64,000 nt of DNA from Desulfuromonadales bacterium (GTDB lineage Bacteria; Desulfobacterota; Desulfuromonadia; Desulfuromonadales; JAHYIW01), in assembly GCA_029210745.1 (NCBI GenBank), contig JARGFI010000001.1, positions 81,374 through 145,373 on the forward strand. The letters are read 5' to 3'. The notes below the pieces were generated by a model, which saw only the letters and a list, made by a program, of their open reading frames with translations, made no database searches and was not told the origin of the DNA. The translations under genes and the position numbers were made by a program. This document shows, one piece after another, positions 1-64,000 of this stretch (within the stretch, counting starts at the first letter, position 1; every line of letters starts with the position of its first letter).

Positions 1-2
1 CT

Positions 3-92
3 ACCTTCAATTTCCTCGAATTACGCCTGCAACCGACCATAGGCAGCACCACGTCAACCGAGTTCAAACTCCTGTTTTCCGTTGAAAAATAG
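3..92 (+). CDS. C-terminal end of an upstream CDS truncated by the window edge (hypothetical)
   Basis: Frame 3 reads TFNFLELRLQPTIGSTTSTEFKLLFSVEK* with no upstream context. Confidence 0.3.
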   Translation, partial: TFNFLELRLQPTIGSTTSTEFKLLFSVEK

Positions 93-168
93 CCCTTCCC
101 GAGTTATATTCCGCCTTCTTACAACTGCACAATTTTTTGTTCATCTCCTTGTTTGAAGGGGGGATTAA

Positions 169-1860
169 GTGCTTCAAGTTTTAATGAATCAAAAGCTTAT
201 TTTCGGTCTGATGGGTGGCTTGGGGCTTTTTCTTTTCGGCATGAAGATCATGTCGGAGGGGCTGCAGAAAATTGCTGGCGAACGGATGCGGAGAATTCTC
301 GCCGCATTGACCAATAATCGCCTTGTCGGAGCACTGGTCGGCCTGTCTGTAACCGCCATCATCCAGTCGTCAAGCGCGACAACCGTAATGGTCGTCGGCT
401 TTGTCAACGCCGGCCTGATGTCGTTGGTTCAAGCGATCGGCGTAGTCCTCGGTGCCAACGTTGGCACGACAGTCACTGCACAGTTGATTGCTTTCAATAT
501 CACCAAATATGCACTTCCCGCCATCGGCCTTGGTGCGGGGCTGAAACTTTTTTCTGGAAACCGCAAATGGGTTTACACTGGAGAAATTCTGCTCGGTTTC
601 GGCATCCTCTTTTTTGGTCTGGCGACCATGAAACAGGCCTTTGATCCGATCAAGGCCAGCGATGAGTTTCGACAGTTTTTTATTATGGTCGGCAATAATC
701 ATTTGCTCGGGGTTCTGATCGGGGCCATTTTAACGATTCTCGTGCAGAGCAGCTCAGCAACGATCGGCATTACCCTGGCCCTGGCAACGAGCGGATTACT
801 GACGTTTGAGGCCAGCGTTGCATTGATTCTCGGAGAAAATATCGGCACCACAATTACCGCCAACCTGGCTGCCATCGGGACCAATGTCGCGGCGCGCCGA
901 ACTGCATTTGCCCACTTTTTATTCAACGTCTTCGGCGTTGCTTATATGTTGCTGCTGTTCCCGTATTTTATGGCGTTTATCAAATCGATTACCCCCGGAG
1001 AGCCGGATTTGCAGATACTGTCTGCGCAGCAGGCAGAGAGCCTTGGCTTCGCGATCGGGGACAAACCGTATATTGCCCGGCACATTGCCAACGCTCATAC
1101 ATTGTTCAATATTATCAATGTGTTGATTTTTCTCCCCCTGGTCGGAGTTCTGGCCAAAATCACCACGCTGACACTTCGCGGTAAAGATGAAGTGACCGAG
1201 TTTCACCTCAAATATATTGACAACCGGGTTCTCAATACGCCGCCGATCGCAATCGCTCAGGCACGCTCGGAAACGAAGCGCATGGCCAGAATTGCTCTGG
1301 AAATGTTCGACGAAACGATGGATGTCGTGCGGACTCAGAATTTAAAGGCGGTTGTCGCTCTCGAAAAACAGGAAGATGTTGTCGACCTGCTGCAACACGA
1401 GATTACCAATTTTCTTGTCGCCTTATCACAGAAGTCAATCAGTCAGGAGATATCGACTTCCAGCGCCTCGTTAATGCATATGATTAACGATCTGGAACGT
1501 GTCGGAGACCACTGTGAAAATCTCTGGCGGCTCACCCAGCGTCTGGCTGAACAGAAAATTAAATTTTCCGCGGTTGCAATGGAAGAACTGGAGGAAATTG
1601 TCGAGGCCACTCGCGATTTCCTTGTCTTTGTCATTGAGGGGCTGGAGCAGGGTGACCGCACAATCCTGCCGCAGGCCCATTTACTTGAAGAACGCGTTGA
1701 TCAATTAGAAGAAAGTTTGCGGAATAATCACATCACCCGCCTGAACACCGGTGAATGCTCGGTCGTACCCGGATTAATCTTTATCGACATGCTCCATAAT
1801 TTTGAAAAGATTGGCGACCACACCTTTAACGTTGCCGAGGCCGTGGTCGGGAAAAAATAA
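169..1860 (+). CDS. Na/Pi-cotransporter family protein with C-terminal PhoU-like region
   Basis: Repeated QSSSATT motifs typical of Na/Pi symporters; PhoU-like helical C-terminus. Confidence 0.9.
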   Translation: MLQVLMNQKLIFGLMGGLGLFLFGMKIMSEGLQKIAGERMRRILAALTNNRLVGALVGLSVTAIIQSSSATTVMVVGFVNAGLMSLVQAIGVVLGANVGTTVTAQLIAFNITKYALPAIGLGAGLKLFSGNRKWVYTGEILLGFGILFFGLATMKQAFDPIKASDEFRQFFIMVGNNHLLGVLIGAILTILVQSSSATIGITLALATSGLLTFEASVALILGENIGTTITANLAAIGTNVAARRTAFAHFLFNVFGVAYMLLLFPYFMAFIKSITPGEPDLQILSAQQAESLGFAIGDKPYIARHIANAHTLFNIINVLIFLPLVGVLAKITTLTLRGKDEVTEFHLKYIDNRVLNTPPIAIAQARSETKRMARIALEMFDETMDVVRTQNLKAVVALEKQEDVVDLLQHEITNFLVALSQKSISQEISTSSASLMHMINDLERVGDHCENLWRLTQRLAEQKIKFSAVAMEELEEIVEATRDFLVFVIEGLEQGDRTILPQAHLLEERVDQLEESLRNNHITRLNTGECSVVPGLIFIDMLHNFEKIGDHTFNVAEAVVGKK

Positions 1861-1862
1861 TC

Positions 1863-2780
1863 GTGTATGCAGCGATTGATATCGGCACCAACACGGTCCG
1901 TCTGCTGATTGGCAAGATCGAGGACGGGCACGTTATTCCCTTGCGCTATGAGCGTGCCATAACCCGACTGGGTGGTTGTCGCACCCCCCACCAGGGGCTT
2001 GACCGGGCATCGATGGAACGAACCCTTGCCGTTTTGATGACCTTTGCTCAAGCAGTGGAAATGTCTGGTTGCACGACGCTGCGTGCGGTTGCAACAGAAG
2101 CCGTCCGGAGCGCAGTCAACGGGGCGCAGTTTGTTTCTTCCGTCTCTCGGCGTTGCGGACTGGATATTGACATTGTTTCCGGAATTAATGAGGCACAACT
2201 CAGCGCATCCGGCGCACTCTCGGTTATTCAGCCCACGCCAAAACACAGTCTGATCATCGATATCGGCGGCGGCAGTACGGAACTTATCTATTGTCACGCA
2301 AAGACGGTTATGCTGGCAAAAAGTTATCCGATCGGCGCGGTCGGTCTGTACGAAATTATTGACGATGCCGAGCGACGTCATCGTCAAGCACTCTTTGCTG
2401 AAGAGCTTGCCACTGACTTTGCCGATCTAAAGGGGGGCGACGACGTCACCTTGATCGGCACCGCCGGGACGATCACCACAGTCGCGGCGGCACTGATGAA
2501 GATGACTGAATACGACTGGAAACGTGTCAATAATTTCCGTTTCAGCATTAATCAACTCAACGACTTTTACGAACAATTATCTTTACTGTCTGTAGTCGAG
2601 CGCGAAAATCTTCCCGGTGTAGAGACGGGCAGGGGGGACATCCTGCCTGTTGGCATCGAGATTTTACAGGCAGTTTTTCATGCCTTTGCCAAAACAGAGA
2701 TGACCGTCGCCGATTTTGGCCTGCTCGAAGGATTATTGCTCAGCATGGCCGATCGATCACCGGCTCGCTCCGAAGATTGA
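1863..2780 (+). CDS. Ppx/GppA family exopolyphosphatase
   Basis: AAIDIGTNTVRLLI and DIGGGSTELI motifs. Confidence 0.9.
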   Translation: MYAAIDIGTNTVRLLIGKIEDGHVIPLRYERAITRLGGCRTPHQGLDRASMERTLAVLMTFAQAVEMSGCTTLRAVATEAVRSAVNGAQFVSSVSRRCGLDIDIVSGINEAQLSASGALSVIQPTPKHSLIIDIGGGSTELIYCHAKTVMLAKSYPIGAVGLYEIIDDAERRHRQALFAEELATDFADLKGGDDVTLIGTAGTITTVAAALMKMTEYDWKRVNNFRFSINQLNDFYEQLSLLSVVERENLPGVETGRGDILPVGIEILQAVFHAFAKTEMTVADFGLLEGLLLSMADRSPARSED

Positions 2781-2856
2781 CAAGGGTCTACTGTTTGACT
2801 ATATTCAGCAATCCCCGGCTATAACTGCCCGTCATATCTTTTGATTAAAGGACCCC

Positions 2857-4623
2857 ATGAAAAAGACCGTCTTATCTGGAAATGAAGCGATAGCCCGCGG
2901 CGCGTTTGAGGCTGGTGTCAAGGTTGCGGCGGCTTATCCTGGTACTCCCAGTACCGAAATCCTGGAAAACCTTGTTTCTTATCAGGGCATTGATGCCTCA
3001 TGGTCACCCAACGAAAAGGTTGCCCTTGAGGTCGGGATTGGTGCCTCGTTTGGTGGCGTGCGCACCTTGGTGACAATGAAACATGTCGGGGTCAACGTTG
3101 CTGCGGACCCGCTTTTTACCTTGTCCTATACCGGGGTGCGTGGCGGACTGGTACTGGTCACGGCAGATGACCCTGAGTTGCACTCATCGCAAAATGAGCA
3201 GGACAATCGTAATTATGCCAAATTTGCCAAGGTTCCGATGTTTGAACCGGCGGACAGCCAGGAAGCCCTGGAATTTACGCGTTTGGCTTTTGCGGTCAGT
3301 GAACAGTTCGACACGCCCGTGATGTTGCGTACCACCACCCGGATTTCACACTCCAAGTCTGTGGTTACGCTCGGCGAACCGCTAACGGGGCTGCCAGAAC
3401 CAAGTCTGAGTCGAAATCCCGCAAAACTGGTGATGCTCCCCGGTAATGCCCGTCCACTCCATCACACCGTTGAAAAACGCATCACAGATCTTGAAGAGTG
3501 GTCATCCCGGCAGCCGTGGACACGGGTGGAGGAATACGGCGGAAAAATCGGCGTAATCACTGCGGGGATTTCCTATCAATACGCTCGCGAAGTGATGCCG
3601 GACGCCGATATTCTCAAACTCGGCATGGTTTATCCGCTCCCCAAAGCGGCGATTCGCGCGTTTGCCGCCAACTATGAGACGCTTTATGTTCTGGAGGAAC
3701 TTGATCCATTTATTGAGGAACAGGTGCGTGCCATGGGGATCAACGTGCAGGGCAAAGACATCTTTCCGCTGTGTGGTGAATTGACCCCCGGTCGCGTGCA
3801 TGACGCCCTGACCGGTGAGCATGCGCCGTTGGCGCACAGCGTTGACGAGCCGTTACCGAATCGTCCCCCGAATATGTGTCCCGGCTGCCCTCACCGTGGT
3901 GTTTTCTACGCACTCAACCGCCTCAAGGCGTATGTGACAGGCGATATCGGTTGTTATACCCTCGGGTTCATGCCACCTCTTTCGGCGATGGATACCTGTG
4001 TCTGCATGGGTGCCAGTATCGGCATGGCGACCGGGATCAGCAAGGTTCTCACTGAAGAGGATCGCGCCAAAGTTGTGGCCGTGATCGGTGATTCAACTTT
4101 TCTGCACACCGGTATCAACGGATTGATGGACATGGTTTATAATCGTTCAACCGCGACGGTCATTATCCTTGACAACAGTATCACCGCCATGACCGGACGT
4201 CAGGACAACCCGGGGTCCGGATTTAATCTGGCGGGGGACGGAACCTATCAGGTAAATATTGAGGCACTTTGCGCGGCAGTCGGGGTCAAGCACATTCAGG
4301 TCATCGATCCTTATCATCTGGAACAGACCAAAGATGTGATTCAGGCTGAAATGCACCGTCCGGAGGTTTCAGTCATCATTACGCGCCGCCCCTGCATGCT
4401 GGTTAAACGCGATAATCTGGAATCAAAACCGCCCCTTTTTGTCGACAGCGACAAATGTACCGCCTGCCGGGCGTGCTTGAAAATCGGCTGTCCAGCTATT
4501 GAGTGGAACCCGGAGGCCGGCACGAAAGGGCAGGCGCAGGTCAATGAACTGCTTTGCGTCGGGTGCAAAGTCTGTATGGAACTCTGTAAATTTGATGCAT
4601 TTGGAGTTGTTGACGATGAATGA
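2857..4623 (+). CDS. iorA: Indolepyruvate ferredoxin oxidoreductase, alpha subunit
   Basis: AAYPGTPSTEI, TPP-binding GDIGCYTLG region, C-terminal 2[4Fe-4S] ferredoxin cysteine motifs. Confidence 0.93.
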   Translation: MKKTVLSGNEAIARGAFEAGVKVAAAYPGTPSTEILENLVSYQGIDASWSPNEKVALEVGIGASFGGVRTLVTMKHVGVNVAADPLFTLSYTGVRGGLVLVTADDPELHSSQNEQDNRNYAKFAKVPMFEPADSQEALEFTRLAFAVSEQFDTPVMLRTTTRISHSKSVVTLGEPLTGLPEPSLSRNPAKLVMLPGNARPLHHTVEKRITDLEEWSSRQPWTRVEEYGGKIGVITAGISYQYAREVMPDADILKLGMVYPLPKAAIRAFAANYETLYVLEELDPFIEEQVRAMGINVQGKDIFPLCGELTPGRVHDALTGEHAPLAHSVDEPLPNRPPNMCPGCPHRGVFYALNRLKAYVTGDIGCYTLGFMPPLSAMDTCVCMGASIGMATGISKVLTEEDRAKVVAVIGDSTFLHTGINGLMDMVYNRSTATVIILDNSITAMTGRQDNPGSGFNLAGDGTYQVNIEALCAAVGVKHIQVIDPYHLEQTKDVIQAEMHRPEVSVIITRRPCMLVKRDNLESKPPLFVDSDKCTACRACLKIGCPAIEWNPEAGTKGQAQVNELLCVGCKVCMELCKFDAFGVVDDE

Positions 4624-5200
4624 TAAGGTGACCAATATTCTACTTGTCGGAGTCGGCGGGCAGGGGACTTTGCTGGCCAGTGAAATTCTTACCGAGGTCC
4701 TGATGCTCGCCGGTTATGATGTTAAAAAGGCCGAAGTGCACGGGATGGCGCAGCGTGGCGGGAGCGTGGTTTCGCATGTCCGTTTCGGGCGCAAAGTTCA
4801 TTCGGCGATCATTCCGGAAGGGGAGGCCGATATTCTCTTCGGTTTCGAGCTGCTTGAAACATACCGTTATCTCCCTTTGCTCGGGGCAAACGGGAAGGTG
4901 CTGGCCAACGATCTGAAAATCATGCCGCTGCCGGTGGCGACCGGTAAAGAGCGTTATCCGGCCGGACTGGCTGAAAAAATTAGTGCACAGGTACCGCAGA
5001 GCCGGATAGTCAACGGTTTGCAACTGGCGATTCAGGCTGGTAATGACCGTACGGTTAATACCGTCTTGCTCGGTACGCTGGCCACGCTTCTCGATATCGA
5101 TTTGGATCTGTGGCGGCAGGCCATCAAGAAACTGGTGCCGGAGAAGTTTTGCGTAGTTAATCTTAAAGCCTTTGAAACAGGCTTAACTGTTGGATTTTAA
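4616..5200 (+). CDS. iorB: Indolepyruvate ferredoxin oxidoreductase, beta subunit
   Basis: LLVGVGGQGTLLASEIL motif; ATG overlaps the iorA stop; the track ORF starts upstream at 4499. Confidence 0.9.
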   Translation: MNDKVTNILLVGVGGQGTLLASEILTEVLMLAGYDVKKAEVHGMAQRGGSVVSHVRFGRKVHSAIIPEGEADILFGFELLETYRYLPLLGANGKVLANDLKIMPLPVATGKERYPAGLAEKISAQVPQSRIVNGLQLAIQAGNDRTVNTVLLGTLATLLDIDLDLWRQAIKKLVPEKFCVVNLKAFETGLTVGF

Positions 5201-5239
5201 CTACTTGATTTTTAACATTTATCTCCAGGGGAATGGATC

Positions 5240-6544
5240 ATGATCTGGAATGACGATTTTGAAACTTTACCACGGGAAGCCATTGCCTCACTGCAACTGA
5301 AACGGTTAAAACAGACCCTCGACCGGGTCAGTGTCGCCGTCCCGCTTTATCGGGAGAAATTCAGCGCGGCCAAGGTTGAAACGGCGCAGATCAAGTCCCT
5401 CGACGATTTGCGGCGTTTGCCGTTCACACTCAAGCAGGATTTGCGTGACAACTATCCCTACGGGATGTTTGCCGTTCCGCTTGATGAAATCGTTCGCATC
5501 CATGCTTCTTCCGGGACGACCGGCAAGCCGACCGTTGTCGGTTACACCAGACGTGATATCGATATCTGGGCAGAGCTGATGGCCCGAGCCTTTGCCGCCG
5601 CCGGTTCCCATCGTGGCGATGTGATCCATAATGCTTACGGCTACGGTCTTTTTACCGGTGGGCTAGGTGCCCATTACGGTGCAGAACGGCTCGGCGCTTC
5701 AGTCATTCCGATGTCGGGAGGCAATACCAAAAAGCAGATCATGATCATGAAAGACTTCGGTTCAACCGTATTGACCTGTACACCGTCTTACGCGCTCTAT
5801 CTAGCCGAGGCGGCGCTGGAAGAGGGGATTGATATTCGCAAGCTTCCGCTGCGTATTGGCATCCATGGTGCTGAACCATGGAGTGAGCAGATGCGTAGCG
5901 AGATTGAAGAAAAGCTCGGGATTAAAGCGATCGATATCTACGGTCTGTCCGAAATTCTTGGACCAGGCGTCGCCATTGAGTGCGTTGAGGAACAGCACGG
6001 TCTGCATATCTGGGAAGACCATTTCATCCCCGAAATCATCAATCCGGAAACAGGTGAACGCGTTCCGGCCGGGGAAAAGGGGGAATTGGTCATTACTACC
6101 ATCACCAAAGAGGGGATCCCGCTGATCCGCTACCGCACCCGGGATATTACGCGCTTGATCGTCGAGCCCTGCACCTGTGGTCGCACTCATGTGCGCCTCG
6201 AACGCATGAGTGGTCGAAGTGATGACATGCTGATTATCCGCGGGGTCAATGTCTTTCCATCACAAATTGAAAGTGTTCTTTTTTCGATCGAAGGGATTGA
6301 ACCACACTACCAGCTGATCGTTGATCGGGCGGATAACCTGGATACTCTTGAAGTGCAGGTTGAGGTCAATGAACAAACATTTTCCGACGAAATCAAGGTT
6401 TTGCAAAATCTCAGTCATCACATTACCAAGGATATCAAAGATTTACTCGGAGTGACCTGCAAGGTCCGCCTGGTGGAGCCGAAGTCGATTGCCCGCAGTG
6501 AAGGAAAAGCGCAGCGCGTCATCGATAAGCGACTCGATAAATAA
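5240..6544 (+). CDS. Phenylacetate-CoA ligase family protein (copy 1)
   Basis: [19 protein letters not shown]-binding motif; strongly similar to ORF 6999..8345. Confidence 0.9.
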
Positions 6545-6545
6545 T

Positions 6546-6995
6546 ATGGATAAGGAGCAGCTGATGAAAGTTGAACAGATTTCTATCTTTATCGAGAACA
6601 AATCGGGACGCCTCGCCGAAGTGTCCCGGGTGCTGGGCGACTCTGGCATTAATATCCGCGCACTGTCCCTCGCTGACACCTCCGATTTCGGCATTCTGCG
6701 CCTGATCGTCGATCAGACCGACAAAGCCAAGATGGTCCTCAAAGAGCACGGTTTCACCGTCAACAAGACAGAGGTCGTTGCCGTCGAAGTTCCCGACCGT
6801 CCCAAGGGACTCTGCGGGATTCTTGAAATTCTCGATGCCAATAAAATCAATGTCGAATATATGTACGCCTATGTTGAGCGCAGCAACAGCAATGCGATCA
6901 TTATCTTCCGTTTTGATCAGGTTGAAGCCGCGATCAAGGTTCTGACCGAACATGATGTCGTCGTCCTCAAGGGCGAGCGCATCTATACGCTGTAA
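6546..6995 (+). CDS. ACT domain-containing protein
   Basis: Two ACT-like repeats ([51 protein letters not shown]). Confidence 0.85.
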
Positions 6996-6998
6996 GGC

Positions 6999-8345
6999 GT
7001 GATCGATATGCCATTGACCAAAGCACATACCTACGGGCTCGATAACCGGATATGGGATCCCGTGCATGAGTGCATGGAGCGCGAGGGACTGCGCAAGTTG
7101 CAGTTTGAGCGACTGCAAACGACGCTGCACCGCGCTTATCACAAGGTGCCGTGCTATCAGAAGAAATTCCAGGAAGCGAAGATCACTCCGGAAGATGTGC
7201 GGACATTGGATGACTTGTCAATCCTGCCATTTACCACCAAAGAAGATTTGCGTGTGAACTATCCCTACGGCATGTTCGCGGTACCAATGCGCGATGTCGT
7301 CCGGATTCATTCTTCCTCGGGCACCACCGGCAAACCGACCGTGGTTGGCTATTCGCGCAATGACCTGAATACCTGGACGGAGCTGGTAGCGCGTTTTATG
7401 ACCGCCGCCGGGGTGGTTGAAGATGATATCGTGCACATTGCCTTCGGCTACGGACTTTTCACCGGTGCTTTTGGGCTGCACTATGGTGCTGAACGGATTG
7501 GTGCCTCGGTCATTCCGATGTCGAGTGGCAATACCGACAAACAGCTGATGATCATGCAGGACTATAAATCGTCGGCGCTGGTATGTACGCCTTCCTATGC
7601 GCTGACCATGGTTGACCGGATGGAAACTCTGGGGATCGACCCCAAAGAGCTCGACCTGCGTGTCGGCCTGTTTGGGGCAGAACCGTGGAGTGAAGAGATG
7701 CGCCGGGAGCTGGAAACCCGGCTCGACATTATCGCGACCGATAATTACGGCATGTCGGAGATCATGGGGCCAGGAATCTCGGGAGATTGCCTTTACCGCA
7801 ACGGCATGCATATTTCAGAAGATCATTTTATTGCCGAAATCATCGATCCTGAAACCGGAGTGGTATTGCCTGCGGGGGAAACCGGAGAACTGGTGTTGAC
7901 CAACATCACTAAAGAAGCCCTGCCAATCATCCGTTATCGCACCCGTGATATTACCCGTCTCGATTATTCTCCATGTCCTTGTGGACGGACGACAGCGAGA
8001 ATGACGAAGACCATGGGGCGTTCCGACGACATGCTGATCATCAAAGGCGTCAACGTTTTTCCGACCCAGATTGAGGAAGTGCTTTTTCAGGCAGAAGGGA
8101 TCGAACCACATTATCAGCTGATCGTTGAGCGGATCAACAATATGGATACGCTTGAAGTTCAGGTCGAGGTCAACGAGAAAATCTTCTTCGATGAAATGAA
8201 AAGGCAGCGCGCGTTTGTGACCCAGGTGGAAAAACAGCTCGCCTCGGCACTCGGCTTAAGCGCCAAGGTCAAGCTGGTAGAACCGTCGTCCATGCCACGC
8301 CATGAGGGGAAGGCACAGCGCGTCATCGACCGCCGCAAGATATAG
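6999..8345 (+). CDS. Phenylacetate-CoA ligase family protein (copy 2)
   Basis: [16 protein letters not shown] motif, paralogue of 5240..6544. Confidence 0.9.
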   Translation: MIDMPLTKAHTYGLDNRIWDPVHECMEREGLRKLQFERLQTTLHRAYHKVPCYQKKFQEAKITPEDVRTLDDLSILPFTTKEDLRVNYPYGMFAVPMRDVVRIHSSSGTTGKPTVVGYSRNDLNTWTELVARFMTAAGVVEDDIVHIAFGYGLFTGAFGLHYGAERIGASVIPMSSGNTDKQLMIMQDYKSSALVCTPSYALTMVDRMETLGIDPKELDLRVGLFGAEPWSEEMRRELETRLDIIATDNYGMSEIMGPGISGDCLYRNGMHISEDHFIAEIIDPETGVVLPAGETGELVLTNITKEALPIIRYRTRDITRLDYSPCPCGRTTARMTKTMGRSDDMLIIKGVNVFPTQIEEVLFQAEGIEPHYQLIVERINNMDTLEVQVEVNEKIFFDEMKRQRAFVTQVEKQLASALGLSAKVKLVEPSSMPRHEGKAQRVIDRRKI

Positions 8346-8409
8346 ATAAGCACCTGTTTCTTCTTGACTTAAACGACATGTTACAGCATAATCCCGAACG
8401 TTGAATTAA

Positions 8410-8486
<77 letters not shown>

Positions 8487-8496
8487 TAGCAAATAA

Positions 8497-8530
8497 AAAC
8501 GGTCTTGACTTTGGTTGAGGCCGTTTTTTT
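8497..8530 (+). terminator. Intrinsic terminator downstream of tRNA-Pro
   Basis: AAAACGGTC...GGCCGTTTTTTT hairpin with T tract. Confidence 0.7.
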
Positions 8531-8661
8531 GAGCAGGGCACAGACAAGACGCGATCAGCCGGATAAAATAGCAGCACCCGCCGGGTTGCAGGATTTAACG
8601 TTACGTCGCATAAGATGTATTATGTAAACTTTGAAAATTATAAAAAACCATCAACAGAGGA

Positions 8662-10830
8662 TCATCCAACACTTGCCAATTCCAGACGCGTCCCCCAGCG
8701 TTGCATCAGAACCACCCGCAAATCGCGAAAGCGGTCTGAACTGAAAAACTCCGGGTCTTCCGCCAAGGCGAAAGCATCCTGGCGAGCTTCTTCAAGCACC
8801 CGACCATCGGTAAGAAGATTCGCAACCCGAAAGTCAGGGATCCCCGATTGACGCGTGCCAAGGAATTCTCCGGGACCGCGAATCGCAAGATCCTCCTCGG
8901 CGATCTTAAAACCGTCGGTCGTTGCCACCATCACTGCCAGACGCTGTTGGCCCTCTGCACTGCACTGCGCCGAGCGAATCAGCACACAGGTGCCACCGCC
9001 TTCGCCACGGCCAATGCGTCCCCGCAGCTGATGCAGTTGAGCCAAACCAAAACGCTCGGCATGTTCGACGACCATTACCGTCGCATTCGGCACATCAATG
9101 CCGACTTCGATGACCGTGGTTGAAACCATTATATCGATCGTGCGCGCCTTGAATTCGCGCATGATTTCTTCCTTTTCATCGGCTTTCATGCGTCCATGCA
9201 ACAGGCCTGTGCGATAGTCAGGAAAAATTTGTTGTAACGTAGCAGCACCATCGGTCGCCGCCAACAGATCGCTATTTTCCGATTCCTCTACCAACGGGTA
9301 CACCACGTACGCCTGACGCCCGGCTTGCAGCGCACGCGAAATGATCTGATGTGCCTGGTCACGGGCTGAATCAAAGAGTACCCGAGTCTTCACAGGCGTC
9401 CGTCCAGGGGGCATTTCGTCGATCACCGAAAGCGCCAGATCCCCATAGAGAGTCAATGCCAGGGTGCGCGGAATCGGCGTCGCGGTCATCACCAGAATGT
9501 CAGGATTAAGTTGTGGGCATTGGGCCGTTGCCCCCTTCTTGCGCAGTTGATTGCGTTGTTTGACTCCAAAGCGATGTTGTTCATCGACCACCCCCAACCC
9601 CAGTCGTTTGAAGATCACGTCCTCCTGCAAAACAGCGTGGGTCCCGACAAGAAGATCGATTTCACCGGCAGCCAGTCGTGACAACAGTTCACTCCGGTTC
9701 TTCCTGCTTGTCGATCCTGACAGGAACGCAATTTCCAGCCCCAGCTCCTTGAACCAGCCGCGATAATTCAAATAATGCTGCTCCGCGAGGATTTCAGTCG
9801 GTGCAACAACGGCCACCTGGGTTTCGTTTTCAATCGCGATCAACGCCGCCATCAGCGCAACGATCGTCTTGCCACTGCCGACATCCCCCTGCACCAGTCG
9901 ATTCATTGGATGCGGTTGCATCATGTCGCGTTTAATTTCACCGAGAACCCGACGTTGGGCGTCGGTCAGGCGAAATGGCAGTAGGGCCGCAAGGGGTTTG
10001 GTGAACACATGATTGACGGCAAACGGAATCCCCTTTTCGAGAACCACCCCTCTCCTTCTCAGCGCCAGCCCCAGCTCAAGATAAAAAAATTCATCATAAA
10101 CCAGAGAACGATGCGCCTCGGCGAGATATGTCTCCAGCTTTTCATTCTGTGCAGGAACAGGGTTATGGGCACACGCCAATGCTTCGGCGAGGGGCATCAG
10201 CCGCCGTCGCCGGATAATTTCAGGGGGTTGAACCGAGACGGCAAACGCTGAAAAACGGTTCACCAGTTCATACCAGATCTTACGTGCGGTTTTCTGGTGC
10301 AGCCCTTCTGTCAGCGGATAAATCGGAACAATGCGCCCGTAATTGAGGGGATCGACAGTCGATAAGGTGAGGGGATCCTGGTCGTGAGTCAGGAATTCGA
10401 CGTCGGGGTGATGTACTTCCCGGAGTGCGCCGAAGCGTTTGACGTCGCCGATAAAAACCGCCCGGCGGCCGACGGCATATTGTTTTTCAAACCAGGCTTT
10501 GCGGTAATGGAACCACTTAAGAGAGATGTAGCCACTCGTGTCGCTGACCACGACTTCATAGATACGACGACGGGATTTGCTGGTCAGGGTTTCGGCAGAG
10601 GAGATAATTTCGCCGCTGAAGATTTCCTGGCGACCATCACGCAACTGGGCAATCTTACGCACCTGCCGTCGGTCTTCATAACGCAACGGCAGATGGTAGA
10701 GGGCATCGCCTACTGTCTTGAGACCGAGGGTGGCGAATTTATCAAGCACACGCGGCCCGACACCACGGATCCGGTCAAGAGGGGCTGAAAGAAGCTCATG
10801 ACTGCGTTCAGGAGATGGAGATGGGGGCAT
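8662..10830 (-). CDS. recG: ATP-dependent DNA helicase RecG
   Basis: RLVQGDVGSGKTIVALMAA, MTATPIPRTLALTLYGDL, QLRGRIGRGE motifs; start set at MPPSPSPERS to avoid overlap with upstream gene. Confidence 0.95.
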   Translation of the reverse strand: MPPSPSPERSHELLSAPLDRIRGVGPRVLDKFATLGLKTVGDALYHLPLRYEDRRQVRKIAQLRDGRQEIFSGEIISSAETLTSKSRRRIYEVVVSDTSGYISLKWFHYRKAWFEKQYAVGRRAVFIGDVKRFGALREVHHPDVEFLTHDQDPLTLSTVDPLNYGRIVPIYPLTEGLHQKTARKIWYELVNRFSAFAVSVQPPEIIRRRRLMPLAEALACAHNPVPAQNEKLETYLAEAHRSLVYDEFFYLELGLALRRRGVVLEKGIPFAVNHVFTKPLAALLPFRLTDAQRRVLGEIKRDMMQPHPMNRLVQGDVGSGKTIVALMAALIAIENETQVAVVAPTEILAEQHYLNYRGWFKELGLEIAFLSGSTSRKNRSELLSRLAAGEIDLLVGTHAVLQEDVIFKRLGLGVVDEQHRFGVKQRNQLRKKGATAQCPQLNPDILVMTATPIPRTLALTLYGDLALSVIDEMPPGRTPVKTRVLFDSARDQAHQIISRALQAGRQAYVVYPLVEESENSDLLAATDGAATLQQIFPDYRTGLLHGRMKADEKEEIMREFKARTIDIMVSTTVIEVGIDVPNATVMVVEHAERFGLAQLHQLRGRIGRGEGGGTCVLIRSAQCSAEGQQRLAVMVATTDGFKIAEEDLAIRGPGEFLGTRQSGIPDFRVANLLTDGRVLEEARQDAFALAEDPEFFSSDRFRDLRVVLMQRWGTRLELASVG

Positions 10831-10846
10831 TACTCCCCTTTTATCG

Positions 10847-11047
10847 CTATTTGACGACGGCGTTGAGCTCGGCGAGCAGTTCATTGACGTCAATGCCATG
10901 GGCCGTTGCGCCCTGCTCCAGCGATTCATTTTGAGCACCCATGCAGCCGACACAACCAAGGTTGAACTTCTGCAACACCTTGATCGTTTCGCGGTTCAAC
11001 TGCATCACTTGCTGGAAGGTCATGTCTTTGGTAATTTTTTCACTCAT
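10847..11047 (-). CDS. DUF1858 domain protein (hybrid-cluster-associated redox disulfide type)
   Basis: TFQQVMQLNRETIKVLQKFNLGCVGCMGAQNESLEQGA. Confidence 0.8.
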   Translation of the reverse strand: MSEKITKDMTFQQVMQLNRETIKVLQKFNLGCVGCMGAQNESLEQGATAHGIDVNELLAELNAVVK

Positions 11048-11103
11048 GGTTTTCTCCACATGTCGTTTGCAGATGACGATGTAGCATTATACGCAAAAAA
11101 CGA

Positions 11104-11580
11104 TTATTCGTAAACAATATCGATAATTTCGTAAACTTTTGTGCCTGAAGGAACCTTGATACGCACCTCGTCATCGACCTGATGGCCGATCAGCGCCCTG
11201 CCGACCGGTGAAGTGACAGAAATTTTCCCCAGTTTGAGGTTCGCTTCATCCTCGCCGACCAGCTGATATGTCACTTCAACTTCGGTATCGACATCGAGCA
11301 TCGTCACCTTGGCACCAAACACGATCTTGTCCGATGAAATTTGAGCAACATCAATCACTTGGGCACGCGCCAGCTTGTCACTCAAGTCGCGAATCCGCCC
11401 TTCAATCATCCCCTGCCGGTCTTTGGCCGCATCGTATTCGGCATTTTCAGAAAGATCACCGTGACCGCGAGCAATTTCAATATCCTTGACCACTTTGGGT
11501 CGTTCAAACCTCATCAGATTCTTCAGTTCTTCTTGCAGCGTAGCATGACCTTCCAGGGTCATCGGCACATTATCAGACAT
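11104..11580 (-). CDS. greA: Transcription elongation factor GreA
   Basis: MTLEGHATLQEELKNLMRFERPKVV...ARGHGDLSENAEYDAAKDRQ. Confidence 0.95.
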   Translation of the reverse strand: MSDNVPMTLEGHATLQEELKNLMRFERPKVVKDIEIARGHGDLSENAEYDAAKDRQGMIEGRIRDLSDKLARAQVIDVAQISSDKIVFGAKVTMLDVDTEVEVTYQLVGEDEANLKLGKISVTSPVGRALIGHQVDDEVRIKVPSGTKVYEIIDIVYE

Positions 11581-11603
11581 AATCCTGCAATCCTTCGTTG
11601 ATA

Positions 11604-11637
11604 AAAAAATCAGCGGGCGGGGAAAACCCGCCCGACA
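11604..11637 (-). terminator. Intrinsic terminator between the second carB and greA
   Basis: Minus strand CGGGCGGGTTTTCCCCGCCCG followed by CTGATTTTTTT. Confidence 0.75.
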
Positions 11638-11704
11638 GTTAGCGTTGAGAGTGATTTGGTTAAAAAAACAGACCTTCGCTCGTACTGAGTCAAGGTCAAC
11701 AATG

Positions 11705-14700
11705 CTAATAATACTCTTGTAGCGGTTTAACGTCAAGACTTTCTCGCTGCAACGCAAGGATTGCATCAACAGCGGCCCGGATACCGGCGACGGTGGTATA
11801 ATATGCAATGTCTGCCATCAGCGTTGTGCGGCGAATGGTGTATGAATCCTGGATCGATTGTTCACCGAAGGTTGTATTGAAAACCAGATCGATATCATTG
11901 TTTTTGAGTGCATCAACGCAATGCGGCCGCCCTTCCATCACCTTGTTAATCAGCTGTGACGCAATGCCATGTTCGAGCAGATAGTTATGTGTGCCACTGG
12001 TGGCGACGATCTCAAAACCGGCAGCAACCAACTTGCGTGCAGGATCGAGTACTCCCGGTTTGTCGGCCTCCTTGACGCTGATAAAAACCTTGCCTGCAAG
12101 TGGCAACTTGACGCCGGCACCGCGCTGAGCCTTGGCAAACGCCTTGGCAAAATCGACATCGATCCCCATCACTTCACCGGTTGACTTCATCTCCGGGCCG
12201 AGCAGCGTGTCCACTCCGGGAAATTTGACGAACGGAAAGACCGATTCCTTGATGGAGACATGTTCAGGGATGATCTCCGTGCAGATGCCAAGTTCGGCAA
12301 GGGTCTTGCCAGCCATCAGCCGTGCCGCAATCTTTGCCAGCGGTCGACCGGTTGCTTTCGAAACAAAGGGTGCTGTCCGGCTCGCTCGCGGATTAACCTC
12401 GATCAGAAAAACGGTATCGTCCTTAACCGCAAACTGAATATTCATCAAACCGATAACACCGATTTCCAGTGCCAGGGCACAGGTCTGCCGCCGAATCTCG
12501 GCAAGGTTCGCGGGTGACAGGGAATAAGGCGGGAGCGAACATGCTGAGTCTCCGGAATGAATCCCCGCCTCTTCAATATGTTCCATCACTCCACCGATCA
12601 CTACCGCCGTGCCATCCGCCAGCGCATCGACATCGACTTCAATCGCAGCGTCAAGAAATTTATCAATTAAAACAGGATGTTCCGGCGAAGCCTTGACAGC
12701 GAACTGCATATAGTGCCGCAACCGTTCACTACTGTAAACGATTTCCATTGCCCGGCCACCGAGCACATAGGAAGGTCGCACCACTACCGGATAGCCGATC
12801 CGCTCCGCTATTGCTTCGGCCTCAAGCGTAGAATGTGCGATACCGTTCTCCGGCTGTTTCAGGTCAAGTGTGTGCAACAGGGCCTGAAAACGTTCACGGT
12901 CCTCGGCGCGGTCGATCGCATCAGGCGGGGTGCCAATGATCGGTACCCCGGCTTTTTCCAGGGCAACGGCCAGTTTCAGCGGGGTTTGTCCACCGAACTG
13001 AACGATCACTCCAACCGGTTTTTCCACCGCGACAATTTCCAGCACATCCTCAAATGTCAACGGCTCGAAATACAAACGATCCGAGGTGTCGTAGTCGGTC
13101 GAGACCGTTTCCGGGTTGCAGTTCACCATGATCGTCTCAAAACCGTCCTCAGCCAGCGCAAATGCACCGTGAACGCAGCAATAATCGAATTCTATCCCCT
13201 GCCCGATCCGGTTCGGGCCGCCGCCGAGAATCATGATTTTGCGTCGGTCGGTCGGCTCTGCCTCGCATTCTGACTCATAGGTCGAATAAAGATAAGGGGT
13301 GTGCGCTGCAAATTCAGCCCCACAGGTGTCAACACGCTTGTAAACCGGACGAACACCGGTGGTGTGACGGAGCTTTCGAACCGTGCCTTCGTCGGTAGCC
13401 CACAACATAGCCAGGCGCATATCGGAAAAACCGTACGCTTTTGCTTCGCGCAGCAGCGTAACCATCTCGGCACTGCCGCTGGAAACATCATCCCGTACCG
13501 CAATCAGCCGCCCTTCCATGTCGATAATCTGCCGCACATTGTCAAGAAACCAGGGGTCGATCCCGGTAAACCGATAGATCTCCTCAATACTCATCCCGAA
13601 GCGCAGGGCGTCACCGATATACCAGAGACGCTCACAGTTGGGGACACTCAATTTTTCACGCAACTGTGCCTGCTGTTCCGGGTCGAGTTTTTCCGCAGCA
13701 TCAGGAAAACGGCTTTCGAACCCGCAGGAACCAATTTCCATCGAACGCAACGCTTTCTGGAAACTTTCCTTAAAGGTGCGTCCGATAGCCATGGCCTCAC
13801 CGACCGACTTCATTTGGGTGGTCAGGGTCGCATTCGCCTGGGGGAACTTCTCGAAAGTAAAACGCGGAATCTTGGTCACAACATAATCAATCGTCGGTTC
13901 AAACGATGCCAAGGTCTCTTGGGTGATGTCGTTCGGGATTTCATCAAGCGTGTAGCCAACAGAGAGTTTTGCGGCAATTTTGGCGATGGGGAATCCGGTC
14001 GCTTTCGACGCCAGTGCTGAAGAGCGCGATACCCGCGGGTTCATCTCGATGACGACCAGACGCCCATCTTTGGGATTGACCCCGAACTGAATGTTCGAAC
14101 CACCGGTCTCAACGCCGATTTCGCGAATGATTTTGAGGGAAGCATCACGCAGAATCTGATATTCCTTGTCGGTCAAGGTCTGGGCCGGAGCGACAGTAAT
14201 CGAATCACCGGTATGGACCCCCATCGCGTCGAAATTTTCGATCGAGCAAATAATAACGACATTGTCAGCCATGTCGCGCATCACTTCGAGTTCGTATTCC
14301 TTCCAGCCGATAATCGATTCCTCGATCAGTACCTCATTGGTTGGCGAGGCCTCAATCCCGGCCATGGCAATTTGCTCGTATTCTTCACGATTGTAGGCAA
14401 TGCCGCCACCGGTGCCACCCAAAGTAAAGGACGGACGAATGATGACAGGAAAACCGACATGGTCGATGATGTCAATCGCTTCCTGACGATTATGTGCCAG
14501 CCCGCTGCGCGGTACGGCTACCCCGATACGGGCCATCGCCGCCTTGAACAGCGTGCGATCCTCGGCCATCTCGATCGCCGGCAGCTTGGCTCCGATCAAC
14601 TCGACATTATACCGGGCGAGAACCCCGTTCTTGGCAACCGCCACGGCGGTGTTCAGACCGGTTTGACCGCCCAGCGTCGGCAGGATCGCGTCGGGGCGTT

Positions 14701-14941
14701 CTTTGGCGATGATCTTCTCCAGCGACTCCGGAGTCACCGGCTCGATATAGGTGCGGTCGGCAAAGTCGGGATCGGTCATGATCGTGGCCGGATTCGAGTT
14801 AAGGAGAATGACCTCGTAGCCTTCTTCTTTCAACGCTTTGCAGGCCTGAGTCCCCGAATAGTCGAATTCACAGGCCTGTCCAATGATGATTGGCCCGGCA
14901 CCGATGATGAGAATTTTTTTGATGTCAGTACGTTTGGGCAT
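11705..14941 (-). CDS. carB: Carbamoyl-phosphate synthase large subunit (distal copy)
   Basis: Full-length CarB motifs; 1078 aa. Confidence 0.95.
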
Positions 14942-14983
14942 GATCTTTCCTTAATAAATTCAATTTATTCGCAAACAGGCAGC

Positions 14984-17900
14984 TCAACCCAGATCGCTGT
15001 GATATTCCTGCAACGAACGGATGTTGCCCTTGCCGCGTAATCTGGCAGCGATCCCCAACGCAGCGGCATGCGCCGCGGCGGCAGTAGTGATATAGGGGAT
15101 CTTGTAACGGATCGCCGTTTTGCGGATATAGGAATCGTCATGCAAGCTCTGTTTGCCGATAGGGGTATTGATGACCAACTGAATCTCACCATTTTTCAGA
15201 GCATCACCGATATTCGGTCGCCCCTCATGCATTTTCAGGATAGGTTCTGCCACCAACCCCTGCGCACGCAGGAAATCGCAGGTTCCCGACGTAGCTCGCA
15301 AGGTGAAACCAAGCGAATGAAACAGTCGCGAGACTTCAAGGATGGCCATTTTATCGGCTTCAGCAATAGTCAACAGAACACACCCCTTGAGCGGCAGCAA
15401 GGTTCCTGTTGCTTCCTGAGCCTTGAAGAATGCCAGGCCGTAGCTGTCGGCCAGTCCCAGAACCTCACCGGTCGAACGCATCTCGGGACCGAGTACCGGA
15501 TCGACCTCGGGGAACATATTGAAAGGGAAAACCGCCTCTTTGACGCCAAAATAAGGGACGAGCTGTTGCTTCAGATTCAGCTTTCGCAACGGCTGCCCCA
15601 ACATGACCTGCACCGCCAGTCGCGGCATCGGAATGGCGCACACCTTGGAAACCAGCGGCACGGTACGGCTGGCGCGGGGGTTGGCTTCGAGAATATAAAC
15701 CTGATCGCGGTGAATCGCGTACTGAATGTTCATCAGCCCGACGACTCCCATCTCAATCGCGATACGCTGGGTATATGCGGTCATGGTGGCAATATGCTCG
15801 GGGGAGATATTGACCGACGGAATCACGCAAGCGGAATCACCGGAGTGCACCCCGGCCATTTCGATATGTTCCATCACTGCCGGGACAAAAGCATCGACGC
15901 CGTCACAGATGGCATCAGCTTCGGCTTCGAGTGCATTATCGAGAAAACGGTCGATCAAAATTGGCCGCTCGGGCGCGATATCTACTGCTTTTTGCAGGTA
16001 TTCGCGCAACATATTTTCGTCATGGACGATTTCCATTGCCCGGCCTCCAAGCACATATGAAGGACGGACGATCAACGGGAAACCGATACGGCTGGCAATT
16101 TCGAGTGCCTGATCCAGGGTGCTGGCCATTCCCGACTCGGGCTGTGGAATCTTGAGTCTGTTCATTATCGCATTGAACTGTTCCCGGTCTTCTGCCATGT
16201 CGATCGTCTGCGGACTGGTACCGATAATTTTGACCCCGGCGGCCTGCAATTCAGCGGCAATATTCAACGGGGTCTGGCCACCAAATTGCACAACCACCCC
16301 TTCGGGTTGCTCTTTATGATAGATCGACAGCACATCTTCGACAGTCAGTGGTTCAAAGTAAAGCTTGTCCGAGGTGTCATAATCGGTGGAGACAGTTTCG
16401 GGATTACAGTTGACCATGATCGTTTCATATCCGGCATCACGCAGGGCGAAGGCGGTGTGAACGCAGCAATAATCAAATTCAATCCCCTGCCCGATCCGGT
16501 TCGGACCACCGCCCAATACCATGATTTTTTTCCGGGTGCTGACCGGCACGGTGTCGGGTGCGTTGTATGACGAGAAATAGTAGGCCGCATTTTCGACCCC
16601 GCTGACCGGCACCGCTTCCCATGCCTCGCAGATTCCAAGAGCCAGTCGCCGCTCGCGCACCGCCGTTTCAGGCAGACCGAGGATCTGTGCCAGATAACGG
16701 TCTGCAAATCCATCCTCCTTGGCCTGACGCAACAGCGCGTCGGGAGGGAGTTGTCCGCTATAGGTCAGGAGTTGTTCTTCGCGTTCGACCAGTTCGAGCA
16801 TCTGCTGCAAAAACCAGACTTTAATACCGGTACGCTGGGACAAAAAGCCGATGTCCGCCCCTTTGCGCAACGCCTCATAAAGAATGAACTGGCGCTCACT
16901 GCTCGGTTCGACCAGCAGTTCCAGTAGCTCATCAAGAGATTTGCGGTTGAAATCTTTAGCAAAACCAAGCCCGTAACGCCCGTTTTCAAGCGAGCGAATC
17001 GCTTTTTGCAGGGCTTCTTTATAGTTCTTGCCAATGCTCATGACTTCACCGACCGCACGCATCTGAGTGCCGAGCTGATCCTTGACCCCTTTGAATTTTT
17101 CAAAGGCCCAGCGCGCGAACTTGACGACCACATAGTCACCGGAGGGGGTGTACTTATCGAGCGTACCATCCCGCCAGTAGGGGATTTCATCAAGGGTCAG
17201 CCCCGCTGCCAGCATGGCGGAGACCAGTGCAATCGGAAAGCCGGTCGCTTTCGATGCCAGCGCCGACGAGCGTGAGGTGCGCGGGTTGATCTCGATCACC
17301 ACAACGCGACCACTTTGGGGGTCATGCGCAAACTGGACATTGGTACCGCCGATCACCTCAATGGCATCGACGATGCGGTAGGCATAATTCTGCAAGCGCG
17401 CCTGTAATTCTGCGCTGATGGTGAGCATCGGTGCAGTGCAGAAAGAATCACCGGTGTGAACCCCCATGGCATCGACATTTTCGATAAAACAGACGGTAAT
17501 CTTCTGACTTTTGGCATCGCGCACCACCTCCAGCTCCAGCTCTTCCCAGCCGCGCACCGATTCTTCGATCAAAATCTGGCTGACCGGGCTCAACGCAAGA
17601 CCGCGAGATGCAATATCTTCAAACTCTTCAAGATTATAGGCAAAACCGCCACCAGTGCCGCCCATCGTATAGGCCGGACGAATGACCACCGGCAGACCGG
17701 TCCGCTCAACGATTTCACGCGCCTGATCAAGATTGGTGGCAATATCACTGCGAGCAGTCTCGATCTTGAGTTGCTCCATCGTCTGTTTAAAGGTTTCCCG
17801 ATCTTCACCGCGCTTGATGGCAGCAAGGTTCACCCCGATCACCTTCACCTGGAACTGGTCGAGCACCCCGGCTTCGTCCAGCGCTATCGACAAATTGAGC

Positions 17901-18184
17901 GCGGTCTGCCCCCCCAGATTAGGCAACAGGGCGTCGGGGCGCTCTTTGGCGATAATTTCGGTCAGGCTTGAAACATTGAGCGGCTCAATATAGGTCGCAT
18001 CGGCCAACCCCGGGTCGGTCATAATCGTCGCCGGGTTCGAGTTGACCAAAACAATCTGATAACCAAGTTTACGCAGCGCCTTGCAAGCCTGGGTGCCAGA
18101 GTAATCGAATTCACAAGCTTGACCGATGATGATCGGGCCGGAACCGATGATGAGAATTTTTTTAATGTCGGTGCGTTTGGGCAT
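14984..18184 (-). CDS. carB: Carbamoyl-phosphate synthase large subunit (proximal copy, carA-adjacent)
   Basis: Full-length CarB motifs; diverged from the distal copy; start set at MPKRTDIKK. Confidence 0.95.
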   Translation of the reverse strand: MPKRTDIKKILIIGSGPIIIGQACEFDYSGTQACKALRKLGYQIVLVNSNPATIMTDPGLADATYIEPLNVSSLTEIIAKERPDALLPNLGGQTALNLSIALDEAGVLDQFQVKVIGVNLAAIKRGEDRETFKQTMEQLKIETARSDIATNLDQAREIVERTGLPVVIRPAYTMGGTGGGFAYNLEEFEDIASRGLALSPVSQILIEESVRGWEELELEVVRDAKSQKITVCFIENVDAMGVHTGDSFCTAPMLTISAELQARLQNYAYRIVDAIEVIGGTNVQFAHDPQSGRVVVIEINPRTSRSSALASKATGFPIALVSAMLAAGLTLDEIPYWRDGTLDKYTPSGDYVVVKFARWAFEKFKGVKDQLGTQMRAVGEVMSIGKNYKEALQKAIRSLENGRYGLGFAKDFNRKSLDELLELLVEPSSERQFILYEALRKGADIGFLSQRTGIKVWFLQQMLELVEREEQLLTYSGQLPPDALLRQAKEDGFADRYLAQILGLPETAVRERRLALGICEAWEAVPVSGVENAAYYFSSYNAPDTVPVSTRKKIMVLGGGPNRIGQGIEFDYCCVHTAFALRDAGYETIMVNCNPETVSTDYDTSDKLYFEPLTVEDVLSIYHKEQPEGVVVQFGGQTPLNIAAELQAAGVKIIGTSPQTIDMAEDREQFNAIMNRLKIPQPESGMASTLDQALEIASRIGFPLIVRPSYVLGGRAMEIVHDENMLREYLQKAVDIAPERPILIDRFLDNALEAEADAICDGVDAFVPAVMEHIEMAGVHSGDSACVIPSVNISPEHIATMTAYTQRIAIEMGVVGLMNIQYAIHRDQVYILEANPRASRTVPLVSKVCAIPMPRLAVQVMLGQPLRKLNLKQQLVPYFGVKEAVFPFNMFPEVDPVLGPEMRSTGEVLGLADSYGLAFFKAQEATGTLLPLKGCVLLTIAEADKMAILEVSRLFHSLGFTLRATSGTCDFLRAQGLVAEPILKMHEGRPNIGDALKNGEIQLVINTPIGKQSLHDDSYIRKTAIRYKIPYITTAAAAHAAALGIAARLRGKGNIRSLQEYHSDLG

Positions 18185-18207
18185 ACGGTTTCCTTCTCTG
18201 ATTAAGG

Positions 18208-19338
18208 TCAACGCAATGAACGTTGATGTTGTTTTATCAAATCGGTAAAACGGGCAAAAAGATGATGTGCATCATGCGGCCCTGGGGACGCTTCAGGGTG
18301 GTACTGTACCGAAAAAGCAGGATACTTTTTATGTGCGATCCCCTCAACCGTCTGGTCGTTCAGATTGATATGACTGATCTCAATGTCACTCCCCAGCGTT
18401 GCCGGATCGACGGCAAAACCATGATTCTGCGCGGTAATTTCAACCCGCCCGGTCGCTTTATCGAGAACCGGCTGATTGCCGCCGCGATGGCCGAACTTGA
18501 GTTTATAGGTACTTCCCCCAAGCGCGATAGACAACAGTTGATGTCCGAGGCAGATACCGAAGATCGGCACCTTGCCCAACAGCTGGCGAATCGTCTCCTG
18601 AGCGTAACGGATCGGTGCCGGATCCCCTGGGCCATTGCTCAGAAAGACCCCATCCGGTTGCATTGCCAGCACCTCTGCTGCGGGCATGGTCGCCGGCACA
18701 ACGGTGACCGCGCAGCCGCTGGAGGCCAGATTGCGCAAAATGTTGCGCTTGATGCCAAAATCGTAGGCAACGACCTTGAACCGCGACGTGACTGGTGCCG
18801 GAGCATACCCTTCACCGAGCGTCCAGACCCCTTCCGTCCAGACATAGGGTTGCGCACACGTCACCGTTCTGACCAGATCCAGACCGACAATCGATGGTGC
18901 CTGACGGGCCTTGGCGACCAGACTGTCCGCATCAAGATCAAGGGTTGAGATAACTCCGATCTGGGCACCCTTGTCGCGGATGTGCCGAACCAGCGTGCGG
19001 GTATCGATCCCCTCAATGCCAACAACATTGTTCTCTTTAAGATAGGCATCGAGGGTCATTTCGGAGCGCCAGTTGCTGGGAAAGTTGCAGTTCTCCTTGA
19101 TCACGAACCCGGACAGATGAGGCCGGGCAGATTCAACATCTTCCAGATTGATCCCACAATTGCCAATCTGCGGACAGGTCATCGTGACGATCTCGCCCGT
19201 ATACGACGGATCAGTCAGAATCTCCTGATAGCCGGTCATGCTGGTATTAAAGACGACCTCACCGGTAACCTCACCCGTTGCGCCAAAGGCTTTGCCGAAA
19301 AACACTTTGCCATCGGCAAGCGCCAGTGCTGCTCTCAT
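18208..19338 (-). CDS. carA: Carbamoyl-phosphate synthase small subunit
   Basis: [30 protein letters not shown] glutaminase motif. Confidence 0.96.
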
Positions 19339-19389
19339 TAATTAATCTCCTGATGTTATACATAAGATAATAGGGTTTAACTCTACGTA

Positions 19390-20664
19390 TTATCGACTAA
19401 AAACTATTTTACCACCGACAATGGTACAGGTCGCCGCACCCTTCATTTTACGTCCGGTGAACGGCGTGTTCCTGCTTTTTGATTTCAGCTCTTCGCGCAC
19501 CACGGTCCACTTTAGTGATGGGTCGATAACGGTTACATCCGCCGGAGCAGCTATCTCCAGCGTCCCGCGGGGAATGTTGAGTGCGTGAGCCGGACCGCAA
19601 CTGAGCAACGCAACCGCACGCGGCAAATCGATTGTCCCTGCGGCGACCAGCTCCAGCGTCAGCGGCAGTGCCGTTTCCAGCCCGACGATGCCGTTCATGG
19701 CGATACGGAACTCGACATTTTTCTCGTCGATATGGTGCGGAGCGTGATCGGTCGCGATGGCATCGATGGTGCCATCTGCCAGTCCGGCGCAAATTGCCGC
19801 AACATCTGCGGCGCTGCGCAGGGGCGGATTCATTTTGGCGTCGGTGTTGTAACCACGCACCGCCTCATCGGTCAGAGTAAAATGGTGCGGAGTCGCTTCA
19901 CAGGTCACGTTGACCCCACGCGCTTTGGCCTGCCGGACAATGTCGACTCCACCTTTGGTCGATATGTGCGCCACATGCAGACGTCCACCGGTGAATTCAG
20001 CGAGCATCACGTCGCGTGCCGTCATGGTATCTTCAGCAACCCAGGGAATCCCTTTCAAACCTAGTTCGGTGGCCACAAAACCGTCGTTCATGACCCCCTC
20101 CCCGACCAGCGACAGATCTTCGGTATGGGAAACAACCGTTATGCCGAAAGGACGGGAATATTCCAGGGCGCGACGCATGACCTCGCCGTCACTGACCGGT
20201 CGACCATCATCAGAGACCGCCAGACATCCCGCTTCCTTGAGTTCCCCCATCTCGCTGAGGGTTTCCCCGGCCATTCCTTTGGTGATGGCACCGATCGGAA
20301 AAACGTTGCAATAGCCGTCGTTTTTCGCCTTGTTGATGATGTATTGGGTCACCGCTTTATTATCATTCACCGGCTTGGTATTCGGCATACACGCCACCGA
20401 GGTAAAACCGCCGGCGACCGCCGCTAATGTGCCGGTGACAATATCCTCTTTGTATTCCAGTCCCGGATCGCGCAAATGGACGTGAATATCGATCAGCCCC
20501 GGAGTCACCAGCTGACCGGTGGCGTCAATCACCTGATCAGCCGCTTTGGTGTCAATCGTTGTTTCAATGGCCGCGATTTTGCCGTCCTCGATCAGCAGAT
20601 CCGCAACCTGGTCAAAATTTCGAGAAGGATCGATAACTCTGCCGCCTTTTATCAGGATTTTCAT
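19390..20664 (-). CDS. pyrC: Dihydroorotase
   Basis: [24 protein letters not shown] motifs; start set at [13 protein letters not shown]. Confidence 0.95.
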
Positions 20665-20710
20665 AGTAGTCCTCACACTGTATGTTTTGAAATTTGAAAA
20701 TAATGTTGAT

Positions 20711-21643
20711 TTATTCGACGGCCTGCTCGCCACCGCTGACCAGATAAAGTAAAGCCATACGCACAGCAACCCCGTTTTCTACCTGCCCGAGGATTACGTT
20801 CTGCGGCCCGTCGGCGACTGCGGAAGAAATTTCCACACCGCGATTCATCGGTCCGGGGTGCATGACAATCGCATCCGCTTTGGCGAGCTTGAGCACGTCA
20901 TCGTTCAAACCGAAAAAGCGGGCATATTCACGCAAGGTTGGTAGCAGCGTCATCCCCTGCCGTTCCAGCTGAATCCGCAGCATCATCACCACATCGGCAT
21001 CCTTGACCGCTGCACGGATGTCATAATGGACAGTGGCTCCAAGGCGTTCAATCCCGCTCGGCATCATCGTTCCGGGACCGGCAAGGTGAACATCAGCACC
21101 CATTTTATTAAGGGCGTAAAGGTTTGAACGCACCACGCGACTGTGAGCGATATCGCCAACGATCGCGACTTTCAAACCATCAATTTTACCCTTGTGCTGA
21201 CGCATCGTCAGTATATCAAGCAAGGCCTGACTGGGGTGTTCATGGGCACCGTCGCCGGCATTGATTACAGAGCAATTCAGCCGCTCGGCAAGATAGTGCG
21301 GCGCACCGGAATGACCGTGACGAATCACGATAATGTCCGGATGCATCACCTCGATATTGCGGGCGGTATCTTCGAGGGTTTCCCCTTTGGTGACCGAAGA
21401 TGCCGAACCAGAGATATTGACGGTGTCGGCAGAGAGCCGTTTTCCGGCAATTTCAAAGGACAAACGTGTTCGTGTGCTGTTTTCAAAAAAGGCGTTGATA
21501 ATCGTTTTACCGCGCAAGGTCGGTACTTTTTTGATTGATCGCGTATTGATCTCACGAAAACTTTCAGCGGTATCCAGAATCAACTGGATATCCTCGCGGC
21601 TCAAATATTCGGTACCGAGAATGTGCTTGTGGTTGAATGCCAT
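20711..21643 (-). CDS. pyrB: Aspartate carbamoyltransferase catalytic subunit
   Basis: [27 protein letters not shown]. Confidence 0.96.
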
Positions 21644-21659
21644 GAGTATTGACCTCCCG

Positions 21660-22196
21660 TCAGGATTTGATCAGCCGCACTTCAAGCGGATTACGTTCCC
21701 CATCAAAAACCACATCAATCTTTTCATTGATCGCTGTCGGCAGGTTCCGCCCGACAAAATCGGGGCGAATCGGTAATTCCCGATGGCCCCGATCGATCAG
21801 CACAGAAAGCTGAATCGCGCGCGGTCGGCCAAGATCCATCAAGGCATCCATCGCTGCACGAATGGTACGCCCGGTAAAGAGCACATCATCAACAAGGACG
21901 ATCTTCATATCGTCAAGAGAAAAAGGAATTTCTGTCTTGCCGATCGGCTTGCTACCACGCGAATCGAGATCGTCACGATACATGGTAATGTCGATCGTTC
22001 CGAGCGGCACCTCGATATTTTCGATCGCGGCAATCTGGCGAGCCAGCAGTTTGGCAAGATCGTCACCACCACTGCGAATGCCCACCAAAGCAACATTCTC
22101 CACCCCCTTGTTGCGTTCGATAATCTCGTGCGCAATCCGGGTCAAGGCGCGGCGTACACCGGCTTTGTCCAAAATCAAGGTTCCCTGTTCAGCCAT
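21660..22196 (-). CDS. pyrR: Bifunctional pyr operon regulator / uracil phosphoribosyltransferase
   Basis: [38 protein letters not shown] loop. Confidence 0.95.
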
Positions 22197-22227
22197 CGCA
22201 AATCACCTCCGAAATGGTTTCCAAGAC

Positions 22228-22263
22228 AAAAAAATACCTCTCCACACCATGGTGAAAAGGTAT
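22228..22263 (-). terminator. Attenuator terminator in the pyrR leader
   Basis: Minus strand ATACCTTTTCAC-CATGGT-GTGGAGAGGTAT (12-bp stem incl. two G-T pairs) followed by a T run. Confidence 0.85.
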
Positions 22264-22312
22264 CCGACTTCTCTTTTAATTGTTCTACGTCTGGCACGTT
22301 CACGGCTGGCCA

Positions 22313-22337
22313 CCTTTGTCAATCTCTCGGGACTGAC
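22313..22337 (-). promoter_or_regulatory. PyrR-binding RNA loop (anti-antiterminator)
   Basis: Minus strand CAGTCCCGAGAGATTGACAAAGG; 13/14 match to remembered PyrR loop consensus ARUCCNGNGAGGYU; GTCA/TGAC and CCTTT/AAAGG flanking stems. Confidence 0.8.
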
Positions 22338-22539
22338 TTAAAAGGGACAAAAGATAAAAGCTGAAGGTATTGCAAATTTTGGTGACTATATCAGCACCAT
22401 ACCGGCAAGTCAACGGCAAACAGAAGTCATATTACAATCAGTTCTCAACCGCGCCAGGACCAGGGGGGACCACATGAGGAAGCTGGGCTAAAATGTCTTG
22501 ACCAGCGGTCGTCAATTCGCTATCATCCGCTGATTTTAA

Positions 22540-23595
<1,056 letters not shown>

Positions 23596-23666
23596 ATTCT
23601 GTTAAACATTTGAGGGGCAGGGTAGCGTACCCTGCCCTTTTTATTTTTTGTGGAGAAATGTGTACC

Positions 23667-24860
23667 ATGTTGAACAAACTGAAAGTCACCGACCTGGATG
23701 TTGCCGGTAAACGGGTTTTCTGTCGCGTTGACTTTAACGTTCCACGTGATAACGAGGGCAAGGTAACGGACAATACCCGGATTATTGCCACGCTGCCAAC
23801 CATTCAGATGCTTATCGAGCGCGGCGCCCGGGTTATCCTGGCCTCACACATGGGCCGTCCGAAGGGGATCCCGAAGGAAGAATTCAGTTTGCGCGGGGTT
23901 GCACCGCAACTGGCTGATTTGCTTGGAAAACCGGTGGTCATGGCTCCGGACTGCATTGGCCCGGAGGTCGAAAAATTGGTGGCGGCAATGCATGTCGGCG
24001 ATGTGTTGTTGCTCGAAAACGTGCGCTTTCACAAGGGCGAAACTGATAATGATCCTGCATTTGCCAAACAACTGGCAGCATTGGCTGATGTCTATGTCAA
24101 TAATGCGTTCGGCACGGCCCACCGCGCCCATGCGTCAACCGAAGGGATCACTCATTTTCTGCCGCAATCGGCCTGTGGCCTGCTCCTTGAAAAGGAGATC
24201 CACTACCTTGGGCAAGCATTGTCCGGAGCAAAAAAACCGTTCGTTGCAATCCTCGGTGGTGCCAAGGTAAGTGATAAAATCCCGGTGATTGAAAGCTTGC
24301 TCGACAAAATCGACACCCTGTTGATCGGTGGCGGCATGGCCTACACCTTCCTGAAAGCCAAGGGGTTTGATGTCGGCGCATCGTTAGTCGAGGCGGAGCG
24401 ACTGGAACTGGCGGAGAGGCTGATGATTCAGGCCGCGGAAAAAGGGGTTGAATTTTTGTTGCCAACCGACCATGTTATCGCAGATCGTTTCGCCGCCGAC
24501 GCTCAATCTAAAATTTGCGCCAACGGCGATTTTGCCGACGACTGGATGGCGCTTGATATCGGACCGCAGACCATTGAGTGCTATGCCCATGTTTTATCCA
24601 CCGCCGCGACGGTGATCTGGAACGGCCCGATGGGGGTTTTCGAATTCCCGGCTTTTTCCAAAGGAACCTTCGCCATAGCCAGAGCGCTGGCAGAAGCTGA
24701 TAATGTTTCAATTGTCGGTGGAGGTGATTCGGTTGCCGCGGTTACTCAGGCAGGGTTGAGTGACCGTATGACCCACATCTCCACCGGTGGTGGCGCATCA
24801 CTTGAGTTCCTCGAAGGCAAACAGCTGCCAGGGATTGCCGCTCTGTCAGACTGTAAATAA
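23667..24860 (+). CDS. pgk: Phosphoglycerate kinase
   Basis: [33 protein letters not shown]. Confidence 0.97.
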
Positions 24861-24883
24861 TCGTTCAGCAGGAGTATACAACT

Positions 24884-25645
24884 ATGCGTAAACCGATCAT
24901 CGCCGGAAACTGGAAACTGCACAATACCATCCCGGAAGCCCTTGATCTTGTCGAAGCACTCAAAAAGGGGCTTGCGAATCAGACCCGTGTTGACGTTATT
25001 GTTGCCCCCGTTTTTACTGCTTTGGCAGCGGTTGCCGACGCGACGAGCGGTACGGGAATTGCCGTTGCCGCACAGAACTGCTACCCGGAGGCCAGCGGCG
25101 CATTCACCGGTGAAGTATCACCCGCCCTGCTCCGTGGAGTCGGTTGTAAATATGTGATTATCGGTCATTCTGAACGGCGGCAACTGTTCCACGAGAGTGA
25201 CGAATTCATCAACAAAAAAATTAAAGCGGTTATCGCCGGAGGGCTTGCGGCGATCTTGTGTGTCGGGGAAACCCTTGAACAACGTGATAGCGGCGCGATG
25301 ATGGAGATTCTTCACGATCAGGTGCGCAAGGGACTTGCCGGTCTCACGGCGGTTGATATGCAACAGGTCGTCATTGCCTACGAGCCGGTCTGGGCAATCG
25401 GAACAGGTAAAACCGCGTCAGCCGATCAGGCCGAAGAGGTACATTCTTTCCTGCGCGGAACTCTCGCCGGTATTTTTGACAAGTCAACCTCGGAGCAAAC
25501 CCGCATCATCTATGGTGGCAGTGTCAAGCCTGACAATATCGATGGATTGATGGAACGCGCTGATATCGACGGGGCACTGGTCGGTGGAGCAAGCATGAAA
25601 GCGGCCGATTTTTTGAGATTGATTCATTTCCAACAGCCCGAATAA
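24884..25645 (+). CDS. tpiA: Triosephosphate isomerase
   Basis: GNWKLHNT; YEPVWAIGTGKTAS. Confidence 0.97.
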   Translation: MRKPIIAGNWKLHNTIPEALDLVEALKKGLANQTRVDVIVAPVFTALAAVADATSGTGIAVAAQNCYPEASGAFTGEVSPALLRGVGCKYVIIGHSERRQLFHESDEFINKKIKAVIAGGLAAILCVGETLEQRDSGAMMEILHDQVRKGLAGLTAVDMQQVVIAYEPVWAIGTGKTASADQAEEVHSFLRGTLAGIFDKSTSEQTRIIYGGSVKPDNIDGLMERADIDGALVGGASMKAADFLRLIHFQQPE

Positions 25646-25728
25646 GTTTTTCACCTTGTTCGGGGATGGCCTTTATGTTAAAGTGCGCGACCCTGAAAAG
25701 ACCAAGTTAAATAGGAGTTTATTTCTAC

Positions 25729-26058
25729 ATGACCACACTACTTATCGGATTGCATGTTGTTGTTTGTTTTATGCTCATCGTCATTGTTCTGCTCCAGGCC
25801 GGGAAAGGCGCTGAAATTGGTGCTTCGTTCGGTGCTGGCTCCAGCCAGACAGTGTTCGGTGCCTCCGCCGGCAAAAGCTTCATGAGCCGTTTAACCACCA
25901 TGACAGCAGTTATCTTCATGCTGACCAGCCTGACACTGGCTTATTTCTACGGCAAACCGGGATCAAGCAGTATCATGCCTGAGAGTATCTCCCCCCCGGC
26001 TCAACAGTCATCGCTGCCGACGGCTCCGGCCCCCGCGCCGCCCGCAACCAAAGAATAA
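25729..26058 (+). CDS. secG: Preprotein translocase subunit SecG
   Basis: LIVIVLLQAGKGAEIGASFGAGSSQTVFG. Confidence 0.93.
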   Translation: MTTLLIGLHVVVCFMLIVIVLLQAGKGAEIGASFGAGSSQTVFGASAGKSFMSRLTTMTAVIFMLTSLTLAYFYGKPGSSSIMPESISPPAQQSSLPTAPAPAPPATKE

Positions 26059-26112
26059 TCGGGTACAAAACGGTTGACAGCTTTTGGTTAAATCAGTATA
26101 AATACATCCGCG

Positions 26113-26198
26113 CCGAAGTGGTGGAATTGGTAGACACGCACGCTTGAGGGGCGTGTGTTCGAAAGGACGTGCGAGTTCGAGTCTCGCCTTCGGCACCA
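26113..26198 (+). tRNA. tRNA-Leu(GAG)
   Basis: GCCGAAG/CTTCGGC acceptor, CACGC-TTGAGGG-GCGTG anticodon arm, long variable arm, T arm, encoded CCA. Confidence 0.95.
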
Positions 26199-26235
26199 AT
26201 CAGTTAATAATCGAAAGAAGTCCAGATAAATCCTG

Positions 26236-26263
26236 AAAAACCCGCTGATCAAGCGGGTTTTTT
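26236..26263 (+). terminator. Intrinsic terminator after tRNA-Leu
   Basis: AAAAACCCGCTGATCAAGCGGGTTTTTT. Confidence 0.85.
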
Positions 26264-26383
26264 GCTGTTCAACTATTTTTTCCAGCCAACCATCTTCACC
26301 CCCCCCTGCCCTTCTATCCTGCTCCATTCCGGTCACGCATTTCAGCCTGTTATGTTTTTCAGGCCGAGCCAATGAAAGCCGCC

Positions 26384-26434
26384 AACAGGTCTTTTTTCTT
26401 CAAGAACTCGTTAACCTCTGATAGAGTGAGGCGG
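26384..26434. repeat. 51-nt imperfect direct repeat, copy A
   Basis: 43/51 positions match copy B at 31047..31097 by manual alignment. Confidence 0.75.
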
Positions 26435-26573
26435 TTCTGAAAGCATTTAATGTCATACGCTTGAGTTCAGAGGCCGATCTCAAGGCCTGTTTGTCAGAAT
26501 TGGAAGCGGTCATCAAAACCGCCCTGCAAGACGGGCCGGTGAGGGTCCGTTGATCGCAGGTGGGGGATCAGAC

Positions 26574-28679
26574 ATGCAACCAAGAGCATTGGAATTATTA
26601 AGGAGAGCCCTAAATAATACGCAGGCGGTCTTTCGGGACGGCCAGTGGCAGAGTATTCAAGGGCTGCTAGAACGCAAGCGGATTCTGGTCGTGCAGAGAA
26701 CCGGATGGGGCAAAAGCGTCGTCTACTTTCTCGCCACCAGGCTGCTTCGCGACCAGGGGGCCGGACCGACATTGCTCATCTCTCCGCTGCTCTCCCTGAT
26801 GCGCAACCAGCTTGAAGCCGCCGAACGGATCGGCATCACCGCCAGGACGATCAACAGCAGCAATACCGACGATTGGGATCAGATAAAAGAGGATCTGCAG
26901 CAGGATCGTGTCGATCTCCTGCTGATTTCTCCGGAAAGACTGGCCAACGACGCTTTTCGGCAGGACGTTCTGGCTGATATCGCCAACAGGGTGGGCCTGT
27001 TCGTGGTCGATGAGGCCCATTGCATTTCCGACTGGGGGCATGATTTCCGCCCTGATTACCGGCGAATTACCCGCGTCCTGCAAGCCCTCCCCCCGAATGT
27101 CCCGGTCGTGGCTACCACAGCCACGGCCAATGACCGAGTGGTCGCTGATGTGATCTCACAGCTCGGCGACAACATCGTGCTCTCCCGTGGGCCCCTGACG
27201 CGCGAGAGTCTCAAACTGCAGAATATCAATATGCCCAGCCCGGCAGCCCGCATGGCCTGGTTGGCGGAAACGATTCCCACCCTGCCGGGCAGCGGAATCA
27301 TCTACACTTTGACCCAACGCGATGCCGAACGATTGACGGAACTGCTCCAGATCAACCAGATCAAAGCCAAAGCTTACCACGCCGGTATCCCCAATAACGA
27401 AGACGGCACCTCGGCAAGAGAGGCGATGGAACAGCAGCTTCTCAACAACGAGATCAAAGTCCTGGTGGCGACCGTCGCCTTGGGGATGGGTTTCGACAAA
27501 CCGGACCTGGGGTTCGTCATCCACTTCCAGCGCCCCGCTTCGGTTGTCCATTATTACCAGCAGGTCGGCCGGGCCGGTCGCGCGGTTGATGAAGCCTTTG
27601 GAGTGCTGCTCTGCGGCGAGGAAGACGACCACATCGCCGATTTTTTCATCCGCAGCGCTTTTCCGCCCCAGGATCATGTCTCGGCGATTCTCGGTGCTCT
27701 CGATCAAACGGATGGGCTATCGATTCCGGCCATGCAGAGGGAACTGAACCTGCGCCAGGGGCAGATTGAAAAAACGCTTAAATTCCTGACCGTCGAATCT
27801 CCCTCACCGGTCACCAAGATCGGGTCGAAGTGGCATGTCACCGCCGCCGCTGCCACCTACAGGGTCAACCAGGATTATGTGGATGCGATCATTGCGATCC
27901 GCCGCGAAGAGCAGGCACAGATGCAGGCGTACATGACCCATCAAGGCTGCCTGATGCAGTTTCTCGCCCAGGCCCTCGATGATCCGAACCCGCAAGCGTG
28001 CGGTCGATGTAAAAACTGCAACCCGGACCTGCTGTTGTCTGAAGGTTACAATGACGCGCTCGCCAACCGGGCCGCACTGTTCCTGAAAAGGAGTTACCAA
28101 CCGATCGATCCGCGCAAAAAATGGCCCGCAGCCAATATCTTTGCGCATTACCCGTTCGGAGGTTCGAACATCCCCGCAGAACTGCAAGCCGCCGAAGGCC
28201 GGGCCTTAAGCCTCTGGCGTGATGCGGGCTGGGGGCAGCTCGTCGCTTCGGGCAAGCACGAAACCGATCATTTTGCCGACGAGCTGGTCACGGCCTGTGC
28301 CGAGATGATCGCGCAGTGGCAGCCCGACCCGGCGCCGAAATGGGTGACCTGCATCCCCTCGCAGCGGCATCCCAACCTGGTGCCCGATTTCGCCCGGCGT
28401 CTGGCGGACGCGCTCCATCTCAAGTTTGTCCCGTGCATCGAAAAGGTGCGGGACCACCAGCAACAGAAATTCATGGAGAACAGCTACCAGCAAGCGAAGA
28501 ATCTGGATGGTGCTTTTCAGGTCAACCTCGAACCCAAAGCCTGGAGCCCCTGCCTGTTGGTGGATGATATGGTTGACTCGCGCTGGACGTTCACGGTTGC
28601 CGCTGCTTTGTTGCGCCAGGCTGGAGTTGCCGCCGTGCACCCCCTGGCGTTGGCACTCAATTCCCCCCGCATGGATTAA
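26574..28679 (+). CDS. RecQ-family ATP-dependent helicase with C-terminal ComF-like phosphoribosyltransferase domain
   Basis: VVQRTGWGKSVVYF Walker A, VVDEAHCISDWGHDFRPDYRRI, ACGRCKNCN zinc motif, C-terminal LLVDDMVDSRWTFTVAAALLRQAG; track ORF begins at TTG 26550. Confidence 0.9.
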   Translation: MQPRALELLRRALNNTQAVFRDGQWQSIQGLLERKRILVVQRTGWGKSVVYFLATRLLRDQGAGPTLLISPLLSLMRNQLEAAERIGITARTINSSNTDDWDQIKEDLQQDRVDLLLISPERLANDAFRQDVLADIANRVGLFVVDEAHCISDWGHDFRPDYRRITRVLQALPPNVPVVATTATANDRVVADVISQLGDNIVLSRGPLTRESLKLQNINMPSPAARMAWLAETIPTLPGSGIIYTLTQRDAERLTELLQINQIKAKAYHAGIPNNEDGTSAREAMEQQLLNNEIKVLVATVALGMGFDKPDLGFVIHFQRPASVVHYYQQVGRAGRAVDEAFGVLLCGEEDDHIADFFIRSAFPPQDHVSAILGALDQTDGLSIPAMQRELNLRQGQIEKTLKFLTVESPSPVTKIGSKWHVTAAAATYRVNQDYVDAIIAIRREEQAQMQAYMTHQGCLMQFLAQALDDPNPQACGRCKNCNPDLLLSEGYNDALANRAALFLKRSYQPIDPRKKWPAANIFAHYPFGGSNIPAELQAAEGRALSLWRDAGWGQLVASGKHETDHFADELVTACAEMIAQWQPDPAPKWVTCIPSQRHPNLVPDFARRLADALHLKFVPCIEKVRDHQQQKFMENSYQQAKNLDGAFQVNLEPKAWSPCLLVDDMVDSRWTFTVAAALLRQAGVAAVHPLALALNSPRMD

Positions 28680-28682
28680 CGT

Positions 28683-29975
28683 ATGACAAACTTCTTAACG
28701 AACGATACCAAAGCGATCATTCTGCTCTGCGGCATCCTGGGCAAGGATCGCTCAGCCGAGCCCCTCACCCAGACAGAATACAACAACCTCGCCCGCTGGC
28801 TGGTGCGCGAGCAATTGCGTCCTGAAGCGCTGCTGAGCATGGCCAACCTCGACGATGCCGCGGCCGGCGCCAAGATCAACCGGGAGAGACTTGGAAAGTT
28901 GCTCGGCAGAGGGGTGCAACTCGGTTTTGCCATTGAGGAATGGCAACGCAACGGTTTGTGGGTCATCAGTCGCAGCGATCCCGAGTACCCCGCCCGTTAC
29001 AAGGGTCATCTCAAAGACAAGGCGCCGGCCCTGCTGTTCGGCGCTGGCGACAAGTCGCTGCTTCAGGGCGGGGGCCTGGCGATGGTCGGCTCCCGCGATG
29101 TGGACCGCGAGGGGGAAGAGTTCACCCGCCAGGTTGCGGAAACCTGCGCGCGCAATCGGATGCTGGTGGTTTCGGGGGGCGCGCGGGGGGTCGATCAGAT
29201 CTCCATGCGCACCACACTTGAATCCGGTGGTCGAACCATCGGTGTTCTGGCAGAAAATCTGCTTAAAGCGAGCATTGAACGCCATGCCCGCCATGCCATC
29301 GCCGAAGGGCAGTTGCTGCTCATCTCCCCCTATCATCCTCAGGCGCGTTTTACCGTCGGCACGGCCATGGGGCGCAATAAGCTGATCTATGCCATGGCCG
29401 ATTACGGGCTGGTGGTCAGTGCGGATTACAAAAAGGGTGGTACCTGGGCCGGTGCCGAGGAAGAGTTGAAGCGGGATAAACCGCTTGCGGTGTTCGTCCG
29501 CACCCACGGGCAGATCCCCACCGGCAACCGGAAGCTGCTCGATTTGGGCGCTCTGGAATGGCCGGCCACCATGCAACAGGACGATCTGTCCCAGCAGCTT
29601 GCCGTTTTGGCGGATAAACAACCAGAATCTCAGACAGCCGTCAGGGAGACTGAAACACTCAACCTCTTTGATCATCAACCAAAACAGGTGACCGAAGTCC
29701 GTGAAGACCAACCGAAGATAAGCACATCATCCAACACACCCACTGTAGCCGTTGAGTTCGAGCAAATTGAACCGGACCTGCCGGTCGCTGTCTACGCTGC
29801 CGTCCTGCCGGTCATCTTACACCATCTTCAAAAGCCGATGACCGTTGATGACTTGGCGGTGCAGCTGGATGTGACCAAAGGTCAACTGAATCTCTGGCTG
29901 AAAACGGCGGTCGAAGACGGCGCGGTCAAAAAGCACAACAAACCGGTTCGTTACTCTGCAAAGAAGGAGAAATAG
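28683..29975 (+). CDS. DprA/Smf-like DNA-processing protein with C-terminal winged-helix-like region
   Basis: MVGSRDVDREGEEFTRQVAE...VVSGGARGVDQISMRTTLESGGRTIGVL Rossmann core; stop-to-start gap of 3 nt from helicase gene. Confidence 0.88.
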   Translation: MTNFLTNDTKAIILLCGILGKDRSAEPLTQTEYNNLARWLVREQLRPEALLSMANLDDAAAGAKINRERLGKLLGRGVQLGFAIEEWQRNGLWVISRSDPEYPARYKGHLKDKAPALLFGAGDKSLLQGGGLAMVGSRDVDREGEEFTRQVAETCARNRMLVVSGGARGVDQISMRTTLESGGRTIGVLAENLLKASIERHARHAIAEGQLLLISPYHPQARFTVGTAMGRNKLIYAMADYGLVVSADYKKGGTWAGAEEELKRDKPLAVFVRTHGQIPTGNRKLLDLGALEWPATMQQDDLSQQLAVLADKQPESQTAVRETETLNLFDHQPKQVTEVREDQPKISTSSNTPTVAVEFEQIEPDLPVAVYAAVLPVILHHLQKPMTVDDLAVQLDVTKGQLNLWLKTAVEDGAVKKHNKPVRYSAKKEK

Positions 29976-30119
29976 ATGCAGCCACTGGAGAAAACCCTGC
30001 GGAACCAGCTCGAACGCATCGTCAAACAGGCCCGCGACATTGCCGAAGCGGCGGCACGGGCGGTGCTCGAGCAGTTGGGGGTCGGTGAGACGGCGCCGTT
30101 TGAGTATTTGAGTGAGTAA
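29976..30119 (+). pseudogene. Truncated N-terminus of a putative Eco57I/PglX-like adenine-specific DNA methyltransferase
   Basis: MQPLEKTLRNQLERIVKQARDIAEAAARAVLEQLGVGETAPFEYLSE*; remembered as the N-terminus of much larger methyltransferases; ATG follows the dprA-like stop directly. Confidence 0.6.
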
Positions 30120-30391
30120 AATTAGTGACTTCCCCATTTCCCAAAGAACGTACCCTGAACGGGCTCAACGGCTGACACTCTTCTCCGGTTTTACCACCAG
30201 CCGTCCAACCAATGGCCTCAACACACGGTCTTTTTCGACTTTCATTGTCAATCCCCGGCTGATTTAAAAATTGCCGCGTCGCGTATCCCATGGCGTCCCG
30301 CTCTCACATTTTACTTTGCTCTTGTCAGATTTCTTGACATCGTGAGGTAAAATTCTATGAATATCATACTGTTATATTCTAGCTTCATATT

Positions 30392-30945
30392 GTGATGTTG
30401 ATCCGACTTGAATCACCCGCCATATCCTGTGTCCATAAATATTTTCACACGAGGGTCTTTCACTGGGACGGCACTCTCGACAAATTCGTCGGCGACGAAA
30501 TCATGGCCTTCTGGGGAGCACCGCTGGTACAACCGGAGCATGCCGAACTGGCGTTGCGTTGTGCCTTGCATATGTCTGATCGACTGAATGAATTACAGGA
30601 GAAATGACGACAGGGAGGGAAACCGATCCTCGATTGCGGCATCGGGCTCAATACCGGGCCGGTCCTGATCGGAAATATCGGTGCCGCCGGGAAAAAAATG
30701 GATTACACCATTATTGGTGACCACGTAAACCTCGGTGCCCGCACCGAAGCCCTGACCCGTAGCTATGACTGCCGGATTCTGATCACCGAGTTCACCCTGA
30801 ACAAGGTCGCGGCATTGATTGAATCGGGAGCTATCGGACATATTCAACTGTCGAGGCTGAACGGGTCAAGCTCAAGGGGAAGGAAGTGCCAGTAACCGTT
30901 TGCCGAATTGACTCCATCCAAGAAGATCGTCAGCAAGAAAACTGA
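30392..30945 (+). pseudogene. Class III adenylate/guanylate cyclase fragment
   Basis: [18 protein letters not shown]...ELQEK*RQGGKPILDCGIGLNTGPVLIGNIGA...MDYTIIGDHVNLGAR in one frame interrupted by TGA at 30605; C-terminal VEAERVKLKGKEVPV in another frame. Confidence 0.85.
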
Positions 30946-31046
30946 GAATGGTTCACCCCCATTAAAATCTGTCCCCGCTTAGTACTATTCTTCTTCATTC
31001 CGATCGCACATTTCGCTCCGACAAATGTAAACATTTATCCCCTGTT

Positions 31047-31097
31047 AACAGGTCTTTTTCCTTCAAGAATTCGGTAAGGCCTGATAGAGTAACGCGG
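31047..31097. repeat. 51-nt imperfect direct repeat, copy B
   Basis: Matches 26384..26434. Confidence 0.75.
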
Positions 31098-31228
31098 ATC
31101 AAAAAGAATTTTTTTTCTGTCTGTTCTGGTACGGAGCGAGGAGTTTATTCAGCAAAACCGGAACCAGACCTGACGCCGCTTTTCGGGATCAGACAAATGA
31201 TCAATAGCTTATCTGGGGGAGATTAAGA

Positions 31229-31521
31229 ATGAAAATTGATGTAATTCACTCGCTAATCGATTCCTTTGAATCGCATTTTCAGCAAACCGAAGGCGGAGTT
31301 GAATTCTGGCTTGCCTGTGATTTTCAGCATCTGCTCGGTTACTCTGAGTGGCGTAACCTCACCGCAGTCATATCCAAGGTTAGGACCGCCTGCGAGGTAT
31401 CTAACCATGCCATTCCAGACCATTCAACTAAATGGTAGATCTCGAGTCCAGCAGGCAACGCGAAGTCGATGACATCATACCCAAACATAGACATCGGAAC
31501 AACTCGCTGTCAATAGCATAG
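31229..31521 (+). pseudogene. DinD-like gene remnant (frameshifted and truncated)
   Basis: VEFWLACDFQHLLGYSEWRNLTAVISKVRTACEVSNHAIPDHST then, in another frame, MVDLESSRQREVDDI. Confidence 0.7.
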
Positions 31522-31578
31522 CGGCGGTACTTGACCAGAACCGTGCAACCACGACTGCAACACGCAGGAGAGCGATTC

Positions 31579-32982
31579 ATGAGACTAAACAGCCTGGCAG
31601 TTTACAACTTCAGACTATTCAATTTCTTCACAATAGAATTCCATCCCAAGTTAACAGTCATTGTCGCCCCGAATGGTGGTGGGAAGACCGCAATCCTTGA
31701 CGCCATCAGGATCGCCCTTGGTCCGTATTTGAGTGTATTCCCGACAGGGAAAAACAGCGGTGTCGAAAATGATGACATTCGTCAGGTCAAGACACTGCCA
31801 GAAATTGGACAAATGGCCGATGCCTTGCCCGTTGCTATTCACGCTACGGGTTGTCTTAGTTCATCGAAAACGGAAGAGTGGTATCGAGAGCGGGTTTCCC
31901 GAAAAGGCAAGACGACGATCAAAGATGCAAAACAGTTGATGGCTTATGGAAGGAGGCTGCAATCTAGAGGGGCGAATAACGAATCGGCTGAAACCTGGCC
32001 GTTGATCGCTTATTACGGGACCGGTCGTTTATGGGATCAGTTAAAGCTGTCCGGGAAAAAACTGTTTAAGACAGGTTTTCATACGAGGGCTGCTGGTTAT
32101 CAGGATTGCATGACACCGGCCTCAAGCTACAAGTTTTTCATCGAATGGTTCATGTATGCGACACGTGCGGATAATCAGGCAAAGTTACGCGCCATTGAAC
32201 AAAGTCGTTCCGTATCACAGCACGACCTGAACGGGATTTCCGGACCGTTCTCCATTCTTCTCAGGGCTGTTGATCAGGCGGTCGGAACTGTATTGAACCC
32301 AACGGGATGGGCCAACCTGCAGTTTTCGGAAACACTCGAGATGGCAATCATCGAGCATCCTGAACAGGGTGTTTTGGCAGTCGGTCAGATGAGCGACGGC
32401 ATTCGCAATACCATCGCCTTGGTTGCGGACATTGCCTGGCGCTGTGTGCAGCTGAATGCCCATCTCGGCGACGCCGCAGTAAAAGAAACGGAAGGGATAG
32501 TCTTGATCGATGAGGTCGATATGCATCTCCATCCTGAGTGGCAACAGCTGATCGTTGGCTCATTGCGCGAAGCATTCCCTCGGATTCAATTCATCGTCAC
32601 GACGCACAGTCCACAAGTTCTTACTACGGTAGATGCCGAATCTATCCGCAGAATACATCCCGAAGTGAATGAAACCGGGGTTGTCGTTTGCATTGCAAAA
32701 CAGCCTGAAGAACAGACCAAGGGTGTTGCCAGCGCTCATGTCATGGCATTAAACATGAACACTGACCCTGTCCCCCCTGTCGTTGAAGCGCGGTGGCTAA
32801 GCGACTATCGCGCACTAATTCAGCAAGGGTTGCATGAAAGCCATGAAGGATCGGATTTGCGCGGAAAATTAGTAGCTCATTTCGGAGAAGGTCATCCTGA
32901 AATTCTCGAATGTGACCGATTGATCCGCCTTGAAACGTTTAAGCGGAGCCTCCCCTCCCGTTCGCATGGACAGGAAGGGTAA
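31579..32982 (+). CDS. ptuA: AAA-family ATPase, PtuA-like (Septu system)
   Basis: VIVAPNGGGKTAILDAIRIALGPYL Walker A, EGIVLIDEVDMHLHPEWQ, FIVTTHSPQVLT; AGGAG RBS before MRLNSLAVYNF; paired with HNH gene. Confidence 0.8.
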   Translation: MRLNSLAVYNFRLFNFFTIEFHPKLTVIVAPNGGGKTAILDAIRIALGPYLSVFPTGKNSGVENDDIRQVKTLPEIGQMADALPVAIHATGCLSSSKTEEWYRERVSRKGKTTIKDAKQLMAYGRRLQSRGANNESAETWPLIAYYGTGRLWDQLKLSGKKLFKTGFHTRAAGYQDCMTPASSYKFFIEWFMYATRADNQAKLRAIEQSRSVSQHDLNGISGPFSILLRAVDQAVGTVLNPTGWANLQFSETLEMAIIEHPEQGVLAVGQMSDGIRNTIALVADIAWRCVQLNAHLGDAAVKETEGIVLIDEVDMHLHPEWQQLIVGSLREAFPRIQFIVTTHSPQVLTTVDAESIRRIHPEVNETGVVVCIAKQPEEQTKGVASAHVMALNMNTDPVPPVVEARWLSDYRALIQQGLHESHEGSDLRGKLVAHFGEGHPEILECDRLIRLETFKRSLPSRSHGQEG

Positions 32983-32988
32983 CCCGGT

Positions 32989-33633
32989 ATGCATAGATTG
33001 CAGAGAGGGGCGGCTCCGCACTGCCTGGGAAGGTACGACTATCGCCACGACAGTTGGAACGGGGTAACGCCTAGACCTGATGAAAAAGCGGAAATCTGGG
33101 TCGCTCTTGACGCTATGCAAGGAGAACGCTGCGCTTATTGTGAAGCGGACATCGCAGTCCCTGCTGATCGCCATATCGAACATTTTCACCAACGGTCGCG
33201 CTACCCGCAAGGAACTTTTCAGTGGCAAAACCTGTTCGGTTCCTGCAACCGGGGGAATAATTGCGGCAAACACAAGGATAGTTGTGGCGCTTATGACCAT
33301 CTGGACTTGATCAAGCCGGATGAGGAAGACCCCGATGTTTTCTTCGTTTTCGTCTCAGACGGAACCATCAAGGTTCGTTCAGGCTTGGATGCGCGCAATA
33401 CCCGCCGTGCCTCGGAAACGCTGAGAATATTCAACCTTGACGCGGAAAACGGGCCATTGCGGCATATGCGAAAAAGGGCCGTGGCAGGTTATCTGCAAAC
33501 GGCTGAGGAGATTCGAGAGCTGGCTCAGGTGCTCCCGCCCGAGGATTGGATGCCGTTTTTGCATGCTGAACTTGCTGCCACCGATCACCTGCCGTTTGTC
33601 ACGACCATCCGGCATGCTCTACTCGCTTGCTAA
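32989..33633 (+). CDS. ptuB: HNH endonuclease, PtuB-like (Septu system)
   Basis: RCAYCEADI...HIEHFHQRSRYP...WQNLFGSCNRGNNCGKHK HNH-type motif; 6 nt after ptuA-like gene. Confidence 0.8.
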   Translation: MHRLQRGAAPHCLGRYDYRHDSWNGVTPRPDEKAEIWVALDAMQGERCAYCEADIAVPADRHIEHFHQRSRYPQGTFQWQNLFGSCNRGNNCGKHKDSCGAYDHLDLIKPDEEDPDVFFVFVSDGTIKVRSGLDARNTRRASETLRIFNLDAENGPLRHMRKRAVAGYLQTAEEIRELAQVLPPEDWMPFLHAELAATDHLPFVTTIRHALLAC

Positions 33634-33924
33634 GGATTGAACCTGCCTGACCATCAAATCCCCGAAAAACAGTTTTTATACCTAACTTACTGATTTTAAT
33701 ATTGTAAATGTAATTTGTCCATCAACCCGAAATCAATATTGACTGCATGTGATTAAAGGTATATTTTCGCAGTTTCATCTTCGAATATGACGCTTCCGAA
33801 AGAGTGCCGTCAATTTTGAAAATACGGCATTAACGATCTTGTCTGAACAAGGAAACGCGTCCGCCACCTTCTCTTTGCAGGTCGCCGCGCGACCTTCTGT
33901 TTCCATCAATGACGCGGATTTTTC

Positions 33925-34830
33925 ATGGCAAACAATGCAACTCGATTTTTTCTTGAATATTACGCTTACCTTGTCGCCAACGCACTGATCAATCTTCTGC
34001 CACGCAAGGCAGCTTTTGCGCTGGGCCGATTGCTGGGACTGCTCAGTCTGAAATTGATGAAAAAGCGGGTTAATCTGGCCGAGGATAACTTGCGTCGCGC
34101 ATTCCCTGAAAAATCCTCACCAGAAATCGGGACACTGCTGCGCGAGCATTTTATGCATCTCGGTGTGAGCGCCATCGAAATGTTGCGCCTGACCCGACTG
34201 CAACCGGGCATGCCGGTCGAAGCAGAGGTCCAGGTGATCGGCGAAGAGCATCTCAAGGAAGCATTTGCTCTGAACAAGGGGGTCATTTTTCTTTCCGCGC
34301 ACCTTGGTTTCTGGGAAATTGCCTCGGTGCACATCCCCAATCTCGGTTACCCGCTCGACTTTGTGGCGCGCAAACTGAAAAATCCGCGACTTGACGTGCT
34401 GCTTCAGGAAACCCGTTCAAAGCACGGCTGCCGCTTCATCGACCGACGTCGCGGCGCGCGCAAAATTGTCAAAGCGCTGGCGCAAAACCGCATGGTCGGC
34501 ATTCTCCTTGATCAACATGCCACCCCGTCGGAGGCGACCAGGGTCAACTTCTTTAATCGACCTTGCTGGGCAACGCCCATCGTGACACAAATTGCGATGA
34601 AGCGCGGAATACCGGTGGTCCCCACCTTTGTGACCCGCACCCGCAGTGACGATTACATCCTTGAAATTCAGGCTCCGTTGATCCTCGCAGGGAACAGTGA
34701 CGATCCCGAACAGCTCCGCATCAATACCCAGTTGTTGACGGATATTATTGAATCCGCTATTCGCAAAAATATTCCCCAGTGGTTCTGGGTTCACCAGCGT
34801 TGGCGGTCAATGAGACCTGACCCGGAATGA
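33925..34830 (+). CDS. Lysophospholipid/lipid A acyltransferase (LpxL/HtrB family)
   Basis: VIFLSAHLGFWEIAS; LLDQHATPSEATRVNFF; FWVHQRWR. Confidence 0.92.
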   Translation: MANNATRFFLEYYAYLVANALINLLPRKAAFALGRLLGLLSLKLMKKRVNLAEDNLRRAFPEKSSPEIGTLLREHFMHLGVSAIEMLRLTRLQPGMPVEAEVQVIGEEHLKEAFALNKGVIFLSAHLGFWEIASVHIPNLGYPLDFVARKLKNPRLDVLLQETRSKHGCRFIDRRRGARKIVKALAQNRMVGILLDQHATPSEATRVNFFNRPCWATPIVTQIAMKRGIPVVPTFVTRTRSDDYILEIQAPLILAGNSDDPEQLRINTQLLTDIIESAIRKNIPQWFWVHQRWRSMRPDPE

Positions 34831-35300
34831 ACGTTGCCTGCCCCTTTCATATTGTCTTGATCGAGCCTGAAATCCCCCCCAATACCGGCTCCATTGCGCG
34901 TCTGTGCGCGGCGACCGGAACGCACCTTCATCTGGTCGGAAAACTGGGATTTTCGATCGACGACAAACACCTGAAACGCGCCGGGCTGGATTACTGGCAC
35001 GCGGTCACGGTGCAGCGGTGGGATGATTTTGCAACGTTGCGGGCGGCATTTCCTGAGGGGCACTTCTGGTATGCGTCAAAGAAAGCCGAGCGCATCTATA
35101 CCGAAGTCACTTATCAGCGGGGGGATTTTCTGGTTTTTGGCAAGGAATCGTACGGACTGCCCGATGAACTGTTGGCGGAAAATGCAAAATCTTCAATCCG
35201 CATACCGATCATGCATCCGGCGGTACGCAGTCTCAATCTGGCAACAGCAAGCGGTATTGTGCTCTACGAAGCGTTACGCCAGACCGACGCGCTGGTCTGA
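34827..35300 (+). CDS. trmL: tRNA (cytidine(34)-2'-O)-methyltransferase
   Basis: IVLIEPEIPPNTGSIARLCAATGTHLHLV; FGKESYGLPDELL; IPIMHPAVRSLNLATASGIVLYEALRQ. Confidence 0.92.
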   Translation: MNVACPFHIVLIEPEIPPNTGSIARLCAATGTHLHLVGKLGFSIDDKHLKRAGLDYWHAVTVQRWDDFATLRAAFPEGHFWYASKKAERIYTEVTYQRGDFLVFGKESYGLPDELLAENAKSSIRIPIMHPAVRSLNLATASGIVLYEALRQTDALV

Positions 35301-35308
35301 GGATAGCG

Positions 35309-35704
35309 CTAACAGCCACACCCGCAGTTGTGACAGACAATCTTGTTGCTTCCCTCCGGTTCAATCATTTCAGGTGCAAACGCAACCCGGGTCACCCCCC
35401 GCCGAATATCTTCAAACAGGTCGCGGTTATCACTCGAGCCAAGGATATGCCCCAGGCAGAGATTTGCAATATTGTCCTGTGGCGAGCGTAGCCGGACCGC
35501 ATTGAGTAAATCACCATAACCTCTGACACGTGCACATTGCTCCGGCTGGCAGACAAACTGGACACGCACCGCCAGCGTTTCCAGCTGCGTGCTCAGCTTT
35601 TCAATAAATCGTGCCAGCGCCTCTTCATCGACCGGATAGCTCCAGTCAGGGTTCTCAAATTCACGGCGATAAAGCACAACGGTAATTTCTTTGCCGGGAC
35701 TCAT
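35309..35704 (-). CDS. Hypothetical protein with C-terminal CHNCGCGC motif
   Basis: Clean 131-aa ORF overlapping the next gene by 4 nt. Confidence 0.6.
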   Translation of the reverse strand: MSPGKEITVVLYRREFENPDWSYPVDEEALARFIEKLSTQLETLAVRVQFVCQPEQCARVRGYGDLLNAVRLRSPQDNIANLCLGHILGSSDNRDLFEDIRRGVTRVAFAPEMIEPEGSNKIVCHNCGCGC

Positions 35705-36132
35705 TCGCTTACGCCACCACTTTCCAGCTGAATCGATTGAACGCCCGGCAGATCATTCTGGGGGCGTGTGAGCAGTTTTCGCGTCATAATCACTCGCTGT
35801 TGCCCGGCAACCCCCGGTCGCCGGTAAAATAATTCGATGGTACTCCCTGTCGGCCCATGCAGATGGTGACGAATTACATCCTCAAAGGCCATTCCCTTTA
35901 GCGCAGAAACCCCGATCCGGTCGATCAGATCACCGGGCAGCAGTCCGGCGTTCGCGGCAGGTGTGCCGTCTACAACCCTGATGATAACCAGTTCGCCGCC
36001 GCTGGTCGGTGTGACCTGCACCCCGACCCCGGCAAGCTGCTTGTCAGCCGCATTTACACCGACAACATTAAGCAATAAAATGCTTAAAAAACAAAAACAT
36101 ACGTATATGTTTCTCATAAATTTTCGAGCCAA
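35701..36132 (-). CDS. PDZ domain-containing secreted protein
   Basis: Signal-peptide-like N-terminus; GTPAANAGLLPGDLIDRIGVSALKGMAFEDVI. Confidence 0.75.
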   Translation of the reverse strand: MARKFMRNIYVCFCFLSILLLNVVGVNAADKQLAGVGVQVTPTSGGELVIIRVVDGTPAANAGLLPGDLIDRIGVSALKGMAFEDVIRHHLHGPTGSTIELFYRRPGVAGQQRVIMTRKLLTRPQNDLPGVQSIQLESGGVSE

Positions 36133-36728
36133 TCAACCGGCCCGCTGCCGACCCGCAATACTTCAGGACAATCATCAAGCAAGCTGATGATCGTCGATGG
36201 CTCCCCATGCGTAATGCCGCCATCAACAACCAGCTCAAGCATGGCACCGAGCTCGTCAAAAATATCCTCGGGGTCAACGATAGGGTTACTCCCAGCAAGA
36301 TTGACACTGGTTGTCACCAGAGGATGCCCCAACTCGCGAACAATGTTCAAGGCGATCGGGCTGGCTGGAATCCGGATTCCGACAGTTTTCTGCTTTGTCG
36401 TTAACAGCTCGGGCACGGTGCGGGTAGCGCGCAAGACAAAGGTATAGGGGCCAGGCAGATGCCGTTTCATAATTTTGAAAGCAAAGTTACTGACCTGCGC
36501 ATAATTGGTCACATCGGCAATATCGGCGCAGACAAACGAAAATGGTTTGCGAGCGTCCCGCTGTTTGATCTGATAGATCTTTTTGATCGCCTTTTGATTG
36601 AAGATATCGCACCCGAGACCATAGATCGTATCGGTCGGATAAGCAATGACCCCCCCCTTTTGCACCACCTCGACAATCTGTTTGATCACACGTGGTTGCG
36701 GGTTTTCCGGGTTCAGACGCACTAACAT
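36114..36728 (-). CDS. L-threonylcarbamoyladenylate synthase family (Sua5/YciO/YrdC)
   Basis: GGVIAYPTDTIYGLGCDIFNQKAIKKIYQIKQRDARKPFS. Confidence 0.93.
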   Translation of the reverse strand: MLVRLNPENPQPRVIKQIVEVVQKGGVIAYPTDTIYGLGCDIFNQKAIKKIYQIKQRDARKPFSFVCADIADVTNYAQVSNFAFKIMKRHLPGPYTFVLRATRTVPELLTTKQKTVGIRIPASPIALNIVRELGHPLVTTSVNLAGSNPIVDPEDIFDELGAMLELVVDGGITHGEPSTIISLLDDCPEVLRVGSGPVDWLENL

Positions 36729-36739
36729 AACAACTCCGG

Positions 36740-37024
36740 TTAAAGTAAATATTTAAGGGTGGCAATCTGTTTCAGTGCTGCATAGATTGAATGAATTTGT
36801 TCGACACTGGCGACCCGCACCAGCACCGTTATACACTGATAGCTGCCCTGCGCACTGGAACGAGACGTCATGGCATCAGGGGCGAGCGGAACAACGCTAT
36901 TGATCGCCGCATGAACAGCGTCAGCAAAGACCGGATCGGACGTCGGCCCGAAAGCCTTAAAACCGTAATCACACGGGAAGTCGAGTAATTCATTTAAATC
37001 AGTGCAGACGGGCTTACTCACCAT
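36740..37024 (-). CDS. DUF493 family protein
   Basis: [14 protein letters not shown]...[23 protein letters not shown]; start set at MVSKPVCTD. Confidence 0.75.
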
Positions 37025-37466
37025 GAACTCCCGTATGCCCGAAACCACCACCATTGCGACTGGTTTCATCGAGTTCATCTGCCCACACCGCTTCAACCTG
37101 TACGATCGGGGCGATCACCAGCTGCGCAATACGATCACCGGTAACGATCGTCACCGTTTCCTGCCCGAGATTGATCAGAATCACTCCCAACTCACCGCGG
37201 TAATCGGCATCAATCGTTCCCGGAGCATTCGGCACCGACACCCCCTGTTGCAAGGCCAGACCGGAACGCGGTCGCACCTGCCCCTCAAAACCGGGCGGAA
37301 TGGCCACGGCCAGTCCCGTCGGAACCAGGGCACGTTCACCCGGCTGCAAGATCAGGGGTCCATCGGTCACCGCACACAGGTCCATGCCCGCCGCGTCATT
37401 CGTCATGTAGCGTGGCAAAAGAGCCTCCGCACGCAGTCTTTTGATTTTCAGCAGTGGTTTCTTCAT
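37014..37466 (-). CDS. dut: dUTP diphosphatase
   Basis: [46 protein letters not shown]. Confidence 0.95.
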
Positions 37467-37536
37467 CTTGACAGCTCAGTTCTGAAAAGTGATCTTAACG
37501 TTTTCCTGCGGGTGCGTCAAACATAAGCCGTTGACG

Positions 37537-37569
37537 AAAAAAAAGGGTGACGGAAATTCCCGTCACCCC
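37537..37569 (-). terminator. Intrinsic terminator downstream of pnp
   Basis: Minus strand GGGTGACGGGAATTTCCGTCACCC followed by T8. Confidence 0.85.
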
Positions 37570-37593
37570 TGATTATCTCTGGCTCTGTCAGGA

Positions 37594-39693
37594 TCACCCT
37601 GCTTCAGGTAGCGTCTGTCCCATTGCTTCTTTACGAGACAACTTGATCTTGCCGCTACGGTCAACACCGATGCACTTGACGAGGATGACATCCCCTTCCT
37701 TGACAACATCGGAAACATTGCGAACCCGTTCCTTGTCAAGTTCGGAGATATGTACCAGACCATCGGTGCCGGGGATAATTTCGACAAATGCGCCGAATTC
37801 CATGATCTTCTTGACCACCCCCTGATAGAGCTTGCCAACTTCCGGCTCCTCAACCAGGTCACGGATCATCTTGATCGCATTCTTGCAGGCTTCGCCATCG
37901 GCGGACGCGATATTGACGCGACCATCGTCTTCGATGTCGATCGAACAACCGGTCGCCTCGATAATGCCACGGATATTTTTGCCACCAGTACCGATGACCA
38001 TCCGCACCTGATCAGGCTTGACGCGAATGGTTGTGATGCGCGGCGCATAGGCAGACAGATCGACACGCGGAGCAGCAATCGCTTTTGCCATTTCACCCAG
38101 AATGTGTATCCGTCCTTCGCGGGCCTGAGTCAACGCCTGTTTCATAATGGCCCGGTCAACCCCGGTGATCTTGATATCCATCTGCAATGCCGCGATGCCG
38201 AGAGCGGTACCGGTAACCTTGAAGTCCATGTCGCCGAGATGATCTTCGTCACCAAGGATGTCGGAGAGAACGGCAACGTCGTCCCCTTCCTTGATCAAGC
38301 CCATGGCGATTCCGGCAACCGCTTCCTTGACCGGCACACCGCCATCCATCAGCGCTAGAGACGAACCGCAAACACTGGCCATTGAGGAAGAACCATTCGA
38401 TTCGAGGGTATCGGAAACGATCCGCAGCGTGTACGGAAAGTCATCATAGCTCGGCAGGATCGAGGCTACGGAACGCTCGGCGAGCATCCCGTGACCAATT
38501 TCACGTCGTCCCGGAAAGAGGCGCATGCTGGTTTCACCAACGCAGAACGGAGGAAAGTTGTAGTGCAGGAGGAATTTTTTGAATTCCATCCCCTGAATGT
38601 TGTCCATGCGTTGCTCGTCACTGGAGGTGCCGAGGGTGGCAGCGACCAGCGCCTGCGTTTCTCCACGCGTGAAGAGTGCACTACCGTGGGCGCGGGGTAG
38701 AACGCCAACTTCACAGCTGATCGGACGAATCGCTTTCACATCTCGACCATCAATCCGCACATTGTCTTTAAGGATCATCTGACGCACAACGCGCTTGGCC
38801 ACCGCGCTGAGAATCGAGGAGATTTCTCCACCGCGACCCTCGAACTCTTCCGCCAGGGCTTCCTTGACTTCGGCCTTGATCGCATCGACGGCAGCGTAGC
38901 GTTCCTGCTTGGTCTGAATCTTGTTGGCAGCTGCCAGTTTCGCTTCGGACAGGGCGGTGACTTTCGCTTCCAGTGCAGTGTCGACTGGCGGCAAGGCAAA
39001 CTCACGTTTCTGGGTGCCGACCAGTTTCTGCAATTCAGTCTGAATGTCAATCAACGGTTGCAGCGACTCGTGCCCGAAGAAGATTGCTTCGAGCATATCA
39101 TCTTCGGAAAGAAGATGAGCTTCGCCTTCCACCATCATTACCGCGTCTTTGGAGCCGGAGACGATGATTTCAATGTCACTTTGCGCAATCTGCTCACGCG
39201 TCGGATTGGCAATCAATTGACCTGCAACCCGGCCGACGCGCACTGCGGCAATCGGGCCAGTGAACGGGATATCGGAAATCACGACCGAGGCCGACGCGGC
39301 AACCATCGACAGGGTATCAGGGTCATTGACCAGGTCAGCTGAAATAACTGTTGGCATGATCTGGGTTTCAAACATGTAGCCCTTGGGAAAGAGCGGACGC
39401 ATCGGCCGGTCGATCAGACGACAGATCAACGTTTCGCGCTCAGTCGTGCCGCGCTCGCGGCGAAAGAAAGAACCCGGAATCTTGCCAGCGGCGTAAAATT
39501 TTTCCTGATAGTTGACAGTGAGCGGGAAGAAGTCCTGCCCGTCGCGCATCTTGTGTGCGGAAACAACGGTGCACAGCACCTTAGTGTCACCGTAAGTCAG
39601 GACGACTGCGCCGTCCGCCTGGCGGGCCATCTTGCCCGCTTCAATCGTCAACGGTTGCCCGTTGAATTCAACTTCAACCTTGTGATAAGCCAT
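37594..39693 (-). CDS. pnp: Polyribonucleotide nucleotidyltransferase
   Basis: [37 protein letters not shown] domain; S1 domain. Confidence 0.97.
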
Positions 39694-39916
39694 TTTTTTC
39701 TCCTTGTCCCAGGCGATTATTATCGCTACGGGGTTTCCTGTTACAACTGGATAAATGAAGCAGAGGGGATGCCGCTACAAACGGCGAAGGAGGGTGGCCT
39801 GAGACAGACGCTGAAAACGTTCGGGGACGATTCAGAAACTCTCTCCGGACATCCTCCTTATGCTGAAAAAACCGAAGGCAGCAAACTTCTGTCAGGAAGT
39901 AACTGCTGCCCAGGTT

Positions 39917-40183
39917 TTATCGACGAATACCCAGTCTGGTGATTACTTCGCGGTAACGATCGACGTTCTTCTTTTTCAGGTAATCGAGCAGTCGACGGCG
40001 CTGACCAACGATTTTCAGCAGACCACGACGGGAATGATGATCCTTCTTGTGCGTACGAAAATGTTCGGTCAGATAAGTAATCCGCTCGGACAGAATTGCG
40101 ATTTGCACTTCAGGAGAACCAGTGTCGCTCTCGTGGGTCTTGAATTCACTAATGAGTTCTTGCTTGCGTTCAGTGGCTAACAC
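39917..40183 (-). CDS. rpsO: 30S ribosomal protein S15 (GTG start)
   Basis: [46 protein letters not shown] before GTG. Confidence 0.95.
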
Positions 40184-40275
40184 GTTGCCACCTCCTTTCA
40201 TGGTGTTTATTTGCCGCCGCAACACAGCGGTCGGCAGGGTTCGTTATCTATCACAATTAAGCGTCGCTGTAAAGA

Positions 40276-41220
40276 TCAAAATGTGCCTGTAGCGCGGGGA
40301 AAAACCTTTATAAGTTCGAAATCTCCACGCGTTTCACGGGTACGCTCCGGAGCAAAATGAGCCACTGCAATCAATTCATCGTGGCAGGCCAGTGCCAGGC
40401 GTGTTCCGGGGGTGCATTCCGGCATACTGACAAGATCGTCACGGGTCGGAGGGATCCCCTCGTTGATCTTCTGCAGACCGTTAGCGTTGACCTGACCGAC
40501 AACCCATCCACGCAACGCCTCAAGTGGCGCAATCAGGGGGGAGACGCCGCCAGACTCCAGTTGCTCGCGCAACGCATCAAGTCCGACCGCTTCAGCACTC
40601 GTGAACGGGCCGGAACTCAGGCGCCGCAGTTCCGTTAAATGCGCCCCGACGCCGAGTTTTTCGCCAAGATCGGCACACAGTGTGCGGATGTACGTCCCTT
40701 TGGAACAGTCAACGTCAATCACCGCTCGCGGCAGATCACACGAGATCACATCCAGGCGGGTAATCGTTACCGTTCGTGGCGGGCGCTCAACTTCAATCCC
40801 TTTGCGCGCCAGTTTATGCAGAGCCATCCCGTTTTGTTTGATTGCCGAGTACATCGGTGGAATCTGCTGAATCGTGCCAACAAAACTTTCCGCAGAGCGC
40901 CGAACACGGCATTCATCAAGGCCATCAAGGGGGAAGGATTCCAGTATTTTCCCCTCGCGATCAAGCGTGTCTGTTGTGGTGCCAAACTGTAACTCGGCAC
41001 GATAACTTTTATGGTCGCTGACCATGAATTCGAGGAGCCGGGTCATCTTCCCCACCGCCACCACCAGGACACCGGTAGCGAGTGGATCAAGTGTTCCGGC
41101 GTGACCGATGCGCCGCGTATTCAGTACACGACGAAGCCGGCTGACAACACTGTGCGAGGTCATTCCGGCCGGCTTGTCAATGATCAGCAGCCCTTCAGGG
41201 GGAGCATTAAAGGAGTTCAT
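40276..41220 (-). CDS. truB: tRNA pseudouridine(55) synthase
   Basis: GLLIIDKPAGMTSHSVV; RIGHAGTLDPLATGVL. Confidence 0.95.
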   Translation of the reverse strand: MNSFNAPPEGLLIIDKPAGMTSHSVVSRLRRVLNTRRIGHAGTLDPLATGVLVVAVGKMTRLLEFMVSDHKSYRAELQFGTTTDTLDREGKILESFPLDGLDECRVRRSAESFVGTIQQIPPMYSAIKQNGMALHKLARKGIEVERPPRTVTITRLDVISCDLPRAVIDVDCSKGTYIRTLCADLGEKLGVGAHLTELRRLSSGPFTSAEAVGLDALREQLESGGVSPLIAPLEALRGWVVGQVNANGLQKINEGIPPTRDDLVSMPECTPGTRLALACHDELIAVAHFAPERTRETRGDFELIKVFPRATGTF

Positions 41221-42169
41221 CAAGACGTGCAAAAACCTTGGTCTGGACTGCATTGAGGGAACCGGTGACGGTGGCGCCGGCAGCATTGTGATGGCCACCA
41301 CCGCCAAGTTCACGGGCCAGTGCGCCAACATCGATCCGCCCTTTGGAACGGAACCCGGCCTTGAATTGATCGTTATCCAGTTGCCGAAAATAAATGGCCA
41401 CTTCGACCCCTTCAACGGCGCGGGGATAGTTGACGAAGCCGTCGGTGTGTTCAGGACCGGAACCTGTCAACTGCATCATTTCAAGTGTCGTGGCGACTGA
41501 AGCGTAACGGCCGCAGGGCGATACGCACAGCGTCGATAACGCTTGTGCCAGCAACTGGAGGCGTTCTTTCGGCTGGGTTTCGTAAAGGGCACTGGCAACG
41601 TCCCAGGTATCAATCCCTTTGGCCACAAGTTCACCGGCGATGGAAAAAGCTTCGGCATTGGCATTGGAATAGCGAAACGAGCCGGTATCAGAGAGGATCG
41701 CCACGTAAAGACAGGTGGCGACGTCAAGCGAAACCGGCATTTTCCCGGCAACAATAAGTCGGTAGATGATAACTGCGGTTGCCGCCGCGGCAGTATCCAG
41801 ACAATAAACATCACCAAAATCTTCAGAACAGGGATGGTGGTCGATGTTGATCAGTACCGTACAGCAGTCACGCAGATGACTTCCGGCGCGGCGTAATTCC
41901 CCGGCATCAAGGATAAATCCAACATCGAACGGTTCCACTCCGTCAATCTCGTCACACAGCTGCGAACTCCCCGGCAAGAAAGAAAAAGCTTTGGGGAGAC
42001 CGTCACGATTATAAGCGACAACATCTTTGCCTGCTTCGCGCAACAGGTTCGTCAGTGCCAATGTTGATCCGATTGCATCACCGTCCGGGCCTTCGTGAGA
42101 AGCAATCAGGAACCGATGGTTGTTCTCAATCAGCTGCAGAATCGTTGGTATCGTTTTCGTCGTTGTCAC
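41207..42169 (-). CDS. DHH-family phosphoesterase / NrnA-like oligoribonuclease
   Basis: HEGPDGDAIGST; NIDHHPCSEDFGD; GGGGHHNAAG; GTG start inferred. Confidence 0.88.
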   Translation of the reverse strand: MTTTKTIPTILQLIENNHRFLIASHEGPDGDAIGSTLALTNLLREAGKDVVAYNRDGLPKAFSFLPGSSQLCDEIDGVEPFDVGFILDAGELRRAGSHLRDCCTVLINIDHHPCSEDFGDVYCLDTAAAATAVIIYRLIVAGKMPVSLDVATCLYVAILSDTGSFRYSNANAEAFSIAGELVAKGIDTWDVASALYETQPKERLQLLAQALSTLCVSPCGRYASVATTLEMMQLTGSGPEHTDGFVNYPRAVEGVEVAIYFRQLDNDQFKAGFRSKGRIDVGALARELGGGGHHNAAGATVTGSLNAVQTKVFARLDELL

Positions 42170-42506
42170 GGTGAATTTCCTTGAGGATATTTTCGATACG
42201 ATTGCCGTATTCGAGGGATTGGTCATATTCAAAGTGCAGTTCAGGAGCAAACTTCATCCGGAGCTCCCGTCCAAGGTGGCGACGAAGAAAAGGAACCGAA
42301 TGTTTCAGGCCTTCAAGTGAAGCAATTTTATTTTCCTCGGCACCGATCACGGTGACAAAGATCTTGGCGTGACGCAGATCGTCGGTAACATCGACACCAG
42401 TAATCGTCACAAACCCGATACGCGGATCTTTCAGCCCTTTCAAAATCAGTGCGGAAATTTCCCGTTGAATCATATCGGCAATTTTTTGTGAACGGGGGGT
42501 CCCCAT
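42126..42506 (-). CDS. rbfA: 30S ribosome-binding factor A
   Basis: RSQKIADMIQREISALILKGLKDPRIGFVTITGVDVTDDLRHAKIFV. Confidence 0.95.
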   Translation of the reverse strand: MGTPRSQKIADMIQREISALILKGLKDPRIGFVTITGVDVTDDLRHAKIFVTVIGAEENKIASLEGLKHSVPFLRRHLGRELRMKFAPELHFEYDQSLEYGNRIENILKEIHRDNDENDTNDSAAD

Positions 42507-42510
42507 AATG

Positions 42511-42804
42511 TCATCCTTTGTAGTGAATAAACTCGTTCTCCGTGGCGCAGATATCAAGTTCTCCCGAGCGCAGGATCTCAGCTTCAATCTTTTGAAACAG
42601 CGCGGTAATCGCGGGCTCACCATGTTCAACCACAGCAAAGCCGAGCATGGTGCGTTGCCAGAGGTCATGATACTCAACTTCGGCGCAAGAGACAGGAAAA
42701 CGCTCACGACAACGGCCAAGCAACCGTTTGACAACTGAGCGTTTTTCCTTGAGGTTTTCGGGCCCATGCAGATGCAGCTCCAGGCGCAAAACCCCGACAA
42801 CCAT
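42511..42804 (-). CDS. DUF503 (YlxP-like) family protein
   Basis: LRLELHLHGPENLKEKRSVVKRLLGRCRERFPVSCAEV. Confidence 0.88.
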   Translation of the reverse strand: MVVGVLRLELHLHGPENLKEKRSVVKRLLGRCRERFPVSCAEVEYHDLWQRTMLGFAVVEHGEPAITALFQKIEAEILRSGELDICATENEFIHYKG

Positions 42805-42806
42805 CT

Positions 42807-45557
42807 TTACAGTTTCGCCTTGACTTCTTCTATTTCAAAAAATTCAACGATATCACCAACCTTAATGTCATTGTAATTTTCGAGGCCAATACCGCACTCG
42901 TAATTGGTGGCAACTTCGCGGGCATCATCCTTGAATCGTTTCAAAGATGACAGTTTCCCGGTCCAGATAACAACATTGTCACGTAACAACCGTGCATTGG
43001 CATTGCGAATGACTTTGCCATCAATCACATAAGAACCGGCAATCGTCCCCACTTTCGAAACGCTGAATGTGTCACGCACTTCGGCGCGTCCCAGATAGCG
43101 TTCTTCAAGTTTCGGAGCCAGTAGCCCTTCCATGGCATCACGCACGTCGGCAACGGCATCATAAATGATGCTGTAGAGACGAATATCGACCCCTTCTGTT
43201 TCGGCCAGGGAGTTCGCCTTCACTTCGGGGCGAACGTTGAAACCGAGAACAATGGCATCCGATGCTGCGGCCAGAGTCACGTCACTTTCGGTAATCCCGC
43301 CGACTGCGGTATGAATCACCACCAGGCGACAGGCATCAGTCGACAGCTTCGCCAGAGACTCGCTGACGGCTTCAAGTGACCCCTGAACATCAGCCTTGAT
43401 AACAACCTTGAGTTCCTTGACATCGCCCAGTTGAATCCGCGCATAAAGCTGATCGAGCGATATCTTGCTGTGCTTGGCCAGCTCCAGTTCGCGAATTTTT
43501 TGCTGACGGTGCTGCGCAACATCGCGTGCCGTCTTCTCGTCATCAAGCGCGTTGAGGGTGTCCCCGGCATCAGGGACACCGGTCAGACCGGTGACTTCAA
43601 CCGGACAGGACGGTCCGGCTTCCTGAAGCGGATTGCCGCGATCATCCAGCATCGTACGCACACGACCAAAATAGGCCCCGCCGACGATCGGATCACCAAC
43701 CTTCAACGTTCCTTCCTGAACAAGAATCGTCGAAACCGGCCCGCGACCCCGGTCAAGACGGGCCTCGACAATTGTGCCACTGGCGCGTTTTTTGGGGTTC
43801 GCCTTTAATTCAAGAACTTCAGCCTGGAGCAGGATCATCTCCAGCAATCCTTCCAGATTGGTTCTCATTTTAGCGGAAACTTCGGCAAATATTGTCTCCC
43901 CCCCCCACTCCTCCGGGACCAAGCCAAATTCATTCATCTCCTGCTTCACCCGATCCGGGTTCGCATTCGGTTTGTCGATTTTATTCACCGCGACAATAAT
44001 CGGCACCCCAGCTGCCTTGGCGTGGTTGATGGCTTCTCTGGTCTGGGGCATTACCCCGTCATCAGCAGCAACAACAACGATAACAATATCTGTCACCTGC
44101 GCACCGCGGGCACGCATGGCGGTAAACGCCTCGTGACCTGGCGTGTCAAGGAATGTAATTTTACGCCCGTCAAGCTCAACCGAATAGGCACCGATATGCT
44201 GAGTGATTCCACCGGCCTCGCCATCGGTCACATTGGTGAGGCGGATAGCATCAAGCAGACTGGTTTTACCGTGGTCAACGTGCCCCATGATCGTCACTAC
44301 CGCAGGGCGCTCTTCCATGTCCTCGATCTTTTCTTCCTCGACCCCCTTGATGCTCGAATGCTCAATAATACTCACTTCATCAAAGGCCACATTCTCAACT
44401 TCATAATTAAATTCAGACGCCAGCAAGGCGGCAGTTTCGTAATCGAGAGGGTGGTTAATCGTCACCATCGAACCTTGACGCATCAATTCACGGATTAACT
44501 CGTTGGCCTTAACCCCCATCCGCTTGGCCAGCTCGCCGACAGTAATCGATTCGGAAATCTTGATAACCCGCTTGATCGCCTTGGAAACAGTAATCTCGGT
44601 TTTCTTGGTCTGTTTGGGTGATCGGCGCGCTTTACGGTGACGATCACCGCGATCCGGCTCATATACCTCACGACGTGTCTTGCGGGGGCCACCCTCAAAA
44701 TCAACACCGGGGACACCCTTTGCTTTACTCTTCCGTTTTTTTGAACGCTTACTGTCCTTCCCCTCAAGTTCATCGGTCGGAACCGGCACAATAGAGGGCG
44801 GGCCGGCGGGTCTGCCACCGGGGCCGGCGGGTCTGCCACCGGGGCCGGCGGGTCTGCCACCGGGGCCGGCGGGTCTGCCACCGGGACCGGCAGGTCTGCC
44901 ACCGGGACCGGCAGGTCTGCCACCAGCGGAACGTTCACGACGTTGCGGAGGCGGTGTCGGTTGTGGCAATTCGACACGGCCAAGGATTTTTGCATGAGAG
45001 GAAGAAGGGCGCTCTTTGGCCTTTGCAGCGGGAGTTTTGGTTGCGCCCGGATCCGTTTTCTGTACCGTTTCTGAAACTTCAACAGCAGCCTGAACATCCG
45101 CTGGCGGTGTCTTGATTTCAACCGCAGGTTCAGAAACAGGTGTGTCTCCGACCGATTTCTTGACGGGCTTTTTCTCGGTAGCAGCGTCCTTAGCCGGAAT
45201 CGTCGTCACCGTTTCATCGATTGACGTTTTTTCTGCCGCGGACTCATCAGCGGTCACCGGTGTTGCTGCTTTTTTCGGTGCGGCAGCTACCGGTGTCTCA
45301 ACAATTGCTTCATCCGGCGGCGGAACTTCGCGCCGACGACGACGAATGATCCCTGAATTGATACGCTGTTCTTCAACTTTTTCGACCTTTTCCACGCTGT
45401 GTGCCAAGATCTCTTCCTTGACGCGTTTCACGTCATCAACCTCCAAAGAACTCGCCGAGGTTTTAGCGGGAATATTCAGTGTTGCCAGTTTTTCCAGCAA
45501 CTCCTTGTTTTCAATCCCCAGTTCTTGCGCCAGCTGTTGTACTTTGATCTTGCCCAT
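42807..45557 (-). CDS. infB: Translation initiation factor IF-2
   Basis: [40 protein letters not shown]. Confidence 0.97.
44800..44925 (+). repeat. Six tandem 21-nt units inside infB encoding GPGGRPA repeats
   Basis: Four gggccggcgggtctgccaccg units then two ggaccggcaggtctgccacc(g/a) units. Confidence 0.95.
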
Positions 45558-46192
45558 TAATGTACCTCAAACTCCCGAAATCGCGTAACTTCACCCAATA
45601 TACTTGCCGTTAAATCATCAGACTTCAGACCGACGGCACTGGTTTGTGACTTTCCACAAAGCGCTCCAAGCGCCACTTTATCCATTAATCGAAGCACTAC
45701 AATTTTGTCTGCACGTGCAACGAGTTTTTTTTCTGTGGCAGCTGATGCGTCAACGGTAATGATCAGCAAGCCAAGTCGTTTCCCGTGGCGCAAGGCATCG
45801 TCCACCTGATTTGCGCCGATCAATAATCGCCCCGCTTTACGCGCCATACCGAGCAGATTAATCAGTCGCTGCTCGATGATACGCCCGATCGTCGTCTGCA
45901 ACTCAACCGGGTTGACCTTCAGTGTAGCATCGCGAAAGGCCCGCTGGAATCCTTTACGACTCGCTGCCTGCGCAACACATTTGGCCGTGCAGCAAGTATA
46001 TGCCCCTCGCCCCGGAAGCTTCTGGCGATAATCTACCACCAGTTCCCGCGCCGGCGACAGCACATAACGCAGCATCGTTTGCTTGTCTGCTGAAGTGCGA
46101 CAGGCAAGGCACATACGTTGTGGCGGATGCTGACGTTCTGACAACCGGTTATTCCCCGCTGACACTTCCGTCGCTTGCCGCAACCGGCTCAT
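45557..46192 (-). CDS. YlxR (DUF448) domain fused to an L7Ae-like domain
   Basis: [22 protein letters not shown]...[31 protein letters not shown]. Confidence 0.85.
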
Positions 46193-47681
46193 CAGCGTTT
46201 AGCGAAGCACCGGCCTGATCAACACTTTCAGCCAGAACATCGAGTTTCCACAATGCGCGAAGGAGTTCGGTGCGGTTCATGTTGCTGCGTCCTGAAACCT
46301 TGTGGACTTTTGCCAGCTCATAGAGTTCATCACGACCGTAGCCGGAATACAACGATGGGTTGAACAACACCAGTGACGCATCATCGGCAGTGACTTCCTG
46401 CGCGTCATTGTCATTGTCATTGTCAACCTCGGCAGTGTCCGTCTCGACCGTAACCGCTTCTTCGACCGGGATAACGCCCATTTCCAGCAGTGCTTCGAGC
46501 ATTTCTTCGCGATTCATACCACTGCGCCCCGGAAGCTTGTGCTCTTTCGCCAGTTCATACAACGCGTCGCGCGTATAACCGGCATAGGGAACAGTTTCCT
46601 GGGTCTCAACGGCGGCTTCATCTTCAGCCTCTACTTCTGCTTCCGCTTCCGCTGCACGCGTTTCACTCTTGATATCAATCTTCCAGCCGGTCAAGCGCGC
46701 CGCCAGGCGCACATTTTGCCCCCGTTTGCCGATTGCCAACGACAACTGATCGTCCGGCACGATAACTTCCATCGTTTTTTCATCATTATCAACATAAACT
46801 CGCGCCACATCGGCCGGAGCCAATGCTGAACAGGCAAAGCGTGCCGCATCGTGCGACCAGGGAATAATGTCGATCTTTTCGCCACGCAGTTCGCTGACAA
46901 CATTTTGTACGCGCGACCCGCGCATCCCCACGCATGCGCCGACCGGATCAACATCAGGGTCGTGAGAAACCACCGCGATCTTGGCCCGGCTGCCCGGCTC
47001 GCGAGAAACCGAGACAATTTCAACGATCCCCTCGGAAATTTCCGGCACCTCAAACTTGAACATTTCCGTGACCATCCCCGGATGTGTTCGCGATAGCACC
47101 AGTTGCGGACCCTTGGGAGACATTTTCACATCGGAAAGATAGGCCCGGATGCGATCGCCCTGACGGTAATTTTCACGCGGAACCTGCTCACGATTCGGTA
47201 AAATCGCTTCGGCGCGACCCAGATCGATGATCAGGTCGCCATGCTCATAGCGTCGCACAATGCCGTTAAACAACTCTCCAACGCGATCCTTGAATTCATT
47301 AAAGACCCCCTCACGCTCAGCTTCGCGAACTTTCTGAATGATCACTTGTTTGGCGGTCTGCGCAGCGATGCGACTGAAATGTGTTGCATCGAGTTTCATC
47401 CCGAGGGAATCGCCAACCTCGACATCGGGGTCAATCTCACGCGCTTCCTCAAGGTCGATCTCCTTGTAGGAGTCGAGCACTTCAGCAACGACGGTAACAA
47501 ACTCAAAGAGTTCTACTTCCCCCATATCGTCATTAAAGTGCGCTTCGAGATCGCGCGTATTACGATATTTTTTATTTGCCGCAGTAAGAACAGCCGACTC
47601 TAAAGCTTCGACCAGTACCGAACGATCGATACCCTTATCTTTGACAACCTGATCAATAATGTGGTTAAGGTTGACCACCAT
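46149..47681 (-). CDS. nusA: Transcription termination/antitermination protein NusA
   Basis: S1 domain, [31 protein letters not shown] motif; start at [13 protein letters not shown]-terminal duplicated [33 protein letters not shown] / [33 protein letters not shown] modules. Confidence 0.95.
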
Positions 47682-48216
47682 TCTCTGAATCCCCCTGTAA
47701 CGTTCTTGACGGTGTGCGCTGACGCGACATTCCGGTTGAAAAATCCTCTTCGAGACGGGCAGACTCGATCTCACTCAACGACAGTGTAACGATCCCGCCC
47801 TGCTTGTCCTGCTGCTCAACACTGACGACACCGCCTTCAAGGCCAAGCAGTTTGCCGATAAAAGTTTTGCGGTTATAGCCACGACCGTCCGGATCGATCC
47901 CCTGCTGAGTCAGTATTTTGACCAGTTGGCCGGTAAAGCGGACGTAATCGGCATCTTTTTTCAGTGGACGATCCAGGCCAGGAGAAGAAACCTCCAGCCG
48001 ATAGGCCGGGGCGATCGGATCTTCGACCTCAAACAGTGCACTGATTTCGTAACTTGTTTCAGCGCAGTCGTCAAGATTGACTCCGCCGTCTTTATCGATA
48101 AAAACCCGCAAGGCCCAACCATGCCCTTCGCGGACAAACTCCAGATCGACCAGTTCCAGTCCCTTTTCTGACAGTATCGGGAGGATCAATTGTTCTATTT
48201 TTTGCAGATCAACCAT
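47665..48216 (-). CDS. rimP: Ribosome maturation factor RimP
   Basis: [49 protein letters not shown]. Confidence 0.93.
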
Positions 48217-48236
48217 TAAACTCTTACGTCCCAAAC

Positions 48237-48264
48237 AAAAAAAAGTGAGCTGAAAAGCCCACTT
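48237..48264 (-). terminator. Terminator-like hairpin just upstream of rimP
   Basis: Minus strand AAGTGGGCTTTTCAGCTCACTTTTTTTT. Confidence 0.65.
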
Positions 48265-48400
48265 TGTACGGTAGCACAAAGATTAGCGGATTTATAACAC
48301 AGCTATCCAGGTGATGCAAGAAAAAATACGCTCGGCAAGGCTTTCAGCGAAAAGGATTAACGGACGCACCCATCGATCAACCCGGCATATTTCGTAATGA

Positions 48401-49102
48401 TCACGGCCCTCTTTCGGCCAACCAGATAGCATGCAGATCCCCCTGATTATCCTGCTCCGGCACGCGACACTGCTGCACCGTAAAACCAATCTTACGCAGC
48501 CGTTCGCGAAAATTGCGTGACGGTCCGGCCGACCATACCGCCAGAATCCCGGACGGGCGCAACGCCGTGTAAGCCTCCGTCAGTCCGTCGGTGGTGTAAA
48601 GCCAGTCGTTCTTTTGACTGGTAAAGCCGTTGGGACCATTATCGACATCGAGCAGAATAGCATCATACGCCTGCCGCTGCGCGCGAATGATTTTGGCCAC
48701 ATCCCCTACCCTTACCTGGGTCCGCTCGTCGTGTAGCGGCTGTCCCGCATGGCTGCCGAGCGGACCACGATTCCAGGTAACCACCGCCGGTACCAGTTCG
48801 GCCACTTCTACCACAGCGTCCGGACCAAGAAAACGCAGGGCGGCAGCGAGGGTAAATCCCATCCCAAGTCCGCCGATCAGCACCCGTGGCTGAGAACGCC
48901 CCCTGATCCGGCGGCAGGCCCGTTCCGCCAATGCGTCCTCTGACTGGTGCGCCCAGGTGTTCATCAGCACCCCGCTGCCGACCACGCTGATGGAAAATTC
49001 GTCCTCTCGCTGATAAAGCTGCATCGCTCCGCCATCGCCGGGGATCTTCGCAGTCTCAATCAGTTCCCAGCCATCCAAGGCATCATCAGCCGAAGCTGTC
49101 AT
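48401..49102 (-). CDS. Spermidine-synthase-like SAM-dependent protein
   Basis: RVLIGGLGMGFTLAAALRFLGPDAVVEVAELVPAVVTWNRG...YDAILLDVDNGP. Confidence 0.75.
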   Translation of the reverse strand: MTASADDALDGWELIETAKIPGDGGAMQLYQREDEFSISVVGSGVLMNTWAHQSEDALAERACRRIRGRSQPRVLIGGLGMGFTLAAALRFLGPDAVVEVAELVPAVVTWNRGPLGSHAGQPLHDERTQVRVGDVAKIIRAQRQAYDAILLDVDNGPNGFTSQKNDWLYTTDGLTEAYTALRPSGILAVWSAGPSRNFRERLRKIGFTVQQCRVPEQDNQGDLHAIWLAERGP

Positions 49103-49944
49103 CTGATCACTATTTCCTGATCCTGAGCTACCGCATAGCAGATCATCTTACTGCCAGTGCGAGCGATAATTTCGTGGCAGTCGGCGACAATGGCGTCAAT
49201 TTCGTCGTCACTGCGATCCTGATTGTGATGAAACAACCCGAACTGCTTCACCCCGGCCTCCATTGCCAACTGCAAAGCCTTGCGATATCGGGAGTGGCCC
49301 CACCCTCTGGTGCGCGTCTCATACTCCTTGTCAGTGTATTCAGCGTCATGAATCAGGAGATCAGCACCTCTGGAAAATTCGAGGTAGTCGACGTATGATT
49401 TTCCTTCGGGATGTTCAAATTCAAGTTCATTATCCGTCAGAAAAACAAAAACCTTGTCATCTTCGGTCAAGCGATAACCGAATCCGCCGTTGGGATGACT
49501 GAGCAGAATCGCATCCACATCAATCCCGCCGATCTGAATCGGTACCCCACTCAGATCATTAAAGATAATGTCAGCAGAAACACCATCAAGATCGACCGGA
49601 AAGTAAGGTGCTTCCATCGTGCGTTCAATAATTTGCCGAACGGTCTCCTGCGCATGAATCGATCCGTGAATCGAAATTCGGGTTTTCTTGAAGTAGAGCG
49701 GTTTAAAAAAAGGGAAGCCGAGCAAATGGTCCCAGTGCGCGTGGGTGAAAATCAGGTCAAATTCGGTGCACCCCTCCGCCATGGCCTTGTTTCCCAAACG
49801 GCGGATGCCGGTGCCGGCATCGATTACAATTATCCGTCCGTCCTGACCAGTGATTTCCAGGCAGGTAGAATCTCCCCCAAACTTGACATGATCCCGTCCC
49901 GAAACAGGGATTGATCCGCGTGAACCCCAGCAGCGAATTTTCAT
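49099..49944 (-). CDS. MBL-fold metallohydrolase
   Basis: CWGSRGSIPVSG; FTHAHWDHLLGFPFF; HDAEYTDKEY. Confidence 0.88.
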   Translation of the reverse strand: MKIRCWGSRGSIPVSGRDHVKFGGDSTCLEITGQDGRIIVIDAGTGIRRLGNKAMAEGCTEFDLIFTHAHWDHLLGFPFFKPLYFKKTRISIHGSIHAQETVRQIIERTMEAPYFPVDLDGVSADIIFNDLSGVPIQIGGIDVDAILLSHPNGGFGYRLTEDDKVFVFLTDNELEFEHPEGKSYVDYLEFSRGADLLIHDAEYTDKEYETRTRGWGHSRYRKALQLAMEAGVKQFGLFHHNQDRSDDEIDAIVADCHEIIARTGSKMICYAVAQDQEIVIR

Positions 49945-50064
49945 AACACCACTCTCATTTCAGTCAGACACACATGAAAGGGTTAAACCCGATCAAATAT
50001 TCGCAAATAACAATAATTATTTCAAGGTATTATCACAGCGATGGCGGCAGTGAAGCGTTTCAGC

Positions 50065-50559
50065 TTAGCGCTCCAGCGGGTCAACCATCCCGCCCAAAGC
50101 AAGAACCAGCCGCCACTCTTCAAGCGTGACAGGCTGCACCGACAGCCGATTCCCTTTACGCAGCACGCCCATTGCGGCCAGATCGGGATGAGCACGTAAA
50201 TCGTTACGGGTCAGTTGTCGTGTTAGTGGAATGACATATTGTACATCAACCATCACCCAGATCGGATTTTCAACTGTTGCCCTGGGGTCAAAATGCTTTT
50301 CGCGCGGGTCAAGCGCAGTATGGTCCGGATAGCCGGTGCTGACGATTTTGGCAACTCCGACAATCGCTGGATCTTTGATATTACTATGATAAAAAAGCAC
50401 ACCGTCGCCCGGCTGCATGACATCACGCATGAAATTACGCGCCTGATAGTTACGAACGCCGTCCCAGCAATCGGTGCCGTCAGGGCATTGCCTCAAATCA
50501 GTAAACGAAAAACAATGTGGCTCCGATTTCATCAACCAGTAGTGACGCGGCCTGTTCAT
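50065..50559 (-). CDS. EVE domain-containing protein
   Basis: YWLMKSEPHCFSFTDL; WDGVRNYQARNFMRDVMQPGDGVLFYHSN. Confidence 0.9.
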   Translation of the reverse strand: MNRPRHYWLMKSEPHCFSFTDLRQCPDGTDCWDGVRNYQARNFMRDVMQPGDGVLFYHSNIKDPAIVGVAKIVSTGYPDHTALDPREKHFDPRATVENPIWVMVDVQYVIPLTRQLTRNDLRAHPDLAAMGVLRKGNRLSVQPVTLEEWRLVLALGGMVDPLER

Positions 50560-50698
50560 TTTTACACCTTTTTTACATTAATTGATTTCGGTCAAGGATA
50601 ACAAACTTAATCGAGACTAGATTAACTTAAAATTGCTTCAAATAAAAATCAGTACTTAAAATCGAAAAATTTTTGTCCAATCGTTGTAATTCAACCAC

Positions 50699-50723
50699 GA
50701 TCGAATAAAATTATGATTCGATC
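50699..50723. promoter_or_regulatory. Perfect inverted repeat upstream of hcp, candidate operator
   Basis: GATCGAAT-aaaattatg-ATTCGATC. Confidence 0.55.
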
Positions 50724-50746
50724 AAACCAACCAAAGGAGATGAATC

Positions 50747-52366
50747 ATGTTTTGTTACCAATGTGAGCAAACGGCCAAAGGCACCGGCTGTGACAAAATC
50801 GGCGTTTGCGGCAAACAACCGGAAGTTTCCGATCTGCAGGATCTGCTGGTTTTTGCCCTCAAAGGGATCGGTTTCTGGGCAAACATCGCCCGCGCCAAGG
50901 GGGCCAGTGACAACGCCATCGACCGCTTCGTGATCGAGGGTTTGTTTACCACCGTCACCAATGTTGATTTTTCAGATGCAGCGATTGCCAAAATCATTCG
51001 TGAAGCCGTCGCCATGCGCGACAAAGCCAAGGCGCTGGCCGGTGGATATGCCGGGACCATCCCGGAAGCTGCCAGCGATTGGCAGCCCGGCACAACGATT
51101 GCCGACATGGCAGCGCAAGGTGCCCGTCAAGGCGTGATCAACAAGACGATTGATCCCGACCTCAATTCGGTGCAGAACATCATCCTGCTCGGCCTCAAAG
51201 GATATGCCGCCTATGCTGATCATGCCTTGATCCTCGGTCGTGAGAGCGAAGAAGTCTATGCCTTCACTCACAAGGCACTCGCCGCCCAGCTCGACCCGAC
51301 CCTCGACCTCAACGCACTGGTCGGTCTGGCACTTGAAACCGGTCGTATCAACCTGCTGACCATGGAACTGCTCAACACGGCTCACACCGATAGCTACGGC
51401 CATCCGGTACCGACTCCGGTACAACTCGGCACCAAGGCGGGGAAAGCCATCCTGGTCTCCGGCCACGATCTGAAGATGCTCGAAGAGCTGCTCAAGCAAA
51501 CCGAGGGCAAAGGGATCAATATCTACACCCACGGTGAGATGCTCCCCGCCCATGGTTATCCGGGATTGAAGAAATATAACCATCTGGCCGGCAACTATGG
51601 TGGTGCCTGGCAGGATCAAGCCAAGGAATTTCCGGAATTTCCGGGTGCAATCATCTTTAATACCAACTGTATCCAGAAACCGGCCGACAGCTACAAAGAC
51701 CGCCTCTTCACCTGGGGCCTGGTGCAGTGGCCGGATGTCAAACATATCGACGGCTGGGATTTCTCGGAAGTGATCAAAACAGCCGAGGCGGGCGCGGGCT
51801 TCGCCGACAATCCGGGGCAGGAAATTCTCACCGGATTTGGTCACAACGCGGTTCTCAACGTGGCGGACAAGGTGATTGCCGCGGTAAAGAGCGGCGATAT
51901 TCGCCACTTTTTTCTGGTCGGCGGTTGCGACGGTGCAAAATCAGGGCGTAACTACTATACTGATTTCGCCGAGCAGGCCCCGAAAGATACCGTTATCCTC
52001 ACGCTGGCGTGTGGTAAATTTCGTTTCAACAAACTCGATCTGGGCGACATCGGCGGCATTCCACGCTTGCTTGATGTCGGTCAGTGTAACGATGCCTATT
52101 CTGCGGTGCAGATTGCCGTTGCTTTGGCCGGTGCCTTTGAATGCGGCGTCAACGATCTGCCGTTGAGTATGATCCTCTCCTGGTACGAGCAAAAGGCGGT
52201 GGCAATTCTCCTCACCCTGCTTCACCTCGGGATCAAAGACATCCGTCTTGGACCCACACTCCCGGCGTTCATCACTCCCAACGTGCTCAACTTCCTGGTG
52301 GAGAACTACAACATTCAGCCAATCGGTGAAAGTGCCGCAGCGGATCTGAAAGCGATTCTCGGTTAA
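50747..52366 (+). CDS. hcp: Hydroxylamine reductase / hybrid cluster protein
   Basis: MFCYQCEQTAKGTGCDKIGVCGK; hybrid-cluster motifs GGCDGAKSGRNYY, CGKFRFNKL. Confidence 0.96.
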   Translation: MFCYQCEQTAKGTGCDKIGVCGKQPEVSDLQDLLVFALKGIGFWANIARAKGASDNAIDRFVIEGLFTTVTNVDFSDAAIAKIIREAVAMRDKAKALAGGYAGTIPEAASDWQPGTTIADMAAQGARQGVINKTIDPDLNSVQNIILLGLKGYAAYADHALILGRESEEVYAFTHKALAAQLDPTLDLNALVGLALETGRINLLTMELLNTAHTDSYGHPVPTPVQLGTKAGKAILVSGHDLKMLEELLKQTEGKGINIYTHGEMLPAHGYPGLKKYNHLAGNYGGAWQDQAKEFPEFPGAIIFNTNCIQKPADSYKDRLFTWGLVQWPDVKHIDGWDFSEVIKTAEAGAGFADNPGQEILTGFGHNAVLNVADKVIAAVKSGDIRHFFLVGGCDGAKSGRNYYTDFAEQAPKDTVILTLACGKFRFNKLDLGDIGGIPRLLDVGQCNDAYSAVQIAVALAGAFECGVNDLPLSMILSWYEQKAVAILLTLLHLGIKDIRLGPTLPAFITPNVLNFLVENYNIQPIGESAAADLKAILG

Positions 52367-52388
52367 TTGAGCTGACCAAACGCACGAC

Positions 52389-52427
52389 AAAACGGGCGCG
52401 ACCATAACGGTCGCGCCCGTTTTTTTT
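52389..52427 (+). terminator. Intrinsic terminator downstream of hcp
   Basis: AACGGGCGCGACC-ATAAC-GGTCGCGCCCGTT plus T tract. Confidence 0.9.
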
Positions 52428-52469
52428 ACACTGACATAGGCAACAGATGTTTGCCAGCTCTTGCTGCGC

Positions 52470-52946
52470 TTACTTGGGATGATACATGAACTTGAACTGG
52501 CGTTTCTTGCCATCGACCAGTTTACTCCCGACTTCCAGGGTGTACATTTTTCCGCCACTGAGGGTAACATCGGCTCCAAACTGTCCTTCCATCGGCATCA
52601 ACCGTACCGGTTCACTCTTGGCACCACTACTTTTAATCACCCGCACCGCGACCGATCCGCTGTCGATCGCTTCACCGGTTGTTTGATTAACAAACATGAC
52701 CATAAGGTGATGTGTTTGTTCCATTCCCATCTTTGACATAGCCTTGCTGACATCCTTGAGGTGCGCAGTAGCGGCAACCCCGTCAACAACAACTTGCGGC
52801 AGCATGATCATGTCGGCCGACATTTTCATACCTTCCATGCCCTTCATTCCTGCGTGGTTCATGCCTTCATGGTTCATCGCTTGCGCGGCCAGGGGCAGAG
52901 CAATCAGCAGTGCCAGGGTAATAACGATTTTGCGCATCTTCTTCAT
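52470..52946 (-). CDS. Secreted Met/His-rich protein, putative periplasmic copper-handling protein
   Basis: Signal peptide then MNHEGMNHAGMKGMEGMKM; sits at 3' end of Cus-like operon. Confidence 0.65.
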   Translation of the reverse strand: MKKMRKIVITLALLIALPLAAQAMNHEGMNHAGMKGMEGMKMSADMIMLPQVVVDGVAATAHLKDVSKAMSKMGMEQTHHLMVMFVNQTTGEAIDSGSVAVRVIKSSGAKSEPVRLMPMEGQFGADVTLSGGKMYTLEVGSKLVDGKKRQFKFMYHPK

Positions 52947-52987
52947 GATGTTTCCTCCGTGGTTTGAGTTGTCGGGTCGTCCCCGAT

Positions 52988-55900
52988 TCATTCGTGAATC
53001 TCCTGCATTGACGTCGGCTCAAGCTCTTTTTTCAGTTTCAGGCCGCGCCACATAAAATAAATAACCGGAAAAACAAGGAGCTCCATCAGCCCCGAGGTAA
53101 TCACTCCGCCGACCATCGGCGCGGCAATCCGTTTCATGACATCGGCCCCGGCACCGTGACTCCACATGATTGGCACCAAACCCGCGATAATGACGCAGAT
53201 GGTCATGACCTTGGGGCGAATCCGTTTGACGGCACCGTGATGAATGGCCTGGGTCAGGTCGCCAAAGTTCTGCATCCGACCATTTTTCACCCACAGATCA
53301 TAGGCCAGATCGAGATAGAGGAGCATCACCACCCCGGTTTCAGCCGAGATCCCGGCCAGGGCGATGACCCCGACCCAGACCGCTACCGAGGTGTTGTAGC
53401 CAAGCAGGTAAAGGAACCAGAAGCAGCCGACCAGCGACAGTGGCAGTGCCAGAAAGATGATCCCGGTTTTGATCAGGCTCCTGGTATTCGTATAAATAAT
53501 AACGAGGATCACTAGCAGGGTCAGCGGAATAACCACTTTCAGCTTGGCCGCCGCCGCCTGCATGTATTCATACGAACCACTCCAGACGATATTGTAGCCG
53601 ACCGGCAGGGTGATTTTTTCTGCGATGATCTTTTGGGCATTGGCAACATAGGTGCCGACATCAGTCCCTTTGAGATCGACATAGATCCAGGCAGTGCGCC
53701 GCGCGTTTTCGCTCTTGATCCCCGGCGGCCCCTTTTTGATGTGGATCGTGGCCACCTGCGATATCGGGATATGCTTGCCCCCGGCAATCGGGATCAGCAC
53801 CCGTTGCAACGCCTGCAAGTCGTTGCGATAGTCACGCTGATAACGAATATTGACAGCATAGCGCTCCAGGCCCTCGACTGTCTGGGTGACGTTCATCCCG
53901 CCGATGGCACTCTTGATGATATCCTGAACATCGCCAACCGTCAGGCCGTAACGCGCCACCGCTTCGCGATCGATAGCGTAATCCAGATAGTTGCCACCGA
54001 CCACCCGTTCGGAAAACGCGCTCAATGTTCCGGGAATGTCTCTGACAATCGCCTCGATCTCTTCACCAAGCGCCGACAGGACTTCCAGGTCATCGCCCAT
54101 GATCTTGATGCCGACCGGCGTTTTGATGCCGGTCGCCAGCATATCGATCCGGGTCTTGATCGGCATGGTCCAGGCGTTGGTTAAACCGGGGAACTGAATG
54201 GCCTCGTTCAACGCGGTCTTCAATTCCTCGATGGTGATGGTCGTCTCTTCGGGCCAGATCCAGCGCAGCGGTTTTTTGAACAGTTCCCAGGAATCGGACC
54301 AGCTGCTGTAGAAACGCTCTCTGGGGAGCGTTCGCCATTCGTCTTCCGACTTGAGCATGATGGTCGTTTCCAGCATCGACAACGGCGCCGGATCGGTGGC
54401 GGTTTCAGCGCGACCAACCTTGCCGAAGACCCGTTGCACCTCGGGGAATTTCCCGATGATCCGGTCGGTCTGCTGCAACAACTCCTTGGCCTTGGTGATT
54501 GAAATCCCCGGCAAAGTGGTGGGCATGTAGAGCAGATCCCCCTCATAGAGCGGCGGCATGAATTCGCTGCCCATTTTCTTCAGCGGAATGATGCTGGTCA
54601 GGGTAATCGCCAGCGCGACCACCAATACCGGCCAGCGCCACTTGAGGACAAAATCGACCACCGGATGATAAAGACGGATCATGATCCGGTTGATCGGGTT
54701 TTTGGCTTCATCAGGGATTTTTCCCCGGATGAACCACCCCATCAACACCGGCACCAGGGTGACTGACAGCAGCGCCGCACCCGCCATGGCGTAGGTCTTG
54801 GTGTAGGCCAACGGCTTGAACATCCGCCCCGACTGTTCACCAAGGGCAAAAACCGGCAAGAACGAAACGGTGATAACCAGCAGTGAATAAAAGAGCGCGG
54901 GCCCTACTTCTTTTGAGGAATTGGCAATGATCTCCCAGTGCGGCAGCTTGCCGCGGTCGCGTTCGAGATGCTTGTGGCCATTCTCAATCATGATGATCGC
55001 CGCGTCGATCATCGCGCCGATGGCGATAGCAATACCGCCAAGACTCATGATGTTGGCATTGATCCCCTGGAAATACATAATGATGAACGCAAACAGAATC
55101 GCTATCGGCAGCGTGACGATCGCCACCAGGGCACTGGAAAAATGGAACAGAAAGATGGCCGTGACGATGGCCACAATGATACTTTCCTCGATCAGCTTCT
55201 CCGTAAGCGTATCAACCGCGCGTTCGATCAGCCCGGAGCGGTCATAGACCGTTTTGATGGTGACGCCTTCAGGAAGCCCCGCCTTGAGCTGCTCCAGTTT
55301 GGTTTTGACCGCCGCGATGGTATCGAGGGCGTTCTCACCGACCCGCATGATGACCACCCCGCCGACCACTTCGCCCTCTCCATCGAGTTCGGCCAGCCCC
55401 CGCCGCAACTCGGGACCGATGGACACCCGGGCCAGATCGCGAACCTGGATCGGCGTGCCACGGCTGTCGGTGCCGACGACGACGCTCTCGATATCCTGAA
55501 TCGATTGCAGGTACCCCAGCCCCCGCACCATGAATTCGGTCTCGGCCATTTCGATCAAGCGTCCGCCGACATCATTATTGGAGCGCTGGATCGCTTTCTT
55601 GAGCTGCGGAATGGTGAGATGGTAGGCCAGCAGCCGGTCCGGATCGACTTCGATCTGGTACTGTTTGACATAGCCACCGATTGCAGCAACTTCGGCAACC
55701 CCCTTGACGCTGGTCAACTCGTAGCGCAGAAACCAGTCCTGAAGCGAACGCAGTTCCTGCAGATTGTGCCGGTCACTTTCCAGAACATATTCATAGACCC
55801 AGCCGACGCCGGTCGCATCCGGGCCAAGACTTGGCGTCACTCCGGCAGGGAGGCGTCCGGCAGCATAGTTGAGATATTCGAGCACCCGCGAACGGGCCCA

Positions 55901-56212
55901 GTAGAGATCGGTGCCGTCATCGAAAATGATATACACGAACGACAGGCCGAAGAAAGAATAGCCACGTACCGTTTTTGCGCCGGGAACGGCCAGCATCTGG
56001 GTAGTCAGCGGGTAGGTAATCTGGTCTTCAACAACCTGCGGGGCCTGCCCCGGATATTCGGTAAAGATGATCACCTGCACATCGGAAAGATCGGGGATGG
56101 CATCGATCGGCGTGTTGAGCATGGCATAGGTGCCACCGACAACGATGAACACTGTCAACATGACCACCAAAAATTTATTATAGATCGACCAATCGATGAT
56201 TTTCTCTAGCAT
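52988..56212 (-). CDS. CusA/CzcA family heavy-metal efflux RND transporter
   Basis: 1074 aa, RND signatures, N-terminal NTPIDAIPDLSDVQVIIFTEYPGQAPQVVEDQITYPL. Confidence 0.93.
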   Translation of the reverse strand: MLEKIIDWSIYNKFLVVMLTVFIVVGGTYAMLNTPIDAIPDLSDVQVIIFTEYPGQAPQVVEDQITYPLTTQMLAVPGAKTVRGYSFFGLSFVYIIFDDGTDLYWARSRVLEYLNYAAGRLPAGVTPSLGPDATGVGWVYEYVLESDRHNLQELRSLQDWFLRYELTSVKGVAEVAAIGGYVKQYQIEVDPDRLLAYHLTIPQLKKAIQRSNNDVGGRLIEMAETEFMVRGLGYLQSIQDIESVVVGTDSRGTPIQVRDLARVSIGPELRRGLAELDGEGEVVGGVVIMRVGENALDTIAAVKTKLEQLKAGLPEGVTIKTVYDRSGLIERAVDTLTEKLIEESIIVAIVTAIFLFHFSSALVAIVTLPIAILFAFIIMYFQGINANIMSLGGIAIAIGAMIDAAIIMIENGHKHLERDRGKLPHWEIIANSSKEVGPALFYSLLVITVSFLPVFALGEQSGRMFKPLAYTKTYAMAGAALLSVTLVPVLMGWFIRGKIPDEAKNPINRIMIRLYHPVVDFVLKWRWPVLVVALAITLTSIIPLKKMGSEFMPPLYEGDLLYMPTTLPGISITKAKELLQQTDRIIGKFPEVQRVFGKVGRAETATDPAPLSMLETTIMLKSEDEWRTLPRERFYSSWSDSWELFKKPLRWIWPEETTITIEELKTALNEAIQFPGLTNAWTMPIKTRIDMLATGIKTPVGIKIMGDDLEVLSALGEEIEAIVRDIPGTLSAFSERVVGGNYLDYAIDREAVARYGLTVGDVQDIIKSAIGGMNVTQTVEGLERYAVNIRYQRDYRNDLQALQRVLIPIAGGKHIPISQVATIHIKKGPPGIKSENARRTAWIYVDLKGTDVGTYVANAQKIIAEKITLPVGYNIVWSGSYEYMQAAAAKLKVVIPLTLLVILVIIYTNTRSLIKTGIIFLALPLSLVGCFWFLYLLGYNTSVAVWVGVIALAGISAETGVVMLLYLDLAYDLWVKNGRMQNFGDLTQAIHHGAVKRIRPKVMTICVIIAGLVPIMWSHGAGADVMKRIAAPMVGGVITSGLMELLVFPVIYFMWRGLKLKKELEPTSMQEIHE

Positions 56213-56254
56213 ATCAGTCCCTTATCCGCAAAAAAGATTCCGCCGTCTGCGGGG

Positions 56255-57742
56255 TTATTTGAAAAGATCATCAAGGTTTTCAGCTGCCGTGTTGGCGGGC
56301 TTATCGTCCGAAAACAGATCATCAACAGATGCGTCAGCCCCCTGCCCCGAGCCGGTCTGAGCTGGTGTGTCCTTGCGTTTAAGCATTTTGGCGATTGCTT
56401 CACGCAGCTTGCTCTCCGAATCGAGCATAAACTGGGCACTGGTAACGACCTGTTCTCCCTCAAGCACCCCTTGTACGATCTCGATATTTCCCGCTTCGCC
56501 CTGCAATCCGGTTTTGACTTGACGCGGTTCAAACTTGCCGTCACCCAGAGCCACAAACACGGTCTGTTTCTCTCCGGAATGCAGCACCGCTTCAACCGGA
56601 ATGGTCAGGGCGCCCGCCACAGTCTCCGATTCGAGCCGAACATTGACGTACATATCCGGTTTCAGGATAAAGTCAGGGTTTTTGAGCTCGAAGCGGGCCT
56701 TGACGGTGCGCGTCTTCGGTTCAACATATGGATAGATATAACTGATGACACTTTCGACCGGCTCACTGCCGACATAGGGCAAAATGATCTTCCCCTGCTG
56801 ACCAACCTTGACCCAGGGCATCTCATATTCATAGATATCGGCATACACCCAGACCTGAGAAATATCGGAGAGGACCAGTAGCTCCATGCCGCTTTTGACA
56901 AACTGCCCTTCCTTGACCATTTTCATCGTCACAATGCCGTCGTAGGGCGCGTAGAGGGTCAAGTTTTTAACCACCTCGCCACTTTTTTCGAGCCGGTTAA
57001 TCTGTCGGCTGCTGATATCCCAAAGCGCAAGACGTCTCCGCGAGGCGTCAAGCAGGCGGTCGGCACTCTCGGCAATCGAAGGAAAAGGTGACCGCGAAAG
57101 GGATAATTTATTGTTGAGGGCAAGCAGAAACTCTTCCTGCGCACTGACCAGCTGCGGGCTGTAGATGTCGAGCAGCTTCGCGCCTTGTTTCACGAATTGC
57201 CCGGTTTCGTTGACATAGAGTCGTTCTACCCAGCCGTCGATTTTACTGTTAATGGAAAACTGTCTTGATTCATCATACGTCACCGTGCCGACCGTCCGAA
57301 TCGTCCGCGTCAGGTCGTTGCGGGTCACCGGGGAGATGCGCACCCCCATATTCTGCGACGTCACCGGATCGATGGAAATAACCGTACCGGTCGCGGTCTC
57401 ATCTTCGTAAACCGGGACAAGATCCATCCCCATGGGAGATTTGCCCGGCTCATCGCGGATATAGGTCGGGTCCATCGGCGCCGCCCAGTACTTAATTTTG
57501 CGCTCACCGGTCGGCTTGGCTGCTGCCGCTGCGCCGGTCGCTTTCACCGGGGTCAGATCCATGCCGCAGATCGGGCACTGCCCCGGTTCATCGGTGATGA
57601 TCATCGGATGCATGCCACAGGTGTACTGCTGCTCGGCGGCATAAGCCGTCCCAACGTGCTGATGAGCAGGGGGCAACGAGGCACTGCCGAGGATCAGTGC
57701 CGTTCCAAGGAGTAACGATAAAAGCAATAAACGTGGACGCAT
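56255..57742 (-). CDS. Efflux RND periplasmic adaptor (CusB-like) with N-terminal heavy-metal-binding motifs
   Basis: YTCGMHPMIITDEPGQCPICGMDLTPV; adaptor core. Confidence 0.9.
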   Translation of the reverse strand: MRPRLLLLSLLLGTALILGSASLPPAHQHVGTAYAAEQQYTCGMHPMIITDEPGQCPICGMDLTPVKATGAAAAAKPTGERKIKYWAAPMDPTYIRDEPGKSPMGMDLVPVYEDETATGTVISIDPVTSQNMGVRISPVTRNDLTRTIRTVGTVTYDESRQFSINSKIDGWVERLYVNETGQFVKQGAKLLDIYSPQLVSAQEEFLLALNNKLSLSRSPFPSIAESADRLLDASRRRLALWDISSRQINRLEKSGEVVKNLTLYAPYDGIVTMKMVKEGQFVKSGMELLVLSDISQVWVYADIYEYEMPWVKVGQQGKIILPYVGSEPVESVISYIYPYVEPKTRTVKARFELKNPDFILKPDMYVNVRLESETVAGALTIPVEAVLHSGEKQTVFVALGDGKFEPRQVKTGLQGEAGNIEIVQGVLEGEQVVTSAQFMLDSESKLREAIAKMLKRKDTPAQTGSGQGADASVDDLFSDDKPANTAAENLDDLFK

Positions 57743-59028
57743 TACAGCTCCTTATTGTTGGACAAATCGAGATTGCCACCGACAGTGGCTTCGAGCTGGG
57801 CCAGGGTGCGCAGGTAGTCGGCCGTGGCACGATGGAGCCCGAGTTGATAACGGTCAAGGGTCAACAGGCTGTCGAGCAGACTGATAAAGGTCAAATCTCC
57901 GACCTGATAGGCGATCAATCCGACATCGATGACCTGTTGGGCCTGGGGAATGATGCCACTGCGGTAAAGCTCTATCCGGGTAAGATTTTTTTCGATTTGC
58001 GCCTGATAATCGCGCACGGTCGCCCGTAAACTGTTTTCAAAATCTGTCAGTTGACGACGCGCCATCGCCGCACCCTCTTCCGCTTCGGCGACTGCCGCAA
58101 CCCGTTTTTTACGATAAATCGGCAGATTGATACTCACCCCGGTGCTGACGAAATCGGTGCCGGAAACGCGGTCACCTGGAGCCTCATCGCGGAAACGATA
58201 GCCAACCCAAAGATTGACGTCCGGGTAAGAATCAAGGGACGCGAAACGCCGTTTAGCTCCGTAGCTGTCGATCAATGCCCGATACGCGGCAAACAGCGGT
58301 CGCTGCTGCAGGGCAACCATGTACAGCTCGGCGGCGTCGATCTCGACCGGTTGGATGGCCAGTTGTTCAGGCACGTCAATATCGCCCTCATCCGTCCCGA
58401 TCAGCCTGCGCAGTTCCGCCGCGAGAGACGCCTGTTGTTGTTGCAAGGCATAGCGCCGGTCAAGAAATCGTGATTGCTCGAGCTGTGCTTTGAGGACATC
58501 CTGTTGCCGACCACTGCCGACCGCATAACGGGTTTCCGTCAGTCTGGCAATATCATCGAGCAGGAGCAGGGTGCGCTCCGTGACATCAATCGCGCGCTCG
58601 ACATAGTAACGCTGGTACCAGACCGATTTAATCTTGCCCGCCAGCTGCAGACGGGTATCTTCATAAACGCCCTTGTACCACAGCGCCTGGTGCCGCGCCG
58701 CTGCACCCTTTGCGGCCAGCTTGCCGGGGAACGGAAAAGCCTGATCAATGCGCAGATCGTTACCGGTCATCGGTGTCTCGTCGCCGGCCAGCGAGTCGAT
58801 TGGATAGCTGGAAAACGCAAATGAAAGTTTGGGATCCGCGAAACTCTCGGCCTGATCAATCTTTTTCCCGAACATCTGCCATCGCGCCTTGGCGGCCTGT
58901 AATTCAGGATTGTTGAGCAGCGCACTTTCGACCAGATCATCAAGCGAACCAGCCGCGAGTACCGGTGTCGTAATGAGAAACAGCAACCCGATAACCAAAA
59001 CATGTATTTTATTCTTAACGTGATTCAT
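57742..59028 (-). CDS. TolC-family outer membrane protein
   Basis: LDDLVESALLNNPELQAAKARW...; in operon with RND genes; start at MNHVKNK. Confidence 0.85.
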   Translation of the reverse strand: MNHVKNKIHVLVIGLLFLITTPVLAAGSLDDLVESALLNNPELQAAKARWQMFGKKIDQAESFADPKLSFAFSSYPIDSLAGDETPMTGNDLRIDQAFPFPGKLAAKGAAARHQALWYKGVYEDTRLQLAGKIKSVWYQRYYVERAIDVTERTLLLLDDIARLTETRYAVGSGRQQDVLKAQLEQSRFLDRRYALQQQQASLAAELRRLIGTDEGDIDVPEQLAIQPVEIDAAELYMVALQQRPLFAAYRALIDSYGAKRRFASLDSYPDVNLWVGYRFRDEAPGDRVSGTDFVSTGVSINLPIYRKKRVAAVAEAEEGAAMARRQLTDFENSLRATVRDYQAQIEKNLTRIELYRSGIIPQAQQVIDVGLIAYQVGDLTFISLLDSLLTLDRYQLGLHRATADYLRTLAQLEATVGGNLDLSNNKEL

Positions 59029-59171
59029 AACGCGACGTATCCCCTGGTTTTGATCATTTTCCTCTAACGTGTGTATTTCTTTAGCACGCCCTGTGCCGAT
59101 CAATAAATACATTTATTTTCAGCATATTAGATCATAGCGCAGAGACGCCAGTGATCACTGTAGACAATAGT

Positions 59172-59486
59172 CTACAACTTTTTTGATGAATATTCTACAC
59201 CTGGGGCTCTGCTGCCGCATGCCGGACAATAGTGCCAAAAGGGGTAGAGACGCAGCCCGCAACCACACTGCAGCTTTCTTTCGCGGATGACACGAGCTCT
59301 CCTCATCAGCAGTAAAATCACCGCCATGATCAGGTTAAGACTCAGCAGGACATAACCGGGGAGCCCCAGAGTCAGCAAGGTGTGCAACGTACAACGACCG
59401 CAACTGAGCGACCACACATTATAACCGGTGACACTCACCCCGACCACCAGGGCGCAAAGAATAATCAAACGGGAGCGGCGGTTCAT
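59172..59486 (-). CDS. Small membrane protein with zinc-ribbon-like C-terminus
   Basis: Two hydrophobic segments; LQCGCGLRLYPFWHYCPACG. Confidence 0.55.
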   Translation of the reverse strand: MNRRSRLIILCALVVGVSVTGYNVWSLSCGRCTLHTLLTLGLPGYVLLSLNLIMAVILLLMRRARVIRERKLQCGCGLRLYPFWHYCPACGSRAPGVEYSSKKL

Positions 59487-59490
59487 GCCT

Positions 59491-59748
59491 TCACCGCCAG
59501 TCGCGGACGCTACGCGGCGCCCCGCAGACAACGCAGTGACGATAAAAGACCGGTAGATGCTTGCCGCAGACACAGGTCGTGCGCAGCAGTTCCTTGCAGC
59601 GGGGGCACAGCAACCAGTCAGCGTCGACAGTGAAGTCACAGCCAGGACATTTTCCTGACGGGGGTTCAGTCACTTCGTTGCGTCGATCAAGTTCTTGCAC
59701 GATGGCAATGACCAGCAATGCAAGTATCAGCAGAAAAATCAGCATCAT
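59491..59748 (-). CDS. Small membrane-anchored double zinc-ribbon protein
   Basis: CPGCDFTVDADWLLCPRCKELLRTTCVCGKHLPVFYRHCVVCG. Confidence 0.6.
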   Translation of the reverse strand: MMLIFLLILALLVIAIVQELDRRNEVTEPPSGKCPGCDFTVDADWLLCPRCKELLRTTCVCGKHLPVFYRHCVVCGAPRSVRDWR

Positions 59749-59766
59749 CAGGGCACCGGTTCACAT

Positions 59767-60468
59767 TCAGGAGGCGAGACAGTGCTGCCCGGCAACACGA
59801 TCATCGGTCAGTTTGCCATCATGCAGATGAATCGTCCGGTTGAAATAATCGAGATTCTCAAGGTTATGCGTGACCATGACAATCGTCTGGCCCTGGGCAT
59901 TGAGTCCCGCGAAAAGCGCCATGATCTCGCGACTGGTCGCTGAATCGAGGCTGCCGGTCGGCTCATCGGCGAGGATCAACGGTGGTTTATTCACCAATGC
60001 CCGGGCAATGGCCACCCGCTCCTGTTCCCCTCCGGAAAGTTGACTGGGCAGATGGTGCATGCGGTGTCCGAGACCGACCTGCGCCAGTGCATCTTCCGCC
60101 AGGGCGTACTTTTCTGCCTTGGGCAACGCCTTGACCGTCAACGGCAGCAGCACATTTTCAATGGCGTTGAGATATTCAATCAGATTGAATGACTGGAAAA
60201 CGAAACCGATATATTCACGACGAAAATCGGCCAGCCGCTCCCCCGGCAGTTGATAAAGATCAATCTCATCGATCACCACTGAACCGGATGTCGGATGAGA
60301 TAATCCGCCAAGCATTGTCAAAAAGGTACTCTTGCCGGAACCAGAGGCACCGACGACCCCCAGAAAAGATCCTTCATCGACACTGAGATCGATGCCACTC
60401 AAGGCCGCGACACAATCTGCTTCGCTGGTATATTGCTTGCTTAACGCATTTATCTCGATAAGGGACAT
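59767..60468 (-). CDS. ABC transporter ATP-binding protein (MacB/LolD-like)
   Basis: [51 protein letters not shown]. Confidence 0.92.
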
Positions 60469-60482
60469 ATCAGCTCCTTCAT

Positions 60483-61640
60483 TTAAAGTGCCCGCAGGGC
60501 TTCGGTCGGGTCCATTCGACCAGCGTGAAGAGCGGGGTAAATGGTTGCCAGACAACCAACCCCCATCGCCATGACAACCGCCCCGACAGCCAGCAACGGA
60601 TGCCACATCCAGGCATGAGAACCTTCACCGACGAATGGTAAAACCAGCCAGGTCACGGCCATGCCGAGCAGATATCCGAGCACGCCGGAAAAAAAACTGA
60701 TCGACATGGATTCAATCAAAATCAACCGCATCACATGACTGCGACGAAAACCCAGTGCCCGAAAAATTCCGATCTCCCGCGTCCGTTCGTTGACCGAACT
60801 CATCATCGTCACAAAAACAACAAGACCGCCGGTCAGGACAATGACACCCCCAACCGCAAAGGAAAAAAGTCGAAACTGCTGCAAAGCGTGCATCCGGGTC
60901 TTCACCACCTGCTGAATGGCATTGACCTCGGCATCGGGGAGCACCGAGCTGATCTGTTTGACCATATCTTCGACCGGACAATCACCGCACAAAGCCGCAA
61001 CCTCGACCAGCGAAACAATCCCCTCTTTACCTGACAGCGACTGTGCCGCGCCAAGGGTCGACAGGAGCAGATGATCGTCCTGTGATCCGGTTTCATTGAG
61101 AATACCGGTCACGGTAAAGTGCCGGTCGCCGATATCGATGCCATCCCCCTGACGCAACCCCAGCCTTTTGGCAACGGCGTTGCCGGCGACCAGTTCGTCA
61201 TCACTGCGCAGAACACGCCCCGCAACAGACCACCAGCGCTTGAGCTTAAACTCACTCTCCGGGCGGATCCCCATCAGCAGGACTCTTTCCCCTTTTGCCT
61301 GAACCGCACTGAGCGATTTGGGCGCAACCAGAGCAATATTGCGACTGTTTGGAATCGTACTTAACTTGCTCAGATCGGCCTCACGAATCTCTTCCTGATC
61401 GACGGTAATCCCGCCCAGATTGATTGCGCCATAAGACAGTGATAGTTTGTCAGTGCGTGGCGAGATAATAATGTTGGCCCCAAAATTTTCCATCTTGTGC
61501 TGGGCCTCGGCAGTGAGGGCAGAGGTCAGAGAAAAAAGGGTCACGACCGTGCCAACCCCGAGGAGCAGGCCGATCAGCAGAAAGACAGCCCTCCCCTTGC
61601 GCCGCCGAAGATTATTCAGAGCAATCGTTGCGAGTGTCAT
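60483..61640 (-). CDS. ABC transporter permease (FtsX-like)
   Basis: MTLATIALNNLRRRKGRAVFLLIGLLLGVGTV; VNERTREIGIFRALGFRRSHV. Confidence 0.9.
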   Translation of the reverse strand: MTLATIALNNLRRRKGRAVFLLIGLLLGVGTVVTLFSLTSALTAEAQHKMENFGANIIISPRTDKLSLSYGAINLGGITVDQEEIREADLSKLSTIPNSRNIALVAPKSLSAVQAKGERVLLMGIRPESEFKLKRWWSVAGRVLRSDDELVAGNAVAKRLGLRQGDGIDIGDRHFTVTGILNETGSQDDHLLLSTLGAAQSLSGKEGIVSLVEVAALCGDCPVEDMVKQISSVLPDAEVNAIQQVVKTRMHALQQFRLFSFAVGGVIVLTGGLVVFVTMMSSVNERTREIGIFRALGFRRSHVMRLILIESMSISFFSGVLGYLLGMAVTWLVLPFVGEGSHAWMWHPLLAVGAVVMAMGVGCLATIYPALHAGRMDPTEALRAL

Positions 61641-61650
61641 TGGGGTACCT

Positions 61651-62160
61651 CTAGCGTGCCGAAGGAGTGAAATAGTGACGGCCCTGCTCCAGAGCGGCCA
61701 ACTGAATAACGACGCTGTCGGAGGTTATCTTCCTCTCCAGCGGCACGGGATTGCATCCGCCCTTGACTTCATTGATGCGATTAACGGGAAACACCTGATT
61801 ACAGTTGTTGCATACCATCGTCGCGCCCTCCTGGCGGTACCCTTTACGTTCTTTGTAACAGACATCACACGTATCGAATGCCGAGCGGATCTCTCCGTCA
61901 GCACTTTTGACGATAAAAAATTCAACCTCACCGGTCGCAACCGCAACGCGGAAGAAATGTGCTTTACCGTCAGACACCGCCGACACCGGCACCCGGACTG
62001 AGCCGTTGACCGGGCTCACCAGTTTTGACTTCTGCCCTCCCCACAATAACCAGAATGATCCTGTCCCGACGACGACCAACAGGGCAATAATGATAAACAG
62101 TCCTTTTGATTTCTTTTTCGCTTGCGTAAATTGGGCTTTTTTCGTGTTTTCAACGGTCAC
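61651..62160 (-). CDS. DUF2318 (Fe-S/metal-binding, FtrABCD-associated type) membrane protein
   Basis: AFDTCDVCYKERKGYRQEGATMVCNNCNQVFPVNRINEVKGGCNP. Confidence 0.85.
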   Translation of the reverse strand: MTVENTKKAQFTQAKKKSKGLFIIIALLVVVGTGSFWLLWGGQKSKLVSPVNGSVRVPVSAVSDGKAHFFRVAVATGEVEFFIVKSADGEIRSAFDTCDVCYKERKGYRQEGATMVCNNCNQVFPVNRINEVKGGCNPVPLERKITSDSVVIQLAALEQGRHYFTPSAR

Positions 62161-62213
62161 GACAATCTCCTTCTAAAGATGATTTGTAACTATCCACCTA
62201 CCCGTTCAAGGGT

Positions 62214-62297
62214 CGTCATCCCCGAGTGATCCTGTCGGGGATCCAGACTTTCAACCCTGAAAAATCTGGATTCCGGCTAAATCATGCCGGAATGACG
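62214..62297. repeat. Interspersed palindromic repeat (REP-like), unit 1
   Basis: CGTCATCCCCGAG...CGGGGATCCAG...CTGGATTCCGG...CCGGAATGACG. Confidence 0.65.
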
Positions 62298-62298
62298 C

Positions 62299-62350
62299 TG
62301 TAGGAGTCGCCTTCAGGCGCGATTGTTCGCGGCTAAAGCCGTTTCTACGA
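62299..62350. repeat. Interspersed palindromic repeat, unit 2
   Basis: GTAGGAGTCGCCTTCAGGCGCGA-ttgt-TCGCGGCTAAAGCCGTTTCTAC long hairpin. Confidence 0.65.
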
Positions 62351-62406
62351 AAGTGGTGAATAGTTACGATGATTTATGGGTGTTTTACAACGCGACTGTG
62401 GTGATC

Positions 62407-63258
62407 TCAACCGCAGCACGAGCCACCACAACCACCGGCAGAGCTTTCGGTTGCAGCTTTCAATTCAGGATCAAAAATAACCACCGGAGTTGTACTCACC
62501 AGCTCTTGATACCACTTCTGCAACCGCTGGTTACGGAGACGAGTGTCCGCGCCTTCCGGCGCCACGTTGAGTTCCAGATTCCGCTGAATGATCATTTCAT
62601 TGCGAACCAGGCGAGTGAATTGCTCAAGACTGCCATAACGTGCGACGACCGCTTGCTCAAAACCAGGTTGCTGAGCTTTCATGCTGTCGATGCGTGCGGC
62701 CACTTCACCATCTTGCACAACGACTTGATTTTCTTCCGCGGCACCGAGCAACAATTCTCTTTGCAACAGATCGTTCCAGACCTTGAGGCGGATATCAGCA
62801 TCGGCAAGCGCCGAACCATGGCTCTGCGACTGTTTTATCGCGGCGGCAAATTCGCTGCGCGGCAGCAGGCGCGAACCGATCCGGGCAACATAGATGGGGC
62901 TGAGCCGGGTTTCTTCATCACGTAATTGACGATACTGATCGACGGAAAGTATTTCGCGCACCGTGGCCGGGTAGCCGGCGTCGGTCAGCTGTCTGCGAAT
63001 ATCCTCCGCGTCAATCACCCCAGGGTCAAATTCGACTGTGCTTTGCGCGGAAGTGACACTGACCTTAACCGTGCCGACCCCGGCCTCATCAGCCAACGCT
63101 TTCTGGATATTGCTGACACACGATCCACAGGAAAGGTTTTTGACATCGTAGACCGCGAGGGCCTTATCCGTAATCCATCCTTGCCACACCCAGAAGGCTC
63201 CTCCAATAAGCATTGCCACCAGAACTGACAAACTGACAATTAAAACGTTTTTTCGCAT
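62407..63258 (-). CDS. Membrane-anchored protein with HMA domain and SurA-N-like domain, Cys-rich C-terminus
   Basis: YDVKNLSCGSCVSNIQKALADEAGVGTVKVSV HMA motif; SurA-like helical region; C-terminal GGCGGSCCG. Confidence 0.7.
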   Translation of the reverse strand: MRKNVLIVSLSVLVAMLIGGAFWVWQGWITDKALAVYDVKNLSCGSCVSNIQKALADEAGVGTVKVSVTSAQSTVEFDPGVIDAEDIRRQLTDAGYPATVREILSVDQYRQLRDEETRLSPIYVARIGSRLLPRSEFAAAIKQSQSHGSALADADIRLKVWNDLLQRELLLGAAEENQVVVQDGEVAARIDSMKAQQPGFEQAVVARYGSLEQFTRLVRNEMIIQRNLELNVAPEGADTRLRNQRLQKWYQELVSTTPVVIFDPELKAATESSAGGCGGSCCG

Positions 63259-63729
63259 AGATACACCTCTACCATTAATGATTAAGGCACCACGGGATCA
63301 AGACGTGGCGCCATATATATGTTCAGCCAATTATCACAGCATTGAATAATGCCATGTCGATGATTCATTGAGCCTTTTAGTGTCATGCTCAGGACAGCAG
63401 ATGTGAGCAGGTTGTTGGCTAATTCAACCTGTGCGTAGAGAGTTTACAATTAGAGTGCCAATTCAACAAATCATCGTAACGTGCTGTTTTTGTGATATTT
63501 TGTGTAATTGGTGGGAGATCTGGAGAAATTCTGGTGGGGAATAGTCTGGAGTAGCCGTTGAATATTCTACAGCAGGGATCGCAACCCCTCCGGGCCGAGA
63601 AACTTCAACTGACGCTGTTCCGGGTTCGCCGGACGCGGAAAAACTTCCTGTTTGGTGGCGGACAGAACAGTTCAGGCTGGATCATTCTGAAAATATTTGC
63701 CTTTGTTTCAAAAATCTATATCTTTTCTC

Positions 63730-63760
63730 TTGACCCTTGTCTATAGTCCAGGGTTTATGG
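63730..63760 (+). promoter_or_regulatory. MerR-type promoter/operator
   Basis: TTGACC-19 bp-TTATGG; dyad ACCCTTGtctatagtCCAGGGT within the spacer. Confidence 0.65.
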
Positions 63761-63807
63761 TTGGATCAGCAAATGAAAATGATGTCACTAATCGGGAGAA
63801 AACCTAA

Positions 63808-64000
63808 ATGTCTCATTCACTCACCATTGGCAAACTGGCAAAAAAAGCGGACGTAACTATTGATAGCATCAGATTTTACGAGCGCCGTGGACTGATCGCC
63901 GAACCGACGCGAACGGAATCCAATTATCGCGTTTATCCTTTAGAGGCCGCAGACCGGCTGCGGTTTATCAAAAAAGCTCAGAGGCTTGGCTTTTCTCTGG
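63808..64000 (+). CDS. MerR-family heavy-metal-responsive regulator (truncated by window end)
   Basis: LTIGKLAKKADVTIDSIRFYERRGLIAEPTRTESNYRVY. Confidence 0.88.
   Translation, partial: MSHSLTIGKLAKKADVTIDSIRFYERRGLIAEPTRTESNYRVYPLEAADRLRFIKKAQRLGFSL

What the first reader, a model, noticed from the sequence alone, without database searches (positions are those of the whole stretch)
31579..33633. Septu-like PtuA ATPase / PtuB HNH pair
Seen: AAA ATPase with GGGKT Walker A and IDEVDMHLHPEW, followed after 6 nt by a Cys/His HNH-type protein (CAYCEAD...HIEHFHQRS...NLFGSCNRGNNCGKHK). Established: Septu is an ATPase plus HNH nuclease anti-phage system, and the same pair serves as effectors of some retrons. 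No reverse transcriptase is visible nearby, so a stand-alone Septu is more likely.
Basis: partly seen in the sequence, partly recalled or inferred. Interest (0 to 1): 0.6.

Follow-up and report, generated by a model that had tools for sequence, protein, structure and literature searches.

The report
Stand-alone Septu with retron-type nuclease cassette
This is a two-gene anti-phage system (Septu: an ATPase plus an HNH nuclease) that stands without a retron, but its nuclease and the end of its ATPase belong to the set used by Ec78-type retrons, and comparison with 80 relatives shows that this back half is a ready-made 'warhead' that bacteria swap behind different ATPase front halves.

Summary
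Observation confirmed: PtuA at 31579-32982 (467 aa) and PtuB at 32989-33633 (214 aa), 6 nt apart, both intact; PADLOC 529 and 297 bits. It is a stand-alone Septu, a member of a known kind. The details are less ordinary. PtuB passes NCBI's cut-off for retron-Ec78 PtuB; PtuA fails the matching Ec78 cut-off. Across 81 pairs, the ATPase head (residues 1-345) and the rest have different histories: PtuB type changes 24 times on the head tree but only 7 times (the minimum) on the tree of the C-terminal tail (346-467), with the break just after the THSP motif. In Nitrosomonas-like loci the tail+PtuB segment is replaced in place (head 88%, tail 28%, PtuB 26%, downstream gene 85% identity). The window pair is thus a stand-alone head carrying the retron-Ec78-type tail+nuclease cassette. 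By analogy with retron-Eco7, tRNA(Tyr) cleavage is the leading, untested guess for its action. I found no earlier report of the swap, but key papers were not readable.

The parts
31579..32613 (+). ptuA head: ABC/AAA ATPase part, residues 1-345 (Walker A GGGKT, signature MSDG, Walker B LIDE, H-loop THSP)
   Evidence: head tree
32614..32982 (+). ptuA tail: last two strands plus C-terminal helical bundle (residues 346-467) and stop; first half of the exchangeable cassette, X type
32989..33633 (+). ptuB: HNH nuclease (C48, C51, H65, N81, C86, C92), X type; second half of the cassette; passes NCBIfam NF041761 (172 > 150 bits)
31565..31578 (+). ribosome-binding site (AGGAG) in front of ptuA
   Evidence: sequence

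Best explanation
A complete stand-alone Septu (PADLOC Septu type I) of modular build. The PtuA head is the ATP-binding, oligomerising sensor/regulator; the PtuA C-terminal tail plus PtuB form the effector cassette. SHOWN here: gene anatomy, intact catalytic residues, no RT in the genome, distinct histories of head and tail+PtuB with a break at about residue 345-355, and in-place replacement of tail+PtuB in relatives. INFERRED: the tail is the dock that holds and positions PtuB, which is why the two travel together; ATP-bound PtuA keeps PtuB inactive; phage infection relieves this and PtuB cuts a nucleic acid, aborting infection. Because the cassette is the Ec78/Eco7 (X) type, I expect host tRNA, most likely tRNA(Tyr), to be the target, at about 45% confidence, rather than phage DNA. 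The confidence given below is for the stand-alone modular Septu, not for the target.
For: Family. No retron: 0 RVT_1 in own genome; no RNA family. All ten RT-linked PtuAs put in the tree have 522-564 aa with an N-terminal extension and an insert where aligned; the window's has 467 aa and lacks both. Mosaic: 8 PtuB types need 24 changes on the head tree and 7 on the tail tree; pieces of the head give 26-28 against 7-8 for the tail, shuffles about 41; PtuB type is predicted from 40-residue windows at 34-58% for windows ending by residue 340 and 92-100% from windows starting at 341; one clade of X-carrying heads is rejected (p-AU 1.6e-6). In-place swap with flanks intact: L009 vs L042. Within-type tail-PtuB co-divergence beyond the head. 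Target analogy: retron-Eco7 PtuAB depletes tRNA(Tyr) (PMC11555353); a stand-alone E. coli Septu also cuts tRNA(Tyr) (PMC13096335).
Against: Docking of PtuB on the tail was not seen here; linkage, or homologous recombination at the conserved THSP codons, could by itself put the break there. Septu from E. coli ATCC 25922 is described as a DNA nuclease and retron Ec83 PtuAB as an ssDNA nuclease (as cited in PMC11555353 and PMC12948488), so targets vary. Window PtuB is only about 34% identical to retron X-type PtuBs. No relative close enough (best PtuB identity 58%, best PtuA 49%) shows a swap at the window's own locus.
Confidence: 0.8

Rival explanations
1. A plain Septu in which head, tail and PtuB have always been inherited together; the retron-like scores only reflect PtuB conservation.
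For: PADLOC files both proteins as Septu type I without difficulty; within a PtuB type, head and PtuB distances do correlate (r 0.76 in X).
Against: Head and tail trees conflict strongly (24 vs 7 changes; p-AU 1.6e-6), and syntenic loci show the tail+PtuB segment replaced between conserved flanks.
Confidence: 0.07
2. A decayed retron I-A: a former RT-msDNA-PtuAB system that lost its RT and ncRNA, leaving the effectors.
For: PtuB passes the Ec78 retron cut-off; gene remnants (DinD N-terminus, cyclase pieces) lie just upstream.
Against: The window head lies outside the retron head clade (99/92) and lacks the retron extension and insert; no retron-type RT lies near the stand-alone relatives examined; no RT remnant in the window (best E 0.1).
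Confidence: 0.06
3. Same proteins, but the cassette cuts phage DNA (direct interference) rather than tRNA.
For: HNH fold; ATCC 25922 Septu and retron Ec83 reported as DNA nucleases (cited in PMC11555353 and PMC12948488).
Against: The X-type cassette with tested members (Ec78/Eco7) is linked to tRNA(Tyr) loss (PMC11555353; PtuB match); ATCC 25922 PtuB is Y type and Ec83's is nearest Z type.
Confidence: 0.35

Closest known systems
Septu type I (PtuA-PtuB), E. coli, PDB 8ee4/8eea
   Same: Two-gene ATPase + HNH system without RT; PtuA of the same length (465 vs 467 aa) and fold (best solved match).
   Different: Its PtuB is Y type (matches L038 PtuB at 7e-49, window PtuB only at 9e-8), so its cassette differs.
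Retron I-A / Ec78 (Eco7) effectors PtuA-PtuB, PDB 9vh1, 9kjx, 9nnb
   Same: PtuB of the same type (E 1e-33 to 1e-37 by phmmer; the closest chain is another retron IA PtuB, 9n69_F, 5e-40; passes NF041761); PtuA tail of the same clade.
   Different: Retron PtuA has an N-terminal extension of roughly 60-75 aa and a longer insert, heads form a separate clade, and the system has RT + msDNA; none of that here.
Hma-linked Septu (HmaA-PtuA-PtuB-HmaB-HmaC)
   Same: Same PtuA/PtuB subfamily; e.g. Rhizobium rhizogenes L079, L025, L030, L121.
   Different: The window pair has no Hma genes; the Septu-Hma link was already reported (PMC8565338).

Membership tests
Septu (PADLOC type I) | PtuA ATPase adjacent to PtuB HNH protein, same strand | tested here: met
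   6 nt apart; PADLOC 529 and 297 bits
Septu (PADLOC type I) | no reverse transcriptase next to the pair | tested here: met
   0 RVT_1 matches in the genome; no RT hit in the window
Septu (PADLOC type I) | intact Walker A/B and HNH residues | tested here: met
   K36, D311/E312, H343; H65, N81 conserved
Septu (PADLOC type I) | protects against phage | not testable with these tools
   needs a phage challenge
Retron I-A (Ec78 / PADLOC Septu type II) | RT gene upstream | tested here: not met
Retron I-A (Ec78 / PADLOC Septu type II) | msr-msd RNA | tested here: not met
   no Rfam match at E<=1 in 30900-33930; RNA families outside Rfam would be missed
Retron I-A (Ec78 / PADLOC Septu type II) | PtuA above NF041760 cut-off, with N-terminal extension and insert | tested here: not met
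   284 < 500 bits; extension and insert absent
Retron I-A (Ec78 / PADLOC Septu type II) | PtuB above NF041761 cut-off | tested here: met
   172 > 150 bits

The most novel reading that the evidence does not exclude
In the Septu/retron I-A family the PtuA C-terminal tail (about 120 residues after THSP) plus PtuB is an exchangeable effector cassette that is repeatedly replaced in place behind stand-alone, Hma-linked and retron ATPase heads, and the cassette type, not the presence of an RT, decides what the system cuts. The window pair is a natural chimera: stand-alone head, Ec78-type cassette. The exchange itself I rate about 0.9; that the cassette sets the target about 0.5; the probability given is for both together.
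Probability: 0.45. Interest if true: 0.7.

Novelty: new member of a known kind. Interest (0 to 1): 0.5.

Why it matters
Septu and retron I-A effectors are treated as two systems with puzzlingly different reported targets (phage DNA, ssDNA, tRNA(Tyr)). If the tail+PtuB cassette is the unit that moves and sets the target, naming systems by neighbouring genes (RT or not) will mispredict what they cut, while typing the cassette may predict it; the natural breakpoints also show where chimeras should be joined to test sensor and warhead separately.

Tried and rejected
Retron remnant near the pair: no RT hit in the window (best E 0.1), no Rfam hit. Hma remnant in the window: only weak hits elsewhere (best E 0.012). 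PtuAB next to Hma as a new association: rejected as new, already published (PMC8565338). A motif regex for RTs missed the known retron RT of L080; replaced by phmmer with real retron RTs. A PtuB search of viral contigs found no relative. Head and tail of the window do not differ clearly in base composition (GC 0.50 and 0.51), so composition gives no sign of a recent swap here. The key structure papers (PMC12318543, PMC12240667, PMC12673091) are not held in the library, so prior description of the swap in them cannot be excluded. The PtuB type of the tRNA-cutting Septu EcB88 could not be decided from its published H75/N91 positions alone.

Full report
Observation. PADLOC assigns them to PtuA (PDLC00310, 529 bits, E 3e-159) and PtuB (PDLC00358, 297 bits, E 2e-89). 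Retron I-A models score lower (ATPase_I-A 293 bits, HNH_I-A 184 bits). Walker A/B, H-loop, the zinc cysteines and the HNH residues are intact.

Not a retron. The genome (2.72 Mb, 100% complete by its record) has no RVT_1 match. Rfam finds only two tRNAs in the window at curated thresholds and nothing at E<=1 in 30900-33930. In the relatives collected, the ten different RT-linked PtuAs taken into the tree (L081, L084, L085, L138-L142, L145, L146) have 522-564 aa; the others taken into the tree have at most 513 aa. The extra length is an N-terminal extension and a longer insert before the signature motif, both absent from the window protein.

A mismatch that started the rest. NCBI's Ec78 PtuB model is passed (172 > 150 bits) while the Ec78 PtuA model is failed (284 < 500). 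By sequence, the best solved relative of PtuA is the stand-alone Septu PtuA 8ee4 (E 2e-85), but the best solved relatives of PtuB are retron I-A PtuBs (5e-40 to 2e-33 for the first five); Septu PtuB 8ee7 comes at 9e-8.

Head and tail have different histories. I collected PtuA-PtuB pairs from GTDB genomes, plasmids, viral contigs and further genomes, and built trees of PtuB and PtuA. They conflict. PtuB clades with strong support were named as eight types (X contains the window and the Ec78-type retrons). PtuA was then cut after THSP (residue 345). On the head tree the eight types need 24 changes, on the tail tree 7, the least possible. Pieces of the head of the same length as the tail give 26-27, shuffled labels about 41. 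Nearest-neighbour prediction of PtuB type from 40-residue windows is 34-58% for windows starting up to residue 301, 66% at 321-360, and 92-100% for windows starting at 341 or later. Fifty-residue trees fall from 28-29 changes (before 345) to 7-8 (from 346) and behave the same without retrons. Forcing the X-carrying heads into one clade is rejected (p-AU 1.6e-6); the retron heads are one clade (99/92), but forcing the retron tails into one is rejected (p-AU 3e-4), because retrons carry X, Z and U cassettes. Limits: the types were defined on the PtuB tree alone but after seeing it, and the cut point was placed at a motif I had noticed; the sliding scans are the check on that.

In-place replacement. 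L009 (X) and L042 (Z) have the same locus: a glyS-like gene upstream 75%, the gene next to ptuA 64%, PtuA head 88%, PtuA tail 28%, PtuB 26%, downstream gene 85% protein identity. DNA similarity stops at PtuA residue 350 (window numbering) and resumes after ptuB. L012/L042 stops at 349. L025/L049 and L030/L052, both Hma-linked, show conserved HmaA DNA and head, divergent tail and PtuB, and only a short stretch of resumed similarity (28 codons) after ptuB. Breaks in the pairs examined fall at window residues 347-371, most at 347-351. Several of these are metagenome assemblies, but isolate genomes show the same contrast (L006 Pseudomonas vs L033 Acidovorax: head 70%, tail 29%, PtuB 22%). For the window itself: against stand-alone Y pairs, head 44%, tail 32%, PtuB 24%; against X retrons, head 23%, tail 36%, PtuB 34%.

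Structure. AlphaFold gives PtuA mean pLDDT 89; the tail is the last two strands of the ATPase fold plus four helices (385-457). The best solved fold is E. coli Septu PtuA in the PtuAB complex.

Mechanism. That an ATP-bound PtuA oligomer restrains PtuB and infection releases it comes from published Septu/retron work and general knowledge, not from data here. Retron-Eco7 PtuAB depletes tRNA(Tyr) (PMC11555353), and a stand-alone E. coli Septu cuts the tRNA(Tyr) variable loop (PMC13096335), so tRNA(Tyr) is my leading guess for this X-type pair. ATCC 25922 Septu (Y type) is cited as a DNA nuclease and Ec83 (nearest Z, weakly) as an ssDNA nuclease, which would suit a cassette-sets-target rule; so few data points cannot establish it.

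Surroundings. The pair lies in a strain-variable island: a same-genus genome (G001) is 95-96% identical up to window 26444 and again from 33729, with the two edges on different contigs there. The island also holds a complete PsyrTA (26550-29975) and gene remnants. The genome has a second PtuAB, T type, inside a BREX type 1 operon.

Verdict. The window pair is a normal Septu by family; the swap of tail+PtuB is the part of interest. I found no description of it in the open papers searched, which does not show that none exists.

Noticed in passing
window 26550-29975: Complete PsyrTA defence pair (RecQ-like PsyrT 975 bits, DprA-like PsyrA 437 bits) beside tRNA-Leu.
   Followed up: partly
window 26384-26448 and 31047-31111: 65-nt direct repeat (82%) bracketing the PsyrTA block; the left copy sits at the edge of the part shared with a same-genus genome, suggesting two successive insertions near tRNA-Leu.
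   Followed up: partly
window 31229-31438 and 30392-30895: Truncated DinD-like N-terminus and pieces of an adenylate/guanylate cyclase gene, i.e. gene remnants in the island.
   Followed up: no
L078 1-7000 (same genome, contig 22): Second PtuAB (T type) lying between the BREX-1 genes pglX (end) and pglZ, followed by brxL.
   Followed up: partly
L017, L023, L025, L030, L037, L041, L043, L047-L052, L079, L121: Septu pairs next to or inside Hma operons, carrying X, Y, Y2 and Z cassettes; the Septu-Hma link itself is published (PMC8565338).
   Followed up: yes
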